This document shows positions 1-64,000 of a stretch of DNA of 64,000 nucleotides, piece after piece. The stretch lies in NCBI RefSeq assembly GCF_900142985.1, contig NZ_LT670849.1, positions 1,984,001-2,048,000 on the forward strand, written 5' to 3'. The position numbers were made by a program, and so were the translations under genes. The notes beneath the pieces are model-generated. The model worked only from the letters and a program-made list of their open reading frames with translations. It was not told where the DNA came from and searched no databases. Origin of the DNA: Bradyrhizobium erythrophlei. Its GTDB lineage: Bacteria > Pseudomonadota > Alphaproteobacteria > Rhizobiales > Xanthobacteraceae. The first letter of the stretch is position 1. Each line of letters opens with the position of its first letter.

Positions 1-609
1 GCTGAACGTATAGGGACAATCGACCGCGACGACGTCGGCGGCGACGCACTCGACCAGAAAGCGCTGACGGCAATAAGCCAGTTCAACACCGTCCGGCCCC
101 CGCTCGGCGCCGAGATCCGCGGCCATGTCTTCGGAGGCCATCAGGCAGGCGCTGGTGCGCCGGCTGGCCTTCGCTATGGCAACGGTCTGCACCAGACCGC
201 GGGCGAATTCGATATTCGGCAACAGCGCGGTCGAGCCTTCGGGGATGCCGTAGTCGCGCTCGAACCGCGTCACCGCTTCGTCGAGCCGCGTGACATGAAA
301 AGGTTCGGCCACCTTCGGCAGCGCGACGATGTCCGGCGCCCCACGCATCACGGCGGCGAGATCGTCCATGCCGTCCTGATCGAGCGGATTGACGCGAACG
401 CCGGCGATCTGGCCGGCCGCGCGCCATGCCCCATAGAGATCAGGCGCCAGCGTCCGCGCGGCGGGACGCAATTCAGGTGGCGTGAAATCTTCCAGCTCCT
501 GGATCAGGACGTCGGCGCCGCTCTCCGGCGCGCGGCCCAGCACCGCTTCATTGGCGCCTTCGAGAAGGAGCCAGGACCGGCAAAATCGCGCTGGCCGCAG
601 ACGGCGCAT
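1..609 (-). CDS. HpcH/HpaI aldolase / citrate lyase beta (CitE)-like protein, 3' end outside window
   Basis: I translated this frame by hand: it is open from an ATG at 609 to the window edge, giving 203 residues without the C-terminus. The N-terminal block RSWLLLEGANEAVLGRA followed by LIQELEDFTPPE matches the opening of CitE-type TIM barrels. Later blocks RVNPLDQDGMDDLAAV, LPKVAE, LLPNIEFARGL and MASEDMAADLGAE fit the substrate- and metal-binding loops, with the acidic residues of ELED and SEDMAADLG as likely magnesium ligands. Family members cleave or form C-C bonds in acyl-CoA thioesters such as citramalyl- or malyl-CoA; which substrate applies here cannot be read. It starts 7 bases after the stop of the secreted protein upstream, so the two could share a transcript. 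Confidence 0.82.
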   Translation of the reverse strand, partial: MRRLRPARFCRSWLLLEGANEAVLGRAPESGADVLIQELEDFTPPELRPAARTLAPDLYGAWRAAGQIAGVRVNPLDQDGMDDLAAVMRGAPDIVALPKVAEPFHVTRLDEAVTRFERDYGIPEGSTALLPNIEFARGLVQTVAIAKASRRTSACLMASEDMAADLGAERGPDGVELAYCRQRFLVECVAADVVAVDCPYTFS

Positions 610-616
610 CGGGGGT

Positions 617-1093
617 TCACTGGAACGTCATGTCGAGACATTTCGAAATGTCCGAGCCGAGCCCCGAAGAGATGGTGATGCAGCCGCGCACTTTCTGCTT
701 CGTATTGTCGCTGACCCAGATCGAGTAGCCGCCGGGCCCGAAGAACGAATTGGTATTCGGCGGCTCGGTCTCGGTGGCGTCGAAGGAATAACTGGAATCG
801 GCTTCGAAAACGCGCGGTTTCTTGGCGCAGCCACCGTCGGTCTGGACGTTGATGACTTCCTTGTTGTCGCGCGTCAGCGCCAGTGTGACCTGGCAGCGGA
901 AATATTCCGAGGTCTTGGTATTGAAGACATAGGCGTAGGACTTGCAGGTCGCGGTGTTGAGTTTGCCGGCGGACAGGCCGCGGCTACAGGAAATGCGCTG
1001 ATTGTTACTGAGTTTGAAGTCGTCGGCGCATGCCGCGTCCGCAAGCGGCAGCAACAACGCAACGCAGAAACCAATTTTCACAAAATGCTTCAT
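617..1093 (-). CDS. Secreted cysteine-rich protein of unknown function
   Basis: A 158-residue protein starting at MKHFVKIGFCVALLLPLADA, a clear Sec signal peptide with cleavage near ADA-ACADD. An in-frame start 14 codons upstream would place charged residues before the signal, so the ATG at 1093 is preferred. The mature part holds six cysteines (in ISC, ATC, FRC, GGC, RGC and SKC), an even number that suggests three disulfides in the periplasm. The sequence is rich in short polar strand-like stretches, and I recognise no enzymatic motif. The next gene, a CitE-like lyase, begins almost immediately downstream. Confidence 0.7.
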   Translation of the reverse strand: MKHFVKIGFCVALLLPLADAACADDFKLSNNQRISCSRGLSAGKLNTATCKSYAYVFNTKTSEYFRCQVTLALTRDNKEVINVQTDGGCAKKPRVFEADSSYSFDATETEPPNTNSFFGPGGYSIWVSDNTKQKVRGCITISSGLGSDISKCLDMTFQ

Positions 1094-1292
1094 TCGAATC
1101 GCCCCCAAACGTTTTCCGCAGCCCATTGCTACCAAAGATAATGGTGAAGCGTGGGGCAGGAAATGACAAAGTCATTGGCGTTGCGTCTCTCGTGTCGCAT
1201 CGTGTTGACGGCACGACACCGTTCGTGATTTGTTCAAAATACGTGGGCTGCGTGAGATGGGCTGGACGCCATCCTGGGGAGGATATGAGGAC

Positions 1293-1589
1293 ATGACGCG
1301 AATTTCGATCAAGCCGTTGATGGCGGTAGCCGTGCTCGCCGCGCTGTCGGCGCCGGCTTTCGCTGAGGAGCCGGCGGCCTGGGAGCTGAAGCCGGACATG
1401 GGCTACGCCTACGACAAGGACGGCAAGACCCACATCTACAAGATGGGAACCAGCAACGCCGGCCTGCTGCTGAAAGGCGCCAAGAAAGTGCCGAAAGGCA
1501 CGCTGTTCTTCGTCGGGCACAACGGACAGCTCTATATGCGCACCGGCCCCTATCTCGAGGGCGATAAATTCATGTTCGGGTCGAATTAA
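1293..1589 (+). CDS. Small secreted protein of unknown function
   Basis: A 98-residue protein starting at MTRISIKPLMAVAVLAALSAPAFA, a textbook signal peptide ending AFA before EEPAAWELK. A GGGAGGA sequence about nine bases before the ATG at 1293 supports this start over an upstream in-frame one at 1230. The mature protein, about 75 residues, carries DMGYAYDKDGKTHIYKMG and a C-terminal FVGHNGQLYMRTGPYLEG, suggesting a small beta-rich periplasmic domain. I recognise no family by name. The gene stands alone, divergent from the leftward gene at 617-1093, and is followed by a palindromic repeat that could end transcription. Confidence 0.72.
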   Translation: MTRISIKPLMAVAVLAALSAPAFAEEPAAWELKPDMGYAYDKDGKTHIYKMGTSNAGLLLKGAKKVPKGTLFFVGHNGQLYMRTGPYLEGDKFMFGSN

Positions 1590-1609
1590 GCAGCAGCCCA
1601 TCCTCTGCC

Positions 1610-1758
1610 CGTCGTCCCGGCCAAGTGAGCGGTAGCGAACGCTGAGTCGGGACCCATACTCCGCGGCCTTGATTGATACGACGTGGCGAACGTCCGGACC
1701 GCTTCATTGGAGCCGGTGGTTATGGGTCCCGGCTCGCGCTTCGCTTGGCCGGGACGAC
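1610..1758. repeat. Long palindromic intergenic repeat with about 50-base arms
   Basis: The ends CGTCGTCCCGGCCAAG (1610-1625) and CTTGGCCGGGACGACG (1743-1758) are exact inverted copies. Inside them GTCGGGACCCATA (about 1646-1658) faces TATGGGTCCCGGC (about 1721-1733). The whole 150-base element can fold into one long imperfect hairpin. It fills the gap between convergent genes ending at 1589 and 1765, so it could act as a bidirectional transcription end. Sequences of this type are scattered in Bradyrhizobium and Rhodopseudomonas genomes; that assignment is from memory of the group. Confidence 0.75.
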
Positions 1759-1764
1759 GTCGAA

Positions 1765-2970
1765 CTAAAACGCCGAGGAGAGCTCCCTAGCGCCCGGCAG
1801 GCTGCTGTTTGAGTCCATCCGGTTGTCGGTGATCGCAAGCAGCTTGGCGACCGTATTGTGGCGGATCGCCACCGGGTTGCGCTCATAGCCGCCGCGTTGA
1901 AAGAAATTCGAGGTCGGCACCTGCTCGCGCATCGCCTGCGGCATCGTCACCATATCGAGCCCGGTGCCGTCGCCGGTGAGATTCATCATCTCGAGTTCGG
2001 CCGCCGTCAGGGGGCGCGTGTAACCCTTGGTGCGTGCGAAGATGACCGACGTCAGAAGCTTGTGGGTCTGCAACATCGGACCGACATCGATGTCGAGCAC
2101 CATGGCATGCAACGCCCAGCCTTGCGGCGTATCGGCAAGCTTCTCATGTGCCGCCCATTCGTCGGGTACCGAACGCGCATAAGCCACCATCTTTTTCAGC
2201 ACCGCGACCTTACGGTCCATCGCCTCACGGCGCGGGCCTGACGATGCGGCGGCTCTCTGCGAGAGTTCGTTGACCAGTTCAGGTCCCTTTTCCGCAAGCA
2301 GTTCGATGCTGTTGGTGGTGAGCAACTGGTTGTAGCCGATCGCAGTCGAGATGGCGCGTCTGCCGCCGTGCTCTATGCCCGCTTGCACATCGTAATTGCC
2401 CGTGCCGCCGGTCTCGAACGAATAGACCCGCACTGCCTGCTCGCGCGTCAGCCCCGCGGCCAGCGCGTAGCGCGCATAAGCGCGCTTGAACTCGACTTCG
2501 CTCGCAGGCTTCTGTGGCGTCCACTGGAAGTGCTCGTTCGCCGCCTGCAGGAGATCGCCGACCACGGGAATCGGCTTGCGCGGTCGCGGCGGTCTTGCTT
2601 CCGGCTCTTCCGGCTCGGGATTCACCGGCCGCCTCGGTCCGGTATAGCTAGGGGGCTGCGTCAACACATAATCGTCGAGCGCGATCGGAATATGTTCGCG
2701 ACGCTTGGCGTTGCGGCCGCGGCGCTTCTCGGCGATCGCATTCCAATAGGCACTTGCCGCTTCCTCGTAGGCCCCGCGCGCCTCCTGATATTCGCGCAAC
2801 AGCCTGCGGTATTCCCCGACCGACAGCGGCGAGGCCTGCGCCATGGCGTTGGCCGGAGATGACGTTGCGCTATCGGTGGCCTGCGCAGGAAAAACCACGA
2901 GCGACGAGGCGGCGAGCGGCAACGCAAGCACGAACGAGGCGGCGCGAAGACGAATCATTTGAAGGGGCAT
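1765..2970 (-). CDS. Exported protein with a possible lysozyme-like (lytic transglycosylase-type) domain
   Basis: A 401-residue protein with an N-terminal signal (RAASFVLALPLAASSLVVFPAQA) followed by a low-complexity coiled stretch (about 55-90, REYQEARGAYEEAASAYWNA) and a proline-rich linker (about 105-140, PGR.P and PEPEEPEARPP). The C-terminal half contains VRVYSFETGGTGNYDVQAG and then AISTAIGYNQLL. These resemble the catalytic Glu-Ser-Gly and the G.mGlmQ motifs of goose-type lysozyme and Slt folds, with the Glu of FETGG as candidate acid. The match is short and weak, so cell-wall cleavage is inferred. No strong ribosome site distinguishes the ATG at 2970 from the one at 2958. Confidence 0.6.
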   Translation of the reverse strand: MPLQMIRLRAASFVLALPLAASSLVVFPAQATDSATSSPANAMAQASPLSVGEYRRLLREYQEARGAYEEAASAYWNAIAEKRRGRNAKRREHIPIALDDYVLTQPPSYTGPRRPVNPEPEEPEARPPRPRKPIPVVGDLLQAANEHFQWTPQKPASEVEFKRAYARYALAAGLTREQAVRVYSFETGGTGNYDVQAGIEHGGRRAISTAIGYNQLLTTNSIELLAEKGPELVNELSQRAAASSGPRREAMDRKVAVLKKMVAYARSVPDEWAAHEKLADTPQGWALHAMVLDIDVGPMLQTHKLLTSVIFARTKGYTRPLTAAELEMMNLTGDGTGLDMVTMPQAMREQVPTSNFFQRGGYERNPVAIRHNTVAKLLAITDNRMDSNSSLPGARELSSAF

Positions 2971-3030
2971 GCCTGGATTCTAAAGCATCAAGACGCCAGG
3001 TGGGAACGGATTTTGCGCCCAAAAGCCGCA

Positions 3031-4005
3031 CTACTCCGGCTCGACCCCGCTCGCCTTTACGAGCTCCGACCACTTCTTTTCGTCCTTGTCGATGAAATCG
3101 GCATATTCTTCCGGCGTGCTCGGCGTGATCTCGGTTCCGTCAAGCTCGAGCTGCTTTTTTACCTCATCGGAGGCAAGCGCCGTTTGCAGCGCCGCGTTGA
3201 GCTTGTCGATGACAAAGCGCGGCGTGCCCGCGGGCGCCACGAGACCATAGGCGAGGACCGCATCGAAGCCTGTGACACCGGCTTCGATCATCGTCGGCAC
3301 ATCGGGCAATAACGGGTTGCGGCGGACCGAGGTCACGGCAAGGCCGCGCAACAAGCCCGCCTTGACGTTGCCGGCGGTGGTCGCGATCGGCGAGAACGAC
3401 ATCGGAATATGTCCGCCCAGGAGGTCGCTGACGGCCGGTCCCGATCCCTTGTAGGGGATGTGAACGATCCGGATTCCGGCCGCACGCGCAAAATACTCGC
3501 CCGTGATATGGCCCACCGTGCCGATGCCGGCCGAGCCGAAGTTGACCTTGCCCGGATTGGCTTTGGCATAAGCGATCGCCTCGGCCACGGTCTTCGCGGG
3601 AAACGACGGATGCACCACGAGCGACGACGGCGCGCTGCCGATCATGCCGATCGGCACAAAATCCTTGCGCGGATCGTAGCCGGCACTGCGGTAGAGAGAC
3701 GGGGCGATCGCAAGCGTGCCGGTGTAACCGACCATGAGCGTGTAACCGTCCGGTTCGCTCTTGGCGACCGCCTTGGCGCCGACCGTGCCGCCTGCCCCGC
3801 CTCTGTTGTCGACAATGATGCTTTGGCCGAGCAACTGGCTCATCCGGTCGGCGATCACGCGTCCGACGAGCGAGGTCGAACCGCCCGGCGGAAACGGGAC
3901 CACGAATGTGATCGTGCGGCTCGGATAGGTTTGCGCGCCGGCGACCCCACTGCCGACGCCGAGCGCGACCAACAACTGGGCAAGCAACGCGCTCACACCG
4001 CGCAT
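3031..4005 (-). CDS. Tripartite tricarboxylate transporter-type solute-binding protein (TctC/Bug family)
   Basis: A 324-residue periplasmic binding protein. The signal peptide MRGVSALLAQLLVALGVGSGVAGA is followed by QTYPSRTITFVVPFPPGGSTS, the standard Bug/TctC opening whose PGG loop grips the carboxylate of the ligand. Further family blocks are VDNRGGAGGTVGAKAVAK, DGYTLMVGYTG, VNFGSAGIGTVGHI and VPTMIEAGVTGFD. GGGAGG just before the ATG at 4005 fixes the start; a longer frame to 4077 adds non-signal residues. No TctA or TctB membrane gene is beside it, which is common for the large orphan Bug sets of alpha- and betaproteobacteria, so the substrate is unknown. Confidence 0.88.
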   Translation of the reverse strand: MRGVSALLAQLLVALGVGSGVAGAQTYPSRTITFVVPFPPGGSTSLVGRVIADRMSQLLGQSIIVDNRGGAGGTVGAKAVAKSEPDGYTLMVGYTGTLAIAPSLYRSAGYDPRKDFVPIGMIGSAPSSLVVHPSFPAKTVAEAIAYAKANPGKVNFGSAGIGTVGHITGEYFARAAGIRIVHIPYKGSGPAVSDLLGGHIPMSFSPIATTAGNVKAGLLRGLAVTSVRRNPLLPDVPTMIEAGVTGFDAVLAYGLVAPAGTPRFVIDKLNAALQTALASDEVKKQLELDGTEITPSTPEEYADFIDKDEKKWSELVKASGVEPE

Positions 4006-4157
4006 GGGCAGACCTCCCGAATATTCCCTATTTTCTCTCATCGTCGTCGAAAGCAGAGGCCTCTGCAAGGCGACCATTCCGCTTGACTAAGAGGTACTAT
4101 CGATTGAAGAAATGGCCGCAAAATGCGAACAAAATCACGCCTGCAAGAAAGCTTCCG

Positions 4158-4586
4158 ATGACGACAGAACCGGCCCACGAAAAGCTGAAAGCGGCCGGCT
4201 GGACCGAGGTCGAAACCAGCGGGTTCCTGAACCTGATCGGCCCGCTGTGGGAGCGTGCCGAGGATGGCAATCACGAATACGCGATCCTCGCAGAGCACAA
4301 GCATCACAACCGCCGCGACCGGGTGCAGGGCGGCGTGTTGATGACGCTGGCCGACCGCGCCTCGGGCATGATCGCGCGGCTGGTTTCCGGACGGCCGACG
4401 CTTGCCACGGTTCAGATGGACGTGCATTTCATCGACGCGGGACAAATCGGCGAACTTCTGATCGCAAAGCCGCGCGTGGTCCGCGTCACGCACACGCTGA
4501 TCTTCACCGCCACCGAGGTCGTGGCCGAAGGCCGGGTCGTTGCGACCGCCAGCGGCGTCTTCAAGATCCTCAAAGACAACTCCTGA
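4158..4586 (+). CDS. PaaI-type hotdog-fold thioesterase
   Basis: A 142-residue single hotdog domain. The block DRVQGGVLMTLADRASGMIAR (about 55-75) is the family's central helix, where HGG is usual; here it reads QGG, with the neighbouring Asp and the backbone glycines in place. Strand motifs TVQMDVHFI and GRVVATASGVFKIL complete the fold. Family members hydrolyse acyl-CoA thioesters, often of aromatic or short acyl groups, in the cytoplasm. The start MTTEPAHEKLK was chosen because the upstream extension in the frame is lysine- and arginine-rich and unlike the family. It is followed 35 bases later by an aldo/keto reductase on the same strand. Confidence 0.82.
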   Translation: MTTEPAHEKLKAAGWTEVETSGFLNLIGPLWERAEDGNHEYAILAEHKHHNRRDRVQGGVLMTLADRASGMIARLVSGRPTLATVQMDVHFIDAGQIGELLIAKPRVVRVTHTLIFTATEVVAEGRVVATASGVFKILKDNS

Positions 4587-4621
4587 CCTGATTTCGGATT
4601 TTCAATCGAAAGGAACGCCAC

Positions 4622-5629
4622 GTGGAGTATCGTCAACTTGGCCGCAGCGGCCTCAAGGTTTCACCGATCTGCCTCGGCACCATGATGTTCGGCGGGCCAA
4701 CCGATGAAGCGACCTCGATGCGCATCGTCGCGAAGGCGCGCGAAGCCGGCATCAACTTCATCGATACGGCGGACGCCTATTCGAGCGGCGGCTCGGAGAC
4801 CGTGGTCGGCCGCGCCATTTCCAACAACCGGCCGGGCTGGGTGCTAGCGACAAAACTCGCCAATCAGATGGGCGACGATCCCAGCCGCGGCGGCCTGTCA
4901 CGGCGTTGGGTGCTGCAAGCCGCCGACGAAAGCTTGAAGCGGCTCGGCACCGACTACGTCGACATCTACTATCTGCACAAGGAAGACCATGCGACACCGC
5001 TTTCGGAAACCGTGCGCGCGATGGGCGAACTGATCAAGCAGGGCAAGGTGCGCTATTTCGGCGTCTCGAACTTTCGGTCCTGGCGCGTCGCTGAAATCTG
5101 CAACATCTGCGACGATATCGGCATCGATCGCCCGATCGTCAGCCAACCCTATTACAACGCGATGAACCGCATGCCGGAAGTCGAGCACATTCCCGCCTGC
5201 AATTATTATGGGCTCGGCATCGTCGCCTATAGCCCGCTCGCGCGCGGCGTACTCACCGGCAAATACAAGCCGGATGCCGCGCCGGACGCCAGCACGCGCG
5301 CAGGTCGCAGCGACACCCGCATGATGCAGACGGAATGGCGGCCGGAGTCGCTGCAACTGGCGCAGGAAATCCGCAAGCATGCGGAAGCGCGCGGCATCAC
5401 CGCGGGCCAGTTCGCGGTCGGCTGGGTGCTCAACTCGGCCTTTGTCACTGGCGTCGTCGCCGGCCCGCGCACCGAAGCGCATTGGGACGACTATGTGCGC
5501 GCGCTCGACTATCGTTTCACGGCCGATGACGAAGCCTTGATCGACCGGCTCGTTGTCACAGGTCACCCGTCGACGCCCGGCTACAACGATCCGCAATACC
5601 CGATCGAAGGCCGGAAGACGCGCGGTTAG
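4622..5629 (+). CDS. Aldo/keto reductase
   Basis: A 335-residue NADPH-dependent oxidoreductase of the AKR fold, length typical. It opens MEYRQLGRSGLKVSPICLGT and shows the catalytic tetrad: Asp and Tyr in FIDTADAYSSGGSE, Lys in WVLATKLAN and His in YYLHKED. The cofactor side carries SPLARGVLTGKY and a C-terminal AGPRTEAHWDDYVRAL. The GTG start at 4622 has AAAGGAA eight to nine bases upstream. The family reduces or oxidises sugars, aldehydes and ketones; the exact substrate is not visible. Placement just after the thioesterase suggests a shared transcript, ended by a hairpin at 5686-5710. Confidence 0.92.
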   Translation: MEYRQLGRSGLKVSPICLGTMMFGGPTDEATSMRIVAKAREAGINFIDTADAYSSGGSETVVGRAISNNRPGWVLATKLANQMGDDPSRGGLSRRWVLQAADESLKRLGTDYVDIYYLHKEDHATPLSETVRAMGELIKQGKVRYFGVSNFRSWRVAEICNICDDIGIDRPIVSQPYYNAMNRMPEVEHIPACNYYGLGIVAYSPLARGVLTGKYKPDAAPDASTRAGRSDTRMMQTEWRPESLQLAQEIRKHAEARGITAGQFAVGWVLNSAFVTGVVAGPRTEAHWDDYVRALDYRFTADDEALIDRLVVTGHPSTPGYNDPQYPIEGRKTRG

Positions 5630-5685
5630 GCTCTGGCGTACCCACACCAGCAACAAAGCGAAACATTTTCGGACGGAAAGATCGT

Positions 5686-5715
5686 CCCCGGCAGGCAAAG
5701 CTTGCCGGGGTCTTA
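5686..5715 (+). terminator. Candidate intrinsic terminator after the aldo/keto reductase
   Basis: CCCCGGCA (5686-5693) pairs with TGCCGGGG (5703-5710) around a nine-base loop that can itself partly pair, followed by TCTTAAT. The stem is strong but the T run is short, so termination is likely rather than certain. Confidence 0.55.
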
Positions 5716-5836
5716 ATGGCGCACGCGCAATTGGGCGTTGATTTACAAAGCTAATTTATCTGGCCTGAGCTTTGCTTTGCTCATGTATGGGGGTTCGTGT
5801 CGGTTGCGTGAGTTTGCTCACAAAAGGCCATGAGAC

Positions 5837-6115
5837 ATGTCAAAACATCACACACTGCCGCCGATCATCTATACGCCGCCGCCGAAGCCCAAGAAGACCG
5901 AGAAGAAGCGCCGCATCGGCGTCGGGCTGACCGGCGAACTCGACGAGACGGCCGAGACGCGCGAGAGCGGCGCGGCGAACCAGCCGATGCCCATGCGGCT
6001 TCCGGCGCAGAACTTTCCTGAGATCGAGGGAGCTGACCGCAAGCCGCGCCATCCGTCGGGGCGGCTCAGCCAGGGCACGCTATCGGTGCTGTTGCAGGCG
6101 CAGGAATTGAAATAA
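5837..6115 (+). CDS. Small basic, proline-rich cytoplasmic protein of unknown function
   Basis: A 92-residue protein: MSKHHTLPPIIYTPPPKPKK, then a Lys/Arg patch (KTEKKRRIG), an acidic middle (ELDETAETRE) and a more ordered C-terminus (RLSQGTLSVLLQAQELK). No signal peptide or membrane segment is present. AAAAGG at 5822-5827 sits ten bases before the ATG, supporting this start rather than the out-of-frame ATG at 5830. I think small proteins of this composition are conserved in Bradyrhizobium, but I know no function. It converges on the TPR/ATP-grasp gene, which ends 8 bases away. Confidence 0.62.
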   Translation: MSKHHTLPPIIYTPPPKPKKTEKKRRIGVGLTGELDETAETRESGAANQPMPMRLPAQNFPEIEGADRKPRHPSGRLSQGTLSVLLQAQELK

Positions 6116-6122
6116 CGCTCGG

Positions 6123-7775
6123 CTAGCGCGGTTTGACCAGCTTTCGCAGCATCGCGTCATAGGCAGACTTGATGCGTTCCACCGCCGGCGTCTTGTAAAG
6201 GAAGCCTTCGTTACGGGCGTGGACCAGCATCGAGGCGTTGACCTCGAACACGACGACATTGCCGTCGCGATCGAGCCCGCAATCGATCCCGAAATAATCC
6301 AGACCCATGCGCGCACGAATATCATGTAGCGCCTGCATCTGCGCTTGCCCGAATACCGCGCCGGCATCGCCGAGAAACGCCGCCTCCTCCTGCTGCATCC
6401 AGGCGTGATGGGCCATGTCGGTGTTGATGTGATGCAGCTTCCAGTCGCTCCCGATGCAGAGATGATAGGGAAGGACCTGATCGTCCACGAAGATGAACCG
6501 GTACTTCCGGAAATGACCGTCAGCCGAAAGATAGTCGATATATTCGATCAGGTAGTGGTCGTGGTCCGCCCGTTGCGACAGGAACGCGGACAGGCCTGCG
6601 AGATCCTCGACCTTTTCGAAATCGTCGCCGCCATGGGTGCCGACCGGCCGCGCCAGGCAGCTCGACGTGAACGGCAACATCGCCTCGAGCGCCGCTTCGG
6701 AATGATCGCTACCCGCTTTCAGCCGCAGCGCTTGCGGAACGCGGCAGTGCGGAATTCCCCCAAGCAGTTTCGCAACCGCATCGCGTGTCGTCTGGGCAAC
6801 CTTGCGCGGATGATTGACGGTCGGCAGACCGAACCGGTCGACCAGGTCGGCCGCGAGCGGCAACAAATCCCCGGTCTGGTCCGCGTCCGACACCAGATTG
6901 ATGACGAGGTGGATGTTCTCCCCCAAGGCAGCCGTGTCGTAGTCACGGTCGGGGAACAGCGACAGCGTATCGGTGTCGAAAAACGCGTTTTCGAAAAGAT
7001 ATTCGGTCGGCGTGTTGCCGCCGAACGGCGCGTACAGCGCCAGCACGCGAAATTCCGCCGGCTGCCTGGCGGCGGGACGGCGGATCAGCGGCTCGATCCG
7101 CGCCGCTTCCGCATAGGCTTGTTGCGCGGCCTTGTCGTCGCCGGCCGCCTGTCTGAGCGCACCGATCCAGTTGATGCTCTCGGCGTCCTGCGGATTGAGC
7201 GCAACGGCCTCCTGAAAGCTTTCGATCGCGGGGCCGATCTCGTTCAGCTCGAAAAGCGTTTTGCCGAGCAGGTGGTGGATTCGCGCGTCCTGCGGGCGTT
7301 CGCCCTTCAACTCGATGAGGATCGCCTTGGCGACGAGATATTGCTTTGCCGCCATCAGCGCCTGAACCATGTTGGCCCGGGCCGCCCAATGGCGTGGGTT
7401 GATCCTCAAGGCCTGAAGGTAGAGCTCGATGGCGCTCTGGTGCTGCCCGCATCTCAAATGCAGATCGCCAAAGCTGCACCAGCAATTCGTCAGATGCGGC
7501 GCGATCGTCAAGGCCGCCTGATAACTGGCGCTGGCGAGCCCGACATCGCCGGAGGCCGCTGCGACGTTGCCTAGCTTGGAATGCAGTTCGGACACGATCT
7601 CGGTGGATTCGGTCCCGCTCTTTTCGGCCTCCGCAAGCCCGTGCCGGAACGCGGCGATGGCGTCCGCGGCCCTTCCCTGCTTGTACAGGTCAAGACCAAG
7701 ACGCAGTTGCTGCTGGGCGGCGGAACTGGTGACGTCATTATCCGGAGAAACGCCAGCAGGCGCTGAGGTCTGCAT
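6123..7775 (-). CDS. TPR-repeat protein fused to a C-terminal ATP-grasp domain
   Basis: A 550-residue cytoplasmic protein in two parts. Residues about 20-265 are tandem tetratricopeptide repeats, for example ASASYQAALTIAP, AIELYLQALRINPRHWAAR and AIESFQEAVALNPQDAESI. From about 280 the chain reads VLALYAPFGGNTPTEY, then a pre-ATP-grasp-like NHPRKVAQTTRDAVAKLL. The end DYFGIDCGLDRDGNVVVFE followed by VNASM supplies the Asp, Glu and Asn that hold magnesium in ATP-grasp ligases. The likely activity is ATP-dependent ligation of a carboxylate to an amine, perhaps on a protein or peptide held by the TPR part; no substrate is evident. The ATG at 7775 is preferred to 7847. It lies 111 bases after the histidine kinase gene. 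Confidence 0.75.
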   Translation of the reverse strand: MQTSAPAGVSPDNDVTSSAAQQQLRLGLDLYKQGRAADAIAAFRHGLAEAEKSGTESTEIVSELHSKLGNVAAASGDVGLASASYQAALTIAPHLTNCWCSFGDLHLRCGQHQSAIELYLQALRINPRHWAARANMVQALMAAKQYLVAKAILIELKGERPQDARIHHLLGKTLFELNEIGPAIESFQEAVALNPQDAESINWIGALRQAAGDDKAAQQAYAEAARIEPLIRRPAARQPAEFRVLALYAPFGGNTPTEYLFENAFFDTDTLSLFPDRDYDTAALGENIHLVINLVSDADQTGDLLPLAADLVDRFGLPTVNHPRKVAQTTRDAVAKLLGGIPHCRVPQALRLKAGSDHSEAALEAMLPFTSSCLARPVGTHGGDDFEKVEDLAGLSAFLSQRADHDHYLIEYIDYLSADGHFRKYRFIFVDDQVLPYHLCIGSDWKLHHINTDMAHHAWMQQEEAAFLGDAGAVFGQAQMQALHDIRARMGLDYFGIDCGLDRDGNVVVFEVNASMLVHARNEGFLYKTPAVERIKSAYDAMLRKLVKPR

Positions 7776-7886
7776 CGAGGTCGCCTTTGTCGTAAAGCGG
7801 TGAATCGGCCAAGGTGAACGCGGAAATACCGCGCCGAGCTTTGCCAATTCTTGGTTAACGACTTGTTACCAAGCCCGCCACCGCCA

Positions 7887-9242
7887 CTAGCGCCTGCGGC
7901 CGACCATTTCGAACACGGCGCCGGGGTTATTGTCGTTGAACCGCAGGTCGAGCTCGTGGAGGTTGGCGATGGCCGCGGTGATACTCAGGCCAAGCCCGCT
8001 GCCGGGAACGCGGTGCCCGCTCGAGGTCCGGTAGAAACGCTGAAATATCTTGTCACGCTCCGCCGGTTCGACGCCGATCCCGCTATCGCGCACCCGCACC
8101 ACCGGCAGGCCGTTCTCCCGGAACACCGCAATGCCGACGCTGCCGTTCTCGGGCGTGAACTTGATGGCGTTGCCGATCAGGTTCGAGACCGCCTCGCGCA
8201 TCAGGTCGCCATCGCCCTGGATCTGGACCGGCGATTTCGTTTCCAGCGTCATCTTGATCGATTTCGACTCGGCCAGCGGCTCGTAGAACTCGAACAGATC
8301 GGCGCAGATCGCCGACAGGTCGATCGATTGAAAGTTGCGCGATGTGGGGCTGTATTCGACATCGGCCAGACGCAGGAGCGCCGCCACCGTCAGCATGGCC
8401 TTGTCGATATGGGCGAGCGCCTGTTTCGCAACGGTGCGCAGTTGCTCGTCGCTCGAACTTTCGAGCCCGCGCTCGAGCTGGGCGTGAACGACGGCGAGCG
8501 GACTGCGCAAGTCATGGGCGATATTGTCGCCGACGCCCTTGAGCTGCACCAGCAGCCGTCCGATTTCGTCCAGCATCAGGTTGACGTCGCGCGATATCCG
8601 GGCGATCGGATCGCGCCGCGAACCGACCGGCAGCCGCAGATCCGTATCTCCCTTCATGATGCGGGCAATGGTGTCATGAATGGCGGTGAGCCGGCGCGAC
8701 GAGCGGCGGGCGAAGTAGGCGCCGATGGCAAGCGCCAGCAGCAGCATCGGCGCAAGCCCGGCCAGCAGCGCGCTTTGCACCGTGCGGCGGAAGGCCAGCG
8801 TTTCCAGCAAGCTGCGGCCAAGCACCATGATGTTGCCGTCGGGACGCTGACGCGCGACGAAAATGACCGGCTCGATCCGGTTGTCGCTGCCGGGCACATG
8901 CGTCGCCGCAACGTAATGCGCTTTGCCGTCCACCGGAATCGGAGGCAGGGCGTCGATATTGCCGAACATCGCCTTGCGATTGGAATCGAACAGCGCCGCA
9001 TAATCGATGCGCCGCAGATCGTTCGTCAGCCTGACTTCAAAGGCGCCCCTTAATTCCTCGACGGAGCGGTCGACGCTCTTGGCGGCCTCGGTTTCCAGGA
9101 TGATGCGGTTCCTGGCTTCGTTGGCCTCGCCGATCCGGAAGTACACGAGACCGAACACCGCCGTGGTCGCCACGGTCGTGACCAGCACGAAGGCGAGCGC
9201 GACGCGCACCGCCGAGGAACGGAAAAATTCAAGGATTCGCAT
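7887..9242 (-). CDS. Two-component sensor histidine kinase of the RND efflux operon
   Basis: A 451-residue inner-membrane kinase. Membrane segments lie at about 13-36 and 156-177 and bound a periplasmic sensor region of about 120 residues. A HAMP linker (about 178-230) leads to the H-box NIAHDLRSPLAVV with phospho-acceptor His243. The ATPase domain shows the N box (EAVSNLIGNAIKFT), G1 (VRVRDSGIGV), the F box (FQRFYRTSSG) and G2 (GSGLGLSI), so all catalytic boxes are intact. The gene overlaps the response regulator by 14 bases, which indicates coupled translation and a matched pair. The signal is unknown but presumably reports on a substrate of the efflux pump encoded upstream. Confidence 0.94.
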   Translation of the reverse strand: MRILEFFRSSAVRVALAFVLVTTVATTAVFGLVYFRIGEANEARNRIILETEAAKSVDRSVEELRGAFEVRLTNDLRRIDYAALFDSNRKAMFGNIDALPPIPVDGKAHYVAATHVPGSDNRIEPVIFVARQRPDGNIMVLGRSLLETLAFRRTVQSALLAGLAPMLLLALAIGAYFARRSSRRLTAIHDTIARIMKGDTDLRLPVGSRRDPIARISRDVNLMLDEIGRLLVQLKGVGDNIAHDLRSPLAVVHAQLERGLESSSDEQLRTVAKQALAHIDKAMLTVAALLRLADVEYSPTSRNFQSIDLSAICADLFEFYEPLAESKSIKMTLETKSPVQIQGDGDLMREAVSNLIGNAIKFTPENGSVGIAVFRENGLPVVRVRDSGIGVEPAERDKIFQRFYRTSSGHRVPGSGLGLSITAAIANLHELDLRFNDNNPGAVFEMVGRRR

Positions 9243-9924
9243 TCAGCATAAAGCCCGCGCCGCGTATGTTCACGATCAGCGAGGGTGTCCCTTTCGTGTC
9301 GATCTTCTTGCGCAGGTTGCTGATGTGGACGTCGACCACGTTGGTCTCGAGCGAGAAGTGATACTGCCAGACCTCCTGCAACAGCATCGCCCGCGTGATG
9401 ACGCGCCCGGGATGGCGCAGAAAATATTCCAGCAGGCGAAACTCGCGCGGCAACAGCTCGATCCTGTTGCTGGCGCGATGGACCGTCTTTTCGATCAGAT
9501 CCATCTCGAGATCGCCGACCCGCAATTTCGTGGTGCGCACGTCATCGAGGCGCCGCAGCATGGCTTCGACCCGCGCAGAAAGCTCGACCATGGCAAACGG
9601 CTTGGTCAGGTAGTCGTCGCCGCCGGCCTTCAGGCCCTTGACCTTCTCGTCGACGGAAGACAAGGCCGAGATCACCAGAACCGGCACCTTGACGCCTTCC
9701 CTGCGCAAGGCTTGCAGCGTCACGATGCTGTCCTCGCCGAACACGATCCGGTCCATGATCATCATGGCAGCGTCGCCGACCCGCGCTGCGTCCGCGGCCT
9801 GCGCGATGGAGGCCGGCCGGACCAGATAGCCCTTGCTTTCAAGCTCGCCCCTGATCTCGTCTACCATCGCCGGCTCGTCCTCGACGAGCACGATGGTCTG
9901 AGCGCGGGCCTCGGCTTTGTTCAT
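9229..9924 (-). CDS. OmpR/PhoB-family response regulator of the RND efflux operon
   Basis: A 231-residue regulator. The receiver domain (about 10-120) has an acidic pair in VLVEDEP, the phospho-acceptor Asp58 in MMIMDRI and Lys108 in YLTKPF. The C-terminal winged helix (about 135-228) shows LLPREFRLLEYFLRHPG, RAMLLQEVW and VDVHISNLRKKID. A GTG precedes the ATG by one codon; either can serve. The gene starts 22-24 bases after the stop of the outer-membrane factor, so pump and sensor are one transcript. Autoregulation at 16134-16574 is the natural model. Confidence 0.94.
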   Translation of the reverse strand: MNKAEARAQTIVLVEDEPAMVDEIRGELESKGYLVRPASIAQAADAARVGDAAMMIMDRIVFGEDSIVTLQALRREGVKVPVLVISALSSVDEKVKGLKAGGDDYLTKPFAMVELSARVEAMLRRLDDVRTTKLRVGDLEMDLIEKTVHRASNRIELLPREFRLLEYFLRHPGRVITRAMLLQEVWQYHFSLETNVVDVHISNLRKKIDTKGTPSLIVNIRGAGFMLNANP

Positions 9925-9948
9925 CACAGGCTCGATCCCTACCTCACG

Positions 9949-11508
9949 TCAGGGCGTCAATCCCGGCGGTGGCGGATCCGGCCGCGCATGCGGCGGGTCC
10001 TGGGCAAGACGCTTGACCGCCGCGATCACCGCGGGATCCGGGCGTCTGACCGGCGGAATGATTTCGTCCGGCGGCCAGCCGCCGCCGAGCGCCTTATAGA
10101 GCGCCACAAAACTGTCCCCGGCAAGCCGGACGATTTCGGCGCGTTGCTGCTCCAGCGTAAATTGCTGCCGTTCGGCGTCCAGGACGTTGAGGAAGTCGGT
10201 CAGGCCGCGATCGTAGCGCTCGGTCGCCACCCTGGTCGCCTGACGCGCCGCATCGAGCGCGAGGTCGAGGCTACGCAAGCTTTGACGGAAGCCCTGATAG
10301 GCCGAGTTTGCTTCGTCCACCTGCTGGATCGCGGTGAGGATCGTCTCCTTGTAGACGCCCGCCAGTTCGTGGGCCCGGTAGTCGGCGATCTCGATTCGGG
10401 CGTCGAGCGCGCCAAAGTCGAGGATGGGCGCGTTGAGCGTCGGTCCGATCGAGGCGATCCAGATGATCGGAACGGTCGAACCCGACCGCGGGCCGGTCTG
10501 CCCGCCCGCGCCGGCGGTGATCGCGACGGTCGGGAACAGTTCCGCCGTCCGGGCGCCGATATCGGCCACCGAAGCGGCGAGCAGGCGCTCGGCCTCGCGA
10601 ATATCGGGACGGCGTCGGATCAGGTCGACCGGCGTTCCGGCAGGTGCGCGGGCCGGCAGGCGCGGAACCGCGCCGGGCCGCAGCAGGCGGCGGGAAATGT
10701 TTTCCGGATAGTCGCCGACCAGAACGGCGATGGCGTAGGCGCTGGCGGCGATCTGCGCCTTGAGCGGCTCGACGTCGGCCTGCAAGGTCTCGACCTGACG
10801 CTTGGCGAGCAGCACGTCGAGTTCGTTGGTCAGGCCGCGATCCAGACGGGTCTGCGCGAGATCGAGGATCTTTCGCGACGCCTCGATGTTGCGGTAGAGG
10901 ATTTGCAGCCGGTCCTGGCGCGCCCGGAGGTCGAAATAAAGACGGGTGACGTCGGCCGCGACCACCACATAGACCCAGTCGCGCGCCTCCTTCAGCGCCT
11001 CGGCGGTGTAGACCTGCGCCTCGATGCGGCGCGCGATCTTGCCGAAGATGTCGATCTCCCACTCGGCGTCGAGGCCGCCGACGCCGGTGATCTTCTTCAG
11101 GCCGGTATTGTTGTCGCCGTCGCGCAACGCCTGCGCGACCCTGCCCTTGGTCTCATCGGTGCCGGTGCCGGTGCCGGCGCCGACGCCGCCATTGAGCTGC
11201 GGCACGGCTTGCGCGCCGACCACGATCAGTTGCAGGCGCGCCTGCTGCAAGCGATCCAGCGCGATCTTGAGGTCGATATTGTTCTGGATCGCAAGGTCGA
11301 TCAGCTCGTTGAGCTGCCGGTCATGCAGCGTCCGCCACCATTGCCAGAGTTCGGGACCGGCGCCGCCGGATTGCGGCCCCTGGCCCGAAGGCGGCGCTGT
11401 GAAGCTCGCAGGGATAGCGGCATCGGGCGTGAAATATTCCGGACCCAGGGCGCATCCCGCCAAGGCTCCGGCACACACGACCACACAGGCGAGGCGTTGG
11501 ACTCTCAT
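9949..11508 (-). CDS. RND efflux outer-membrane lipoprotein (NodT/OprM family)
   Basis: A 519-residue outer-membrane factor. The lipobox LAGC with Cys19 follows a short signal (MRVQRLACVVVCAGA), so the protein is lipidated. Family blocks are ALGPEYFTPD, LWQWWRTLHDRQLNELIDLA, the repeated coiled helices IALDRLQQARLQLIVV and VATERYDRGLTDFLNVLDAE, and DLIRRRPDIREAERLLAA. Two such repeats per chain, as a trimer, make the barrel and periplasmic tunnel. A glycine-rich GTGTGTDE stretch lies between the first helices. It is third in the operon, 131 bases after the fusion protein gene; that gap shows no good ORF and could hold a secondary signal. Confidence 0.93.
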   Translation of the reverse strand: MRVQRLACVVVCAGALAGCALGPEYFTPDAAIPASFTAPPSGQGPQSGGAGPELWQWWRTLHDRQLNELIDLAIQNNIDLKIALDRLQQARLQLIVVGAQAVPQLNGGVGAGTGTGTDETKGRVAQALRDGDNNTGLKKITGVGGLDAEWEIDIFGKIARRIEAQVYTAEALKEARDWVYVVVAADVTRLYFDLRARQDRLQILYRNIEASRKILDLAQTRLDRGLTNELDVLLAKRQVETLQADVEPLKAQIAASAYAIAVLVGDYPENISRRLLRPGAVPRLPARAPAGTPVDLIRRRPDIREAERLLAASVADIGARTAELFPTVAITAGAGGQTGPRSGSTVPIIWIASIGPTLNAPILDFGALDARIEIADYRAHELAGVYKETILTAIQQVDEANSAYQGFRQSLRSLDLALDAARQATRVATERYDRGLTDFLNVLDAERQQFTLEQQRAEIVRLAGDSFVALYKALGGGWPPDEIIPPVRRPDPAVIAAVKRLAQDPPHARPDPPPPGLTP

Positions 11509-11639
11509 GCACCTATTCCGCTATGCCCCAGAGGCGCGAGTTGCCAAACATCGCCGATAGGACGTCGTCCGCCCGATCTTCGTCAACCCACCCGCAGAAT
11601 TTTGCTGAAGCCTTGTTGTCAAATAGCAACGGAAGCTGC

Positions 11640-12908
11640 TCATCGCACTTCGGCCTCGTGGGCCGGCGGCGGTGGCGCATCCTTCGAAACCCGAACCTGC
11701 TCGCCTTGCGATAGCGAATCCGGCGGGCTGTTGATGACCGTGTCCGACGCCGAAAGACCTGCCAGCACCTCAAACTCGGTTCCCAGGTTGCGGCCGAGCT
11801 TGATCGAGCGCAAATCGACCTTGTCACCTGGCAAAAGGATCGCCAATTGCGGGCCGTTCTCGCGGAAGATCAGCGCACTGGTCGGGATTCGCAGCACGCC
11901 CGGCGTATCGGCGAGGTTGAACCGCACCTGGGCGAAGGTGCCCGGCTGCAAGAGATTGTCGGCGTTCTTGGCATGGAGCTCGACCAACAGCGTCCGCGCC
12001 GTCTTGTTGATGGCTTCCGACGTCGTCGACACCACGGCGTTGAACGTCTTGTCCGGATACTGCGGCAGGATCATCTCGGCGGTGAGACCGGCCTTCATGT
12101 TCGAGGATATTTCCTGCGGGACCTGCACGAACACCCGCATCTCGTGCACGTCGGCGACCCGGAACAATTGCGGCCCGTTGCTGGTGCTGCTGCCGGCATT
12201 GATCAAGGCGCCGATGTCGGTATTGCGCTGGGTCACGACGCCGTCGAAAGGAGCGATGATACGCTTGAAGGCCTCTAATGCCGTAAGCCGGTCGACTTCG
12301 CTCTGATTGACATTGGCTTCGGCGATCGACGCCTTGTACCGCGCATCGGCGCTGCCGAATTCCGCTTTCTTGGCCTCGGTCTCCTGTTGGGAAACGACGC
12401 CCCGCGGCGAGTCACGCCAGCGCGCATAGGTGGTTTCGGCGAAGTTACGCTCGGCCTCTCTCACCTTGACCTGGGCTTCGGCCGAATTCAGCTTCGCCTT
12501 GGCCGCCGCCAATTGCGCATCGAGATCGGGCGCGTCGATTTCCGCCAGCAAATTCCCCTTCTCGACATGCGCACCGAAGTCGAAGTGCCACGCCTTCAGA
12601 TAGCCGCTGACCCGCGCATAGATCGGCGCCTCGAACCAGGCCTCGATATCGCCGGGCAGATTGATTTGCTGCCCCGTGACGCCCTGCTTCGGCGAGACGG
12701 TCGCAACGATCGGCACGGCAAGATCGGCCGTCCACTTCGCAACCTCACTCTCCTGCTGACGGCGCCACAGGATGCCCGAGACGGCGATTCCCATCGCGAC
12801 GAGCACCGCAACGATGGCGATCCAGCGCGACTTGCCGGGTGGCGGCGCTATCTTGTTTGGCCGGGTGTCTTGTTCCGGCGGGGCGTGATGCGGATGAGCG
12901 TCAAGCAA
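11640..12908 (-). CDS. RND efflux periplasmic adaptor (membrane fusion protein, AcrA/HlyD type)
   Basis: A 422-residue adaptor. One membrane anchor near residues 27-47 (WIAIVAVLVAMGIAVSGIL) is followed by the barrel-sandwich half GDIEAWFEAPIYARVSGYLK, an alpha hairpin (about 105-190, ATYARWRDSPRGVVSQQE region) and the returning half IIAPFDGVVTQRNTDIGALI. Beta-barrel and membrane-proximal domains end with VLAGLSASDTVI. The start is a TTG: GGAGAG at 12915-12920 lies six bases before the TTG at 12908, better spaced than the TTG at 12923 that abuts the permease stop. The protein bridges the permease and the outer-membrane factor of the same operon. Confidence 0.92.
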   Translation of the reverse strand: MLDAHPHHAPPEQDTRPNKIAPPPGKSRWIAIVAVLVAMGIAVSGILWRRQQESEVAKWTADLAVPIVATVSPKQGVTGQQINLPGDIEAWFEAPIYARVSGYLKAWHFDFGAHVEKGNLLAEIDAPDLDAQLAAAKAKLNSAEAQVKVREAERNFAETTYARWRDSPRGVVSQQETEAKKAEFGSADARYKASIAEANVNQSEVDRLTALEAFKRIIAPFDGVVTQRNTDIGALINAGSSTSNGPQLFRVADVHEMRVFVQVPQEISSNMKAGLTAEMILPQYPDKTFNAVVSTTSEAINKTARTLLVELHAKNADNLLQPGTFAQVRFNLADTPGVLRIPTSALIFRENGPQLAILLPGDKVDLRSIKLGRNLGTEFEVLAGLSASDTVINSPPDSLSQGEQVRVSKDAPPPPAHEAEVR

Positions 12909-12914
12909 GGTTAT

Positions 12915-12920
12915 CTCTCC
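12915..12920 (-). promoter_or_regulatory. Ribosome binding site choosing a TTG start for the adaptor gene
   Basis: GGAGAG on the minus strand, followed by ATAACC and then TTG at 12908. It lies inside the longer reading frame that begins at the TTG at 12923, so that earlier start has no site of its own. Confidence 0.6.
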
Positions 12921-12923
12921 CAA

Positions 12924-15900
12924 TCACCGGCTCGGCTCGCCCGACGGCACGATAGCCGTCGCCGGCACCTGGTCGCTCTTGCGGTGAAGAACGCTGAAGA
13001 CGACCGGAACGAAGAACAGGGTGGCAAGCGTTGCGACAGCAAGTCCGCCGATCACCGCGCGGCCGAGCGGGGCGTTCTGTTCGCCGCCCTCGCCCATCGC
13101 CAGCGCCATCGGAATCATGCCGATGATCATCGCGAGCGCCGTCATCAGCACCGGACGAAAACGGGTAAAGCCGGACTCGAGCGCCGCGGTGGTCGCGTTC
13201 AAGCCGTTCTCAAGTCCTTCGCGCGCGAAACTCACCAGCAAGATACTGTTGGCGGTCGCAATGCCCATGCACATGATCGCGCCGGTGAGCGCCGGTACCG
13301 ATAGCGTGGTACCGGTCATGAACAGCGTCCAGACAATGCCGGCAAGCGCGGCGGGCAGAGCTGTGACGATGATGAAGGGATCAAGCCAGGACTGGAAATT
13401 GACGACGATCACGAGATAGATCAGCACGATCGCACCGGCGAGGCCGAGATAGAGCTGGCTGTAGGCGTTATTCATCGTCTGAACCTGACCGCGCACGGCC
13501 GTGTAGGAACCGCGTGGCAGGTCTTTCTTGGTCTCGGCCAGGATCTTCTCGATGTCGGCGGAGACGGCGCCGAGGTCGCGGCCTTGCGTGTCGCCAAAGA
13601 TGTCGATCACCGGCTGCACGTTGTAGTGCGACACCACGCCCGCGCTCGGGCCCTGGCTAATCTTGGCGAGTCCACCGAGATAGCGCTGCGCGACCGTGCC
13701 GTTCTCCGACGTGGTGATCGGAATGTTGGACAGGTCGGAAATGCTGTTGATGCGATATTGCGGCATCTGGGCCACGATCGGATAGGAAACGCCGTTTTCC
13801 GGGTTGAGCCAGAAATTCGGCTTCACCTGCCCGCTGCCGGACAATGTCACCAGCAGGCTGTTGGCGACGTCGCGCTGGGTCAGGCCGACGTCGGCGGCCA
13901 TGGTCCGGTCGACATCGATATTGATCTGCGGATAGTTGAAGATCTGCTGGATGCGAAGATCGGCGATGCCCGGCACCTGGCGAATCTTCTTCAGCAGGTC
14001 ATTGGCATAGGCGTAGTTGGCTTTCTGGTTGTTGCCGACGATTTGTATGTCGATCGGCGCCGGCAAGCCAAAGTTCAGGATCTGCGACACGATATCGGCG
14101 GGCAGGAACGAGAAGCTGGTGCCCGGAAATTTCTGCGGCAGGATCGTCCGCAGTTTTTTGACGTAGTCGGCGGTCGGACCGTGGTCCTCCTTCAGCGAGA
14201 TAAGCGCATCGCCGTCCTCCGGTCCGATCGTGCCGGTGTTCTGATAGGCCATGTTGATGCCGGAGAACGGCAAGCCGATATTGTCCACGATGTTGGCGAG
14301 TTCCTCGTGCGGAATCGTCGTGCGCACCGTCTGCTCGACTTGTTCGAACAGGCGGGCCATCTCCTCGATGCGCGTGCCGGGCTGGCCGCGCACATGCATC
14401 AGGATCTGGCCGGAATCGACCGCCGGAAAGAAGTTCGAGCCCAGAAACGGCACCAGCACGAACGATACCGCGACGCAGGCCAGAAAACCGACAATGAAGG
14501 CTTTCGGCGCTTCGAGCGCCCTGACCAGCAGCGCGCGGTAGCCGCCACGGAACCGTTCGAAGTACCGCTCGAAGCCTTGCTGGAATCGCAGCAGTGGATT
14601 GCGCGACCGAATGGGCAGCCTGTCGTGGCCGATGTCGGTTTCGATGGAATGGTGATGCGCGCTCATCAGGAAGTTGGCCATCGTCGGCACCAGCGTGCGC
14701 GACAGGATGAACGAGCCGATCAACGCGAACACGACCGCCTCCGCCAGCGGCTGGAACAGATAGCCTGCGACGCCGCCGAGCTGGAACATCGGTACGAAGA
14801 CGATGCACAGACACAGCAAGGTGACGAAGGCCGGGATCACGATCTGCTGCGCACCGTCGAGAATCGCGGGCTCGATCTCCTTGCCCTGCTCGAGATGATA
14901 GTTGATGTTTTCGATGGTCACGGTGCCGTCGTCGACCAGGATGCCGACCGCGAGTGCAAGTCCCCCCAGCGTCATGACGTTGATGGTTTCGCCAAGCAGC
15001 GACAGCGCCGTGAGCGAGAACAGCACGGCGAGCGGAATTTCCGTGAGGATGATGACGGTCGAGCGCCAGCTGCCGAGAAACAACAGGATCATCACGCCGA
15101 CGAGCACGGCGGCCAGGATGGCCTCGCGAATGACGCCGAACACCGCCGCCTTGACGAACACCGACTGGTCGCCGACGGCTTCGAGATTGAGACTCGGCGG
15201 CAGCGTCTCTTTCACCCGTGTCAGCAGCGACTTGACGCCCTCGATCACGTCCAGTGTCGACGCCGCGCCGGCCTTCAGGATCGTCATCAGCACGGCGCGC
15301 GAGCCGTTCACCCGCACGAGATTGGTCTGCGGCGGCGAGCCCTGATGGACATAGGCGACGTCGCGGACGAAAATGACCGTGCCGTTGGATTTCTTCACCG
15401 GCAGGTCGTTGATCTTTTCGAGATTGACGGGGCTGGCATTGAGCGAGACGTTCCAGTCGAACTTGCCGATCTTCTGGTCGCCGGCAGGAAGAATCAGGTT
15501 CTGCACCGAAACCGCATTGACGACGTCTTCCGCCGAGACGCCATGCGACTGCATCGCCTGCTGGTCGAGATCGATCTGCACCTGCAACACCTGGCCGCCA
15601 TAGGGCGACGGCACCGCTGCACCCCGCACCGTCGCCAGTTGTGGCCGGATGAAATTCTGCCCGAGATCAAACAATCGCATCTCGGGCAGCGCCGTGCTCG
15701 ACAGCGCCAATTGCAGGATCGGCACGCTGGAGGCGTTGTAGCTCAGTACGTATGGCGGTGTGATGCCGGGCGGCAGCAATTTCAGCACCGTCTGTGAGGA
15801 CGCTGTCACCTGTGCCATCGCGGCAGCGATATTGACGTCCTTCTGGAAGAAGACCTTGATCACGCCATAGCCGGCCAGCGACTGCGACTCCACGTGCTCG

Positions 15901-16133
15901 ATGTTGCTGACCTGGGCGGTCAGGAAGCGCTCATAGTAGTAGATCACGCGGCCCGACATGTCGTTCGGAGGCAGGCCGTTATAGCTCCAGACGACGGCGA
16001 TGACCGGGATGTTGATGTTCGGGAAGATGTCGGTCGGGGTGGTCAGCGCGGCGCGAACGCCAAACAACGCGATGAGCACCGCGAGCACAACGAACGTATA
16101 GGGACGCCTCAGCGCGGTCAGAACGATCCACAC
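12924..16133 (-). CDS. RND (HAE1-type) efflux permease
   Basis: A 1069-residue inner-membrane proton antiporter with the usual RND length and twofold layout: TM1 near 10-30, a large periplasmic loop (about 40-330), TM2-6, a long cytoplasmic link with YFERFRGGYRALL, TM7, a second periplasmic loop (about 560-865) and TM8-12. TM4 has AVGILVDDGTVTIENI with the two proton-relay aspartates, and the region before TM10 has GAIMCMGIATANSILLVSFA. Substrates may be drugs, solvents or metabolites. The start is GTG at 16133, with GGGAGGA seven bases before it. It is the first gene of the five-gene operon with adaptor, outer-membrane factor and two-component pair. Confidence 0.95.
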   Translation of the reverse strand: MWIVLTALRRPYTFVVLAVLIALFGVRAALTTPTDIFPNINIPVIAVVWSYNGLPPNDMSGRVIYYYERFLTAQVSNIEHVESQSLAGYGVIKVFFQKDVNIAAAMAQVTASSQTVLKLLPPGITPPYVLSYNASSVPILQLALSSTALPEMRLFDLGQNFIRPQLATVRGAAVPSPYGGQVLQVQIDLDQQAMQSHGVSAEDVVNAVSVQNLILPAGDQKIGKFDWNVSLNASPVNLEKINDLPVKKSNGTVIFVRDVAYVHQGSPPQTNLVRVNGSRAVLMTILKAGAASTLDVIEGVKSLLTRVKETLPPSLNLEAVGDQSVFVKAAVFGVIREAILAAVLVGVMILLFLGSWRSTVIILTEIPLAVLFSLTALSLLGETINVMTLGGLALAVGILVDDGTVTIENINYHLEQGKEIEPAILDGAQQIVIPAFVTLLCLCIVFVPMFQLGGVAGYLFQPLAEAVVFALIGSFILSRTLVPTMANFLMSAHHHSIETDIGHDRLPIRSRNPLLRFQQGFERYFERFRGGYRALLVRALEAPKAFIVGFLACVAVSFVLVPFLGSNFFPAVDSGQILMHVRGQPGTRIEEMARLFEQVEQTVRTTIPHEELANIVDNIGLPFSGINMAYQNTGTIGPEDGDALISLKEDHGPTADYVKKLRTILPQKFPGTSFSFLPADIVSQILNFGLPAPIDIQIVGNNQKANYAYANDLLKKIRQVPGIADLRIQQIFNYPQINIDVDRTMAADVGLTQRDVANSLLVTLSGSGQVKPNFWLNPENGVSYPIVAQMPQYRINSISDLSNIPITTSENGTVAQRYLGGLAKISQGPSAGVVSHYNVQPVIDIFGDTQGRDLGAVSADIEKILAETKKDLPRGSYTAVRGQVQTMNNAYSQLYLGLAGAIVLIYLVIVVNFQSWLDPFIIVTALPAALAGIVWTLFMTGTTLSVPALTGAIMCMGIATANSILLVSFAREGLENGLNATTAALESGFTRFRPVLMTALAMIIGMIPMALAMGEGGEQNAPLGRAVIGGLAVATLATLFFVPVVFSVLHRKSDQVPATAIVPSGEPSR

Positions 16134-16574
16134 GGCGCTATCCTCCCAAGATCTGGCCGAGGCGTCGCCGGCAGCCTAACGGGTTGTGATCAGGATACAA
16201 CGATCTCGGCGCGGAATTCACTATTCCCCGCAAGGTCCGGACGGATACGATCATGACAACAGCTGTATCCTTCCAGACACCCAACGTGAGATCGAAAGCG
16301 CGACAAGCCCAGACCGGGGTAGCCGGCCGGGATCGCGCGAAAGCCGATACGCAGTGCAAATGATGGAAAGGCTGCCGCAGCGCGGCAACTAATATAAAAT
16401 TTAGTGTGCCGTCAGCGGGTTCCATGATGCCCGTTGCCTGGATTTCAGGCCGCATTCGGCCATCGCGAGATCGTCACGTTGCAGCGCAAAATGCACCGCG
16501 AAAGCGCTGCCGAACATCGGTGTTTTACACGGCTGTCATGCGGCGCGAACCGGACGTCGAAGGGCTTAAGCCCT
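16134..16574. other. Upstream region of the RND operon, no supported gene
   Basis: No convincing coding frame lies here; a 105-codon frame at 16138-16455 has no ribosome site or recognisable sequence. GGATAC occurs at 16193-16198 and 16243-16248, with the inverse GTATCC at 16265-16270. Such spaced repeats could be response-regulator sites for the RR encoded in the operon, but six-base matches are weak evidence. An AT-rich patch near 16388-16405 (TAATATAAAATTTAG) could hold a promoter -10 region. Confidence 0.4.
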
Positions 16575-16781
16575 TCACAACTTGCGCGGCCGTCCTCGCT
16601 TGGCGAAAACCACGCCCCGCTTGTCGGCGGAGCGGCGAAGTGCGCCTGCCAATTTGAGGGCTTCGTTGCGTTCGGGACCAGGCGCCATCTGGCGCGCGAG
16701 TTCCAGTGCGTCTTCAGCCGCCCCGTCCCGGTCCAGTCGTTCCCGATCGGATGAGCGTTGATCCTTGCTCATCGTCCCCAC
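16575..16781 (-). CDS. Small conserved protein ending in an AT-hook-like RGRPRK tail
   Basis: A 68-residue (from GTG 16781) or 65-residue (from ATG 16772) soluble protein. The first part is strongly charged (MSKDQRSSDRERLDRDGAAE), followed by an amphipathic helix ELARQMAPGPERNEALKLAG and a basic end VVFAKRGRPRKL. RGRPRK has the core of an AT-hook minor-groove motif, so DNA contact is possible but unproven. AAAGGGAG lies upstream of both starts. I believe this short family recurs in Bradyrhizobium, with no known function. It is oriented away from the RND operon and lies after the hydantoin operon on the same strand. Confidence 0.6.
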   Translation of the reverse strand: MGTMSKDQRSSDRERLDRDGAAEDALELARQMAPGPERNEALKLAGALRRSADKRGVVFAKRGRPRKL

Positions 16782-16921
16782 TGCGCTCCCTTTACCCCCC
16801 GTGTCCTTGTTTCAATTGACGTATTGATCACGGGTTGGCCCAAAGATTGGCGCGATTCCACACAAGCGTCAACGATCGCGTTCCGCCCAGTGGAATGTCG
16901 GCCAGCACCTTGATTTCCCGG

Positions 16922-17806
16922 TCAATTTTTCATGCCAGTGATCGAGGAAGAGACCGCGCGGGGATCGCGCTGCGGCCAGCGGCCGCTTTCGACTTGCGCC
17001 AGGAAATCGCCGACGATCCGGTTATATTCCTCGGGTTCCTCGATGTTGATGGCGTGACCGGAATTCGGGATCACCGACAGCGCAGCGGAAGGAATGTTCT
17101 GCTTCATCAGAATCCCCGGCAACAGGCACGGCCAATCCTCATCGCCGGTGATCACCAGCGTCGGCACCGTGATCCGCTTCATCTCCTCGACCAACGTGTA
17201 GAGCGACGGCCGTTCCTTCTGCACGCCCTGCTGGGTGTTGGCCGAACCTATGTTCGAGTGTTCCGCGAGCATCTTCTTGAACTCGGCGTGCCCCCGCGGA
17301 TCCTTGTTTTCATATTGCACGCGGGTCGGGCCATAGGCGTAGCGTTCGGCAAACGCCGCCATGCCATCCTTCCGCAACGAACCAGCGATGACGTCCGCTT
17401 CGGCACGGAAGATCTCGCGCTTGTCCGGTTCGGCGCCATAGCCGCAACCGCCGATGCAAAGTGACAGCGCGCGGGAATGATGGCGAATGCCGAAATGCAG
17501 TGTCGCGAAGCCGCCCATCGAAAGACCGACGATGTGCGCTTTCGGTGCCTTGATGTGATCGAGTACCGCCAGGATATCGTCGGCCGCGCGCCCTTGCGAA
17601 TAAGACGCGACGTTCTCCGGCACGTCCGAGGGCGGAAAGCCGCGCGCGTTATAGGCGATGGCGCGATAGCGCTTGCCGAAATAGCGCATCTGCGGCTCGT
17701 GGCTGCGCAAGTCGCCGGCGAATTCGTGCACGAAGATCACCGGCTCACCCGTGCCGGTCTCCTCGAAATAGAGCCGCACCCCGTCGTCCGTCGTTGCATA
17801 TGGCAT
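16922..17806 (-). CDS. Alpha/beta-hydrolase, last gene of the hydantoin-type operon
   Basis: A 294-residue serine hydrolase of the alpha/beta fold. The oxyanion-side HEFAGDLRS follows VIFV, the nucleophile elbow is GLSMGGFA, the acid is in VITGDEDW and the catalytic His is in NSGHAINIE, so the triad is complete. Length and motifs resemble enol-lactonases and small esterases. It begins 27 bases after the hydantoinase stop and is probably cotranscribed, suggesting it opens an ester, lactone or amide made or used in the same pathway. No signal peptide is present, so it acts in the cytoplasm. Confidence 0.88.
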   Translation of the reverse strand: MPYATTDDGVRLYFEETGTGEPVIFVHEFAGDLRSHEPQMRYFGKRYRAIAYNARGFPPSDVPENVASYSQGRAADDILAVLDHIKAPKAHIVGLSMGGFATLHFGIRHHSRALSLCIGGCGYGAEPDKREIFRAEADVIAGSLRKDGMAAFAERYAYGPTRVQYENKDPRGHAEFKKMLAEHSNIGSANTQQGVQKERPSLYTLVEEMKRITVPTLVITGDEDWPCLLPGILMKQNIPSAALSVIPNSGHAINIEEPEEYNRIVGDFLAQVESGRWPQRDPRAVSSSITGMKN

Positions 17807-17833
17807 GGTATTCTCCCTGCTTCTTGTTGATCT

Positions 17834-19243
17834 CTAAACGGCCAAGTTCTTCGGCGGTTTGTTGCGCGGCAGGTAAGTGCCGTGCCCCTTGGCGCCGACA
17901 AGCTTGCCGTCGTCGACCACGACCCGGCCGCGCACCATGGTCAATACCGGCCAGCCGGTGATTTCGATCCCCTCATAGGGCGTATAGTCCGAGCCGTCAT
18001 GGATCAGGTCGTGACGAATGGTGAGCTTGCGCTCCGGATCCCAGATCGCGACGTCGGCGTCCGACCCGACCGCGATTGTGCCCTTGCGTGGATAGAGGCC
18101 GTAAATCTTGGCGTGGTTGGTCGCGCTGAAGGCGACGAAACTGTTGAGATCGATACGACCCTTGACCACGCCTTCGGAAAACAGGATCGGCAGCCGCGTC
18201 GCCACGCCCGGAATGCCGTTCGGCACCCAGCGAAAACTGGTGCGGCCCTTCGGCGCCAGCTTGCCTTGCGGATCGTCGTAGCGGAACGGGCAGTGGTCGG
18301 AGGAGAAGACCGAAAACACCTTTTGCTGAAGGCCTTCCCAGCACGCCTTCTGGCTGGCCTCGTCGCGCGGCGGCGGCGAGCAGACATATTTGGCGCCTTC
18401 CATGTTGAGTTGGTCGAGGTCTTTCTCGGTCAGCACAAGATATTGCGGGCAGGTCTCGCCCAGCACTTTCAGCCCGCGCCGCTGTGCGCGGCGGATTTCC
18501 TCCATCGCCTCGCGGTTCGACACATGCACGATCATGATCGGCACGTCGACGAGCTCGGACAGCGAGATCGCGCGATGCGTCGCCTCCCGTTCGACCGGGA
18601 TCGGCCGCGACGTCGCATGAAAGCGCGGGGCAATGTTGCCGCCGCGCTCCAGCCGGTCGGTCAGAAACTTGATGGCGTCGAAATTCTCCGCGTGCACCAT
18701 CAGCATCGCGCCGGTTTCACGCGCCACCGACATGGTCTCGAGCAGCTCGCGGTCCGACAGTGCCAGACCCTCATAGGTCATGAAGACCTTCATGGAGGTG
18801 TAACCGTCTTCCACCAGCGCCGGCAGTTCCTGACCCAGCACGTGTTCGGTCGGATCGGAGATGATGAGGTGGAAGGAGACGTCGACATGGCATTCGCCAT
18901 CCGCCAGCGCATGATATTTCTTCAGCGCCTCGCGCAACGTCTGTCCCTTCTCTTGAAGACAAAACGGCAACACCGTGGTGTTGCCGCCGAACGCCGCAGA
19001 GCGGGTGCCGGTGGCAAAGCCGTCCGCCATGACAATGCCGTCGCCCGAGGGCTGGGCGAAGTGGACGTGGCTGTCGATGCCGCCGGGCAACACCAGCCGG
19101 CCGGTCGCATCGATGATCGTCGCCGCCGTGCCGAGATCGTTGCCGAGCGCCGTGATCTTGCCGTCGGCAATGCCGACGTCGCAGCAAAACGTATCGGCCG
19201 CGGTGACCACCGTGCCGCCGCGGATGATGGTGTCGAACCGCAT
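17834..19243 (-). CDS. D-hydantoinase / dihydropyrimidinase-type amidohydrolase
   Basis: A 469-residue metal-dependent cyclic amidase. All ligands of the binuclear centre can be placed: His59 and His61 in DSHVHF, the carbamylated Lys152 in SMKVFMTY, His184 in MVHAEN, His240 in IVHVSN and Asp316 in SSDHCPF. GETCPQYL is also typical of this group. It hydrolyses the ring of 5-substituted hydantoins or dihydropyrimidines to N-carbamoyl amino acids. Its ATG at 19243 shares one base with the stop of the racemase-family gene (TGATG), indicating translational coupling. An N-carbamoyl-D-amino acid hydrolase upstream at 23104-24060 would take the next step. Confidence 0.93.
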   Translation of the reverse strand: MRFDTIIRGGTVVTAADTFCCDVGIADGKITALGNDLGTAATIIDATGRLVLPGGIDSHVHFAQPSGDGIVMADGFATGTRSAAFGGNTTVLPFCLQEKGQTLREALKKYHALADGECHVDVSFHLIISDPTEHVLGQELPALVEDGYTSMKVFMTYEGLALSDRELLETMSVARETGAMLMVHAENFDAIKFLTDRLERGGNIAPRFHATSRPIPVEREATHRAISLSELVDVPIMIVHVSNREAMEEIRRAQRRGLKVLGETCPQYLVLTEKDLDQLNMEGAKYVCSPPPRDEASQKACWEGLQQKVFSVFSSDHCPFRYDDPQGKLAPKGRTSFRWVPNGIPGVATRLPILFSEGVVKGRIDLNSFVAFSATNHAKIYGLYPRKGTIAVGSDADVAIWDPERKLTIRHDLIHDGSDYTPYEGIEITGWPVLTMVRGRVVVDDGKLVGAKGHGTYLPRNKPPKNLAV

Positions 19244-20010
19244 CAGCGCGTTCCTCCTTGCTTTTCGTCGCGGTGCTCGATCACGGCAGCCAACGGCTCG
19301 GCGAGACCTGTCGTCGGCTTTGGGCCGGGACGGCGGAAGGTACCGGCGCGCGCTTTAAGCGGCTTCAGCACGGCGAGCGTTTCCGCCTGCCGTACCGCCG
19401 CCGCGACGGGATCGATCACGGGAACCGGAATCCGATCCTTTACCTTGTCGGCGAGACCGGCAAGCGGCGCGCCGGAAAGAATAACGACGTCGGCATAATC
19501 TCGCTCGACCGCGAGGTTCGCCAGCCGCACCAACGCGTCCTCTTTTTCGGCTTGGACATCCGAGATCGATTGAAAGGATTCATCGAGCGCGCGAATGCCG
19601 GTGCAGCGCGTTTCCAGGCCATGCATCACGACGCACTCGTCATACCAGGGCGCGAGCGTAGGCGAAAACGTGACAATGGAAAATCGCTGTCCCAACATAC
19701 AGGCCGTCAGCATCGCGGCTTCCGCAAGACCGACGACGGGAAATGAAAACAGCTCGCGCGCGCCGAGCAGGCCGGGATCGCCGAAGGCGGCGATGATCGC
19801 CGCATCAAAGCCAGCACCTGCCTCAGCAAGCATCTCCAATGCGATCGCACCGCCGATCTGCGCTTCGGCGCGGGTCGCAATATACGGCACGCCGCGTTTG
19901 GCCGTCATCGGCACCAGCTCCGTGCCCGGCGATGCGGCACGGTGACCTGCAGCATAAAGCAGCTCGGTCACTTCCGCGGTCGTATTGGGATTGAGCAGGA
20001 GGATTTTCAC
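19243..20010 (-). CDS. Asp/Glu/hydantoin racemase-family protein lacking both catalytic cysteines
   Basis: A 255-residue protein of the racemase superfamily opening MKILLLNPNTTAEVTELL. The GTG start at 20010 is set by AAGGAG upstream and by its GTGA overlap with the regulator stop; the longer frame to 20157 is unlike the family. In hydantoin racemases a cysteine sits in ACFDDTGL and another in GCAG. Here the same places read AAFGDPGL (Ala75) and LSGAPLAGL (Gly180). Without a thiol pair, two-base racemisation as described for the family is not expected. Position and context still point to a hydantoin-related substrate, with isomerisation, binding or another reaction possible. Confidence 0.82.
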   Translation of the reverse strand: MKILLLNPNTTAEVTELLYAAGHRAASPGTELVPMTAKRGVPYIATRAEAQIGGAIALEMLAEAGAGFDAAIIAAFGDPGLLGARELFSFPVVGLAEAAMLTACMLGQRFSIVTFSPTLAPWYDECVVMHGLETRCTGIRALDESFQSISDVQAEKEDALVRLANLAVERDYADVVILSGAPLAGLADKVKDRIPVPVIDPVAAAVRQAETLAVLKPLKARAGTFRRPGPKPTTGLAEPLAAVIEHRDEKQGGTR

Positions 20011-20747
20011 GGCGTTACTTTCTCCTTCGTCAGCGTCTCGGCCACGGCCTCGCCGGTGCGGCGAACGTGCTGGCCAAGCAACCGCCCGGCCCGGTCCGCA
20101 TCGCGCGCCTTCAACGCGCCAAGAATTTGCCGATGCTCGCGTACGGACTCGTCCCATCGGCCGTCGGCCGCCAACGCAAAGAAGCGGGCGCGTTCGGCGC
20201 GCGCCAGCAGCGCGTCATGCGAGGCCTTCAACACGCTGTTGCGCGCAAAGCTGACGATGGTGCTGTGGATCTGCTGGTTGATTTCGAAATAATCGCGCAA
20301 TTCGCCGTGCTCACGATGACGTTCGATTCGCGCCTGAAGCGCCTCGAGACGGTCGACATTCTGTTCCGTCATACGAATCGCGGCGAGTTCCGCCGCGCAT
20401 CGTTCGATGGCGCCGACGGCCTCGAATAGTTCGGCCAACTCGTCACGCCGGAGTGCTGCTACCACCGCGCCGCGGTTGAGCCGCAGTTCGACCAGGCCTT
20501 CGGCGGCGAGTTGCTTCAAGGCTTCGCGCAGCGGCGTGCGCGAAATGCCGAGCGCTTCCGAAAGGCCGACTTCAAGCAGCGGTTCGCCTGGCGCAAGATC
20601 GCCACGCACGATCAGGATACGGAGTTTGTTGGCGGCCTGCTCGTGGAGGCCGGCGCGGGGAACGCGCAAGGCCCGCCGTTGCAATGGGGTGACGCCGCGG
20701 CGGCGCCTTGGCTCTTTTCGGTCAGGCTTTGTCTTGGTCGTGGTCAC
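20007..20747 (-). CDS. GntR-family transcriptional regulator (FadR/FCD type)
   Basis: A 246-residue regulator. The N-terminal winged helix spans about 35-100: AANKLRILIVRGDLAPGEPL, LSEALGISRTPLREALKQLA and GLVELRLNRGAVV. The C-terminal all-helical FCD ligand domain (about 105-235) holds the usual His and Asp metal or ligand residues, for example in INQQIHSTIV and the later REHRQILGALKARD. A basic N-terminal tail precedes the DNA-binding domain. It is inside the hydantoin operon, 6 bases after the gene upstream, and overlaps the next gene by 4 bases. A 21-base inverted repeat at 22973-22993 ahead of the operon is a good candidate operator. Confidence 0.93.
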   Translation of the reverse strand: MTTTKTKPDRKEPRRRRGVTPLQRRALRVPRAGLHEQAANKLRILIVRGDLAPGEPLLEVGLSEALGISRTPLREALKQLAAEGLVELRLNRGAVVAALRRDELAELFEAVGAIERCAAELAAIRMTEQNVDRLEALQARIERHREHGELRDYFEINQQIHSTIVSFARNSVLKASHDALLARAERARFFALAADGRWDESVREHRQILGALKARDADRAGRLLGQHVRRTGEAVAETLTKEKVTP

Positions 20748-20753
20748 GGCAGC

Positions 20754-21515
20754 TCACGAATGATGTCGCAGTGGTGCGGAGGAAGCGAACGGCAAGACCT
20801 TCTGGTTGGCAAATAGGCTGCCCCAGCCCCGGACGATGGATGGATCGACACCCGCGGCGATCAGGCATCCCCACAGCGTGACGGCGATCGAATCGAAAAC
20901 GCCGGCGCCCAGTTTTCGCTCCAGTGGCTCGGCGACCGCAGCGCCGCGCATGTTGGTGCAGAGCACGACAGCGGCATCGGCGCCATCCCGCACGACCTCC
21001 TCGATCATGCGCGCCACCTCGGCCTCCGGCACGTCGGCAAAGGAGAAATTATCGGCAAGCGACAAATGCCGCTCGGCGACGCAGTTCAACCCCTGCGAAC
21101 CCCAGACGGCCATGATGCGGTCCTGCACATCGGCCGTATAGGGTGACACCAGCCCGATGCGCGCGGCTGGTAGCTGTCGAAACAGATCGCGATAGGCGAG
21201 CACCGTGGTGCAGGCGCGGATGCCGGTGGCTTCCGTGATACGTTCGCACAGCCGTTCATCGCGATCGAAACCGAGCCAGCTGGCAGACGTCCCGTTCCAG
21301 GCGATGACGTCAACCTTGGCATGGGCAAGCAGTTCTGCCGCGCGCAAAATTTCGCTGTGGTCGAACTGGGCTTTCGCGGATTCCGACAGCGCGATCTCCG
21401 TCACCCGGAAGCGCGAGGCATGCACGGAGACGCCCTCGACGCCGGAAAGCATGGCATAGGTGACCGGCTCGAGCGCCGTGTTCGACGAGGGCGTGAGCAT
21501 GCCGAGCCGGGTCAT
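20754..21515 (-). CDS. Arylmalonate decarboxylase / maleate isomerase-family enzyme
   Basis: A 253-residue racemase-superfamily enzyme opening MTRLGMLTPSSNTALEPVTY, the usual maleate isomerase start. Maleate isomerases have a cysteine in the CTSG loop and a second near residue 190. Here the first loop is IAWNGTSASW, so Gly75 replaces Cys, while Cys186 in VVLCTNMRG is kept. This Gly plus single Cys pattern is that of arylmalonate decarboxylase (Gly74/Cys188 in the Bordetella enzyme, from memory). A decarboxylase or a one-thiol isomerase is therefore more likely than a two-thiol racemase. It lies between the transporter and the regulator in one operon. Confidence 0.8.
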   Translation of the reverse strand: MTRLGMLTPSSNTALEPVTYAMLSGVEGVSVHASRFRVTEIALSESAKAQFDHSEILRAAELLAHAKVDVIAWNGTSASWLGFDRDERLCERITEATGIRACTTVLAYRDLFRQLPAARIGLVSPYTADVQDRIMAVWGSQGLNCVAERHLSLADNFSFADVPEAEVARMIEEVVRDGADAAVVLCTNMRGAAVAEPLERKLGAGVFDSIAVTLWGCLIAAGVDPSIVRGWGSLFANQKVLPFASSAPLRHHS

Positions 21516-21540
21516 GGCGTTTCCTTCAAGCCTGTTCCGC

Positions 21541-22839
21541 TCACACCGGCAGGCGGCGGCTGTAGTCGATCAGGGTCGAACAGACCAACAGCGCAACGCC
21601 GGCGAACGTGAAATACATCATCGCCAGGAAGTAGGAGCCGGTCGCCTGCACGATGAAACCGACGATGATCGGCGTGGTGATGCCGGCGATATTGCCGCCG
21701 AGATTCATGCAGCCGCCGAGGAAACCGGCCTTTTCCCGGCCGGCCAGCGCCGCCGGAATGACCCAATACATGCCGCACCAGCGCAGGAAGAACAGCGTCG
21801 AAGACAATAGCGCCACGACCAGAACCGCGTCCGACGTATAGGCGACAAGGAAGATCGAGACCGTCACCATGATCGCGGCAATCGCAAACAGCGTGCGGTA
21901 GACGAGATTCGGCGAGCCGCCGCCCTCGCGCCAGCGATCGCCGATCCAGCCACCGATCAATTCGCCGACGAATCCGGCAAAAAAGATGATGAAGGACGTA
22001 TTGCCGAGCGACTTGATGTCGAGGTTGTGCACCTTGAACAGATAGGTCGGCATCCAGGTCAGCAGGCCATAGAAGGTCACATTGAAGAAGAACCAGCCCA
22101 GGCACATGCACCAGACCGAGCGGAACTTGAAATAATCAACCCAGCTTCCGCCCGACGAAGGCGTCGAAGCCGCATCCTCGAGCGCATGCGCCTCTTCGAT
22201 ATAGCGCGCCTCCGCTTCGTTGACGGACGGATGCTCGCGCGGCGAGTTGCGGATGTAATACCAGGCCCACAGGCCGCACAGGATGGTGCCGACGCCGGCG
22301 ATCACAAAGGCCATGCGCCAGGAATTGAACGCAGCGATCAGCCAGGCGATCACGATCGAACCGAGCGCGGCGCCAAGCGGCGCTCCGCCATCGAGCAATG
22401 TCGCGCCGCGACCGCGTTCGGTCTGCGTCATCCAGAGCCCGTTGAGCTTGCCGCCGGCCGGATAGATCGGTGCTTCCGAAGCGCCGAGGCCGAGCCGCGT
22501 CAGCAGCAAGACGAACCAGTTCGTCGACAGCGCCGCGATTGCCTGGAACGCGCCCCAAAACACCGTTGCCAGCGCCACCACGATTCTCGGCTTGAAGCGG
22601 TCGGCCAGCATGCCGCCCGGCACCTGCATGAAGGCGTAGGTCCAGAAGAACGAACTGAGGATCAGCCCCTGCCAGGCCGGATCGATATCGAATTCCTTCG
22701 AGATCAGCGGCATCGCGACCGAGAGCGAGGCGCGATCGATATAGTTCACCGAAACCAGAAACAGCAGCAGGAAAAAGATCTTCCAGCGCACACTGGTCGG
22801 TTTGACGGCGCCTGCGGCAGCAATGACCTGATCACTCAT
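21541..22839 (-). CDS. MFS transporter (anion:cation symporter type), first gene of the hydantoin-type operon
   Basis: A 432-residue membrane protein with twelve predicted helices. It opens with VRWKIFFLLLFLVSVNYIDRASLSVAMP and has the loop 2-3 signature MLADRFKPRIVV and ASEAPIYPAGGKLNGLWMT, typical of the ACS branch that imports hexuronates, sugar acids, allantoate and other organic anions. GGGGGGAGAG directly before the ATG gives a strong ribosome site. As first gene of the operon it most likely imports the substrate that the hydantoinase-type enzymes process. An inverted repeat lies 134 bases upstream of the start. Confidence 0.92.
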   Translation of the reverse strand: MSDQVIAAAGAVKPTSVRWKIFFLLLFLVSVNYIDRASLSVAMPLISKEFDIDPAWQGLILSSFFWTYAFMQVPGGMLADRFKPRIVVALATVFWGAFQAIAALSTNWFVLLLTRLGLGASEAPIYPAGGKLNGLWMTQTERGRGATLLDGGAPLGAALGSIVIAWLIAAFNSWRMAFVIAGVGTILCGLWAWYYIRNSPREHPSVNEAEARYIEEAHALEDAASTPSSGGSWVDYFKFRSVWCMCLGWFFFNVTFYGLLTWMPTYLFKVHNLDIKSLGNTSFIIFFAGFVGELIGGWIGDRWREGGGSPNLVYRTLFAIAAIMVTVSIFLVAYTSDAVLVVALLSSTLFFLRWCGMYWVIPAALAGREKAGFLGGCMNLGGNIAGITTPIIVGFIVQATGSYFLAMMYFTFAGVALLVCSTLIDYSRRLPV

Positions 22840-22972
22840 GGCTCTCCCCCCAATGCCGGCAGATCCTTGCGCGAGCCTTCCTTGTCATCTTCGCGCGATC
22901 GTCGTCATTGACGATCTCCCCCTATCGGCTGAGGCGGAAGTCTGCGGCAAGGCGGGGGTAGCAGCAACGACA

Positions 22973-22993
22973 TTTTGTATGCTGCATGCAAAA
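22973..22993. promoter_or_regulatory. Candidate operator for the GntR regulator
   Basis: TTTTGTATGC (22973-22982) and GCATGCAAAA (22984-22993) form an inverted repeat matching at nine of ten positions around one central base. FadR-type GntR proteins bind short palindromes with TGTA...TACA or related cores. The site is 134 bases before the MFS start, in the only sizeable gap of the operon, next to an AT-rich stretch at 22993-23040. Confidence 0.5.
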
Positions 22994-23103
22994 GATTACT
23001 TCGCATTGATATTGTTATTCTTTTTAATACATAAAAAGCCCGGTGCCGGAAGTTTTGCCTCTGGCTGACGCGCGATTGGGCGGCTGGAAATAACTCGCGG
23101 CCA

Positions 23104-24060
23104 TTACTTGCCGGGTCGCGCCGGCGTTCCGTCCGCCATGAGATTTCGTCCCTTCCGCTCGACGATCATCCGATACGCCTGAGGCTGACGATGAACATCG
23201 AAATTGAAAGTGGTCCGCTTATAGGAATTGCAAAGATCGAGATCGCAACGCGCCAGCGCGATTTCGTCGCCTTTGGTCGTGCAGGCGGCAACGACTTCGC
23301 CTGACGGCGCGATGATGCAGCTGCCGCCGATCTGGTCGACGCCTTCCTCCACGCCGGCTTTCGCAACGCCGACCACCCAGGTGCCGTTCTGATAGGCGCC
23401 GGCCTGCATCACGAGCTGATTGTGGAACAGCGAGAGATCGTCGTGTTCCGGCGCCGGTGGATTATGCACCGGCGTGTTGTAACCGATCATCACCATCTCG
23501 ACGCCCTGAAGCCCCATGACCCGATAAGTTTCAGGCCAACGGCGATCATTGCAGATCGCCATCCCCATCACGCCGCCGAACGCCTCGACCACGTCGAAGC
23601 GATCGCCAGGTTCGAAATAGCGCTTCTCCAGATGCTGAAATCGGCGGTACGGCTCGTGTTCGGCATGACCCGGCAAGTGGACCTTGCGGTATTTGGCGAC
23701 GATCGCGCCGCTCTTGTCGACGAGAATGGACGAGTTGTAGCGATTGATGACACCACCCTCAGACGTCAGTTCGCCGTAACCGAGGTAAAAACCGATGCCG
23801 AGTTCGCGGGCAAGATCGAACAAGGGCCGCGTCTCCGGTCCCGGCATCTCGCGCTCGAAGAAGTGGTCGATCTCGGCCTGATCCTCCATGAACCAGCGCG
23901 GAAAGAACGTCGTCAGCGCCAGTTCGGGATAAACGATCAGATCGCATCCGCATTCGCGCGCCTGACGCATCAAGGCCGACAGGCGAGCCACCACTTGCGT
24001 CCGCGTCTCAGCTCTGGCGATCGGTCCCAACTGGCCCGCCGCGACATTTATCAAGCGCAC
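23104..24060 (-). CDS. N-carbamoyl-D-amino acid hydrolase (nitrilase superfamily)
   Basis: A 318-residue carbon-nitrogen hydrolase with the complete triad: Glu46 in VYPELALTTFFPRW, Lys126 in KYRKVHLPGH and Cys170 in MAICNDRRWPETYR. The opening AAGQLGPIARAETR and the block FQHLEKRYFEPGD match the Agrobacterium D-carbamoylase closely. It removes the carbamoyl group from N-carbamoyl-D-amino acids, giving D-amino acid, CO2 and ammonia. AAAGGAG eight bases upstream selects the GTG at 24060 rather than one at 24108, and this fits the family length of about 304. It is the partner step of the hydantoinase at 17834-19243; 264 bases separate it from the MFS gene, so it may be a separate transcript. Confidence 0.92.
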   Translation of the reverse strand: MRLINVAAGQLGPIARAETRTQVVARLSALMRQARECGCDLIVYPELALTTFFPRWFMEDQAEIDHFFEREMPGPETRPLFDLARELGIGFYLGYGELTSEGGVINRYNSSILVDKSGAIVAKYRKVHLPGHAEHEPYRRFQHLEKRYFEPGDRFDVVEAFGGVMGMAICNDRRWPETYRVMGLQGVEMVMIGYNTPVHNPPAPEHDDLSLFHNQLVMQAGAYQNGTWVVGVAKAGVEEGVDQIGGSCIIAPSGEVVAACTTKGDEIALARCDLDLCNSYKRTTFNFDVHRQPQAYRMIVERKGRNLMADGTPARPGK

Positions 24061-24068
24061 CTCAACAT

Positions 24069-24075
24069 CTCCTTT
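24069..24075 (-). promoter_or_regulatory. Ribosome binding site choosing the GTG start of the carbamoylase
   Basis: AAAGGAG on the minus strand lies eight bases before the GTG at 24060. It is inside the longer frame, whose own GTG at 24108 has no comparable site. Confidence 0.6.
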
Positions 24076-24181
24076 GGTCGCCGCGTCTGCGCTTCCAGCT
24101 TCGGCCACAATACTCTTCCGATCAACTGGTCCCCATGGCTATATGCCTTGCAGCGGTGCAATTGTCGGGCAGGAAGGCAAG

Positions 24182-24631
24182 ATGTTTCAGGCACAGGATC
24201 CGGATTTCAGGGAGCGCGTGCGCGCGAGCTTCGCACGGCAGCAGGTCATGGCAACGCTCGGAATCGAAATCGCTCATCTCGAACCTGGTGAAGTCCACCT
24301 CACCATGCCACCCAATCCCGCTTACACGCAGCAACATGGCTTCATGCATGCTGGCATCATCACCACGGCGCTGGACAGCGCCTGCGGCTACGCGGCGTTC
24401 TCCCTGATGCCGGCGGAGGCCGCGGTGCTCACGGTCGAGTTCAAGACCAATCTGCTGGCGCCGGCCAAGGGCGAGCGCTTCATTTTCCGTGGCCATGTCG
24501 TCAAGCCCGGGCGAACGCTGACGATCTGCGAAGCACGCGCGCTCGCGATCGAGGGGGGCAAGGAAAAACTCGTGGCGACGATGACGGGCACGCTGATGGC
24601 GATTACCGGCCGACAGGACATCGTTCACTGA
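24182..24631 (+). CDS. PaaI-type hotdog-fold thioesterase
   Basis: A 149-residue single hotdog domain starting MFQAQDPDFRERVRASFARQ. The active-site segment NPAYTQQHGFMHAGIITTAL is canonical, with HG followed by Asp in DSACGYAAF. The sheet strands TVEFKTNLLAPA and TICEARALAIEGGKEKLVATMTGTLM are also clear. AGGAAGG just upstream supports the ATG at 24182. It hydrolyses acyl-CoA thioesters, substrate unknown. It is divergent from the carbamoylase with 121 bases between starts and converges with the solute-binding protein gene 12 bases downstream. It is not closely similar to the other thioesterase at 4158. Confidence 0.85.
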   Translation: MFQAQDPDFRERVRASFARQQVMATLGIEIAHLEPGEVHLTMPPNPAYTQQHGFMHAGIITTALDSACGYAAFSLMPAEAAVLTVEFKTNLLAPAKGERFIFRGHVVKPGRTLTICEARALAIEGGKEKLVATMTGTLMAITGRQDIVH

Positions 24632-24643
24632 CGAGAAGGACGC

Positions 24644-25687
24644 TCAATCGCCTTGCTGACCGTAGGCGGTTTCCCAGAACAGTTCCTTCCAGTCGCCGAC
24701 TTTCGACTTCATGCTGCCGATGCGGTTAAGGAACGCTGCGAAATAGGCAATGCGATGCGGCTGCGAGGTGAACTCGAAACCGGGATCGTCAAGCAAGGCG
24801 CGTAGTTCGTCGATACTCTCCGAGGCATTCTGAGCCTTCTTCCAGAGCACCGCGGCAGCGTCCTTGTCCGCGCTGCACATTTTGATCGAGGCTTCCAGCG
24901 CGTTGCCCACAGCCTTGAACAAGGTCGGGTTCTTGTCTCTCGTCTGCTTGGTGGCAAGCAAACTGACTTGCGTCAGCGGACCGCCGAACACCTCGCGACT
25001 GTCGGCTACGACATGAGCGCCCGGCAGCTTGAGGCCGCGGTCCGTGAAAGGCTGCACCGCGATATGCGCGGTGATCGTTGCGGTGCCGTAGCCTGCCGAA
25101 AGTGCTGCGACCGCGTCCGCGTGGCCGAGGCCGACCGTCAGGTGATCGAGACGATGCGGATCATTCCACAATTTCTCCGCCGCCATTTCCAGCATCATGG
25201 CATTGAAGGATATGCGCACCGAGGGCACCGCAATGCGATCCTTCTCGGTGAAATCGGCAATCGTCTTGACGTTGGGATTGATGGTGTAAAGCACCATAGC
25301 GCCGTTCGACATGGTGCCGACGGCCCTGACCTCGTTGGGCGTACCGTGAGTCTTGTCCCAGAGCGTCAATAATGAGGGCAGCGCGGCTGCGCCATACTGA
25401 GCCGAACCCGACAGCAACGCATCCGTGATTGCCGCCGGACCGCTCAGTGCTCTTGCAGTGGCCTCGACCTTGCCGAGACCGAGCTTGCTGGCCTCCTGCT
25501 GAAGCACGCCGCCGGTGACCATCATGTCGACGGGCAGATACATCAAGCCGCGCTGCTGGACGAAATTGACTGCGAGAGGCGCTTGCGCGCGAACGATCGC
25601 GGGCGCGGCAACAAGGCTCACGCCACCCGCCATGGTGACGATGGCATGACGCCTGTCCAAACGCCGGTCACCCTTGCTCCTGGGCAT
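24644..25687 (-). CDS. ABC-type solute-binding protein (NMT1/SsuA-like)
   Basis: A 347-residue periplasmic protein. The N-terminus DRRHAIVTMAGGVSLVAAPAIVRAQA carries an arginine pair before the hydrophobic stretch, suggesting Tat export, with cleavage at AQA. The mature chain has the NMT1/SsuA pattern: AVNFVQQRGLMYLPVDMMV, LLSGSAQYGAAALPSLLTLWDKT, a hinge around KDRIAVPSVRISFNAMMLEM and TKQTRDKNPTLFKAVGNAL. Such proteins feed sulfonate, taurine, nitrate or pyrimidine-type ABC importers. No permease or ATPase is adjacent, so it is an orphan or works with a remote transporter. GGGAGG lies before the ATG. Confidence 0.85.
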   Translation of the reverse strand: MPRSKGDRRLDRRHAIVTMAGGVSLVAAPAIVRAQAPLAVNFVQQRGLMYLPVDMMVTGGVLQQEASKLGLGKVEATARALSGPAAITDALLSGSAQYGAAALPSLLTLWDKTHGTPNEVRAVGTMSNGAMVLYTINPNVKTIADFTEKDRIAVPSVRISFNAMMLEMAAEKLWNDPHRLDHLTVGLGHADAVAALSAGYGTATITAHIAVQPFTDRGLKLPGAHVVADSREVFGGPLTQVSLLATKQTRDKNPTLFKAVGNALEASIKMCSADKDAAAVLWKKAQNASESIDELRALLDDPGFEFTSQPHRIAYFAAFLNRIGSMKSKVGDWKELFWETAYGQQGD

Positions 25688-25821
25688 CTTGACCTCCCGA
25701 TCTGGTCACGGCTCTTATCGTTGTAACGGCCGGTGTCTTTCGCCTTGCCCATCATAGGCAGCGTCAGGCGCATGAACAATAACTGGCCAGATGGGGAGCG
25801 AGGCGTGAGGTCGGGTTCGTC

Positions 25822-26919
25822 ATGAAAATCACGCGGGTATCCGCTGTCGTTTATCGCCAGCAGCTCAAACCCGGCGGTTCCACGCCGAAATTCGCCGGCG
25901 AGCGGCGTCAGGCGTTCGAAACGGTGCTGGTCAAGGTCGAGACCGACGAGGGGATCACCGGATGGGGCGAAGCGTTCCCGCACCGGATCTGGCCGGCCGT
26001 CAAATCGCTGCTGGAGAACCTGATCGCGCCCGTTTGCATCGGCGCAGACCCCGCCGAGATTCCCGCGCTGATGAAAAAGCTGATCTACCACGTGCATGGC
26101 GTCGGGCGCGCCGGCCCGGTGATGTATGCGCTGTCGGGTCTGGATATCGCGCTCTGGGACATTCTCGGAAAATCGAAGAATTTGCCGATCTATCAACTGC
26201 TCGGCGGCGCACCGCGCGCCAAGCTTCCAGCCTATGCCAGTCTCTTGAAGTACGGCGAGACCGACGTCGTCGTCCGCACCTGCGAGCAGGCGCTGGAGCG
26301 CGGCTACGGCGAACTCAAGGTGCACGAAACCGGACGCGCCGAGATCACGGCCGCGGCGCAATTGTTGCGGCGGCACAATGGCGGCTCGTTGATGGTGGAC
26401 GTCAATGCGCCATGGACGCTTGACGAAGCCTTGTCCGCGGTCGCGCCATTGCGCGAACTCGGCCTGAAATGGATCGAGGAGCCGGTTTGGCCGCTGGAAG
26501 ATTTCGAAGCCGCGCGGCAGGTCAGTGCGGCCGGCGTCCCTGTCGCCATCGGCGAAAATGTTCTCACGCCCACCGATTTTGCGCGGCTGATCCAGAGCCG
26601 GGCCGTCGACTATATCCAGCCAAGCGTCGCCAAGATCGGCGGCATTTCGATCATGCGGGACATCATCGCCGCCGCCAATACGGGTGGCGTCGCGGTCGCG
26701 CCGCACTCGGCCTATTTCGGTCCCGGCCTGATCGCGACCGCGCACGTGGTTGCGGCGCTCGCGCGCGCGCCCGTGGTCGAACGGCTGTATTGCGACCTGA
26801 CTGAAAGTCCATTCGGGAATTGGTACGAACCGGTGGACGGGCATCTGGCCGTGCCGCAAGGACCCGGCCTCGGCATCGATCCCGATCCGACCATTCTGGA
26901 CAAACTGACCGTGGCGTGA
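25822..26919 (+). CDS. Mandelate racemase/muconate lactonizing-type enolase-superfamily enzyme
   Basis: A 365-residue two-domain enzyme: an N-terminal capping domain (about 1-125) with GWGEAFPHRIWP, then a TIM barrel. GELKVHET places a Lys-x-His on barrel strand 2, metal ligands are Asp in LMVDVNAPW, Glu in KWIEEPVWPLE and Glu in AIGENV, and His follows in VAPHSAYFGPG. This layout fits acid-sugar dehydratases or related 1,1-proton-transfer enzymes that work through an enolate. It is first in a two-gene transcript, 13 bases before a second family member, and divergent from the binding protein at 24644. Confidence 0.9.
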   Translation: MKITRVSAVVYRQQLKPGGSTPKFAGERRQAFETVLVKVETDEGITGWGEAFPHRIWPAVKSLLENLIAPVCIGADPAEIPALMKKLIYHVHGVGRAGPVMYALSGLDIALWDILGKSKNLPIYQLLGGAPRAKLPAYASLLKYGETDVVVRTCEQALERGYGELKVHETGRAEITAAAQLLRRHNGGSLMVDVNAPWTLDEALSAVAPLRELGLKWIEEPVWPLEDFEAARQVSAAGVPVAIGENVLTPTDFARLIQSRAVDYIQPSVAKIGGISIMRDIIAAANTGGVAVAPHSAYFGPGLIATAHVVAALARAPVVERLYCDLTESPFGNWYEPVDGHLAVPQGPGLGIDPDPTILDKLTVA

Positions 26920-26932
26920 AGCGGAGAACAAG

Positions 26933-28021
26933 ATGAAGATCCAACAAGTCAAGGTCAACTTCGTCCGCCTGCCGGAAGAAGAGCCATTGGTCGGCGCGCC
27001 CTTCATGGTCGGGATGATGCGCGAATTCTTCACGGTACAGGTGCAGACCGACGATGGGCTCGAAGGCATCGGCGTCACTGCGTTCGGCGGCAAACTCGTG
27101 CGCTCACTGCGCGCCGCGCTCGAAGAGCTTGGCGAGGTGATCAAGGGCGAGGATCCGTTACGCGTCGAACAGGTGACCGCAAAAATGCGGGCCGCGTCGG
27201 CATCCTGCGGTTCCGGCATCGCCATGCTGGCGATTTCCGCGATCGACACCGCGTTGTGGGACATCCGCGGCAAGGCCTTCAACGTTCCGCTGGCGCGGTT
27301 ATTGGGCGGCGTACGCGACAAGGTGCCGGCCTACGCCAGCGGCGCGCTGTCGCGCACGACGCCGACCGACAAGCTGCAACGCGCCGCCGCCGCGCTGGTC
27401 GAGAAGGGTTATCGGCAGATCAAGACCCAGATGGCCGTGGCAGGGCTCACGCCGGTGCAGGAAATCGAGCGCATCCGGCTGGTGCGCGACGCGGTCGGGC
27501 CAGATGTCAACCTGATGGTCGATATCAATCAGCGCTGGAGCGTCGCCGAAGTAATTTCGATCGGCCATCAAATCGAAGATCTCCGGCTCGGATGGCTTGA
27601 AGACCCGACCACGTGCGACGATCATCAGGGGCACGCGAAGATCGCCGATGCGCTGGCAACGCCGGTCTGCGCCGGCGAATATCTCTGGGGCATCGAGCCG
27701 CACCGGCAGGCGCTGGCGCACCACGCGAGCGATATCACAATGATCGATCTGCTGCGGGTCGGCGGCGTGACGCAGTGGATGAAGGTCGCCGGCATGGCGG
27801 AGGCCTTCAACAAGCCCGTGGCCAGTCACCTGCTGCCGGAAATCCATGTCCACCTGATCGCCGCCATACCGAACGGGCTGGTGGTCGAATACATGCCATG
27901 GACCTGGCGCCTGTTCGAGAACCCACCGATTCCGGTCAACGGCGAAATCGCGGTGCCGTCAGGAGCAGGGCTCGGACTGAAATTCGCAGCCGACCTGTTC
28001 CAGAAATACGGCGTCAGCTAG
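26933..28021 (+). CDS. Second mandelate racemase/enolase-superfamily enzyme
   Basis: A 362-residue relative of the gene before it. Barrel motifs are RQIKTQMAV (Lys on strand 2), Asp in LMVDINQRWS, Glu in GWLEDPT, Glu in CAGEYLWG and His in ASHLLPEIHVH. The pair are clearly distinct in sequence, so they probably act on different substrates or steps rather than forming one enzyme. GGAG lies shortly upstream of the ATG. The stop TAG at 28019-28021 is part of the CTAG that bounds a hairpin repeat beginning at 28018, so the gene end and the repeat edge coincide. Confidence 0.9.
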   Translation: MKIQQVKVNFVRLPEEEPLVGAPFMVGMMREFFTVQVQTDDGLEGIGVTAFGGKLVRSLRAALEELGEVIKGEDPLRVEQVTAKMRAASASCGSGIAMLAISAIDTALWDIRGKAFNVPLARLLGGVRDKVPAYASGALSRTTPTDKLQRAAAALVEKGYRQIKTQMAVAGLTPVQEIERIRLVRDAVGPDVNLMVDINQRWSVAEVISIGHQIEDLRLGWLEDPTTCDDHQGHAKIADALATPVCAGEYLWGIEPHRQALAHHASDITMIDLLRVGGVTQWMKVAGMAEAFNKPVASHLLPEIHVHLIAAIPNGLVVEYMPWTWRLFENPPIPVNGEIAVPSGAGLGLKFAADLFQKYGVS

Positions 28022-28093
28022 TGGTCCGATTCTAACATTTGCATCCCTTCTCAGCAGTCACTTTTGCAAATGTTGGAATCAAAGGACCACTAG
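28018..28093. repeat. CTAG-bounded bulged hairpin, type H1, copy 1
   Basis: The outer stem is CTAGTGGTCC with GGACCACTAG (10 pairs). Inside it, GATTCTAACATTTG faces CAAATGTTGGAATC with one G:T change. Three extra bases, AAA, bulge on the right arm only. The loop is about 25 bases. The left CTAG contains the stop codon of the preceding gene. It is nearly identical to 30894-30968. Confidence 0.85.
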
Positions 28094-28106
28094 CAAATAT
28101 AGTTAT

Positions 28107-28185
28107 CTAGTGGAGTTTTGGATTTGACATTCGCTTTCCGGACTCGCGGCTAGGTCGGTAGCGAATCTCAAATCCACTCCACTAG
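28107..28185. repeat. CTAG-bounded bulged hairpin, type H2, copy 1
   Basis: The outer stem is CTAGTGGAGT with ACTCCACTAG. The inner stem GGATTTGACATTCGCT faces AGCGAATCTCAAATCC with one mismatch. TTT bulges on the left arm. It is separated from the H1 element by 13 bases beginning CAAATAT. The tenth outer pair is T-A here and C-G in the copy at 30982, a compensating change. Confidence 0.85.
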
Positions 28186-28197
28186 CGAAGGGGTCGC

Positions 28198-29661
28198 TTA
28201 GGCCGAAACTGACATCTTCGCGATCTCGGCCGCGTTCGGCAGGCTCTCGACATTCCAGCAGGCGTCCATGACGCGCCGGATCATGGGCGCCGGGATGATG
28301 CCATCGGCAAGGTCGGTGAATTTCACCTCGAGCTGCTGGTCGGTCATCGGCTTCTCGATGCTGCCGATGGCATGCTCGATGTAGCGATGAAGCTGCCGGC
28401 CGTCCTTCAGGACAATCGTCATGTCGACCTGCGCGGCATCGATGCCGGGCGTGACCACCGGATTCACCTTGGCCCGCAGCGCGGCGATGGTCGGATCCTT
28501 CACCGCCCGGTCGCTGAATTGCTTTTCACCGCCGGCACCTTCGACCAGCGCGACCGCGACCGCGTGATAGATGCTGAATTTTCCCTCGAGACCCTCGCGA
28601 ATGTTCTTCTTGCCCGTGAGCTCGATCACCAGCGGATGGACCTTCAGATCGACACGTTCAATTTGATCGGCCGTCAGCTTGTTCTCGTTGCGCAACTGCA
28701 CCGCCGCGTCGATCGCCGGGTGCATCACGATTCCGCAGGCGAACGGCTTGTAGGTGTTGAGCGCTGCCTCGTAGCGCTTGCCGAGATCGCCAAGGATCTC
28801 GTTGTAGTCCTGTTTTGTGCTGATCGTATTGGCCCAGCCACGCTTGGCCTCGATCATGCCGTCGGAGGAGGTGAAGTTCTTCGACGCAAGCATCGCCGCA
28901 AAAATGCCGTTGGAGGCAGCGCGGCCGGGATTGAAGCTCTTGTTCATCGAGCCGAAGGACTCGCGCAAGCCGACCGGCTGTGAGGCGGCGAGCCCTAGCG
29001 CCCAGACCATCTGCTGCTCGTTGAGCTTCAGCAGCTTGCCGACGGCCGCGGCTGAGCCGAACACGCCGGCGGTGCCGGTGATATGCCAGCCGACGTCATA
29101 GTGGTTTGGATAGACCGCGTTTCCGATCCGGCATTCGGTCTCGACGCCGAGCACCAGCGCATTGAGGAAATCCTTGCCCGACACCGGCTGCAATTCCGAC
29201 AGCGCGATGATTGCGGATGCGACCGGGCCCGCCGGATGAATGATCGTCTTCAAATGCGTGTCGTCATAGTCGAAGATGTGGCTCGACACGCCGTTGAGAA
29301 AGGCGGCGTTCATGATGTCGAACCGCTCGCGTCGCCCGAACAGCGAAGCCTGCGCTGGTCCCGAGAACGGCGTGAGCGCAGCCACCGCAATATCGACGGT
29401 CTGGTGACGCGAGCCGCCGATCGCGACCCCAACCCAGTTCAGAAACGTCCGCACGCCTTCTTTGCGAACATTGGCGGGAAGGTCGTCGTAGCTGGACGTG
29501 ACGATGTAATGCGCGAGCTCTCGCGTCACATCCTTTGGCGCGGGCTTGGCTGGAGCCGCAGCAGTGCCGCCCGGTGTTTGCGCAAAGGCAGCGTTCGCAG
29601 CCGTCGCCAACGGAAGCGCTGCGGCCGCCTGAAGCACGGTTCGTCGATCGGTGATGGCCAT
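28198..29661 (-). CDS. MmgE/PrpD-family protein with Tat-like signal
   Basis: A 487-residue protein of the PrpD (2-methylcitrate dehydratase) superfamily. It starts at MAITDRRTVLQAAAALPLAT, where DRRTVLQ before a hydrophobic stretch and the AFAQ cleavage site suggest Tat export; the longer frame to 29871 is arginine-rich and unlikely. Family blocks are LNWVGVAIGGSRHQTVDIA, FLNGVSSHIFDYDDTHLKTI, HITGTAGVFGSAAAVGKLL and FACGIVMHPAIDAA. Cytoplasmic PrpD enzymes dehydrate 2-methylcitrate-like acids, and an exported member is less usual. CGGAGGA precedes the ATG. The next genes upstream, a split TPP enzyme, probably belong to the same unit. Confidence 0.88.
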   Translation of the reverse strand: MAITDRRTVLQAAAALPLATAANAAFAQTPGGTAAAPAKPAPKDVTRELAHYIVTSSYDDLPANVRKEGVRTFLNWVGVAIGGSRHQTVDIAVAALTPFSGPAQASLFGRRERFDIMNAAFLNGVSSHIFDYDDTHLKTIIHPAGPVASAIIALSELQPVSGKDFLNALVLGVETECRIGNAVYPNHYDVGWHITGTAGVFGSAAAVGKLLKLNEQQMVWALGLAASQPVGLRESFGSMNKSFNPGRAASNGIFAAMLASKNFTSSDGMIEAKRGWANTISTKQDYNEILGDLGKRYEAALNTYKPFACGIVMHPAIDAAVQLRNENKLTADQIERVDLKVHPLVIELTGKKNIREGLEGKFSIYHAVAVALVEGAGGEKQFSDRAVKDPTIAALRAKVNPVVTPGIDAAQVDMTIVLKDGRQLHRYIEHAIGSIEKPMTDQQLEVKFTDLADGIIPAPMIRRVMDACWNVESLPNAAEIAKMSVSA

Positions 29662-29717
29662 GGTTTCAGGTCCTCCGGATTCGGATATTGAAAAATTTCT
29701 GCGCGTACGGAGCCGGC

Positions 29718-30353
29718 TCAGGCGCCTTCGAGCTTGCCGCCGCCGAACACGGCGTGGACATAACGCGGCGCGCCGATCGCGGCCTGCAAGCGATGCTTGC
29801 TCAATAGCGGATCGAAGCTGGCCGGCGGCCGGACGACATCGAGGTCGGGCTCGGTTGCGAGCACGAGGCATTCAGCGCCATTGCGCGCAGCCCTGCCACG
29901 CAATTTGTCGGCAAGCGATTGCGGCTTGTCGATGTTCTCGCTCGAGGCAATCCCGGAAGCGCGCGCGAGTTGCGCGAGATCCAGCGCCGCATTGGTCAAC
30001 GCCTGGCCGCCCGAGGCGGCATGGACGCCGTTCTGGACGATGAGCACCGTCAGATTGGCGGGATTGACGGCGCCAACCGTGACCAGCGCGCCCATATGCA
30101 TCAACAACCCACCGTCACCTTCGACCACGATCACCGGCCGGTTCGGCTGGGCGATCGCAAGCCCGAGCGACAGCGGCAGCGCCAGGCCCATGGCGTCCTC
30201 GAAATAGAAATTTTCCGGCGCTTCATGCACTTTCGCCCAGAGGTAGGACGCGTTGCCGAGCGAAGTCACGACCAGCGCCTGCGGCGGCAGGTTGTCGGCC
30301 AACACCCGGTAATAGTCGGCCCGGGTCGGGCGTGAGGTCGCAACGTTCACCAT
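29718..30353 (-). CDS. Thiamine diphosphate-dependent decarboxylase, C-terminal (beta) subunit
   Basis: A 211-residue TPP-binding half enzyme. The cofactor motif reads VIVVEGDGGLLMHMG and ends VLIVQNG, the GDG...N pattern that binds magnesium diphosphate. An upstream block TSLGNASYLWAK and FEDAMGLALPLSLGLA are the catalytic-domain features seen in sulfopyruvate and phosphonopyruvate decarboxylase beta chains. It overlaps the alpha gene by 7 bases, and the two together make one active site. The substrate is likely a 3-substituted pyruvate, but it cannot be told from sequence whether this is sulfopyruvate or another oxo acid. Confidence 0.88.
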   Translation of the reverse strand: MVNVATSRPTRADYYRVLADNLPPQALVVTSLGNASYLWAKVHEAPENFYFEDAMGLALPLSLGLAIAQPNRPVIVVEGDGGLLMHMGALVTVGAVNPANLTVLIVQNGVHAASGGQALTNAALDLAQLARASGIASSENIDKPQSLADKLRGRAARNGAECLVLATEPDLDVVRPPASFDPLLSKHRLQAAIGAPRYVHAVFGGGKLEGA

Positions 30354-30874
30354 TGGATATCTTCCCGCGACAACAAAAGCGCAAACGGACAGGAGGCCTC
30401 TTCGGCAAAGGTCGCGGCGTGCTCGACCTGCGGGCCGATCGGTCGATGGCGATCGACACAGGCGTAGCTCAAACCGACGCCGCGAAACACCGGCTCAGTC
30501 GCCCGGCCCTTGGGCACGTGATAGAAGACCGGATCGTCCGGCGTGCCGCGATAGGATACCAGCATCAGCAGCGGAAACTGATAACGCTGCGCCAGTGATA
30601 CCATGCCGGCGCCCATGCTGAGTACGCCAGCATTCTGGACCAGCAGCGCGGTGCGGACGCCGCCAAGCCGCAGGCCGCAGGCGATCGCGAGCGCCTCCTC
30701 TTCGTGGGTCGCGCGCACCAGCCGCATCGTCGGCTCATGCTCGATCCGAATCAGGATCTTGCCGAGCCAGCCGTCTGGCACCGACACCACGGCGCCGAAA
30801 CCCAGCCGCTTCAGCGTGTTCAGCACGTCCGACGGCCGATGCGCATCCCCCTGCGCCGCAAGCACACCGCTCAA
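30347..30874 (-). CDS. Thiamine diphosphate-dependent decarboxylase, N-terminal (alpha) subunit
   Basis: A 175-residue PYR-type domain: GFGAVVSVPDGWLGKILIRI, then RATHEEEALAIACGLRLGG, where the Glu of HEEEA is positioned to activate the TPP aminopyrimidine. YRGTPDDPVFYHVPKGRATE and VSLAQRYQFPLLMLVSYRG follow ComD/sulfopyruvate decarboxylase alpha. The start is a TTG at 30874 with GGAGG six bases upstream. An ATG in between is out of frame. It is the first gene of the leftward unit with the beta subunit and MmgE/PrpD. The double-hairpin repeat copy 2 begins 20 bases upstream. Confidence 0.88.
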   Translation of the reverse strand: MSGVLAAQGDAHRPSDVLNTLKRLGFGAVVSVPDGWLGKILIRIEHEPTMRLVRATHEEEALAIACGLRLGGVRTALLVQNAGVLSMGAGMVSLAQRYQFPLLMLVSYRGTPDDPVFYHVPKGRATEPVFRGVGLSYACVDRHRPIGPQVEHAATFAEEASCPFALLLSREDIQW

Positions 30875-30893
30875 ACCATTCCTCCCACCCGCT

Positions 30894-30968
30894 CTAGTGG
30901 TCCGATTCTAACATTTGTACCCTTCTCGGCAGGCACTTTTACAAATGTTAGAATCAAAGGACCACTAG
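30894..30968. repeat. CTAG-bounded bulged hairpin, type H1, copy 2
   Basis: CTAGTGGTCC pairs with GGACCACTAG, and GATTCTAACATTTG pairs perfectly with CAAATGTTAGAATC. AAA bulges on the right arm. Loop sequence and orientation match the copy at 28018-28093, so the two are direct repeats. Confidence 0.87.
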
Positions 30969-30981
30969 CAAATATCGGTTT

Positions 30982-31060
30982 CTAGTGGAGCTTTAGGATT
31001 TGACATTCGCTTGTGGAACGCGCGACCAACGCTTAGCGAATGTCAAATCCGCTCCACTAG
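30982..31060. repeat. CTAG-bounded bulged hairpin, type H2, copy 2
   Basis: CTAGTGGAGC pairs with GCTCCACTAG and GGATTTGACATTCGCT pairs perfectly with AGCGAATGTCAAATCC. TTTA bulges on the left arm. It lies 13 bases after H1 copy 2, the same spacing as in copy 1. Confidence 0.87.
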
Positions 31061-31123
31061 CGGCTGAATCAACCAACCTTGCGGCGAACTTAACGGCGAC
31101 GGTCCTGCTTGTCGACAACAAGG

Positions 31124-31202
31124 CTAGTACCGCCGATCTGAAGTCCCTGTATAACAAGCGGCGAATTCGATCAGGGACTTCAGATCGACAAAGCGGTACT
31201 AG
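31124..31202. repeat. CTAG-bounded bulged hairpin, type H3
   Basis: CTAGTACCGC pairs with GCGGTACTAG. CGATCTGAAGTCCCTG pairs perfectly with CAGGGACTTCAGATCG. ACAAA bulges on the right arm. The layout is the same as types H1 and H2, with different stem sequences. Confidence 0.85.
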
Positions 31203-31216
31203 AATCAATGAGTTTG

Positions 31217-31293
31217 CTAGTGCCCATGTCTTTCCGAAGTTCGTAAAAGGTGGGCGCTGAGGTGGAGTACGAACTTCGGAAAGTGGGCACTAG
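31217..31293. repeat. CTAG-bounded bulged hairpin, type H4
   Basis: CTAGTGCCCA pairs with TGGGCACTAG. CTTTCCGAAGTTCGTA pairs perfectly with TACGAACTTCGGAAAG. TGT bulges on the left arm. It is the fourth hairpin in the 515-base gap 30875-31389 and ends 97 bases before the ABC binding-protein gene. Confidence 0.85.
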
Positions 31294-31389
31294 CCTGCGC
31301 CGTTGTCGGCTGCCGCGTAATGGTGCAGACTTGCCGGTGCCGGGAAGTATCTGACGATGCGCAAAAGCGCGTCGCGAGAGGAATTTGAC

Positions 31390-32403
31390 ATGCGTCGTTT
31401 CTGGCTAGCTGTGTTTGTTTTGCTTCTTTCCGTCCCCGCCCACGCGCAGGACAAACTCGTGGTCAGCATCTGGGGCGGGAGCTGGCGCGACCTGATCGCC
31501 GAGACGGTAGCCAAGAAGTTCACCGTGGAGACCGGCGTGCCGGTCGATTTCGTGACCGGCGGCACCATCGACCGCCTTAACAAGGAAAAGCTCGCCAAGG
31601 GCAATCCCGAAAGCGACATCACGTTCACGACGTCACATGTCGGCTGGCTTTACGCCAACGATGGCCTGTTCGAGACCCTCGACACGTCGAAAATTCCGAA
31701 CACCAAGAACCTTGCCGAGGAAGCGCGGATCAGCCCCTATCACCTCGGCGCCTGGGCCTATGTCTACACCATCGGCTACCGCGCGGACCTCTTGAAAGAC
31801 GCCAAGTTCGAGAGCTGGAACGATCTCTGGAAGCCGGAGCTGAAGGCCAAGCTCGCGGCGCCCGACTTCGACCCGAGCCATATCATCGCCGTCTCCGCCA
31901 TGCTGTCCGGCGCCGACGCCGCGCATTGGGAGAAGGGCGAGGATAAACTCAAGGCGCTGAAGCCGAACTTCAAGGCCTTCTACACCAACGACGCCAACAG
32001 CCAGCAATTGCTGGCCAGCGGCGAGACGCCCTTGCAGATCGTGCTCTCGATGAATGCCTATTACATGATCGGCCAAGGGGTGCCGATCACGCTGGCGATG
32101 CCGAAGGAAGGCGCGGTGCTCGGAATCGACACCGTCGCCATCATGAAGGGCTCGAAAAAGGCCGACCTGGCCTACAAGTTCATCAACACGCTGTACGATC
32201 CGGAAATCCAGGCCGAGATCGCCCGGCTGAAAAAAGGCAGCCCGGCGGTGCTCAACGCCAAGCTCGATCCCGAAATCGCGAAGTTGCCCGGTGTCTTCAC
32301 GACCGCCGAACAATGGAAGCAGCAGATCAACATCGACGCCAAACTGCGCTCGGAGAAGACCGCCGAATGGCGCAAATGGTTTGCCGAAAACATCATGAAC
32401 TGA
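31390..32403 (+). CDS. ABC transporter solute-binding protein (spermidine/putrescine PotD-like)
   Basis: A 337-residue periplasmic protein with signal peptide MRRFWLAVFVLLLSVPAHAQ. The mature part opens KLVVSIWGGSWRDLIAETVAKKF, the PotD-family pattern, and carries NPESDITFTTSHVGWLYANDG and LGAWAYVYTIGYRADLLKDA. GAGAGGA nine bases before the ATG favours 31390 over an upstream in-frame start at 31357. It is the first gene of a four-gene importer operon with two permeases and an ATPase. Polyamines or related organic cations are likely; other small organic ligands are known for this family. Confidence 0.91.
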   Translation: MRRFWLAVFVLLLSVPAHAQDKLVVSIWGGSWRDLIAETVAKKFTVETGVPVDFVTGGTIDRLNKEKLAKGNPESDITFTTSHVGWLYANDGLFETLDTSKIPNTKNLAEEARISPYHLGAWAYVYTIGYRADLLKDAKFESWNDLWKPELKAKLAAPDFDPSHIIAVSAMLSGADAAHWEKGEDKLKALKPNFKAFYTNDANSQQLLASGETPLQIVLSMNAYYMIGQGVPITLAMPKEGAVLGIDTVAIMKGSKKADLAYKFINTLYDPEIQAEIARLKKGSPAVLNAKLDPEIAKLPGVFTTAEQWKQQINIDAKLRSEKTAEWRKWFAENIMN

Positions 32404-32425
32404 CCGGGCGCATCCTAAAGCCATC

Positions 32426-33277
32426 ATGAACCAGCGGCCTTTTTTCCGCATCTTTACGATGCCGGCGGTGCTTTGCGCGGTCGGCTTCGTCGCGGCCATG
32501 GTGGCGGTGCTGCAATATAGCCTTCGGGCCTATATCCCCGGCTCGCTCGATCCCGGCGGCTTCACGCTCGTCAATTTCCTCGACCTCGTGAAGCCGCTTT
32601 ATGCGCGGGTATTCCTGGACACGGTTTTGATCTGCGCGTTGACGGCGATCGTCACGCTCCTGGTCGGCTATCCCCTCGCTTATGCGCTGGTGCAGATCGA
32701 ACGTCCCTGGATCAAATCGGCACTGCTGGTAATCGTCGTCACGCCGCTGTTTCTCGGCGAGGTGGTACGCACCTATTCGTGGATCATCGTCCTTGGAAAC
32801 AACGGTTTCATCAATGCAACCCTGCGCGGGCTCGGCCTGATCGAACAACCGATCCAGTTCATGTTCACGACGTTCGGCGTCGTGGTCGCGCTGGTGCACG
32901 TGACTCTGCCGGTGATGGTGATCATGCTGGCGGCCGGCCTGTCGCACATCGACCGCGACTACCAGCGCGCGGCGGAAAGCCTCGGCGCCGGCCCGATCCG
33001 CGCCTTTCTGACGGTGACGCTGCCGCTGTCGATGCCCGGCGTCATTGCCGGGGTGACCACGGCATTTGCCTGGACGTTCTCGGCGTTCGCCACGCCGCAA
33101 ATGATCGGCGGCGGCCGCGTCAATATGGTCTCGAACCTGGTCTATCAGCTTGGCCTGTCGAGCTTCAATTTTCCGTTCGCTGCCGCGCTCTGCGTCGCGG
33201 GCCTGGCGCTGACGATCGCGGTGCTGTCGCTGCTCGGGCTCGCCTCGCGCCCGTTCAAGAATATCGGAGCGCATTAA
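32426..33277 (+). CDS. ABC transporter permease (PotB-like)
   Basis: A 283-residue inner-membrane protein with about six helices, starting with FFRIFTMPAVLCAVGFVAAMVAVLQYS. The cytoplasmic EAA loop is AAESLGAGPIRAFLTVTLPLS, which docks on the ATPase. PLFLGEVVRTYSWIIVLGNNG is typical of PotB-type permeases. It starts 22 bases after the binding-protein gene and ends 3 bases before the second permease. The two permeases form a heterodimeric channel. Confidence 0.93.
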   Translation: MNQRPFFRIFTMPAVLCAVGFVAAMVAVLQYSLRAYIPGSLDPGGFTLVNFLDLVKPLYARVFLDTVLICALTAIVTLLVGYPLAYALVQIERPWIKSALLVIVVTPLFLGEVVRTYSWIIVLGNNGFINATLRGLGLIEQPIQFMFTTFGVVVALVHVTLPVMVIMLAAGLSHIDRDYQRAAESLGAGPIRAFLTVTLPLSMPGVIAGVTTAFAWTFSAFATPQMIGGGRVNMVSNLVYQLGLSSFNFPFAAALCVAGLALTIAVLSLLGLASRPFKNIGAH

Positions 33278-33280
33278 AAG

Positions 33281-34102
33281 ATGACGCCGCGCTCGACCTA
33301 TCAGCGCCTGCTCGGCTGTGCCGGCTGGCTCGTCGTTATCCTGATCCTGGGCTTTCTGATCCTCCCCGCCGCGGTCGTGACGATCGCGGCCTTCAACGAC
33401 AAGGCCATTCTGTCGTTCCCGCCACAGGCGTGGTCGTGGCGATGGTTCGAGCGCGCGCTGGCCTATCCGGATTTCCGCGCCGGATTCCAGAACGGGCTCA
33501 TCGTCACCGCCTGGAGTTCGTCAATCGCGCTCGTTGTTGGAGCGATGTTCGCATTCGTGATCGATCGTTATCAGTTCGCACTCAAGGGAGCCATCGAGGG
33601 CATATTGGTATCGCCGCTCGTGATCCCGCATTTCACCGTTGGCCTCGGCTTTCTGATCCTGGCCGCCCAGATCGGCTGGAGCCGCGGCTTTGCCGTCGTC
33701 GTCGTGTGTCACGTCATTCTGGTGCTGCCATTCGTGCTGCGCAGCGTGTACGTGTCGCTGCGCAATCTCGACCCCAGCTATGAACTCGCCGCTGCCAGCC
33801 TCGGCGCCACGCCGCTGCGCGTGCTGCTGACCGTCACGGTGCCGCTGCTGCTGCCGGGCCTCGTCAGCGGCTGGCTGTTTGCCGCGATCCTGTCGTTCAA
33901 CGAATTCACGGCGTCGCTGTTTGTGACGTCGCAGCGGACGCAGACCCTGCCGGTCGCGATGTACAATTATGTCCGCGAATTCGCCGATCCCTCGATGGCG
34001 GCGCTGTCGGTGATGTATATCGTCGGTACCGCCGCGCTGATCGCCTTCGCCAACCGTTTTCTCGGTCTCGGCAAGGTGCTCAACATCGAACAGAGCCACT
34101 GA
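33281..34102 (+). CDS. ABC transporter permease (PotC-like)
   Basis: A 273-residue inner-membrane protein with about six helices, opening LVVILILGFLILPAAVVTIAAFN. The EAA loop AAASLGATPLRVLLTVTVPLLL is intact. The block ILSFNEFTASLFVTSQRTQT is the PotC hallmark. It is the second permease of the importer, 9 bases before the ATPase gene, and pairs with the product of 32426-33277. Confidence 0.93.
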   Translation: MTPRSTYQRLLGCAGWLVVILILGFLILPAAVVTIAAFNDKAILSFPPQAWSWRWFERALAYPDFRAGFQNGLIVTAWSSSIALVVGAMFAFVIDRYQFALKGAIEGILVSPLVIPHFTVGLGFLILAAQIGWSRGFAVVVVCHVILVLPFVLRSVYVSLRNLDPSYELAAASLGATPLRVLLTVTVPLLLPGLVSGWLFAAILSFNEFTASLFVTSQRTQTLPVAMYNYVREFADPSMAALSVMYIVGTAALIAFANRFLGLGKVLNIEQSH

Positions 34103-34111
34103 CGGAGCATC

Positions 34112-35221
34112 ATGACGACACCGGCCCCGACAAAGGCAAAGGATGCCGCGGTCACCTTCGATCAGGTGACCAAGAGCTTTGGCGAGGTGAGAGCGCTCGA
34201 CAATGTGTCGCTGGCGATTCCCCGCGGCGAATTCATGACCCTGCTCGGGCCATCCGGCTGCGGCAAGACCACGCTCCTGAAACTCGCCGCCGGTTTCCTA
34301 GGGCCCGACAGCGGCTCGGTTTCGATTGGCGGGAAGCTGGTCAACGACGTGCCGACCTACAAGCGCGAAATCGGCATGATGTTCCAGAATTACGCGCTGT
34401 TTCCGCACATGAGCGTCGCCGAGAACATCGCCTACGGCCTGAAGGCGCGTCACGTGCCGCGGCGGGAAATCCGCAAGCGCGTGACCGATGCGCTGGCGCT
34501 GGTCAAGCTTACTGGCATGGACGATCGCAAGCCGAAACAGCTGTCGGGCGGTCAGCAGCAGCGCGTCGCGTTGGCGCGTGCGCTCGTCATCAACCCGACC
34601 GTATTGCTGCTCGATGAACCTTTTTCGGCGCTCGACAAGAACCTGCGCGCTTCGATGCAGATCGAACTTCGCGACATCCAGCGCAAGCTCGGCCTGACCA
34701 CGATCTTCGTCACCCACGACCAGAGCGAAGCGCTGAGCCTGTCGGACCGGATGGCTGTGATGTCGGAAGGCAAGATCCGCCAGCTCGGCACGCCGCTCGA
34801 GGTGTATCGCCGGCCGGCCGACCGCTTCGTAGCCTCCTTTGTCGGCGACACCAACCGCTTGCGCGGCGAACTCGTCAGCGTCGCGGCGGCTGACGCCGTG
34901 ATCGCGATCGGCGGCGTGCACATCAGCGTTCCCGCTGAACTTCTCTCCGGGGCGCGCGCCTCGACGCCGGTTGACTTGTTTGTCAGGCCGGAGCGCCTTC
35001 GTCTCGGCGCACCCGGCGAAGCCGGCACCATGGCCGGCCAGATCGTGGCGCAGACCTATCATGGCGGCCACGTCGATCTTCAGATCGCCTGCCGCGCCTG
35101 TAGCGGCGATCTGTTGTTGGTACGCTCGAGCGGTGATCAGGCGATGATTCATCTGCCGCCGGGCACAGCGGTTGGGATATCGATCGATGTCGATGGCTGC
35201 GCGGCATTTCCGTTGACCTAG
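34112..35221 (+). CDS. ABC transporter ATP-binding protein (PotA-like)
   Basis: A 369-residue ATPase. Walker A is GPSGCGKTTLL, the Q loop MMFQNYALFPHMSV, the signature LSGGQQQRVALARAL, Walker B VLLLDEPFSALDK and the switch His in TIFVTHDQSEAL. The C-terminal TOBE domain (about 270-369) includes LFVRPERLRLG and AQTYHGGHVDLQI, as in PotA and other organic-ligand importers. It completes the operon 31390-35221. No clear terminator hairpin follows; the next 364 bases hold no supported gene. Confidence 0.95.
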   Translation: MTTPAPTKAKDAAVTFDQVTKSFGEVRALDNVSLAIPRGEFMTLLGPSGCGKTTLLKLAAGFLGPDSGSVSIGGKLVNDVPTYKREIGMMFQNYALFPHMSVAENIAYGLKARHVPRREIRKRVTDALALVKLTGMDDRKPKQLSGGQQQRVALARALVINPTVLLLDEPFSALDKNLRASMQIELRDIQRKLGLTTIFVTHDQSEALSLSDRMAVMSEGKIRQLGTPLEVYRRPADRFVASFVGDTNRLRGELVSVAAADAVIAIGGVHISVPAELLSGARASTPVDLFVRPERLRLGAPGEAGTMAGQIVAQTYHGGHVDLQIACRACSGDLLLVRSSGDQAMIHLPPGTAVGISIDVDGCAAFPLT

Positions 35222-35585
35222 CTGCCGCCGCGATTGATTCTCGAAAAAACCGGGCACCCAATCGCGCCGCTGTCAAGAATTGACGCGCTCGCCGCTTGAT
35301 GCATGCTCGCACCTCATGAGTCGCTTTGTGCATTCTAGACTAGCTCGAATGAGCAACGGGCGCTTCTGCCTCATTCGAGACCTCGGGCCGGTCAAGGGTG
35401 GCAAGGGCCTCAAGCATCACGAGGTCGTGCTGGAATTGTCGGTGCGGGGGCTGCTTCGATTTGCAGCGTCGACGATCCGCACCGATCGGATCCACGACGT
35501 GACGCCGCAGGAGTCTGAGGCGCAGATGCAAACGACGCTGTCTTCGACGTAGAAACCGGCGGACCAGACGCGGTCGACCGCGCCG
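35222..35585. other. Unassigned region between convergent genes
   Basis: Frames up to about 90 codons cross this stretch on both strands, but none has a good ribosome site or a sequence I can name. CTCGAATGAG (35344-35353) and CTCATTCGAG (35370-35379) are a perfect 10-base inverted repeat preceded by a CTAG, around a 16-base loop. It could be a terminator or the edge of a decayed mobile element. Confidence 0.35.
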
Positions 35586-36404
35586 TTATCTGCTTGCGTT
35601 GGCCGGGCCTCCGGGTGGAGCGGCCCGAACCCCCTGCATCGCCAATGTTTCGATCATGCGGTTCACAAGGCCGGAGGCTTTCGCGTCCTCAATGAACTCG
35701 TTGATGTAGGCGAGCCAACCGGCATGTCCTTTGGGTATGGCCATCGCGGAGTAGATCTCGGCAAAACCGTCGCTCAGAACGCGCGAACCTGGGAGTGCCA
35801 CGGATTCGGCGATCAGGCTGGGGCGGTTCAATGCGACTGCGTTGGCGGCTCCGCTCCGGAGCAGTGCAACGGCAGCGGCAATGCTGTCCGTCCGGACCAA
35901 TTCAGCCCGATCGAACGCGCGCGTCAGAACCAGATCCGATGTATCGCCGCGCGCGACGGCGATACGGATCCCCGCTTGGTCCGCGTCCGCGACGCTTTGG
36001 ATGGTGGACCCGGCGGGCACCAGGTAGGTGAGATCGCTTTGCACGAATGGATTCGAAAAATCCACCTGCTCTGCACGCACCGGGTCGACAAGGAGGATCG
36101 AGACATCCCAGGCGTTAGCACGCAGGCCATCAATCACCGCGCCGGGTCTCGGATATTCGATGGACACAGGTTTGACTCCAATTCGCGCGGCGAGCGCACG
36201 GCCCAGTTCCAACGCCGGTCCCTTGACCTCGCCCGTTGCCGGATTTCTTGTTGCCGTGGTTGAGCTGCCAAGACCAAGCCCAATTCGCAGCGCGCCGGAC
36301 TGCACCAGATCCGCGACGCGCGGATCGGGTGACGGTTGAGCCAATGATGTCCCACTTCCTCCAAGGACCAGAGCCAATATGGCCGGCAAAGCAATTCTGA
36401 TCAT
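35586..36404 (-). CDS. Polar amino-acid-type solute-binding protein (SBP_bac_3)
   Basis: A 272-residue periplasmic protein with signal peptide MIRIALPAILALVLGGSGTSLAQ. The mature chain shows the family-3 pattern: VADLVQSGALRIGLGLGSST, VKGPALELGRALAARIG, VSILLVDPVRAEQVDFSNPFVQ and later VARGDTSDLVLTRAF. The frame can be read to 36608, but the extension has no signal-like character, so the ATG at 36404 is used. No permease or ATPase adjoins it. Ligand prediction is not possible; amino acids or related zwitterions are usual. It follows the polyhydroxyalkanoate locus on the same strand but appears independent. Confidence 0.85.
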   Translation of the reverse strand: MIRIALPAILALVLGGSGTSLAQPSPDPRVADLVQSGALRIGLGLGSSTTATRNPATGEVKGPALELGRALAARIGVKPVSIEYPRPGAVIDGLRANAWDVSILLVDPVRAEQVDFSNPFVQSDLTYLVPAGSTIQSVADADQAGIRIAVARGDTSDLVLTRAFDRAELVRTDSIAAAVALLRSGAANAVALNRPSLIAESVALPGSRVLSDGFAEIYSAMAIPKGHAGWLAYINEFIEDAKASGLVNRMIETLAMQGVRAAPPGGPANASR

Positions 36405-36620
36405 GAAAGACGCCTTCGCTTGGACACGCGGCCAACGCATCAGGGCGCGCGCGGCATGCGCTTCTCGAAAATCGGGACTATTGCGGCCCGCCGTCGTTGC
36501 CGTCTTCAAGACGGACGACCAGCTTCGCCGCCAGCATATCAGCGGTGTCGAAGCCTTAAAGGTGTGCAGCAGTCGGAGCACCTGCGAAAGCCAGCACATC
36601 CAGGCCATTCGAACCTGACG

Positions 36621-37838
36621 TCACACGAAAGCGCTCAATCCCGTAATGGCCTTGCCGACGATCAACGTGTTCATTTCCCTGGTACCCTCGTAAGAGTAGA
36701 TCGCTTCGGCATCGGCGACGAAGCGTCCGATATGGTTCTCGAGCAAGATGCCGTTGCCGCCGAGTAATTCGCGGGCATAGCCAACGGTTTCGCGGCACTT
36801 GACGGTGCAGAACGCTTTCGCGAGCGATGCATGCTCGTCGCGCATCACGCCTTCGTCCTGAAGCTGGGCAAGACGCAGCATCATCGCCTGGGTCGATGTG
36901 ACGTTGCCCAGCATGCGCACCAGCAAATCCTGCACGAGCTGAAAGCCGCCGATCGGTTTTCCGAATTGAACGCGCTGCGTCGCATAGCGCAGTGCATGTT
37001 CGTAGGCGCCCATCTGGCAGCCGACGGCGAACCACGCCACGCCGGTGCGTGTCATTCTCAAAACCTTTGCCGTGTCCTTGAACGAGTTGGCGTTTTGCAG
37101 ACGGTCGGCTTCCGGTACGCGGCAGCCGTTGAGAGTGATCAGGCCATTCTGTACGACCCGGAAGGCCATCTTGGTCTTGATCTTTTCGACGGAAAAACCG
37201 GGATTGTCCTTTCCCACCACAAAGCCCTTGACCTGGTTTGAGCCTTCCTCGCGCGCCCAGATCACGTTGATATCGGCGAAGGTGGAATTGCCGATCCACT
37301 TCTTCTGCCCGTTGAGGATCCAACTGTCGCCGTCGCGGCGGCATGAGGTCGTCATTCCGCCCGATGTCGCCGATCCCACCAGCGGTTCGGTCAGACCGAA
37401 CGAACCGATTTTCTCGAAGCGCATCATCGGCGGCAGCCAGCGCTGCTTCTGCCGCTCATCCCCGCAAAGATAGATCGATCCGGCGGAAAGGCCGGTGTGC
37501 ACACCCCAGAACGTCGCGACCGACGAATCGACGCGCGCCAATTCCATCGCGACAAGGCCGTTCAGCAACCAACTGCCGCCGGCAGCGCCGTATCCCTGGT
37601 AGCCCACCCCACCGATGCCGACTTCGGCTATCTTCGGGATGATCTCAAAGGGGAATGCATCCCGGTTCCAGTAATCTTCGATGACGGGCGCGACCACGCC
37701 CTCCGTGAACTCGCGAACGCGTTTGAGCAGCGCCCGCTCGCTATCGCTCAGGACGGCAGCAATGCGGTAGAAGTCGCCGTCGACCGGAGGCGGCGCATAG
37801 TCCGCCCTTCCGGCCATTTTTTTCTGATCAGTTCCCAT
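36621..37838 (-). CDS. Acyl-CoA dehydrogenase of the PHA locus
   Basis: A 405-residue FAD enzyme with all three domains. Markers are GSFGLTEPLVGSATSGGMTT for FAD and substrate contact, WILNGQKKWIGNSTFADINV, and the C-terminal QRVQFGKPIGGFQLVQDLLVR with YSYEGTREMNTLIVGKAITG, whose Glu in SYEGT is the likely catalytic base. The sequence is of the glutaryl-CoA dehydrogenase-like branch. It oxidises acyl-CoA to enoyl-CoA, which the MaoC hydratase of the same locus could convert to (R)-3-hydroxyacyl-CoA. GGGGAGGAG precedes the ATG. It is 15 bases after the depolymerase gene and is a close paralog of 54052-55272. Confidence 0.93.
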   Translation of the reverse strand: MGTDQKKMAGRADYAPPPVDGDFYRIAAVLSDSERALLKRVREFTEGVVAPVIEDYWNRDAFPFEIIPKIAEVGIGGVGYQGYGAAGGSWLLNGLVAMELARVDSSVATFWGVHTGLSAGSIYLCGDERQKQRWLPPMMRFEKIGSFGLTEPLVGSATSGGMTTSCRRDGDSWILNGQKKWIGNSTFADINVIWAREEGSNQVKGFVVGKDNPGFSVEKIKTKMAFRVVQNGLITLNGCRVPEADRLQNANSFKDTAKVLRMTRTGVAWFAVGCQMGAYEHALRYATQRVQFGKPIGGFQLVQDLLVRMLGNVTSTQAMMLRLAQLQDEGVMRDEHASLAKAFCTVKCRETVGYARELLGGNGILLENHIGRFVADAEAIYSYEGTREMNTLIVGKAITGLSAFV

Positions 37839-37853
37839 CGGCTCCTCCCCGCG

Positions 37854-38822
37854 CTAGGTCATGCGGCCTGCATCACCATTTCCTTGCGGCGCCTGGGCGC
37901 CGCGACGTCTGCCAAACGCCGGAACGAGCCCTCCAACCCAGCCAGCCATCCGGGAGAGCGGAGACGATGGCTCGACCTGCCTGCTCGCATCAGCCAGGAA
38001 GGCCTCGATCAAGCCAGCGGTTTCCTCAGGCCTGGTCACGATGAACAGGTGGCCGTCATCGATCATCTGAAGCTCGGCGTTCGGAATCAGAGCCTTCAGG
38101 ATGTGGCCGTTGATCGCAGGGACCAATGGATCGTCGCTGCCCATCAAGATGAGCGTCGGCTGCGGCAGCGACCACAGCCACGGCAGGCTGGTCCAGCCCG
38201 CGACGGCAAGAAGCTGATAGAAGTAGCCGAGGTTGCGCGCGCCATGCATCGTGGCCGCGTGCCGGCCAATCAGTGACGTGTCGCTGCGAAAGGCGCCTCC
38301 GTAGAGGTCCGCCGCAATCCGGTTCATGTATTCCTTGTCGGTATAGCGGCGCGGCGTCAGCATCTTCCAAAGTACCGAAGGGCCGCCCGGCACCATGGTG
38401 ACACCGGGGGCAGTAGCCGCAAGCACCAGCCGCCGGCACAGCCTTGGATATTGATGCGCGAACTGCTGCGCGATTCCGCCGCCCCAGGACACGCCGGCGA
38501 CGTCGATCTCCGCGTAGCCAAGCTCCGCAACAAGAGCGGCGGCAAGCCGCGCCAGCGTCGATGGCCGATACGGCAGCAGCGACCTCGGCGAGCCGCCGAC
38601 GCCGGGCACATCAAAGATGATGGCCGTCGTGCGCGTCAGTGCTTGCAGGAACGGCCTCGCCAACTCCCAATTGGCGCCGATCCCGTTGAACAGCAATAGC
38701 GGCGGCCCGCTGCCGCCGCCGTGCCGGATGGCGACCTGAAGCAACTGACCGTTGATCGCGATTTGCCGCGTCTCGATCTCCGGGCTTGCCCCCTCGTTCG
38801 TTCTCTGGCGATCATCACTCAA
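37854..38822 (-). CDS. phaZ: Intracellular polyhydroxyalkanoate depolymerase (PhaZ-like)
   Basis: A 322-residue alpha/beta hydrolase. PLLLFNGIGANWELARPFL, IIFDVPGVGGS, the elbow DVAGVSWGGGIAQQF with Ser112, VPGGPSVLWKMLTPRRY, GSDDPLVP and MIDDGHLF follow the medium-chain-length PHA depolymerase family block by block. It frees hydroxyalkanoic acids from storage granules. The frame extends to a TTG at 38891, but the TTG at 38822 overlaps the PHA synthase stop (TTGAGTGA) and gives the usual N-terminus, so coupled translation from there is preferred. Order synthase-depolymerase is the same as in Pseudomonas phaC1-phaZ. Confidence 0.85.
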   Translation of the reverse strand: MSDDRQRTNEGASPEIETRQIAINGQLLQVAIRHGGGSGPPLLLFNGIGANWELARPFLQALTRTTAIIFDVPGVGGSPRSLLPYRPSTLARLAAALVAELGYAEIDVAGVSWGGGIAQQFAHQYPRLCRRLVLAATAPGVTMVPGGPSVLWKMLTPRRYTDKEYMNRIAADLYGGAFRSDTSLIGRHAATMHGARNLGYFYQLLAVAGWTSLPWLWSLPQPTLILMGSDDPLVPAINGHILKALIPNAELQMIDDGHLFIVTRPEETAGLIEAFLADASRQVEPSSPLSRMAGWVGGLVPAFGRRRGAQAPQGNGDAGRMT

Positions 38823-40518
38823 AGACGTAGGTCCCCGGAGCAGCGGCGAGGACGGGATGGCGTTCGCTGCCAAGCGAGGCCGGCGCCGCAACCTCTTCGC
38901 CCGATCGCGCCAGCAGCCAATCGCGCCAGTCGAGCCACCAGCTTCCCTTGCGCTTCTCGGCCGCGGCCACGAACGCGTCCGGACCGGATGGGTTGACCGT
39001 CCCGATCATGAAGGATGCCCTCTGATTGGTCGGCGGATTGAGAAGACTCTGGAGATGGCCGCTGTTCGACAACACGAACGTCGTTCCCTCGCCCATAATC
39101 TGAGCGGTCTTGTGCACGCCCTTCCAGGGCGTGATGTGGTCGGTTACGCCAGCGACGACGTAGCTATCGGCCTTGATCTTGCTCATGTCGATCGTCTCGC
39201 CGTTGAGCGCGAGCTTTCCGGCATTGACGAATGGATTGGTGAAATAGAGATCGAGATAGTCGCCATGCAAAGCGGCCGGCAACCGGGTCGTATCGGCATT
39301 CCAGTAGAGAATATCGAAGGCCGGCGGTTGATTGCCGAGCAGGTAATTGTTGACCCAATAGTTCCAGACCAGGTCGTTCGGCCGCATCCACGCGAACATG
39401 CGCGCCAGTTCGTGGCCGTCCACCATGCCCCGCAGCCGCGAGGCTTCCTTGGCCGCGCGCATCGTCTCCGGCGTCATCAGGCAGCCGAACGCACTTTCAT
39501 CGGCGGTATTCGGATCGAGCAGGCAGACCGCAAGCACCATGTTCCTGATCTTTTGATGTGCCGCGCTACCGAGCGTCGCGAGATAGGCCGTCGAGGTGAT
39601 GCCTCCGGAGCAGGATCCCATCATCGAAATGTCGTCGCTAGCGGTCAGGTCCCGCGCGACATCGACAGCTTCATCAAGCGCGGCGACATAGGTATCGAGG
39701 CCCCATTCACGATGCGCCACCGTGGGATTGCGCCAGCTCACGCAAAACACCTGAATGCCGCTGTCGAGCAGAAAACGGACCATGCTTTTGTCGGGAGAGA
39801 GATCGAGTGCGTAGTACTTGTTGATCTGCGGCGGCGTAATGACGAGCGGCCGCTTTCGAACGTTCAGCGTCGTCGGCGTATATTGGATGAGCTCCAGCAA
39901 TTCGTTGCGGAAGACCACGGCGCCCGGTGTGGTCGCGAGCGTCTCGCCGACCTTGAAGCCACTCTGATCCACCATCGATGGCATCCCGCCGTTCTTGGCG
40001 AGATCATCGAGATAGTTCTTCAACCCGGACCACAGGCTACGGCCGCCGGTATCCACGAATTTGCGCACCGCCGCCGGGTTGGTCAGGATTGCGTTGGTCG
40101 GAGCCACGGCATCGATCAGGATTTCCGTCACCAGATGCGCCCTTGCCTTGTCGATCTCGCTCAGGCTCGATTTGTCGACCAGACCGCTGACGGCATCGCC
40201 CCAGGCGAGATAGGCCTTGAGCAATCCACTGTGAAGCGCACTCTCTTTCCAGGTGGCGTCGATAAATCGCTTGTCGCCCGCTTTCGGCGCACGCTCCGAC
40301 TTGCCGGCCACGATGGAGCCGAGCTCTCCGAGAAACGAGAGCCATTGCTCGGTAGCCACCTTCGGTTCATTGACGACCGCCTTGAACAGAACGCCCGCGC
40401 TATCGATCAGATCCTGGCCTCGGATGCCGACAAGCGGATTGAGCGCCAGCGTATTGCGGGATGCAGTTTCGGAGATCCCTTCAGTGAGCGGTGACGGTTC
40501 ACGCGGTTCGGAGCTCAT
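38815..40518 (-). CDS. phaC: Class II-like polyhydroxyalkanoate synthase
   Basis: A 567-residue synthase. The catalytic triad is Cys303 in MGSCSGGITS, Asp460 in GVTDHITPW and His488 in NSGHLQSLLNP. Long matches to Pseudomonas class II enzymes include GAVVFRNELLELIQY, WMRPNDLVWNYWVNNYLLGN and the C-terminal APGTYVFE. Class II synthases polymerise C6-C14 (R)-3-hydroxyacyl-CoA. The class I form usual in rhizobia is longer in places and reads differently around these blocks. The ATG overlaps the MaoC stop (ATGA), and the end overlaps the depolymerase start. It acts on the granule surface. Confidence 0.93.
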   Translation of the reverse strand: MSSEPREPSPLTEGISETASRNTLALNPLVGIRGQDLIDSAGVLFKAVVNEPKVATEQWLSFLGELGSIVAGKSERAPKAGDKRFIDATWKESALHSGLLKAYLAWGDAVSGLVDKSSLSEIDKARAHLVTEILIDAVAPTNAILTNPAAVRKFVDTGGRSLWSGLKNYLDDLAKNGGMPSMVDQSGFKVGETLATTPGAVVFRNELLELIQYTPTTLNVRKRPLVITPPQINKYYALDLSPDKSMVRFLLDSGIQVFCVSWRNPTVAHREWGLDTYVAALDEAVDVARDLTASDDISMMGSCSGGITSTAYLATLGSAAHQKIRNMVLAVCLLDPNTADESAFGCLMTPETMRAAKEASRLRGMVDGHELARMFAWMRPNDLVWNYWVNNYLLGNQPPAFDILYWNADTTRLPAALHGDYLDLYFTNPFVNAGKLALNGETIDMSKIKADSYVVAGVTDHITPWKGVHKTAQIMGEGTTFVLSNSGHLQSLLNPPTNQRASFMIGTVNPSGPDAFVAAAEKRKGSWWLDWRDWLLARSGEEVAAPASLGSERHPVLAAAPGTYVFE

Positions 40519-40994
40519 GGCCGATTTGCTCCCGATGCGGGGATCAGGAGCGCCAGGGTTTCAGCGATCAATGCAGGCTTTTCCGACCCCTCGACCTCCA
40601 GCGTATTCTGGGTCTTCATGATCACCTGCCCGCCTTCCCTCGGCTCGATCCCGCTGAGCACGACGCGCAGCCTCACGCGCGCGCCGGCAGGCACTGGGGC
40701 GAGAAAGCGGACCTTGTCGATCCCGTAATTGAGGCCGGCCGCGGCGTCCTTGGGGATAACGCCGACCTCCATCGAAAGCGGCGCCACCATGGCGAGCGCC
40801 AGATATCCATGTGCGACCGGACCGCGGAAAGGAGATTCGCGCTTCGCCCTTTCGACGTCGACATGAATCCATTGGCGATCGCCTGTGCACGAGGCAAACG
40901 TGTCGATACGCGGCTGATCTATCGTGACCCACTCGGAGACACCGAGTTCCTGCCCGACCCGATCGCTCAAACCAGCAAGGGTTAATTTGCTCAC
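40515..40994 (-). CDS. MaoC-type enoyl-CoA hydratase
   Basis: A 159-residue hotdog hydratase. The hydratase-2 motif is present: RIDTFASCTGDRQWIHVD, with the Asp and His dyad, then RGPVAHGYLALAMVAPL. It adds water to enoyl-CoA to give (R)-3-hydroxyacyl-CoA, the PHA synthase substrate, so in this operon it most plausibly plays the PhaJ role; a role in other acyl dehydrations cannot be excluded. It overlaps the synthase start by 4 bases and lies 25 bases after the acyl-CoA ligase gene. Confidence 0.87.
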   Translation of the reverse strand: MSKLTLAGLSDRVGQELGVSEWVTIDQPRIDTFASCTGDRQWIHVDVERAKRESPFRGPVAHGYLALAMVAPLSMEVGVIPKDAAAGLNYGIDKVRFLAPVPAGARVRLRVVLSGIEPREGGQVIMKTQNTLEVEGSEKPALIAETLALLIPASGANRP

Positions 40995-41019
40995 ACGTCC
41001 TCCTCGATCGTTCGAACCG

Positions 41020-42672
41020 CTACATGTCGCCGTATCGCTCGCGCAATTCCTTCTTGTTGATCTTGCCGACGCTTGTCTTGGGAATGCTGTCGATGAACAG
41101 GATCTTTTCCGGGATCCCGTATTTCGAGATGATCCCCTGGTCGGCGAAGGTCTTGAGGTGGCTCTTGATGGCTGCGTCGCTCACGCCATTCGCATCGGCG
41201 GCTCGCTTGACCACGAGTGCGAGCGGCCGCTCACCCCATCTGTCGTCCTTGACGCCGATCACGGCCACCTCGGCAACGCCGGCACATTGCGAGATCAGGT
41301 CCTCGATCTGTAGCGACGACACCCATTCGCCGCCGGTCTTGATTACATCCTTGATGCGGTCGGTGATATGCACGTAGCCGTTGGCGTCGACCGTGGCGAT
41401 ATCGCTGGTGTGCAGGTAACCCCCGGCCCAAAGCTGCTCGGAGCCTTCGGGATTGTTGAAGTAACCCTGGGTAAGCCAGGGCGACCGCAGCACGATCTCG
41501 CCGGCCGTCTTGCCGTCATGCGGGACGCTTTTCATGTCGGGGTCGACAATGCGCAGGTCTACCAGCGGCCCGGCAATGCCGGCTTTGGCGCGGAACTCGA
41601 CCTCGCCGTCCGGATCTCCGGTCAGGTCCTTCGATCGAACATGGGACACCGCCGCGAGCGGGCCGGTCTCCGACATTCCATAACCAGCAAAAATATCGAT
41701 GCCGGCCTCAAGCGCGCGCTTCGCCAGCGCCTTCGGCAAGGCCGAACCGCCAATCACCATCTTCAGGCCCTTCAGATCTGCTTTTGCCGAGGCCGCTGCG
41801 TCGAGCAGCATTTGCAGGATGGTCGGCACACCATGGGTGAAGGTGACACCCTCATTCTTGATCAGCTTGACCAGCATCGCCGGTTCGTAGCGCCCCGGAT
41901 AGACCTGCTTGACGCCGGCAAGCGTCGCGGACCAAGGGAAACCCCAGGCATGGACGTGGAACATCGGCGTGATCGGCATGTAGACGTCGTCACGGCAAAA
42001 GCGTCCCTGCTGTTCCGCCATGCCGAACTGCGCCAACCCGCAGATCGAATGCAACACCAGTTGCCGGTGGCTGTAATAGACCCCCTTGGGCTGGCCCGTC
42101 GTACCCGTGGTGTAGAACGTGGTCGCCTGGGTATTCTCGTCGAAATCGGGGAAGTCGTAGTCGGGTGAAGCCGCTGCAAGCAAGGTTTCATATTCGCTGA
42201 CAAAGGACAGGCTTCCTGTTTGCGGCACAGGCCGGTCCGACATTACGATCAGCCGCTTGACTTTCGGCAGCCGTGACCTGATCCCCTCCAGCAATCCGAC
42301 AAACTCATCGTTGACGAGAAGCGTCGAAGCGCCGGCGTGATCGATGGTGTAGGCAATCTGCTCGGGTGACAGACGGACATTCACCGTCTGCAACACGGCA
42401 CCCATCATCGGGATCGCAAAGAACGCTTCGAGAAACCGGTGGCTGTCCCAGTCGAGGACGCCCACGGTGTCACCGGGCGCGACGCCCGCTTTGCTCAAGG
42501 CCGACGCCAGACGGCCAATCCGCTCCCTGATCTGGAGATAAGTAAAGCGCTTTAGATCGCGATAAACGATCTCCTGATCCGGCGCCTGTACACGCGGCGT
42601 GTGCCACAATTGCTTGAAGATCAGTGGATACTGATAAGCTGATTTGGCGGACTGAATCAGTCTCCCCACCAT
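41020..42672 (-). CDS. Medium/long-chain fatty-acid-CoA ligase (AlkK-like)
   Basis: A 550-residue AMP-forming ligase. The P-loop is TFYTTGTTGQPKGVYYS, followed by GYGMSETGPLAAVS, LHTSDIATVDANGYVHITDR and the catalytic Lys in PKTSVGKINKKELRE. The opening LIQSAKSAYQYPLIFKQLWH is like AlkK, which activates medium-chain acids for beta-oxidation and PHA synthesis. GGGAG lies nine bases before the ATG. It heads the leftward PHA operon and faces the divergent AraC gene, making it the likely first regulated gene. Confidence 0.93.
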   Translation of the reverse strand: MVGRLIQSAKSAYQYPLIFKQLWHTPRVQAPDQEIVYRDLKRFTYLQIRERIGRLASALSKAGVAPGDTVGVLDWDSHRFLEAFFAIPMMGAVLQTVNVRLSPEQIAYTIDHAGASTLLVNDEFVGLLEGIRSRLPKVKRLIVMSDRPVPQTGSLSFVSEYETLLAAASPDYDFPDFDENTQATTFYTTGTTGQPKGVYYSHRQLVLHSICGLAQFGMAEQQGRFCRDDVYMPITPMFHVHAWGFPWSATLAGVKQVYPGRYEPAMLVKLIKNEGVTFTHGVPTILQMLLDAAASAKADLKGLKMVIGGSALPKALAKRALEAGIDIFAGYGMSETGPLAAVSHVRSKDLTGDPDGEVEFRAKAGIAGPLVDLRIVDPDMKSVPHDGKTAGEIVLRSPWLTQGYFNNPEGSEQLWAGGYLHTSDIATVDANGYVHITDRIKDVIKTGGEWVSSLQIEDLISQCAGVAEVAVIGVKDDRWGERPLALVVKRAADANGVSDAAIKSHLKTFADQGIISKYGIPEKILFIDSIPKTSVGKINKKELRERYGDM

Positions 42673-43019
42673 CGCGGCGTCTCCCTCGACCTGTTTCCTC
42701 CGGCCGTCTCAGTGTCCGCCATTCTAACGGGCGAATCGTCTGGTCTGCCGTTCTGCTACCGCTCGCACTGCACAACACCAGCGCAAGCGTCGCGCGCAGG
42801 CTCCTGCTTGTGAAGGTCCGAAACGGACAACGAGCGGGTCCCAGCCGGACAGCGTGCCCGTCCTCTGCGTCGGCGTCTTGGATAAAGCTGCTGCATTTTG
42901 CACGTTTGGGAGCCGGCAGCTCGACCGGCCGAGCTACGGGCGAATTAGAAAAGCTGCTATCCTGTGCGAACGACACGTGACCGACGCTTTGAACCGTGGG
43001 TGCCCAAAGGTAGGTTCAG
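42673..43019. other. Divergent promoter region between the PHA operon and its AraC regulator
   Basis: No supported gene lies here. GTCCG (42816-42820) and CGGAC (42824-42828) make a short inverted repeat that could be an operator half-pair. Both flanking operons must start here. I see no strong -35/-10 pair. Confidence 0.45.
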
Positions 43020-44120
43020 TTGCCCGACTCCATGCCATCCGCAAAGGCTTCACGCTCCATTTTGAACAACGCAAAGGAAAGGCCGATCGTTGGGTTGCGT
43101 GAGCGCATCTACGAACCGACCAAGCTTGCCGCGCTGTTCGACATTCTCATCGACCAGGATTGCCAACCCCGCGAAATCCTGAAAAACGTCAACCTCACCG
43201 CGGACGAGGTACACTCCTCGAAGTCGAAAATTTCGCTCGCGGATTTGATGACGGCTGGCAAGAACGCCATTCGGCTCTCGAGCGACCCGCACCTGCCCTA
43301 TCGCATCGGTACGTCGATCCACATCTCCGCTTACGGCATGTACGGGTTCGCTATTCTCTGCTGCCCCGACTTTCGCAAGACGATGGCCTTTGCCGAACTG
43401 TACCACGCGCTCGCAACGCCGCTGGCAACGATCAAATTCGCCGAGAAAGAGGGATTCGCGAGCTGGTCCATTGAGCCCAATCCGGAGGCCGTAACCGATC
43501 CGCAACTCTATCGCTTCGTCACCGAGATGCAGATCGGCATCCATATTTCGCTGATGCGCGACGTCATGGGCCCCGCCTTCGCCCCGGATCGGATCAATCT
43601 GGCCTATCCGGAAGCGCGCGACTTCGGCTTGCCCGCGGACGAGATCGGATGTCACATCAGTTTCTCGGGCCGGACCAACCAGATCATCTTTCAATCACGG
43701 TGGCTGGACCAGGCTGCGAATCTCGGCAACAGGACCACCTACCCCATGGTCGTGGCCCTTTGCGACGACCTGCTCCAGGAGCTCAAATCCCGCGTTGGCG
43801 TAGCTGGAGAAATTCGCGCGCTCTTGATCAGGGACATCGCCAATCCTCCGACGCTTGCCGCCATAGCGAAGCTGCTTGAAGTGAGCGATCGCTCGTTGCG
43901 GCGTCAGCTGCAGGAGCAGGGAATTTCCTTCCGCGGCCTGCTGGATGAACTTCGGATGCAGATCGCGTTGAAATACCTGCGCACAACAAGGCTCGCCAAC
44001 GAGGATATCGCGCTGGCTCTCGGTTTCAGCGATGCCGCGAACTTCCGCCGCGCATTTCGCCGCTGGACCAACAAGTCGCCCAGCGAGATCAGAGGTCAAA
44101 ACCACCCGGATCCCGCTTGA
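43020..44120 (+). CDS. AraC-family transcriptional regulator of the PHA locus
   Basis: A 366-residue regulator. The N-terminal ligand domain of the Arabinose_bd type spans about 25-215 and includes ISAYGMYGFAILCCPDFRKT. The C-terminal double helix-turn-helix spans about 255-350: IAKLLEVSDRSLRRQLQEQG and ANEDIALALGFSDAANFRRA followed by FRRWTNKSPSE. The start is a TTG at 43020 with AGG five bases upstream; an ATG four codons later is possible. It is divergent from the acyl-CoA ligase by 347 bases and is the likely activator of the PHA operon, perhaps sensing a fatty acid or acyl-CoA. Its end converges on cyoD, with a short inverted repeat (44122-44128, 44150-44156) between. Confidence 0.9.
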   Translation: MPDSMPSAKASRSILNNAKERPIVGLRERIYEPTKLAALFDILIDQDCQPREILKNVNLTADEVHSSKSKISLADLMTAGKNAIRLSSDPHLPYRIGTSIHISAYGMYGFAILCCPDFRKTMAFAELYHALATPLATIKFAEKEGFASWSIEPNPEAVTDPQLYRFVTEMQIGIHISLMRDVMGPAFAPDRINLAYPEARDFGLPADEIGCHISFSGRTNQIIFQSRWLDQAANLGNRTTYPMVVALCDDLLQELKSRVGVAGEIRALLIRDIANPPTLAAIAKLLEVSDRSLRRQLQEQGISFRGLLDELRMQIALKYLRTTRLANEDIALALGFSDAANFRRAFRRWTNKSPSEIRGQNHPDPA

Positions 44121-44154
44121 AGAGAATGGGAGAATTCCGTCGCGTCGCGCATTC

Positions 44155-44556
44155 TCAACGCTGCATGTGCAGATTCATCAATTCCGGACCCGGCATCATG
44201 CTGTCGTTCAGATCGGCCATGATCAAGAGCGACCCGACGACGACCAGGATGACGATCAGCACGCCGAATGCGAGCGCCATCACGTTGTTGGTGTTGTCGG
44301 GCCCCGAGGTGACGTGCAGGAAAAACACCAGGTGGATACCCATTTGCGCAATCGCGAGGACGGTCAGGCCGATCGTGACGCCGCCCACCCAAAGCAGCGA
44401 TGTGTTGGCGACCCAGAACGACATCGCCGTGAGGACGACCGCAAGACCGAATCCGATCGTGTAGACGAGCACGCCGGACGTCCTGCCCTGTTCTATATCG
44501 GGAAGCGCCGATGCGTCGCCGGGCGCGCGATCGTAATCGTAATACGTGTCGCTCAT
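44155..44556 (-). CDS. cyoD: Cytochrome bo-type quinol oxidase subunit IV
   Basis: A 133-residue protein with three membrane helices: YTIGFGLAVVLTAMSFWVAN, VTIGLTVLAIAQMGIHLVFFLH and VMALAFGVLIVILVVVGSLLIMA. QMGIHLVFFLH is the CyoD mark. It starts [12 protein letters not shown] at 44556 and overlaps the cyoC stop by 4 bases (ATGA). It helps assemble the copper site region of subunit I. It is the last gene of the cyo operon. Confidence 0.93.
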   Translation of the reverse strand: MSDTYYDYDRAPGDASALPDIEQGRTSGVLVYTIGFGLAVVLTAMSFWVANTSLLWVGGVTIGLTVLAIAQMGIHLVFFLHVTSGPDNTNNVMALAFGVLIVILVVVGSLLIMADLNDSMMPGPELMNLHMQR

Positions 44557-45173
44557 GAAAGAATCCCCTTCAGATAAACCACTGTGAACAGCCATACCCA
44601 GACGATATCGAGGGCATGCCAGAACAGTGAGAAGCAGAGCAGGCGACGCTCGACCGTTGCGTCGTAAAGACCTCTGATCGCGACCTGCGCCAGCATGACC
44701 GCCAGCCAGATCAGGCCGGCGGTCACATGCAGCCCATGACAGCCCACCAGCGTAAAAAACGACGAGAGAAACGCGCTGCGCTGCGGCCCTGCCCCGAGGG
44801 CGATCATGCCGGAAAACTCGCGCAGCTCCAGCGCCAGGAACATGGCACCGAGCACAAACGTCAGGATAGCCATCCCGTAAGTGGCGGCGTATCGCCGCGC
44901 CGTGACGGCCAACTGCATCAATCCGCATGTGTAGCTCGAGGCGAGAAGGCAGGCGGTTTCGATCGCGACGCTGCGCTGATTGAAGAGCTGCATCCCGCTC
45001 GGACCACCGGCGGTCGCATGTGCGAGCACCGCGTAGGCGGCAAAGAATGCCGAAAACATCACGATGTCGCTCAGGAGGAAGATCCAGAAGCCGTAACCAA
45101 CGACGACCCGCTTGGAAGCGGGAACGCTTGTGTCTTCCCGATAACTCGTGCCGTCAACGACCATGGTGCTCAT
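44553..45173 (-). CDS. cyoC: Cytochrome bo-type quinol oxidase subunit III
   Basis: A 206-residue membrane protein with five helices. [21 protein letters not shown], the [22 protein letters not shown] loop, [18 protein letters not shown] and the C-terminal [17 protein letters not shown] are standard for CyoC/CtaE proteins that bind a lipid pocket next to subunit I. It overlaps both neighbours by 4 bases, a sign of tight translational coupling. Confidence 0.95.
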
Positions 45174-47155
45174 AGCGAAATCTCCGACGGGTTGACCAGC
45201 TCAAGCCGCGCAATCTGCTCCACCGGAATTTCGATCTCCTCTTCTTCGCGAAACGCGAAGGCGAGCATGGTCAGGAAGGCGCCGATGATTCCTATGCCGG
45301 CCATCCACCAGATGTGCCAGATCATCGCAAAGCCGAATATGACCGCGAAAAACGCCGTGACGAAACCGGTTGCGCTGCTTTTCGGTATCTCGATCGGCTC
45401 GAATATCTTCTCTTTCGTTGACGGGGCCTGCTGTACGCGACGGTCTTGCTTGGCTCGCCAAAATGCATCGATCCCCGTGACCTGCGGCTGGATGGCGAAA
45501 TTCCAGGGTGGCGGCGGTGATGCGGCCGCCCATTCCAGCGTCCGACCGTTCCATGGGTCCGCGGTAACCCTCAGCTTCTCGCGGTCGCGGATCGAGACGA
45601 CAAGCTGGATGATCTGGCTGACGATGCCCACCAGGATGATGACGACGCCGATCGCGGCAACCACCAGCCAGGGTTGCCAGGTCGCAACGTCGTAATGCTG
45701 CATGCGGCGGGTCATGCCCATCAGGCCCAGCGCGTAGAGCGGCATGAAGGCGATATAGAAGCCGATCAGCCAGCACCAGAACGAGAGCCTGCCCCAGCCC
45801 TCATCGAGCTTGAAGCCGAATGCCTTCGGAAACCAGTAATTGTAACCCGCCATCAGCCCGAACACCGTGCCGCCGATGATGACATTATGGAAATGCGCGA
45901 TCAGGAACAGGCTGTTGTGCAGAGCGAAGTCGGCGGGAGGCACGGCCATCAACACGCCTGTCATGCCGCCGATCACGAACGTGACCATGAAGCCGATCGA
46001 CCACAGGATCGGAACGGTGAAGCGGATGCGGCCGCCATACATCGTGAATAGCCAGTTGAAGACTTTGACGCCCGTGGGCACCGCGATGATCATCGTCATC
46101 ACCCCGAAGAAGCCGTTGACGTTGGCGCTGGCGCCCATGGTGAAAAAGTGGTGCAGCCAGACAACGAACGACAGCACGCAGATCACCATCGTGGCGGCGA
46201 CCATGGAGCGATAGCCGAACAGCGGCTTTCCCGAGAAGGTCGAGACAACCTCGGAAAAGATACCGAATGCGGGCAACACCAGGATGTAAACCTCCGGGTG
46301 CCCCCAAACCCAGAACAGGTTGACGTACATCATCGCGTTGCCCTGGCCGTCGATCGTGAAGAAATGGAAGCCGAGGTAGCGATCGAGCAGCAGCATCGCC
46401 ATGGTCGCGGTCAGGACCGGGAAGGCTGCGACGATGAGAAGATTTGCGGCGAGCGAAGTCCAGCAAAAGACGGGCATGCGCATATAGGTCATTCCCGGCG
46501 CCCGCGTTTTCAGGATGGTCGCGACGAAGTTTATTCCGGTCATCAGCGTGCCGACGCCTGAGATCTGAAGCGCCCAGAGATAGTAGTCGACGCCGACGCC
46601 AGGCGAGTATTGCAACTCGCTCAATGGTGGATAGGCAACCCAGCCGGCTTTCGAAAACTCGCCGATCGCAAGCGAGATGTTGGTCAGGAGAATCCCCGAC
46701 GCGGTCAGCCCGAGGGCAACCGAGTTCAAGGTTGGAAACGCCATGTCGCGGACGCCGAGTTGCAACGGCACCACGAAGTTCATCATCCCGATCACGAACG
46801 GCATCGCCATGAAAAAGATCAAGATCGTGCCATGCGCCGAGAAGACCTGGTCGAAATGCTCCGGCGGCAAGTAGCCGTGCGCGCCGCCTGCTGCGATCGC
46901 CTGCTGGCTTCGCATCATGATGGCATCGGCAAATCCGCGCAGCAGCATGAGCAGCGCCAGTATGATGTACATGACGCCGATGCGCTTATGGTCGACGGAG
47001 GTGATCCACTCGCGCCAAAGATAAGGCACGTAACCCTTGAGCACGACCCACGCCAGCACAGCCCCGATGCCCAGGACCATGCCGCCGGACGCACCCATGA
47101 TGATCGGCTGGTCGAAGGGAATCGCGCTCCAATCCAGCTTGCCAAGCAGACTCAT
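45170..47155 (-). CDS. cyoB: Cytochrome bo-type quinol oxidase subunit I
   Basis: A 661-residue heme-copper oxidase core. [13 protein letters not shown] carries a heme ligand His. [15 protein letters not shown] carries the copper ligand His, the cross-linked Tyr and the proton-channel Glu. [11 protein letters not shown] gives the two further copper ligands, and HFHNVIIGG the other heme ligands. The length and the CyoB-like ends fit a quinol oxidase. The ATG at 47155 is chosen over an upstream in-frame start at 47191 because it gives the coupled ATGA overlap with cyoA. It reduces O2 to water and pumps protons. Confidence 0.96.
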
Positions 47156-48030
47156 TTTTCGGCCCTCATGAACGATGGATATCTGCGGCACATTGCGTCG
47201 TCGGACTGCATTTCGGCGACAGTGATGGTTTCGAACAGGCCGGGCGCGACCGAGCGATAGGTGAATGGTTCCACCGCGGCGGTCGGCTTCGCCAGGCTTG
47301 CGTAAGTCGTCGCGTTGAGCTCCGGACCAGCGCTGCGCGCCGTCTCAATCCACTGCGCGAACTTCTCGCCCGTCACGACTTCGGCGTCGAAATGCATGTC
47401 GGAGAAGCCTTCGCCGCTGAACTGGGCGGAGAATCCGCGATATGTTCCAGCTTCGTCGCCCAGCAGGTTAAGACGGGTGACCATTCCGGCCATGGTGTAG
47501 ATCTGGCTGCCAAGTTGCGGCACGAAGAAGCTGTTCATCACGCCCGAAGAGGTCAGCTCCAAGCTGATCGGGGTGCCGACGGGAATGGTCAGCCGGTTGA
47601 CACTCGCGATGCCCTGATCGGGATAGATGAACAGCCATTTCCAGTCGAGCGAGGCGACCTGCACCCGCACCGCCTTCACGCTGGACGCTATCGGTTTGCG
47701 AGGGCTCACATCGTGCGAACCGACCCACGCGACACCGCCAACCAGAAACACGGTCATGGCCGGAATCGACCAGACGAGCATCTCGAGACGGCCGGAATAT
47801 TCGAAATCCGGCCGATAGCGCGCCCGATTGTTCGATGCACGAAACCAGAAGGCAACGCCAAGTGTCGCGACGATCACCGGGATCACAATCGCCAGCATGA
47901 TACCAAGCGAGTTGAGCAGGATTTGCCGGTTGGCGGCGGCGATCGGCCCCTTCGGGTCGAGCACGCCTTCATTACAGCCGCCCAGTATCGCCGCGCCGGT
48001 GAGGACGACGGCAAGCAAAACATATCGCAT
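47152..48030 (-). CDS. cyoA: Cytochrome bo-type quinol oxidase subunit II
   Basis: A 292-residue lipoprotein. The lipobox LGGC with Cys19 ends the signal. Two membrane helices follow ([21 protein letters not shown] and [20 protein letters not shown]), then the periplasmic cupredoxin domain with [21 protein letters not shown]. The domain lacks the CuA ligands (no CxxxC motif), as expected for a quinol rather than a cytochrome c oxidase. The ATG at 48030 is preferred to the longer frame. It starts one base after the cyoE stop. Confidence 0.94.
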
Positions 48031-48031
48031 G

Positions 48032-49078
48032 TCAGACCTCGCCCGCGCTGAAGTTGATGAAACTGCTCGCATTGCGAACGAGGCCGGGTGAAATTTCGGC
48101 AGCGGTCCGGCCATCATGCGACGAACGCATCGTCGAGGACGAACCACTTCCATGGTCGATCAGCAGGGCCGCAAACAGCGCGAACAAATAGACAATGGAG
48201 AATACGAACAGCCTGTGGGCCGTCCGACGATCGGCCCCGGCGCTTCTGTTCATCCGAACTGCAAGCAGAAGGAAAACCGCGCCGCTAGCCGCGACGATCG
48301 CGCCATACGTCGCACCGACGAAGCCCAGTACCCAAGGCAGCCCCGAGGCGAGAACCATCAGAGCGCTATAGATCAGGATCTGACGCGCCGTTACAGCGCG
48401 CCCTGCGACGACCGGCAACATCGGTACGCCCGCACGCGCATAATCATCGGCGCGGTTGAGCGCGAGAGCCCAGAAGTGAGGCGGCGTCCAAAGGAAGATA
48501 ATGAGAAACAGCGTCAGCGACTCGGGCCCGACGTGTCCGGTCGCAGCAGCCCATCCGATCACGGGCGGCAGCGCTCCCGCGGCGCCGCCAATAACGATAT
48601 TCTGGCGCGTCGTTCGCTTCAGCCACGCCGTGTACACGACGATGTAGAAGAAGATCGTGCCAGCCAGCAACGCGGCTGCCACGAGGTTGCTCGCCAGACC
48701 CAGGACGGTCACCGCGAAAGCGCCGAGTGCGAGCCCAAAGACAAGCGCCTCGAAAGGGGACACCCGGCCGCGAGGAATCGGCCGCATCGCGGTACGGCTC
48801 ATGACCGCATCGATATCCGCGTCGTACCACATGTTGAGTGCGCCGGCCGCAGCGGCTCCCGCGGCAATGGCAAGAACTGCGGCAAGAGCGGCGAACGGAT
48901 CAAGTCGATCCGGGGCGAGGCTCATTCCTACGATCGCGGTGAAGACGGCAAGCGACATGATGCGAGGCTTCGCCAACGCCAGAAATTCAAAGATGCGCCA
49001 GCCAAGCGCGACCGAAGAGCCCGAGGCGAGATCGGTGGGCTTTTCGATCAGCTGGTTATCAGCGGTTTTGGCGTCCAT
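48032..49078 (-). CDS. cyoE: Protoheme IX farnesyltransferase
   Basis: A 348-residue UbiA-family membrane enzyme with about nine helices. [21 protein letters not shown] is the first Asp-rich prenyl-diphosphate motif. The second region reads [20 protein letters not shown], followed by [18 protein letters not shown]. It attaches farnesyl to heme B to make heme O for the oxidase. Here it is the first gene of the operon, whereas in E. coli cyoE is last. The stop lies one base before the cyoA start. Confidence 0.95.
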
Positions 49079-49395
49079 CGCGATGCTCCGGCTTCATCCA
49101 GAAAGTACCAACCGTGCGCGCGCCGGACGGTCCGTCGGCGCGCACTTGTCGTAGTGCCCCCTTGGCTTGCGAAACGCTTGAACGCGGCTGCTCGGCTTGG
49201 GTGATTCCTGCTAGAAAACCGTCGGCCGCAAACGACGGTCGGAGCAGGCCGCGGCACGTCCTGCTTGCGCACGTGCGAACACGGCACGAACGTTCCATCC
49301 ACCGCAACGCCATTCAAGAACACCGTGGCCCGTCGCCGTAGGCTGTCATGCGGCAGCGGCGGGTGATCGTAAACGCCCTCAGGCGGAGTGGATCG
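49079..49395. other. Divergent region between the cyo operon and the NADH dehydrogenase gene
   Basis: No convincing gene lies here; several overlapping frames of 75-90 codons are shadows of GC-rich DNA. GTGCGCGC (49114-49121) and GCGCGCAC (49137-49144) with the intervening CGGACGG/CCGTCGG make a strong hairpin near the cyoE start. It could affect the cyo leader. Promoters for both directions must be in this stretch. Confidence 0.45.
49382..49388 (+). promoter_or_regulatory. Ribosome binding site choosing a GTG start for the NADH dehydrogenase
   Basis: GGCGGAG lies seven bases before the GTG at 49396. The alternative ATG at 49348 in the same frame has no comparable site. Confidence 0.5.
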
Positions 49396-50724
49396 GTGAG
49401 CACAGTCCTTACGAATAGCCTTCCTCGAGAAAACCCAACCGTCGCAAATGCGGTGCCCCTGAAGAAGCGGGTTCTAATTGTCGGCGGCGGCTTCGCCGGC
49501 ATCGCGGCAGCACGCGCACTCAAACGAGCCGATGTCGACGTCGTGCTGGTTGACCGGCGTAATCACCATATCTTTCAACCGCTCCTGTATCAGGTCGCCA
49601 CTGCTGTTTTGTCGCCCGCCGAGATCGCGGCGCCAATCCGTCAGCTCGAGGCGAAACAGAAAAACCTCAGCGTGTTGCTCGCGGAAGTTAAGAATATAAA
49701 TAACGGCGCTCGCACCGTCGAAGTCGCCTGCCCGGGAGTCGGCAATCGCAAACTCGAATACGACTTCCTGGTGATCGCCGCCGGGATGCGTCCGAGCTAT
49801 TTCGGTCATGACGAGTTCGCGCGGTTTGCGCCAGGCCTCAAGAGTCTCAACGACGCCGAGACGATCCGAACCAAGATCCTGAACGCATTCGAAATGGCCG
49901 AATCGACTGACGACGAGAAAGAACGCGCCCGCCAAATGACTTTCGTTTTGGTGGGCGCCGGCCCGACCGGCGTCGAGCTTGCTGCTTCGATCGCTCAATT
50001 GGCGACGGTGACGTTGCGCAGGAACTTTCGCAAGATCGATCCTGCCAAGAGTCGGATTGTGTTGCTGGACGGCGGCGCTCGTGTGCTTCCGACATTTGCA
50101 GAATCGCTATCGCGAAAAGCGGCCGGACGGCTGGCGAAGCTCGGTGTTGAGGTTTCGACCGGCGTAAAGGTCGAGAAGGTTGACGAGCAGGGCGTCATCG
50201 CTGCCGGCGCCCGCATTCCCAGCGCCACCGTGCTTTGGACAGCCGGCGTCAGCGCCTCGCCTGTCGTAAAAATGCTGGGGACCACGACAGACCGCGCCGG
50301 GCGCGCGGTCGTTGGGCCTTTCATGAACATCGCTGAGGCGCCCGACGTTTTTGTCGTCGGAGATGCCGCCGCGATAACGCAGGATGGCCACCCCGTCCCT
50401 GGCGTGGCGCAGGCCGCCATCCAACAGGGCCGATTTATCGGACAGGTCATCGCAAACCGAGTCAGAGGACGCAAGGATGGTCGACCGTTCCGCTACCGCA
50501 ACAAAGGCAACATGGCGGTGGTTGGCAAGAACTTCGCGATTCTCGAGGCCGGCCATTTGCGCAGCAGCGGCTTTGTGACCTGGCTGATCTGGGCCGCGCT
50601 ACACGTGCTGGCACTGCCGCAGCTTCAGAACCGGTTCCGCGTTCAGACGCAATGGTTCTGGTCTTATCTTTCGGGGCAACGGAGCTCACGGCTGATTTCT
50701 GAAGGGCCTCCGCCCGCGGGATAG
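49396..50724 (+). CDS. Type II NADH:quinone oxidoreductase (NDH-2)
   Basis: A 442-residue flavoprotein. KRVLIVGGGFAGIAAARAL binds FAD, FVLVGAGPTGVELAASIA binds NADH, and VFVVGDAAAI followed by PGVAQAAIQQGRFIG completes the FAD site. The C-terminal stretch SGFVTWLIWAALHVLALPQL is an amphipathic membrane anchor typical of NDH-2. It passes electrons from NADH to quinone without pumping protons. It is divergent from the cyo operon, whose oxidase uses the quinol it makes. The start GTG at 49396 is supported by GGCGGAG; ATG 49348 is the alternative. Confidence 0.9.
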   Translation: MSTVLTNSLPRENPTVANAVPLKKRVLIVGGGFAGIAAARALKRADVDVVLVDRRNHHIFQPLLYQVATAVLSPAEIAAPIRQLEAKQKNLSVLLAEVKNINNGARTVEVACPGVGNRKLEYDFLVIAAGMRPSYFGHDEFARFAPGLKSLNDAETIRTKILNAFEMAESTDDEKERARQMTFVLVGAGPTGVELAASIAQLATVTLRRNFRKIDPAKSRIVLLDGGARVLPTFAESLSRKAAGRLAKLGVEVSTGVKVEKVDEQGVIAAGARIPSATVLWTAGVSASPVVKMLGTTTDRAGRAVVGPFMNIAEAPDVFVVGDAAAITQDGHPVPGVAQAAIQQGRFIGQVIANRVRGRKDGRPFRYRNKGNMAVVGKNFAILEAGHLRSSGFVTWLIWAALHVLALPQLQNRFRVQTQWFWSYLSGQRSSRLISEGPPPAG

Positions 50725-50786
50725 AACAGCAAGGCTCGCTGGTCCATCGTCTGCGGCAACTGCCGACTACAACACGATGCGCAGAT

Positions 50787-50936
50787 CTACCCGAACTGAA
50801 CGACACCGAGCATCTCGGCGTAACAGGCCACGGCAAATGCCAGCCCCAACAATAATCCCGCAGCGAAAAGCAATCCGCGAAGGACTCTCGCAACTGCTTC
50901 AAGGTCGCGTTGCTCGCCGTTGTCCGGCTTCTCCAT
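50787..50936 (-). CDS. Possible small single-helix membrane protein
   Basis: A 49-residue frame starting MEKPDNGEQRDLEAVARVLR, followed by one hydrophobic helix GLLFAAGLLLGLAFAVACYA and a short tail EMLGVVQFG. A charged head plus one helix is a plausible real peptide, but no strong ribosome site precedes the ATG at 50936 and I know no family. It lies between convergent genes. A frame extension to 50981 adds unlikely residues. Confidence 0.4.
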   Translation of the reverse strand: MEKPDNGEQRDLEAVARVLRGLLFAAGLLLGLAFAVACYAEMLGVVQFG

Positions 50937-51017
50937 CGATAACACAGGGTTTCCGCAAGCCATGAGATGCGCTGGCCTCAAGGACGTTTCGAGCTCGCGC
51001 GGGATAGACGTTCGTCC

Positions 51018-51803
51018 CTATGCACTCGCTGGAGATTTACCGCGCTTCGTGAAGTCCGGCTTGCGCTTTTCCAGGAAGGCCGTCAGCGCTTCTTTTGCGT
51101 CCTCGGAACGTACTTGCACGCTGAACTCTTCGTTCTCAGCCTTCATCGCCGCCTCGATCTGCTCACGAAATGGCTGCTTCATGAGTCTTTTGCTGGCTTG
51201 CAGCGCCGCTGCCGGCTTCGCGGCTAATTTGCGAGCCGTTTCGGTGGCTTTCGCCAGGACGTCCTTGTCGGGCGCGACTTCGGTTACCAGTCCCAGATCC
51301 GCGGCGCGCCTCGCATCAAAGGAAGTTCCCAGCAGAAGCAGCTCGGCCGCGCGGAGATGGCCAATCCGCGACGGCACGGAGCAGCTCGATCCGAATTCCG
51401 GTACGACAGCAAGATTGATGAAAGGCATCTGGAATTTCGTGCTTTCGCCGGCATAGATGAAGTCGCAATGGGTGAGCATGGTGGTGCCGCCACCGATCGC
51501 GGCGCCTTGGACCGCAGCGACCAGCGGCTTGTCGAAGTTGACCAATGCGTTCATCAGGCCTGCCTGTGGCGATTCGCCCGGCCCCGGAGGATTTCTGAGA
51601 AAATCCTCGATGTCATTACCGGCGCAGAACGAGTCTCCTGCGCCGTGCCAGAGAACGACACGCGTGTTCTCGTCGTTCGCCGCCTCGTTGAAGATGCTTG
51701 CGAGAGACAGGTACATTGCGGACGTCATCGCGTTGCGCTTGGCCGGGCGGTTCAACTCGACGCGCAGGATGCTTCCTGAGTGTTCGGTAATAATCTCTTC
51801 CAT
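51018..51803 (-). CDS. Enoyl-CoA hydratase/isomerase family protein
   Basis: A 261-residue crotonase-fold enzyme. The CoA pocket is RNAMTSAMYLSL, the first oxyanion loop DSFCAGNDIEDFL and the second AAVQGAAIGGGTTMLTHCD. A C-terminal RLMKQPFREQIEAAMKAENE fits the trimer helix. In classical hydratases two glutamates act; at the second place this chain has VPEFGSSCSVPSRIG, so an isomerase-like role is also possible. It is the last gene of the leftward fatty-acid-type operon, 76 bases after the CoA transferase. Confidence 0.91.
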   Translation of the reverse strand: MEEIITEHSGSILRVELNRPAKRNAMTSAMYLSLASIFNEAANDENTRVVLWHGAGDSFCAGNDIEDFLRNPPGPGESPQAGLMNALVNFDKPLVAAVQGAAIGGGTTMLTHCDFIYAGESTKFQMPFINLAVVPEFGSSCSVPSRIGHLRAAELLLLGTSFDARRAADLGLVTEVAPDKDVLAKATETARKLAAKPAAALQASKRLMKQPFREQIEAAMKAENEEFSVQVRSEDAKEALTAFLEKRKPDFTKRGKSPASA

Positions 51804-51879
51804 TGTCCGAGCCCTGGTCCTTGATGAGTTTCGCTGCGCGCCAGGGGGCGGGTCGGCCGCCCCCGACTATGGCGCCACG

Positions 51880-53106
51880 CTAGGCTGCGTGTTCCTTTGC
51901 TTTCGGAACCGCTCCGCTCGCACGCAAGCCGTCGATTTCGGCCGCGCTGAAGCCGAGCTGCCGGAGAACCTCATCGTTATGTTCTCCAATTTTCGGGGCG
52001 CGCTTTGCCGCCACTTTGGTGACGCCGTGCACCTGAAGCGGGCTGCTGATGGTGGAGGTCAGCTTGCCGCCGGCGTCCTCGAGCGGGACGATGATGTCGT
52101 TCGCCCTGAGCTGCGGGTCGTCGACCACCTCTTGCGGCCCGCGCACCGCGCCGAACGTCACGTGAACGCCGTTGAACACCTCGTACCAATGTGCCATTGG
52201 CTCGGCGCAGAAGATCTCGTCGAGGATCGCCGTGAGCTGCGGCATATTCGCCGTCAGCTTCGCCGGATCCGAAAAACGCGGATCGGTCAGAAGGTCCGGG
52301 CGGCCGATGGCCTTGGCGACGGCTGCGAGCTTGTCGGGCGTGACGATGAGAACGAACCAGGTTTCATCCTTGGCCCGATAGACATTCATCGCAGCATTCG
52401 CCGGGTTCTTGCGATCGTGCAGCCCGAAGAATTTCGCGTCGCATAGCGCGGCCTGGATCGAGACGCTGGCCGACCATACGCCTTCGGCAAGAAGCGAGGT
52501 CGTCACATGCGCCCCCTCCCCGGTGCGCTCGCGACGATACAGAGCGGTGACGATCGCCGAATAAAGCCCGACGGCGGTGGCATTATCGCCGCTGCCGGCC
52601 ACCGGCCAGGTCGGCGGCGCACCTGCGTCGCGCGTCATCGACAACAATCCGCTGCGTGCCCAGTACGACGTGATATCAAAGCCGGGAAGATTAGCGTCAG
52701 GACCCTTGTCGCCGAAACCCGAGATGTCCGCATAGATCAAGCGCGGATTCCATTTCACGACGTCTTCGTATTCGAGCTTCAGCCGCGCACGGGCCGGATG
52801 CGGCGTGTTGACGACAAGGACATCGGCCCATTTGACGAGCTTTTCGAGAACCTGCTGTGCGCTTGGAGACTTCAGATCGAGCGCCATACCTCGCTTGTTG
52901 CGATTAGCGAGATGCCAGGGATAGGCATCTTCCGCGACCGGCTGCGGTGGCAGGTGGTTGGCGTGCCGCCACAATTCGCCGCTCGGCGGCTCCACCTTGA
53001 TGACGTCGGCGCCAAAGTCCGACAGGATCACCGCCGCGCTGGGGCCGGCGATGAAGCTCGCCAGATCCACCACTTTCAATCCGGAAAAAATATTGTCGCT
53101 TGCCAT
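51880..53106 (-). CDS. Class III CoA transferase (CaiB/BaiF family)
   Basis: A 408-residue enzyme. GLKVVDLASFIAGPSAAVIL, DFGADVIKVEPP, WHLANRNKRGMALDLKSPSA and YADISGFGDKGPDANLPGFD are family blocks; the Asp in NLPGFDITSYW is the nucleophile that forms the acyl anhydride. It moves CoA between carboxylic acids, often to activate a substrate for beta-oxidation. The ATG at 53106 is used; the longer frame to 53220 is arginine-rich. It is 35 bases after the second enoyl-CoA hydratase gene. Confidence 0.92.
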   Translation of the reverse strand: MASDNIFSGLKVVDLASFIAGPSAAVILSDFGADVIKVEPPSGELWRHANHLPPQPVAEDAYPWHLANRNKRGMALDLKSPSAQQVLEKLVKWADVLVVNTPHPARARLKLEYEDVVKWNPRLIYADISGFGDKGPDANLPGFDITSYWARSGLLSMTRDAGAPPTWPVAGSGDNATAVGLYSAIVTALYRRERTGEGAHVTTSLLAEGVWSASVSIQAALCDAKFFGLHDRKNPANAAMNVYRAKDETWFVLIVTPDKLAAVAKAIGRPDLLTDPRFSDPAKLTANMPQLTAILDEIFCAEPMAHWYEVFNGVHVTFGAVRGPQEVVDDPQLRANDIIVPLEDAGGKLTSTISSPLQVHGVTKVAAKRAPKIGEHNDEVLRQLGFSAAEIDGLRASGAVPKAKEHAA

Positions 53107-53141
53107 AGCTGTCCTTTCCAAGTCGCCGCGCGCAGGCTTTT

Positions 53142-53993
53142 TCACCGGCCGCGGAACTTCGGTGCACGTTTCTCCAGGAAGGCAGAGGTGCCTTCCTTCT
53201 TGTCTTCGGTGGCGGCGCAAATGCCGAAGTAGGACGCTTCCAATGCCAGGCCTTCGCTCTGGCTGGTCTCCAGCCCCTTGTTCGCCGCTTCCAGGGAAAA
53301 CTTCACAGCGATCGGCGCGTTGGCCATGATCTGTTTCAGAATCGCCTCGGCATGACCGATCAGGTCGGCAGCAGGAACGACTTCATTGACGAGACCAATG
53401 CGATAGGCTTCCTGCGCGGAAATCGTCTCACCCGTGAGGATCAGCTGTAACGCACGACCCTTGCCGACCAGGCGCGGCAGACGTTGCGTTCCGCCGCCGC
53501 CGGGTAGCAGGCCGAGTTTCACTTCGGGCTGTCCGAATTTGGCATGTTCCGCCGCGATCCTCATCGTGCAGGCCATTGCCGTCTCGCAGCCTCCGCCAAG
53601 CGCAAAGCCATTGATTGCCGCGATGACGGGCTTGCCGAGGTTTTCGACGAGATCGAGCACGCCCTGCCCGAACCGGCTGGACTCCTCGGCACCGTAGGCG
53701 TCGACATCCGCGAGTTCGCCGATATCGGCGCCGGCAATGAACGCTTTGTCGCCCGCGCCGGTCAGAATGACACCGCGTACGGAGGCGTCGGCCTTTGCTT
53801 CCTCGAATGCGGCATGCAAATCGGTCCACGTCGGCGTATTGAGCGCGTTGAGCACCTTGGGCCGATTGACCGTCACATAGGCGATCGACCCCTTTTTCTC
53901 GTACAGGACGTTCGCAAGTGCCAATGCCGCTCTGGGTGACGAATCCGGCACGGTTGCCGGTGAAGGCGTAAATGATGCGGCTCCGGAAGCCAT
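53142..53993 (-). CDS. Enoyl-CoA hydratase
   Basis: A 283-residue crotonase-fold enzyme with a short leader (about 30 residues) before [20 protein letters not shown]. The oxyanion loops are [14 protein letters not shown] and [20 protein letters not shown], and both catalytic glutamates appear, in GGCETAMA and [20 protein letters not shown]. This is the canonical hydratase pattern. GGAG eight bases upstream favours the ATG at 53993 over 53999. It lies between the acyl-CoA dehydrogenase and the CoA transferase genes. Confidence 0.93.
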
Positions 53994-54051
53994 GGTCATA
54001 TCTCCTGGGCTTTGGGGGGCAGCCGGCGTCGGAACGCCGGCCGCCGAGATG

Positions 54052-55272
54052 TCACGCGAAGGCGCCGATGCCGGTGACAGCCTTGCCGATGATCAGATTC
54101 TGCATCTGATACGTGCCTTCGTAGGAATAGAGCGCTTCACAATCCGCGAAAAAGCGGGCCGCCTTGTAGTCGGCAACGATCCCGTTGCCGCCCATCAACT
54201 CGCGGGCCCAGGCAACCGTCTCGCGGCATTTGGCCGTAGCGAACGCCTTGGCAAGCGCCGCATGGGCGTCCGTCAGCTTGCCTTCGGCATGCAGCTGCGC
54301 CTGGCGCACGATCAGGCACTGCGAAGCCGTGATATTGGCGATCATTTTTGCGAGAAGGTCCTGGACTAGCTGGAACGACGCGATCGGCTTGCCAAACTGC
54401 AAGCGCTCCTGGCTATACTTCAGCGCGGCCTCGTAAGCACCCATCGCGCATCCAGTCGCCATCCACGCCACGGCGTAGCGCGTCATCTTCAGCACCTTCG
54501 CGGTGTCGCGGAACGAATTGCCGCTTTGGAGGCGGTTCGTTTCCGGCACCCGAACATCCTTGAGCGTGATGTGGCCGTTCTGGACCACCTTAAGCGCAAT
54601 CTTGTTCTCGATCTTCTCGACACTGAAGCCGGGCGTGGACTTGTTTTCGACGATGAAGCCCTTGACCTGGTTGTCGGCGATATCGCGCGCCCAGATAATT
54701 GAAACGTCGCACCACGGCGCATTGCCAATCCAGCGCTTCTCGCCATTGAGGGTCCAGGTGTCGCCCTCGCGCTTCGCCGTGGTCAGCAGGCCACCGCTGG
54801 CACCTGAACCCACCAGCGGTTCGGTCAGGCCGAAACAGCCGATCTTCTCGAAGCGTGCCATCTGCGGCAGCCATTTCTGCTTCTGCTCTTCCGATCCGTC
54901 GATGTAGATGGAGCCCATCGCCAGGCCGACATGCACGCCAATGAAGGTCGCGATCGACGGGTCGACGCGTGCGAGCTCCATCTGAACAAAGCCCAACAAT
55001 GCCAGGCTTCCACCAGCGCAGCCGTAGCCCTGCATTGCAAGCCCACCGACGCCCAACTCCTTGATCGCCGGCAGCAACTCGAAGGGAAAAGCGTCCTTCA
55101 CCCAAAAGTCTGTGATGACAGGCGCGACCTTGGTTTCCATGAACGCGCGCACCCGCTTCACCGTCGCGAGTTCGTCGGCGCTCAAGGTCTCGTAGACCTC
55201 GTAGAAGTCGCTATTTGGCGGCGGTAGTGGTTTCGAGCCGGCGACCTTGCTTGCTGCTGACGCGGTGGGCAT
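54052..55272 (-). CDS. Acyl-CoA dehydrogenase (paralog of 36621-37838)
   Basis: A 406-residue FAD enzyme. GCFGLTEPLVGSGASGGLLTT, WTLNGEKRWIGNAPWCDVSI, QERLQFGKPIASFQLVQDLL and YSYEGTYQMQNLIIGKAVTG repeat, almost word for word, the blocks of the enzyme at 36621. Both belong to the glutaryl-CoA dehydrogenase-like branch. The catalytic Glu in SYEGT is kept. The ATG at 55272 follows a weak site; a frame to 55659 is a shadow of the upstream gene. It supplies enoyl-CoA for the neighbouring hydratases. Confidence 0.93.
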   Translation of the reverse strand: MPTASAASKVAGSKPLPPPNSDFYEVYETLSADELATVKRVRAFMETKVAPVITDFWVKDAFPFELLPAIKELGVGGLAMQGYGCAGGSLALLGFVQMELARVDPSIATFIGVHVGLAMGSIYIDGSEEQKQKWLPQMARFEKIGCFGLTEPLVGSGASGGLLTTAKREGDTWTLNGEKRWIGNAPWCDVSIIWARDIADNQVKGFIVENKSTPGFSVEKIENKIALKVVQNGHITLKDVRVPETNRLQSGNSFRDTAKVLKMTRYAVAWMATGCAMGAYEAALKYSQERLQFGKPIASFQLVQDLLAKMIANITASQCLIVRQAQLHAEGKLTDAHAALAKAFATAKCRETVAWARELMGGNGIVADYKAARFFADCEALYSYEGTYQMQNLIIGKAVTGIGAFA

Positions 55273-55349
55273 TCGGAACTCCTGATGCTGCGGCTCGAGA
55301 GCCGGAATAAGTTGCAGGTTTGATCGATATTGCCGGCGGCGGCTCGCCC

Positions 55350-56321
55350 CTAGGCGGCCGTCGATTTCGTCTGGCTCGACCCGGCGGCCTTTTTGCGCAG
55401 CTCGATCAGGCCGAGCAGGACCTCGTCGCGCTCCGCCGCGAGTTCGCCGATCGAACGCGATCCCGCCTCGGCGTGAACGCTGTCGACGAGCTTCTTTTGC
55501 ACTTCCGGCGTCAGCACCGGCGAGCCAAGGGTCTTCCACCAGGCGGTCATCGGGCCGGTGAACTGCTGGAAGAAGTGCTCGATGCCGCCCGGGCCGCCGC
55601 CAAGATGGTTGAGCATCAGATTGCCCATGACGCCCCACCGAAGGCCCGGGCCCCAGCACAGCGCTGTGTCGACGTCGGCGGCGCTCACCACACCCTCGGA
55701 GACGAGGTAGTAAACCTCGCGGGCCAGTGCCGCCTGTAGACGGTTCGCGACATGGCCGGGCATTTCCTTGTTGAGGCGCACCGTCCGTTGTCCGATCGAG
55801 GTGTAAAACTCCTCGGCGCGCTTTATGGTCGCTTCCGATGTTTTCGCCCCGCCGACGATTTCGGTCAGCGGGATCAAGTGCGGCGGATTGAACGGATGGG
55901 CGATGACGCAGCGTTCGGGATGGCTTGCTGCGCCCTTCTGGATTTCGCTCATGGTGAGCCCCGACGAGCTCGACGCGATGATCACGTCGGGCGCCAGCAA
56001 CTCGTCCAGCTGTCCATAGAGTTTCTGCTTGAACTCGATGCGCTCGGGGCCGTTCTCCTGGACGAGATCGACGCCGTCGACCGCTTGCGCGAGCGCAGCC
56101 GTGAACTTCAGGTTCGACTGCGAGGCTCCGGGCGAGAGGCCCAATCGCTTGAGCGCCGGCCAGGCCGCCTCCACAAAACTCCTTAAGCTGGCTTCCGCGT
56201 TCGGCGCAACGTCGGTCGCGACGACCTGCAGTCCCTTGGTGAGAAACAGCGAGGTCCAGCTCGCGCCGATGACGCCTGTACCAATAATGGCAATCCGGCG
56301 AATGGGCTTGTTTTGCGACAT
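55350..56321 (-). CDS. 3-Hydroxyacyl-CoA dehydrogenase family protein
   Basis: A 323-residue NAD-dependent enzyme. The Rossmann motif is RRIAIIGTGVIGASWTSLFL, then VQENGPERIEFKQKLYGQLD and IIASSSSGLTMSEIQKG. The catalytic His is in ERCVIAHPFNPPHLIPLTEI and the C-terminal domain has MPGHVANRLQAALAREVYYL. It resembles the L-carnitine dehydrogenase and short-chain hydroxyacyl branch. It is one base after the YWTD gene stop and 77 bases before the dehydrogenase gene, so these are one transcript. Confidence 0.92.
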   Translation of the reverse strand: MSQNKPIRRIAIIGTGVIGASWTSLFLTKGLQVVATDVAPNAEASLRSFVEAAWPALKRLGLSPGASQSNLKFTAALAQAVDGVDLVQENGPERIEFKQKLYGQLDELLAPDVIIASSSSGLTMSEIQKGAASHPERCVIAHPFNPPHLIPLTEIVGGAKTSEATIKRAEEFYTSIGQRTVRLNKEMPGHVANRLQAALAREVYYLVSEGVVSAADVDTALCWGPGLRWGVMGNLMLNHLGGGPGGIEHFFQQFTGPMTAWWKTLGSPVLTPEVQKKLVDSVHAEAGSRSIGELAAERDEVLLGLIELRKKAAGSSQTKSTAA

Positions 56322-56322
56322 A

Positions 56323-57237
56323 TCAGCTCTCCTTCGGGATTTCGGCGTATGCGATGCCGGTGAGGTTGCCCTGGCCATAGAGGAAATTGCGCTCTCCGGA
56401 TCCATCGAGCCGCGCGGAGTAAACCGAGCCGGCGAAATCGGTCACGAACATGCGGTTGCCCGGTACATCGAGCGCAATTCCGATCCCTTCCATGAGATGG
56501 TTCACCACGATCTCTGGCTCGAGAGGTTTGTTGTCGATCGATGCCCTGTTCACGGTGTTGCCGCGCGGCGGGTCACCTCGATCGGTCCAGTACAGAATGC
56601 GATTCTTGAGGTCGAGCTCGAGGTCGATCGGCTCGGGCAAGCGATCGAAGAAGACTTCGATATCCGAGCGATTTGTCGCGCTCTGTCCCTTGGGAATTTC
56701 GATGTTTGCGCTGAAGATGCGGCCGAGGCCGGCATTGTCGGGGCCCTTCTGGGTCCAATAGATCCGTCCGAGCTTCGGATCGATGGTCAGCCCGACGCAC
56801 CACTTGGTCGGATCCCGGCGATCGGCGTCGCCCCGTCCCGCTTCAATCAGTGTTTCGATCCGTGAGCCGTCAAGATTGCAGCGCATGACACGCATGCCCT
56901 CGCGGTCACACCAATAGAGCTTGCCGCTCGCTTTCTCGAGAATGATCTGTTTCGGAGTATGAGTGTTTCCGACTGGCACAATGACCTTGCGGTTCCTGCC
57001 GTCGAGATTGGCGCGCTCGATGGACCCGTCGTCCAGGTTTGGAACGCCCATGTTGGTCCAGTAGATATGACCGGCGTCGACATCGACGACGATGCCGTCC
57101 GGAAGATGACACCCCGTCACAATCGTTCTGTGATCGGAGCCATCGGTATTCATGACGTGAATTTTGTCGGCGTTCAGCTCGAGAACGAAAAGCCGGGGAA
57201 TTGCAGCCGTCGCGACAATCGTTTGGGAAGATTTCAT
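56323..57237 (-). CDS. YWTD-repeat beta-propeller protein
   Basis: A 304-residue protein made of beta-propeller blades. The YWTD-type motif recurs as HIYWTNMGVP, KLYWCDREGM, RIYWTQKGPD and ILYWTDRGDP, each followed by an arginine- and Asp-rich turn such as IERANLDGRN and VMRCNLDGSRI. The pattern resembles LDL-receptor class B repeats. I see no signal peptide from the ATG at 57237, so it may be cytoplasmic. It could be a lactonase-like or scaffolding partner; function is unknown. It is cotranscribed with the 3-hydroxyacyl-CoA dehydrogenase, one base upstream. Confidence 0.8.
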   Translation of the reverse strand: MKSSQTIVATAAIPRLFVLELNADKIHVMNTDGSDHRTIVTGCHLPDGIVVDVDAGHIYWTNMGVPNLDDGSIERANLDGRNRKVIVPVGNTHTPKQIILEKASGKLYWCDREGMRVMRCNLDGSRIETLIEAGRGDADRRDPTKWCVGLTIDPKLGRIYWTQKGPDNAGLGRIFSANIEIPKGQSATNRSDIEVFFDRLPEPIDLELDLKNRILYWTDRGDPPRGNTVNRASIDNKPLEPEIVVNHLMEGIGIALDVPGNRMFVTDFAGSVYSARLDGSGERNFLYGQGNLTGIAYAEIPKES

Positions 57238-57404
57238 GGGGCTACCATCTAAAGCTGCTTTGAACACTGGTTCAGCCAGAACTCGTCCACGGACTATGTC
57301 GCGGATGCTCACCGTCATCTTGAACGATACTGTCGTGGCTTTAATCGCTGTGCTCTATCGAGCTTCGTCGGCAGTGTTGACGAGGCGAGCGCGAGCCTCT
57401 GTCG

Positions 57405-58376
57405 CTATCGCTCAACCCAAACAGTCATGCCGGGTTCGAGGTCTGCCGGTTGCGCCAGCGGGTCGAGGCGCATTCGCAACGTATTGCGGTCATGATCTCC
57501 GATCACCCGCTCAGCCTGCCAGGTGGCAAAGGTTCCGAGCGGCCGCAGTCCGGTGACGGCACTCTTGACCGCCCCACCCGCGCCATTTCGCATCACGTCC
57601 ACGGTTTTTCCTACCGTGAGACCGTCGAGATGGTCCTCGCGTACATTGAACGACAGCCATTGCTTGCCCGCCGCTTCGACCATCAGAACCGGTTGACCCG
57701 CACGAACGTTCTCGCCCACCTCTGCGGCGACGACGCTGATCATACCGTCAGTTGGAGCGCGCAGAATCATCTTTTCAAGACGGCGCTCAAGCACGGCCAC
57801 TGACGCGGCTGCGGCCTGCACTTGTGCGTCGGCGATCGCGCGCTCCTCCCGCGTCGGGCCCGCCACGGCCGCATCATAATTCGCCTGGGCCTCAGCAACA
57901 TCGGCACGCGCGCTTGCGGCGTCGCTTTCGGCCTGATCAAGCGCCTGCTGGGACTCGAAGCTCTGACGCGCCAGCGTACTGGTCCTTGTCAGCTGTGCCT
58001 GCACATATTCGAGGCGAGCGCTTGCCTTGGCTATCTGGGCTTTCAGCGAGTCAACCTGCTCGCGACGGACACCGACATAGACGTTGTTGCGGTTCGCGGT
58101 TGCCGACCCGAGCGCGGCACGCGCCTGGTCGGCTTGCGCGGTCAACTCCACCGCGGACAGTCTCGCCAGAATATCACCCGCGTGCACATGCGTGCCCTTC
58201 CCGACCACAATCGACACGAGTTGGCCGTTCACCTCCGGCTCGACCCTCACTTCGGTGGCCCGCACGACGCCGACGATCGCGGCTGGCGATTCGGGACGAC
58301 GCGAGGAATAGATCAGGACGCCGGCGGCAAGCACGAGCGCAATCGCGGCGATGACGGCAGGTTTAGCCTTGGGCAT
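57405..58376 (-). CDS. HlyD-family membrane fusion protein (second of the export cassette)
   Basis: A 323-residue adaptor with an N-terminal membrane anchor (AVIAAIALVLAAGVLIY), a lipoyl half VRVEPEVNGQLVSIVVGKG, a coiled-coil hairpin (about 80-190, with QVDSLKAQIAKASARLEYVQ) and the return half ILRAPTDGMISVVAAEVGEN. It overlaps the permease gene by 14 bases. With the other HlyD-type protein at 60690 it flanks the double permease, so one export unit has two different adaptors. Confidence 0.9.
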   Translation of the reverse strand: MPKAKPAVIAAIALVLAAGVLIYSSRRPESPAAIVGVVRATEVRVEPEVNGQLVSIVVGKGTHVHAGDILARLSAVELTAQADQARAALGSATANRNNVYVGVRREQVDSLKAQIAKASARLEYVQAQLTRTSTLARQSFESQQALDQAESDAASARADVAEAQANYDAAVAGPTREERAIADAQVQAAAASVAVLERRLEKMILRAPTDGMISVVAAEVGENVRAGQPVLMVEAAGKQWLSFNVREDHLDGLTVGKTVDVMRNGAGGAVKSAVTGLRPLGTFATWQAERVIGDHDRNTLRMRLDPLAQPADLEPGMTVWVER

Positions 58377-60693
58377 TTGCCTGTCCTCGCTTGACGGCGA
58401 ACGCCGAGATTACGGCGATCGCGAAATAGGCCAATGTCAGGCACCAAAGTGCGAACCAGTCATGCGCAACCTCCCAGATGCTGGCGCCCAGTTGGTTGAT
58501 GCGCACGAGGCCATCGATCGCAGAGTCCGCTGGAAACATCCGACCGAGCGCCGTGGCCGCCTCGGGGATTGCTTCGCGCGGCCATGCGAAGCCCGCGGTA
58601 AAGAACTGTGGCAGGCTGGTTGCAAGCAGAAGAATGGTGGCGTTTTCCGGCTGCTTGAACCAGGCTCCAATCGCCTGCCCCATGAAGCTCGTCGCCAGCA
58701 AAAAGACCATTCCGAGCGCGAAGAGTTGCGGAAGATGGCCGAGCGTCGAAAAGCCGTAGATGCGCGGCAGCACGATGAGATAAAGCGCGAGCGCCGGGAG
58801 GTAGATCGTCAGGTGGGCGACGCCGCGGCCTAACACGCCGGCAAACGCGCCGTCGGCTTTTGCCAGCGCGCTACCGGTCAACATCGCAGCCCCAATCAGC
58901 AGTGTTTGCTGCAGGATCAGCATAAATGCCGCCGGAACGACGTAGCTCGCATAGCCGCCCACCGGATTGAAGATCGGCTGGAGCAGAACGTCAGCCGGGC
59001 TCAAGTTCGCCAATTTCGCCTGGACAAGACTTCCATCGGAGCGCGCGCCTCTCGAAACAAGCTCGGACGTCAATGCACCGACGGCGGCGACCACACCGCT
59101 TGCAGTCGAGCGGAATATGAAAAGGTAGGTGGCATCCGCGTGAATCGGGATATGGGCGGTAATACCCTTGAGCACGTCGCGTTCGATGTCGGGCGGAATT
59201 TCGACGGCGGCAAAAACCTCTCCACGATCGATAGCGGTGCGCGCCTCGGCGAGTGTGTGGGCGCGAACCACGACGCTCAATGCTCCGCTCGCATCCAGCG
59301 TCTCGACGATCTGCCGGCTCATATCGCTCAGATCGTTGTCGACGACGGCGATCGGAAGTTTGCGGAGGATCTGGTTCAGGTAAGGTTGCGGGTAATAAAT
59401 GCCATAAATCAGAGGAGCCAAGATCAGCAAGGTGAAGGCGCTCTTTGTTCCGAGAACACGCCGCCACTCCGCGTTGAAAGAGCCGCCGATGCCTCGCGAT
59501 ATTCCGCTGGCCTCAGCCTGCTCGGGAGGCGGCGCTGTTTCAAAGCGGCCTTTGCGCGTGAGGCTTGCCATCCGCAGCAAGGCGAGACTGGCAAAGAGCA
59601 CCGCCAAGCCCGCGAGCGCCGCGAAAGGAACGGCGGATTCCGAGACCGGCAATCCCCGCGCGGCCTGTCCAAGCAAGACGGCCATGTACCAGCGCAACGG
59701 CAGAATCGCGCTCCAGGCTTGCGCAAACGCGTTCATGCCGACGGTTGGAAAGCCGACGCCGGCGTAACCGAATGCAGGAGAGACGAAGAGACCCGCAAGC
59801 CCAAGTCCCGATGCCAGATCGCCGGCCAGAAGCTGTAGCAAGGCCCCAAGCGACAGGTGGGCGACAATCAACAGGGAGGCCGCAACCACCAACAACGGCA
59901 GGTCCCCCCTGAAGGGGATCTTCAACACGCCCTCGAGGAAGAGCGCTTCGGCCAGCATGATCAGGAAGAAGATCGCAAACAGCGGTGCGAGCTTGCCGAC
60001 CAGCGCGACGACCGGATCGCCACCGGCGCTTTCGAGCCAGGCCCGCGCGTCGCGGCGACGGAATTCGGAGCCGACGGAATAACCCGCGGCCAGAGTGATC
60101 ACCACGTGAATGATCGTCGGCAGCAATGCGCGCAGCAGGAACTGCGCGTAGTTTTTCTGCGGATTGACAAGCGCGATGGTCTCGCCGGTCAGCGTTCCGA
60201 CCGAGACGGCTGCGGGAGCGGCGGCATGCGCGGGAGCTACGGCCGAGGCGGCTGCGGAAAGCGTGTCGCTGAGCCCTGAAGATGCAATGCCGGCCGCCGT
60301 GAGGAACTGCTGGTTGTAGAAACCTATGACCTGCGGGCGGCGCTCGGCTTTCAAGTCGCTCTCGAAATCCGGCGGAATATAGATTGCCGAGATCGCCTTG
60401 CCGGAGCGAATATCCTGTGCGGCCGTCGTCAGGGTTCCGGAACGGTCGACGATATGCAGGCTCGGCGACGCCGCAACGTATTCCACCAGGGCACGCGAGG
60501 TATCCGATCGATCCTCGTCGACAACGCTTACGCCAAGCCCGCGGATGACGGGGTGGCTGAACACGGTCGTGAGAACCACGAACGCAAACAGCGGCACGGC
60601 GAAGATCAAAAGGAGCGCCACCCGGTCGTGAAACAACCATTGGCATTCGCGCCGTGCGACCAGAAAAAATCCCGGCTGCGCCACCGGCCTCAT
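58363..60693 (-). CDS. Double-length ABC-2-type permease
   Basis: A 776-residue membrane protein made of two tandem ABC-2 permease units (about 1-375 and 390-776). Each unit starts with one helix (LLLIFAVPLFAFVVLTTVF; AFTLLILAPLIYGIYY), then a soluble loop with a matching opening (LGVSVVDEDRSDTSRALVEY; LPIAVVDNDLSDMSRQIVET) and IPPDFESDLKAE against IPPDIERDVLKG, and then five or so helices. Usually two such chains pair; here they are fused. No Walker A or ABC signature occurs in this chain or in the neighbouring genes, so the ATPase must come from elsewhere or the transport is not ATP-driven. Confidence 0.9.
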   Translation of the reverse strand: MRPVAQPGFFLVARRECQWLFHDRVALLLIFAVPLFAFVVLTTVFSHPVIRGLGVSVVDEDRSDTSRALVEYVAASPSLHIVDRSGTLTTAAQDIRSGKAISAIYIPPDFESDLKAERRPQVIGFYNQQFLTAAGIASSGLSDTLSAAASAVAPAHAAAPAAVSVGTLTGETIALVNPQKNYAQFLLRALLPTIIHVVITLAAGYSVGSEFRRRDARAWLESAGGDPVVALVGKLAPLFAIFFLIMLAEALFLEGVLKIPFRGDLPLLVVAASLLIVAHLSLGALLQLLAGDLASGLGLAGLFVSPAFGYAGVGFPTVGMNAFAQAWSAILPLRWYMAVLLGQAARGLPVSESAVPFAALAGLAVLFASLALLRMASLTRKGRFETAPPPEQAEASGISRGIGGSFNAEWRRVLGTKSAFTLLILAPLIYGIYYPQPYLNQILRKLPIAVVDNDLSDMSRQIVETLDASGALSVVVRAHTLAEARTAIDRGEVFAAVEIPPDIERDVLKGITAHIPIHADATYLFIFRSTASGVVAAVGALTSELVSRGARSDGSLVQAKLANLSPADVLLQPIFNPVGGYASYVVPAAFMLILQQTLLIGAAMLTGSALAKADGAFAGVLGRGVAHLTIYLPALALYLIVLPRIYGFSTLGHLPQLFALGMVFLLATSFMGQAIGAWFKQPENATILLLATSLPQFFTAGFAWPREAIPEAATALGRMFPADSAIDGLVRINQLGASIWEVAHDWFALWCLTLAYFAIAVISAFAVKRGQANAQG

Positions 60694-61760
60694 TGCCTGG
60701 AACGCCAGTCGAGATAGGCGCTCATCCCCGGCCTCAGGTCCGGCACCGGCTGAACCGGGTAGGCGCGGATTGAGAATGTCCGCAAGTCGAAGTCACCCGT
60801 GGCGCGCGTGGCGCGCCAACTCGCATATTCGCCCTTGGTCGCAATCAGCTTGACCTCGACCGGGATGCTGCGGTCATCGAGAGCCGGAATGCGCACGTTG
60901 AATCGATCGCCGACCTTGATGGTCTTCAGCAAATCCTCACGCAGGTCGAAATGGATCCAGACGTCGGCCAGATCGATCAAGGTTATCAGCGGCACGCCCG
61001 GAGACACATATTCGCCGGGCTCCACATTGCGCTGGTAAATCTGCGAGGCGACCGGAGCATAGACGACCAGTTGATCGATAATTGACTGGACGCTCTGGAC
61101 GTCGGCATCGGCCTTTTCGACATTGGCCTTGGCGATCGCCCTTTCTTCCTTTGTGTAGCCGTTGACCGCCTGCTCGTAGGCTGAATTGGCCTGATCGACG
61201 GCCCTTTCGTTTTCGTGCAAGGAATCCGTCATCTGGTCGAGACGGGATTGCGGCGAATTGCCCTGCTCGGTCAAAATACGGGTTCGCTCGAAGGTCTTCT
61301 GCGCCAGCACCAGGGCTGCTTGTGCGCGCTCCAGCTCCGCCTTCCGCGCGGCAATGGTCTCCACCCGCGTTCCGACGAGGACGTTGGCAAGCTGCGCTTG
61401 CGCTACGGCCATCGCTGCCTTCATTTGCGCGAGCTTGGCGACAGTTTCCGGATTGTCGATGCCGACGAGCACGGCATTTGCAGGGACGTTCTGGCCCCGT
61501 TCGACAGGTATGTCCTTGACCCGTCCATCGACACGCGCGGCGATGTCCAGCCGGGTTGCATCGGCCTCGCCCTGCACCAGCAGCGGTTCCGGCCGCAACA
61601 GATAGAAAACCGATAGCGCGGCGACGGCAGCCACAACGACGCCGACGATGATGGAAGGAGTGCGTGCGGAAGGAGCGCGTGCCACCATATTCTCCTCCGC
61701 ACCAATTTCTGGCGACTTGGGCGTGCTTTCGATCTGCGTATTGGGAGCTGGCATGTCCAT
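60690..61760 (-). CDS. HlyD-family membrane fusion protein (first of the export cassette)
   Basis: A 356-residue adaptor. One membrane helix (PSIIVGVVVAAVAALSVFYL) is followed by DIAARVDGRVKDIPVERGQN, a long coiled hairpin (about 95-210) and VYAPVASQIYQRNVEPGEYV. The end WIHFDLREDLLKTIKVGDRF and the C-terminal domain are of the EmrA/YhiI type. It overlaps the permease ATG by 4 bases. It likely joins the inner-membrane export unit to an outer-membrane factor not encoded in this window. Confidence 0.91.
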   Translation of the reverse strand: MDMPAPNTQIESTPKSPEIGAEENMVARAPSARTPSIIVGVVVAAVAALSVFYLLRPEPLLVQGEADATRLDIAARVDGRVKDIPVERGQNVPANAVLVGIDNPETVAKLAQMKAAMAVAQAQLANVLVGTRVETIAARKAELERAQAALVLAQKTFERTRILTEQGNSPQSRLDQMTDSLHENERAVDQANSAYEQAVNGYTKEERAIAKANVEKADADVQSVQSIIDQLVVYAPVASQIYQRNVEPGEYVSPGVPLITLIDLADVWIHFDLREDLLKTIKVGDRFNVRIPALDDRSIPVEVKLIATKGEYASWRATRATGDFDLRTFSIRAYPVQPVPDLRPGMSAYLDWRSRQ

Positions 61761-61823
61761 GCCCGCGGAATTCTGAACAATCCACGGCTCAAATGGATTG
61801 TAAGAACCTGCTACGACTAGGAT

Positions 61824-62147
61824 GTGACGTTCAATTTTTTAGGAAACGATCGAGCAGTAGCGCCTGGCCGGACCGTGATTGCGGATATCTTCCCCCGTGT
61901 GCGAGCTCGGACCCACCGCATCGCGGCGTTTCCTGCGCACACCATCGCTCACGTCAAGGCCGCTGTGGATCAGGGAGCGTTCGCCTCCTTGGCGGAGGGG
62001 CTTCTGGTGGAAGCACATGAGTCCGATTTGAGTGTCGCCAGCGAGGTGACGCAAGCGCGCGCGGCGGAAGCATTGAAGGTCGGCGCCGAAACTTACGAGG
62101 GCGAGCTGGAGATGGATTTTATATCGCGGCTCTCCCCCGCAAGATAA
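61824..62147 (+). CDS. Doubtful ORF, perhaps an antitoxin-like protein
   Basis: A 107-codon frame from a GTG. The middle reads HTIAHVKAAVDQGAFASLAE, which vaguely resembles the ParD-type helix pattern, and the end is EALKVGAETYEGELEMDFIS. No ribosome site is obvious at the GTG and no toxin gene adjoins it, so it may be a relic. It fills most of the 443-base gap 61761-62203, in which I see nothing else. Confidence 0.3.
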   Translation: MTFNFLGNDRAVAPGRTVIADIFPRVRARTHRIAAFPAHTIAHVKAAVDQGAFASLAEGLLVEAHESDLSVASEVTQARAAEALKVGAETYEGELEMDFISRLSPAR

Positions 62148-62203
62148 CCCGCGTCCGACAACGGATCAGGCCCGGCCGATGGCACGGGCCGGCGACCTCG
62201 AGT

Positions 62204-62581
62204 CTACTTCTCGTGCCCAACCTCCGGCATGATCACACCGTTCTCCATCGCCTGGCTCGCGGGTACTTCCTGCAGCGCGATGGAAAGGTCGCGATCGGAT
62301 ACCCCGGTCTTTTCCTTGAACATGTTCCAGAGCGATTGAACGAGCCGGGATTTCTCTTCCGGCGTGTGGCCGGCGCGGATCACGCCCACGATCGAACTGA
62401 CCGGCGACTGTTCCGCGGCGACATAGGCATGATTTCGAGGATAGGTCGGAAAGATCGAATGGACGAAATACGCAGGCACGTGCATTGCCACCGTATGGAT
62501 CCGAACGAGCTCAGCCGCGATCGTGTCTCGTTGCTGAGCCGAAAGCAACCCATCCGGCGTCGTGACCGTATAAAGCGGCAT
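62204..62581 (-). CDS. Tautomerase-superfamily protein, cis-CaaD-like
   Basis: A 125-residue protein starting MPLYTVTTPDGLLS, so Pro1 is exposed after Met removal. Using Pro1 numbering, His28 in VRIHT, an Arg in GVIRAGHTPEEK and Glu in ASQAMENG match cis-3-chloroacrylic acid dehalogenase; the end MPEVGHE also matches. The second arginine of that enzyme is His here and its catalytic Tyr is Ala, so true dehalogenase activity is doubtful. The ATG at 62581 is chosen because it gives Pro1. It is 82 bases after the PoxB-like gene. Confidence 0.85.
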   Translation of the reverse strand: MPLYTVTTPDGLLSAQQRDTIAAELVRIHTVAMHVPAYFVHSIFPTYPRNHAYVAAEQSPVSSIVGVIRAGHTPEEKSRLVQSLWNMFKEKTGVSDRDLSIALQEVPASQAMENGVIMPEVGHEK

Positions 62582-62663
62582 GCTGCTCGATTCCCTTTTA
62601 ATGTGACCCGTTTGCCGACGCGATAGCGCGCATCCGTCGGATCGCGCCCCCGGCACGACCGGC

Positions 62664-64000
62664 TCAGATGTTCTCCTTGATCATTTCGATCAGATCATGG
62701 GTTTGTCCGCCGAGCACGGCCCGCGCGGAATACAGGACCATCCCGTAGGCCGGTCCAAACTCGATCATCGGCGGCATCACCAACGTCATGGGCTCGACGT
62801 TCACGTCGAGCAAAGCCGGGCCCGGCTGGGCGAGCCACTCACTGACGGCTGCCTCGAGCTCGTCCGCCTTGGCGACGGTGCGGCCCCACAGGCCCATCGC
62901 CTTTGCGACCGCGCCGAAATCGGGATTCTGAAGATGGGTGTAGAGCGGCAACAGCCCTTCCGACTTCTGCTCGATATCGATGAAGCCCAGCTTTCCGTTG
63001 TTGAACACCGCCACCTTGATCGGCAGCTTGTGCTGGACGGCAGTCATCAGATCGCCGATCAACATTCCGATCCCGCCGTCGCCCGAAAGCGAGATAACCT
63101 GACGGCCAGGCTGAGCCTTTTGCAGGCCGAGCGCGGTCGGCATGGCGGCCGCCATGGTTCCGTGCAGGAGGCTGGCGTAGAAACGCCGCTTGGGGGTGGC
63201 CTTGAAATAGCGGTGCATCCAGACAGTCGCCGTTCCGTCATCTCCTGCAACGAGAGCATCGTCCGCCGCCATGCGGTCAATGACCTCGGTCAGGTAGATC
63301 CCGGAAATGGTATCGCGTCGCTTGGGCGCGGCCTTTTCCATCTGATTGGCCATGACGTCGCGGTAGCGTTGGACGAAGTGATCGCGGAAAGTGGTGTCCG
63401 TCTTTTTGTGCAGACGAGGAATCAATGCTTCGAGCGTAGCTTTGATGTCGCCGACCACACCCCGGGTTATCGGATGGCGGCGGCCCAGATGAGTAGGATC
63501 GATATCGATCTGCACGATCTTGGCGTGGTCCGGGTAGAATTGCCGCCAGGCGAAATTCGCACCAAGCAGCAGCAGGGTGTCGCATTCCCGAACGGCCTGA
63601 TAGGCCGCCTCGTTTCCGATGAGCCCGGTCATGCCGACATTGTACGGATTGTCGTATGAGAGAGAGTCCTTGGCGCGGCTGGTATGGGCGATCGGCGCCT
63701 TGAGGATCTCGGCCGCGCGAAGAATCTCGTCATGCGCGCCACGGCAACCTGCCCCGCCATAGATGGCGACCTTCTCGCCGGTGTTGATGATGGCCGCGAT
63801 CTGATCCAGTTCAGCATCGTTGGGGCGTATGATCGGACGGCTCGTATGCACCGCATACGGCACATCGTCTTTGACGTCGGAATGCGAGATGTCGACCGGA
63901 ACGATCAGGACGGCCACTCCACTCTTCGCGATGGCGGATTGGCAAGCCATGACGGTCTTGCGCCGGGCCTGTTCAGGGGTCAGGATCATGTCGCAATAGA
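62664..64000 (-). CDS. Thiamine diphosphate enzyme, pyruvate dehydrogenase (quinone)/PoxB-like, 5' end outside window
   Basis: An open frame of 445 residues runs to the right edge; the stretch before the ATG at 63989 reads YCDM and matches the PoxB sequence that precedes this region, so the true start is outside. The central FAD-type domain has NTGEKVAIYGGAGCRGAHDE and DTLLLLGANFAWRQFYPD. The TPP site is LSGDGGIGMLIGDLMTAVQ ending VAVFNNGKLGF, as in E. coli PoxB. Such enzymes turn pyruvate to acetate and reduce quinone at the membrane. The C-terminus IEMIKENI is short, so the lipid-activated tail of E. coli PoxB may be missing. Acetolactate synthase-type roles are the alternative. Confidence 0.85.
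   Translation of the reverse strand, partial: YCDMILTPEQARRKTVMACQSAIAKSGVAVLIVPVDISHSDVKDDVPYAVHTSRPIIRPNDAELDQIAAIINTGEKVAIYGGAGCRGAHDEILRAAEILKAPIAHTSRAKDSLSYDNPYNVGMTGLIGNEAAYQAVRECDTLLLLGANFAWRQFYPDHAKIVQIDIDPTHLGRRHPITRGVVGDIKATLEALIPRLHKKTDTTFRDHFVQRYRDVMANQMEKAAPKRRDTISGIYLTEVIDRMAADDALVAGDDGTATVWMHRYFKATPKRRFYASLLHGTMAAAMPTALGLQKAQPGRQVISLSGDGGIGMLIGDLMTAVQHKLPIKVAVFNNGKLGFIDIEQKSEGLLPLYTHLQNPDFGAVAKAMGLWGRTVAKADELEAAVSEWLAQPGPALLDVNVEPMTLVMPPMIEFGPAYGMVLYSARAVLGGQTHDLIEMIKENI

Follow-up and report, generated by a model that had tools for sequence, protein, structure and literature searches.

Paired CTAG-bounded hairpins in Bradyrhizobium erythrophlei: a probable IS630-type mobile element whose stems look constrained in place

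The described systems that come closest to the hairpins analysed here are small bacterial repeats and the mobile elements related to them. The repeat unit of pneumococcus (RUP) is, like the present element, small, non-coding and present in many intergenic copies, it has TA ends and termini resembling those of IS630, and its mobilization by IS630-Spn1 has been proposed (PMC2229807). The same source describes the Correia or NEMIS repeats of Neisseria, which share with the present family the small size, the TA ends and the long stem-loops. The Tc1/mariner-like insertion sequences ISY100 and IS630 are connected to our hairpins by arm-sharing elements that encode an IS630 transposase; IS630 elements insert into TA and duplicate it (PMC2170065), and preferential transposition into 5'-CTAG-3' is named in the reference list of that paper. 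REPIN or BIME repeats and their RAYT enzymes offer another likeness, i. e. inverted hairpin pairs with a high intergenic copy number, and the reviewed REPs measure 20-40 bp (PMC3733652). Finally, Br-REP1, Br-REP2 and the GTAG-14 and CGTC families are palindromic intergenic repeats of the same bacterial group (PMC3733652, PMC5082802).

The locus studied here lies in the window, that is, the whole stretch of 64,000 nt that was analysed. The region that was originally noted contains two hairpin pairs, and a third pair of the same family lies elsewhere in the window:

28018..28185, + strand: hairpin pair 3, same family, outside the noted region; hairpin 28018-28093, spacer 28094-28106, hairpin 28107-28185; model scores 82.4 and 76.2 bits
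30894..31060, + strand: hairpin pair 1, 167 bp, subtype GGTCC / GGAGC, based on sequence, repeats and fold; spacer 30969-30981; model scores 81.1 and 75.8 bits
30894..30968, + strand: hairpin H1; outer stem 30894-30903/30959-30968, inner stem 30904-30919/30940-30955, bulge AAA at 30956-30958 on the spacer-side arm
30982..31060, - strand: hairpin H2; outer stem 30982-30991/31051-31060, inner stem 30996-31011/31035-31050, bulge TTTA at 30992-30995 on the spacer-side arm
31124..31293, - strand: hairpin pair 2, 170 bp, subtype ACCGC / GCCCA, based on sequence, repeats and fold; spacer 31203-31216; model scores 73.4 and 81.4 bits
31124..31202, + strand: hairpin H3; outer stem 31124-31133/31193-31202, inner stem 31134-31149/31172-31187, bulge ACAAA at 31188-31192 on the spacer-side arm
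31217..31293, - strand: hairpin H4; outer stem 31217-31226/31284-31293, inner stem 31230-31245/31268-31283, bulge TGT at 31227-31229 on the spacer-side arm

The first-pass annotation had described four hairpins with a common plan, and their positions, the outer stems of ten pairs running from CTAGT to ACTAG and the one-sided bulges are exactly as described; the inner stems, given there as 14-16 pairs, are perfect stems of 16 pairs in all four. If H2 and H4 are turned over, all four bulges indeed fall on the same arm, and the bulge of H4 then reads ACA. As single-stranded DNA, H1 to H4 fold with z-scores of -8.1 to -9.6 (200 shuffles each). The judgement that such a design is unlikely by chance holds as well: when CTAG was not required, a scan of 1,245,378 bp of unique DNA from the genome that carries the window (60 stretches around known matches plus the window) yielded 233 such hairpins, as compared to two in 396,020 bp of a block-shuffled control. 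Too strong, in contrast, was the statement that the stem sequences differ completely, for the inner stems share a core of approximately TTYYRAMRTTCS and the loops a GCSGC-like motif in 38 aligned hairpins. These 38 distinct hairpins, taken from the window and the loci L001-L028, align as one family; standard pairs occupy 96.0% of 949 pair cells as compared to a shuffled mean of 75.0%, and both-sided changes occur at 18 of 25 pairs, in an alignment with three slightly misaligned rows. Thus, the stems vary together and are yet not unrelated. CTAG itself is scarce in the window: dinucleotide shuffles predict 66.4 occurrences, whereas there are 33, of which the feet of the six hairpins in pairs 1-3 account for 12. 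The stop codon of the open reading frame 26933-28021 is the TAG within a CTAG foot of pair 3 (28018-28021), so that it is supplied by the target of the element.

The natural unit is the pair: a hairpin, an AT-rich spacer of 13-14 nt and an inverted hairpin, together about 167 bp, with CTAG at all four feet and the bulged arm of each hairpin on the spacer side. Three of these units lie in the window. The 233 hairpins of the scan group into 101 pairs and 31 singles, and a fair share of the singles resemble unrelated palindromes. The gap measures 12-15 nt in 98 of the 101 pairs, and in 97 both bulged arms point toward the spacer, which is conserved and oriented (length 13 in 71 pairs, approximately CAAATATAkGtTT). 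According to our simple, uncurated gene calls (1035 genes, 80% coverage), 97 pairs are intergenic, three partly so and one lies within a gene, unlike the CTAG sites outside the hairpins, which are 216 genic and 217 intergenic. The design recurs in loci of six other genera, where both bulges face the spacer in 17 of 21 pairs; 16 of these pairs, including all four exceptions, come from the single genome G175. The subtypes have preferred partners, an observation that is qualitative only, with some hairpins one base out of register in the table.

Several copies depart from the regular form. A hybrid hairpin (G000:C1:1756110-1756184) combines the left outer arm of one partner type with the right outer arm of the other, as though a pair had lost its central part by deletion. 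In locus L299 (1463-1739) of the relative G181, two hairpins are 124 nt rather than 13 nt apart. Two old pairs in G018 (L046, 3522-3688 and 4471-4636) adjoin or overlap the starts of the open reading frames 3518-4462 and 4637-5716, which by eye resemble flagellar export genes; a role of these hairpins as gene boundaries was considered and rejected, the matches being two separate old pairs between open reading frames.

The family is large and widespread. The genome of the window has 236 matches with exact edges, and as the fetched stretches yielded 134 such matches for 218 scored hairpins, the true number may be near 380. The expectation that further copies would turn up elsewhere was borne out: the matches per genome of model R1 are lower bounds, and they place the family in at least 11 of 41 genomes including the window's own, all belonging to its genus, of which 25 were searched. 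In a wider search of the bacterial family, at least 111 of 198 genomes and at least 33 of 47 genera matched, again including the own one, and this disposes of the concern that no copies exist in other genomes. In ten chosen genomes, the exact-edge counts were 869 (G175), 794 (G251), 476 (G184), 169 (G206), 166 (G199), 95 (G275), 51 (G231), 46 (G181), 44 (G202) and 7 (G015).

Short, gene-free, present in many copies and precise at its ends, the pair has the properties by which MITEs are recognized. In G010, the block common to seven loci runs from CTAG to CTAG, measures 165-177 nt and is 97.7-99.4% identical; the flanks of these loci are unrelated. In G181, 8 of 16 fetched loci have a complete, nearly identical pair of about 166 bp; five others are cut by the contig end, one has a 124-nt spacer, one is of another subtype, and in one further locus the second hairpin lacks exact edges. 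Empty sites, which the first-pass annotation proposed to look for, were found at one insertion site: the element of L042 is absent from all ten relatives examined (117 genomes searched), each of which has a single NTAN in its place, i. e. CTAG in six, CTAA in two, and TTAA and CTAC in one each. At this one site with its ten relatives, insertion thus occurred at TA, preferably at CTAG. Filled sites have CTAG at both ends, which is compatible with duplication of TA or of CTAG or with an element ending in CTAG; some copies end TTAG...CTAA or CTAG...CTAA, as fits a TA duplication. At the window's own sites, L047, L049, L050, L052 and L091-L094 have no hairpins between the same two genes (the hairpin-model scan covered L047, L049, L050 and L052), and their intergenic DNA is too diverged for the junction to be read.

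The first-pass annotation had proposed to look for a transposase whose ends share the stems. In relatives, there are IS630 elements whose inverted ends match the unbulged outer arms without gaps. A pattern made from the G010 arms (three mismatches allowed) found inverted ends 1.2 kb apart twice in G065, as compared to one match in five genomes for the reversed pattern. Between one such pair of ends, L105 encodes a 390-aa protein that NCBIfam places in IS630 (269 bits, cut-off 100) and Pfam in DDE_3. Among the best 30 related IS630 loci, 27 have both ends; several other IS630 loci gave no clear ends. Ten of the 12 IS ends tested agree, in their best gapless match, with an outer arm of the window's genome at 13-16 of 19 positions, a score that at most 4 of 300 shuffles reach; the two others, both from G015, match the arms of the window's genome no better than shuffles. 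The G010 arms agree with the IS end of G080 at 17 of 19 positions. In other IS lineages the ends are different and come close to other hairpin subtypes: an element of G019, with a 47% identical protein, ends in CTAGTGGATCGAATCTAACACTTGGT and CTAGTGGACCAAATCTAACGCTTCGA, near the GGTCC subtype of the window's genome, and an element of G175 ends in CTAGTGTTCCGTCTCGCAAATCAGTT and CTAGTGTCCTGACTCTCAATTGCCTT, near G175 arms such as CTAGTGTGGCGTCTCGCAATTGCCTA. The lineage match is modest, with scores of 13 and 14 for the G175 ends on G175 arms versus 12 and 12 on arms of the window's genome. Read straight through, the inner arms agree with the IS ends at only 7-10 of 19 positions because of the bulge, which follows from the anatomy and is no independent proof.

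The genome of the window has no PF13358 match at E 0.001, and a search with the L105 protein gave only three matches there (best E 1e-3), none of them convincing; the same search found no IS630 in five of eight hairpin-rich relatives, including G251 with its 794 exact-edge matches. A cognate IS630 was thus not found in the same genome, whereas G175 has IS630 copies with similar ends. Either the transposase has been lost from the window's genome and these five relatives, or something else acts there. MITEs can outlive their transposase partner, so that a cognate IS630 is not strictly defining. Two further observations concern G175. IS630 copies at L235, L237, L240, L241 and L243 seem to be seated at the CTAG foot of hairpin pairs, the hairpins ending where the IS end begins. 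A further IS630-like group (L244-L252) has open frames of 243 aa, about 31% identical to L105, and, in nine of nine loci, is bounded by CTAGTCGCTCGCTTCAAATAATTTGA / CTAGTCGCCCGATTCATTCAGATTGA as inverted ends at a distance of about 1.25 kb.

The anatomy, the precise ends, the empty sites and the IS ends together make one reading the best: with a probability of roughly 80%, the four hairpins are two copies of an IS630 (Tc1/mariner-like) MITE whose mobile unit is the hairpin pair. The earlier idea of IS630-type mini-elements inserted at C-TA-G is supported by the CTAG ends in unrelated flanks, the NTAN empty sites and the IS630 ends that match the arms. We suggest that the two unbulged outer arms would serve as the terminal inverted repeats of the pair, that an IS630-type transposase supplied in trans by another element would cut at these arms, and that it would paste the pair into the TA of a CTAG, which would leave CTAG at both ends; by the IS630 rule, the target duplication would be TA. 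Each outer arm has a complementary inner counterpart on the spacer side, in which 3-5 extra bases separate the first 10 bp from the remainder. It is tempting to speculate that these extra bases shift the cut site relative to the binding site, so that the inner arms would be unfit as ends and the pair would move as a whole. Recognition by a protein would be implied, and selection, either on pairing or on binding, may now also preserve the stems where they sit. It speaks against this reading that a plain MITE would leave unexplained both the complementarity of inner and outer arms and the slow change of the stems at shared insertion sites.

The stems look constrained in place when copies at the same insertion site are compared, since they diverge less than loops, spacers and flanks. 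By their homologous flanks, 32 of the 45 loci taken around matches could be grouped into ten sets, and for one genome pair per site the stems differ at 33 of 996 positions, the loops and spacers at 120 of 595 and the flanks at 904 of 7975; in a stricter selection of five sites, the figures are 12/498, 30/298 and 467/3998. The stems lie below the loops in nine sets, and the tenth is unchanged in both. L266 was left out with its long insertion in a hairpin arm; this shared-site copy of G115 carries more than 100 nt inside the arm. Because paired sites are not independent, we relied not on Fisher values but on sliding the stem/loop mask through the flanks; in 5000 placements the stem/loop ratio ranged from 0.54 to 1.95 and never came down to the observed 0.164, and no placement reached the low stem rate of 3.3%. 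With slightly different genome pairs (stems 32/997), six changes are double and keep the pairing, 16 are single and two of other kinds. These data and the intergenic position of 97 of 101 pairs by our gene calls speak for a domesticated host element whose stems are under purifying selection, e. g. as a paired protein-binding or cruciform-forming site, and so do 40 GAGT-type copies of the window's genome, in which outer arms differ by 2.5%, inner arms by 1.8% and loops by 31%. We give this reading even odds; it is compatible with an IS630 origin, not with present copies that are merely dead MITEs. Against it stands that the shared-site loci were selected by similarity to the window elements, which favours kept stems (the dimer matches in the selected list reach down to 68-69% identity), and that sites with loops much more diverged than their flanks could owe this to exchange between copies. 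Chance hairpins at the same loci show a weaker tendency in the same direction: their stems differ at 17 of 200 positions versus 118 of 896 in flanks (p 0.07) and 22 of 121 in loops (p 0.013). All extra hairpins together, one of them a family member, give 23/350 for stems, 38/204 for loops and 195/1613 for flanks, and among unselected extra pairs at shared sites no clean one was found. Among the matches listed for G199 (L218 and other places), stems of one subtype are nearly identical and the loops widely different.

The paired changes just mentioned, including a both-sided foot change (CAAG/CTTG) in L285, would also result if replication slippage with template switching copied one arm onto the other without any selection. 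We regard this as quite doubtful: by our own argument, copying alone should not slow the stems below the loops, yet they are slower, and it would tend to erase the one-sided bulge, which is kept in 97 of 101 pairs. Selection might instead act on RNA, the hairpins being transcription terminators or processing sites, and 37 elements start within 50 nt of an upstream stop codon (53 same-direction gene pairs by our own gene calls). This is unlikely, for divergent genes flank 26 of the 97 intergenic pairs, close to the expectation from gaps of 50 nt or more (156/634), the elements are not restricted to gene 3' ends like intrinsic terminators, and both hairpins show the same plan on both strands. 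On the transcribed strand, there is no excess of G-U over A-C mismatches (33 versus 25, p 0.36), nor is there a difference overall (64 versus 58). Two mir-203 matches in Rfam (25.9 and 22.2 bits, gathering score 65) were judged to be chance. The first-pass annotation had also offered a REP-associated tyrosine transposase, and the high copy number, the mostly intergenic position and the inverted hairpin pairs with a short spacer do recall REPIN/BIME palindromes spread by a Y1 enzyme. This suggestion has hardly any probability left: the genome of the window has no Y1_Tnp (PF01797) match, whereas 5 of 14 control genomes do, its hairpins of 74-80 nt carry CTAG at both feet instead of a GTAG or CGTC tag, and their outer arms match IS630 ends. 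For this genome, we consider the REP/RAYT reading practically refuted.

Taking the IS630-type MITE as the starting point, we can tentatively conceive of the family as a DDE-transposon counterpart of the REPIN/RAYT system: possibly, IS630-derived pairs became host elements across a bacterial family, their stems selected in place, their arm sequences following the specificities of successive IS630 transposases and the 3-nt bulge acting as a spacing switch that makes the pair the unit of movement. Should our reading be right, a mobile element whose design has no description that we found in searchable papers is present in tens to hundreds of copies in many members of a single bacterial family, and its shared-site copies seem to be conserved. 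The element would then allow a direct test of whether bacterial intergenic repeats are leftovers or serve the host, with natural filled and empty sites, several lineages of transposase ends and a simple hypothesis for the bulge as material.

How does the pair compare with the known systems? No title or abstract describing it was found in the literature search, most subscription journals lying outside its reach. When up to two substitutions were allowed, consensus pieces of Br-REP1 and Br-REP2 had no match on the given strand of the 1.25 Mb fetched from the window's genome. As compared to REPIN/BIME repeats, the present hairpins are longer, have other tags and belong with another transposase family, and their genome has no Y1 enzyme. 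IS630 itself differs in that it encodes a transposase, which the hairpin pair does not. According to PMC2229807, the only account known to us, RUP and the Correia elements are the nearest relatives: RUP measures 107 bp with end repeats of 9 bp, whereas in the present unit, which occurs in several subtypes, both hairpins are bulged and 74-80 nt long and their arms measure about 25 bp, and Correia/NEMIS repeats, of about 107 or 155 bp with end repeats of 24 bp, have no pair of complete hairpins. What sets the present family apart from these systems thus seems to be the paired bulged hairpins, the subtypes that seemingly follow IS lineages and the stems that are apparently constrained in place.
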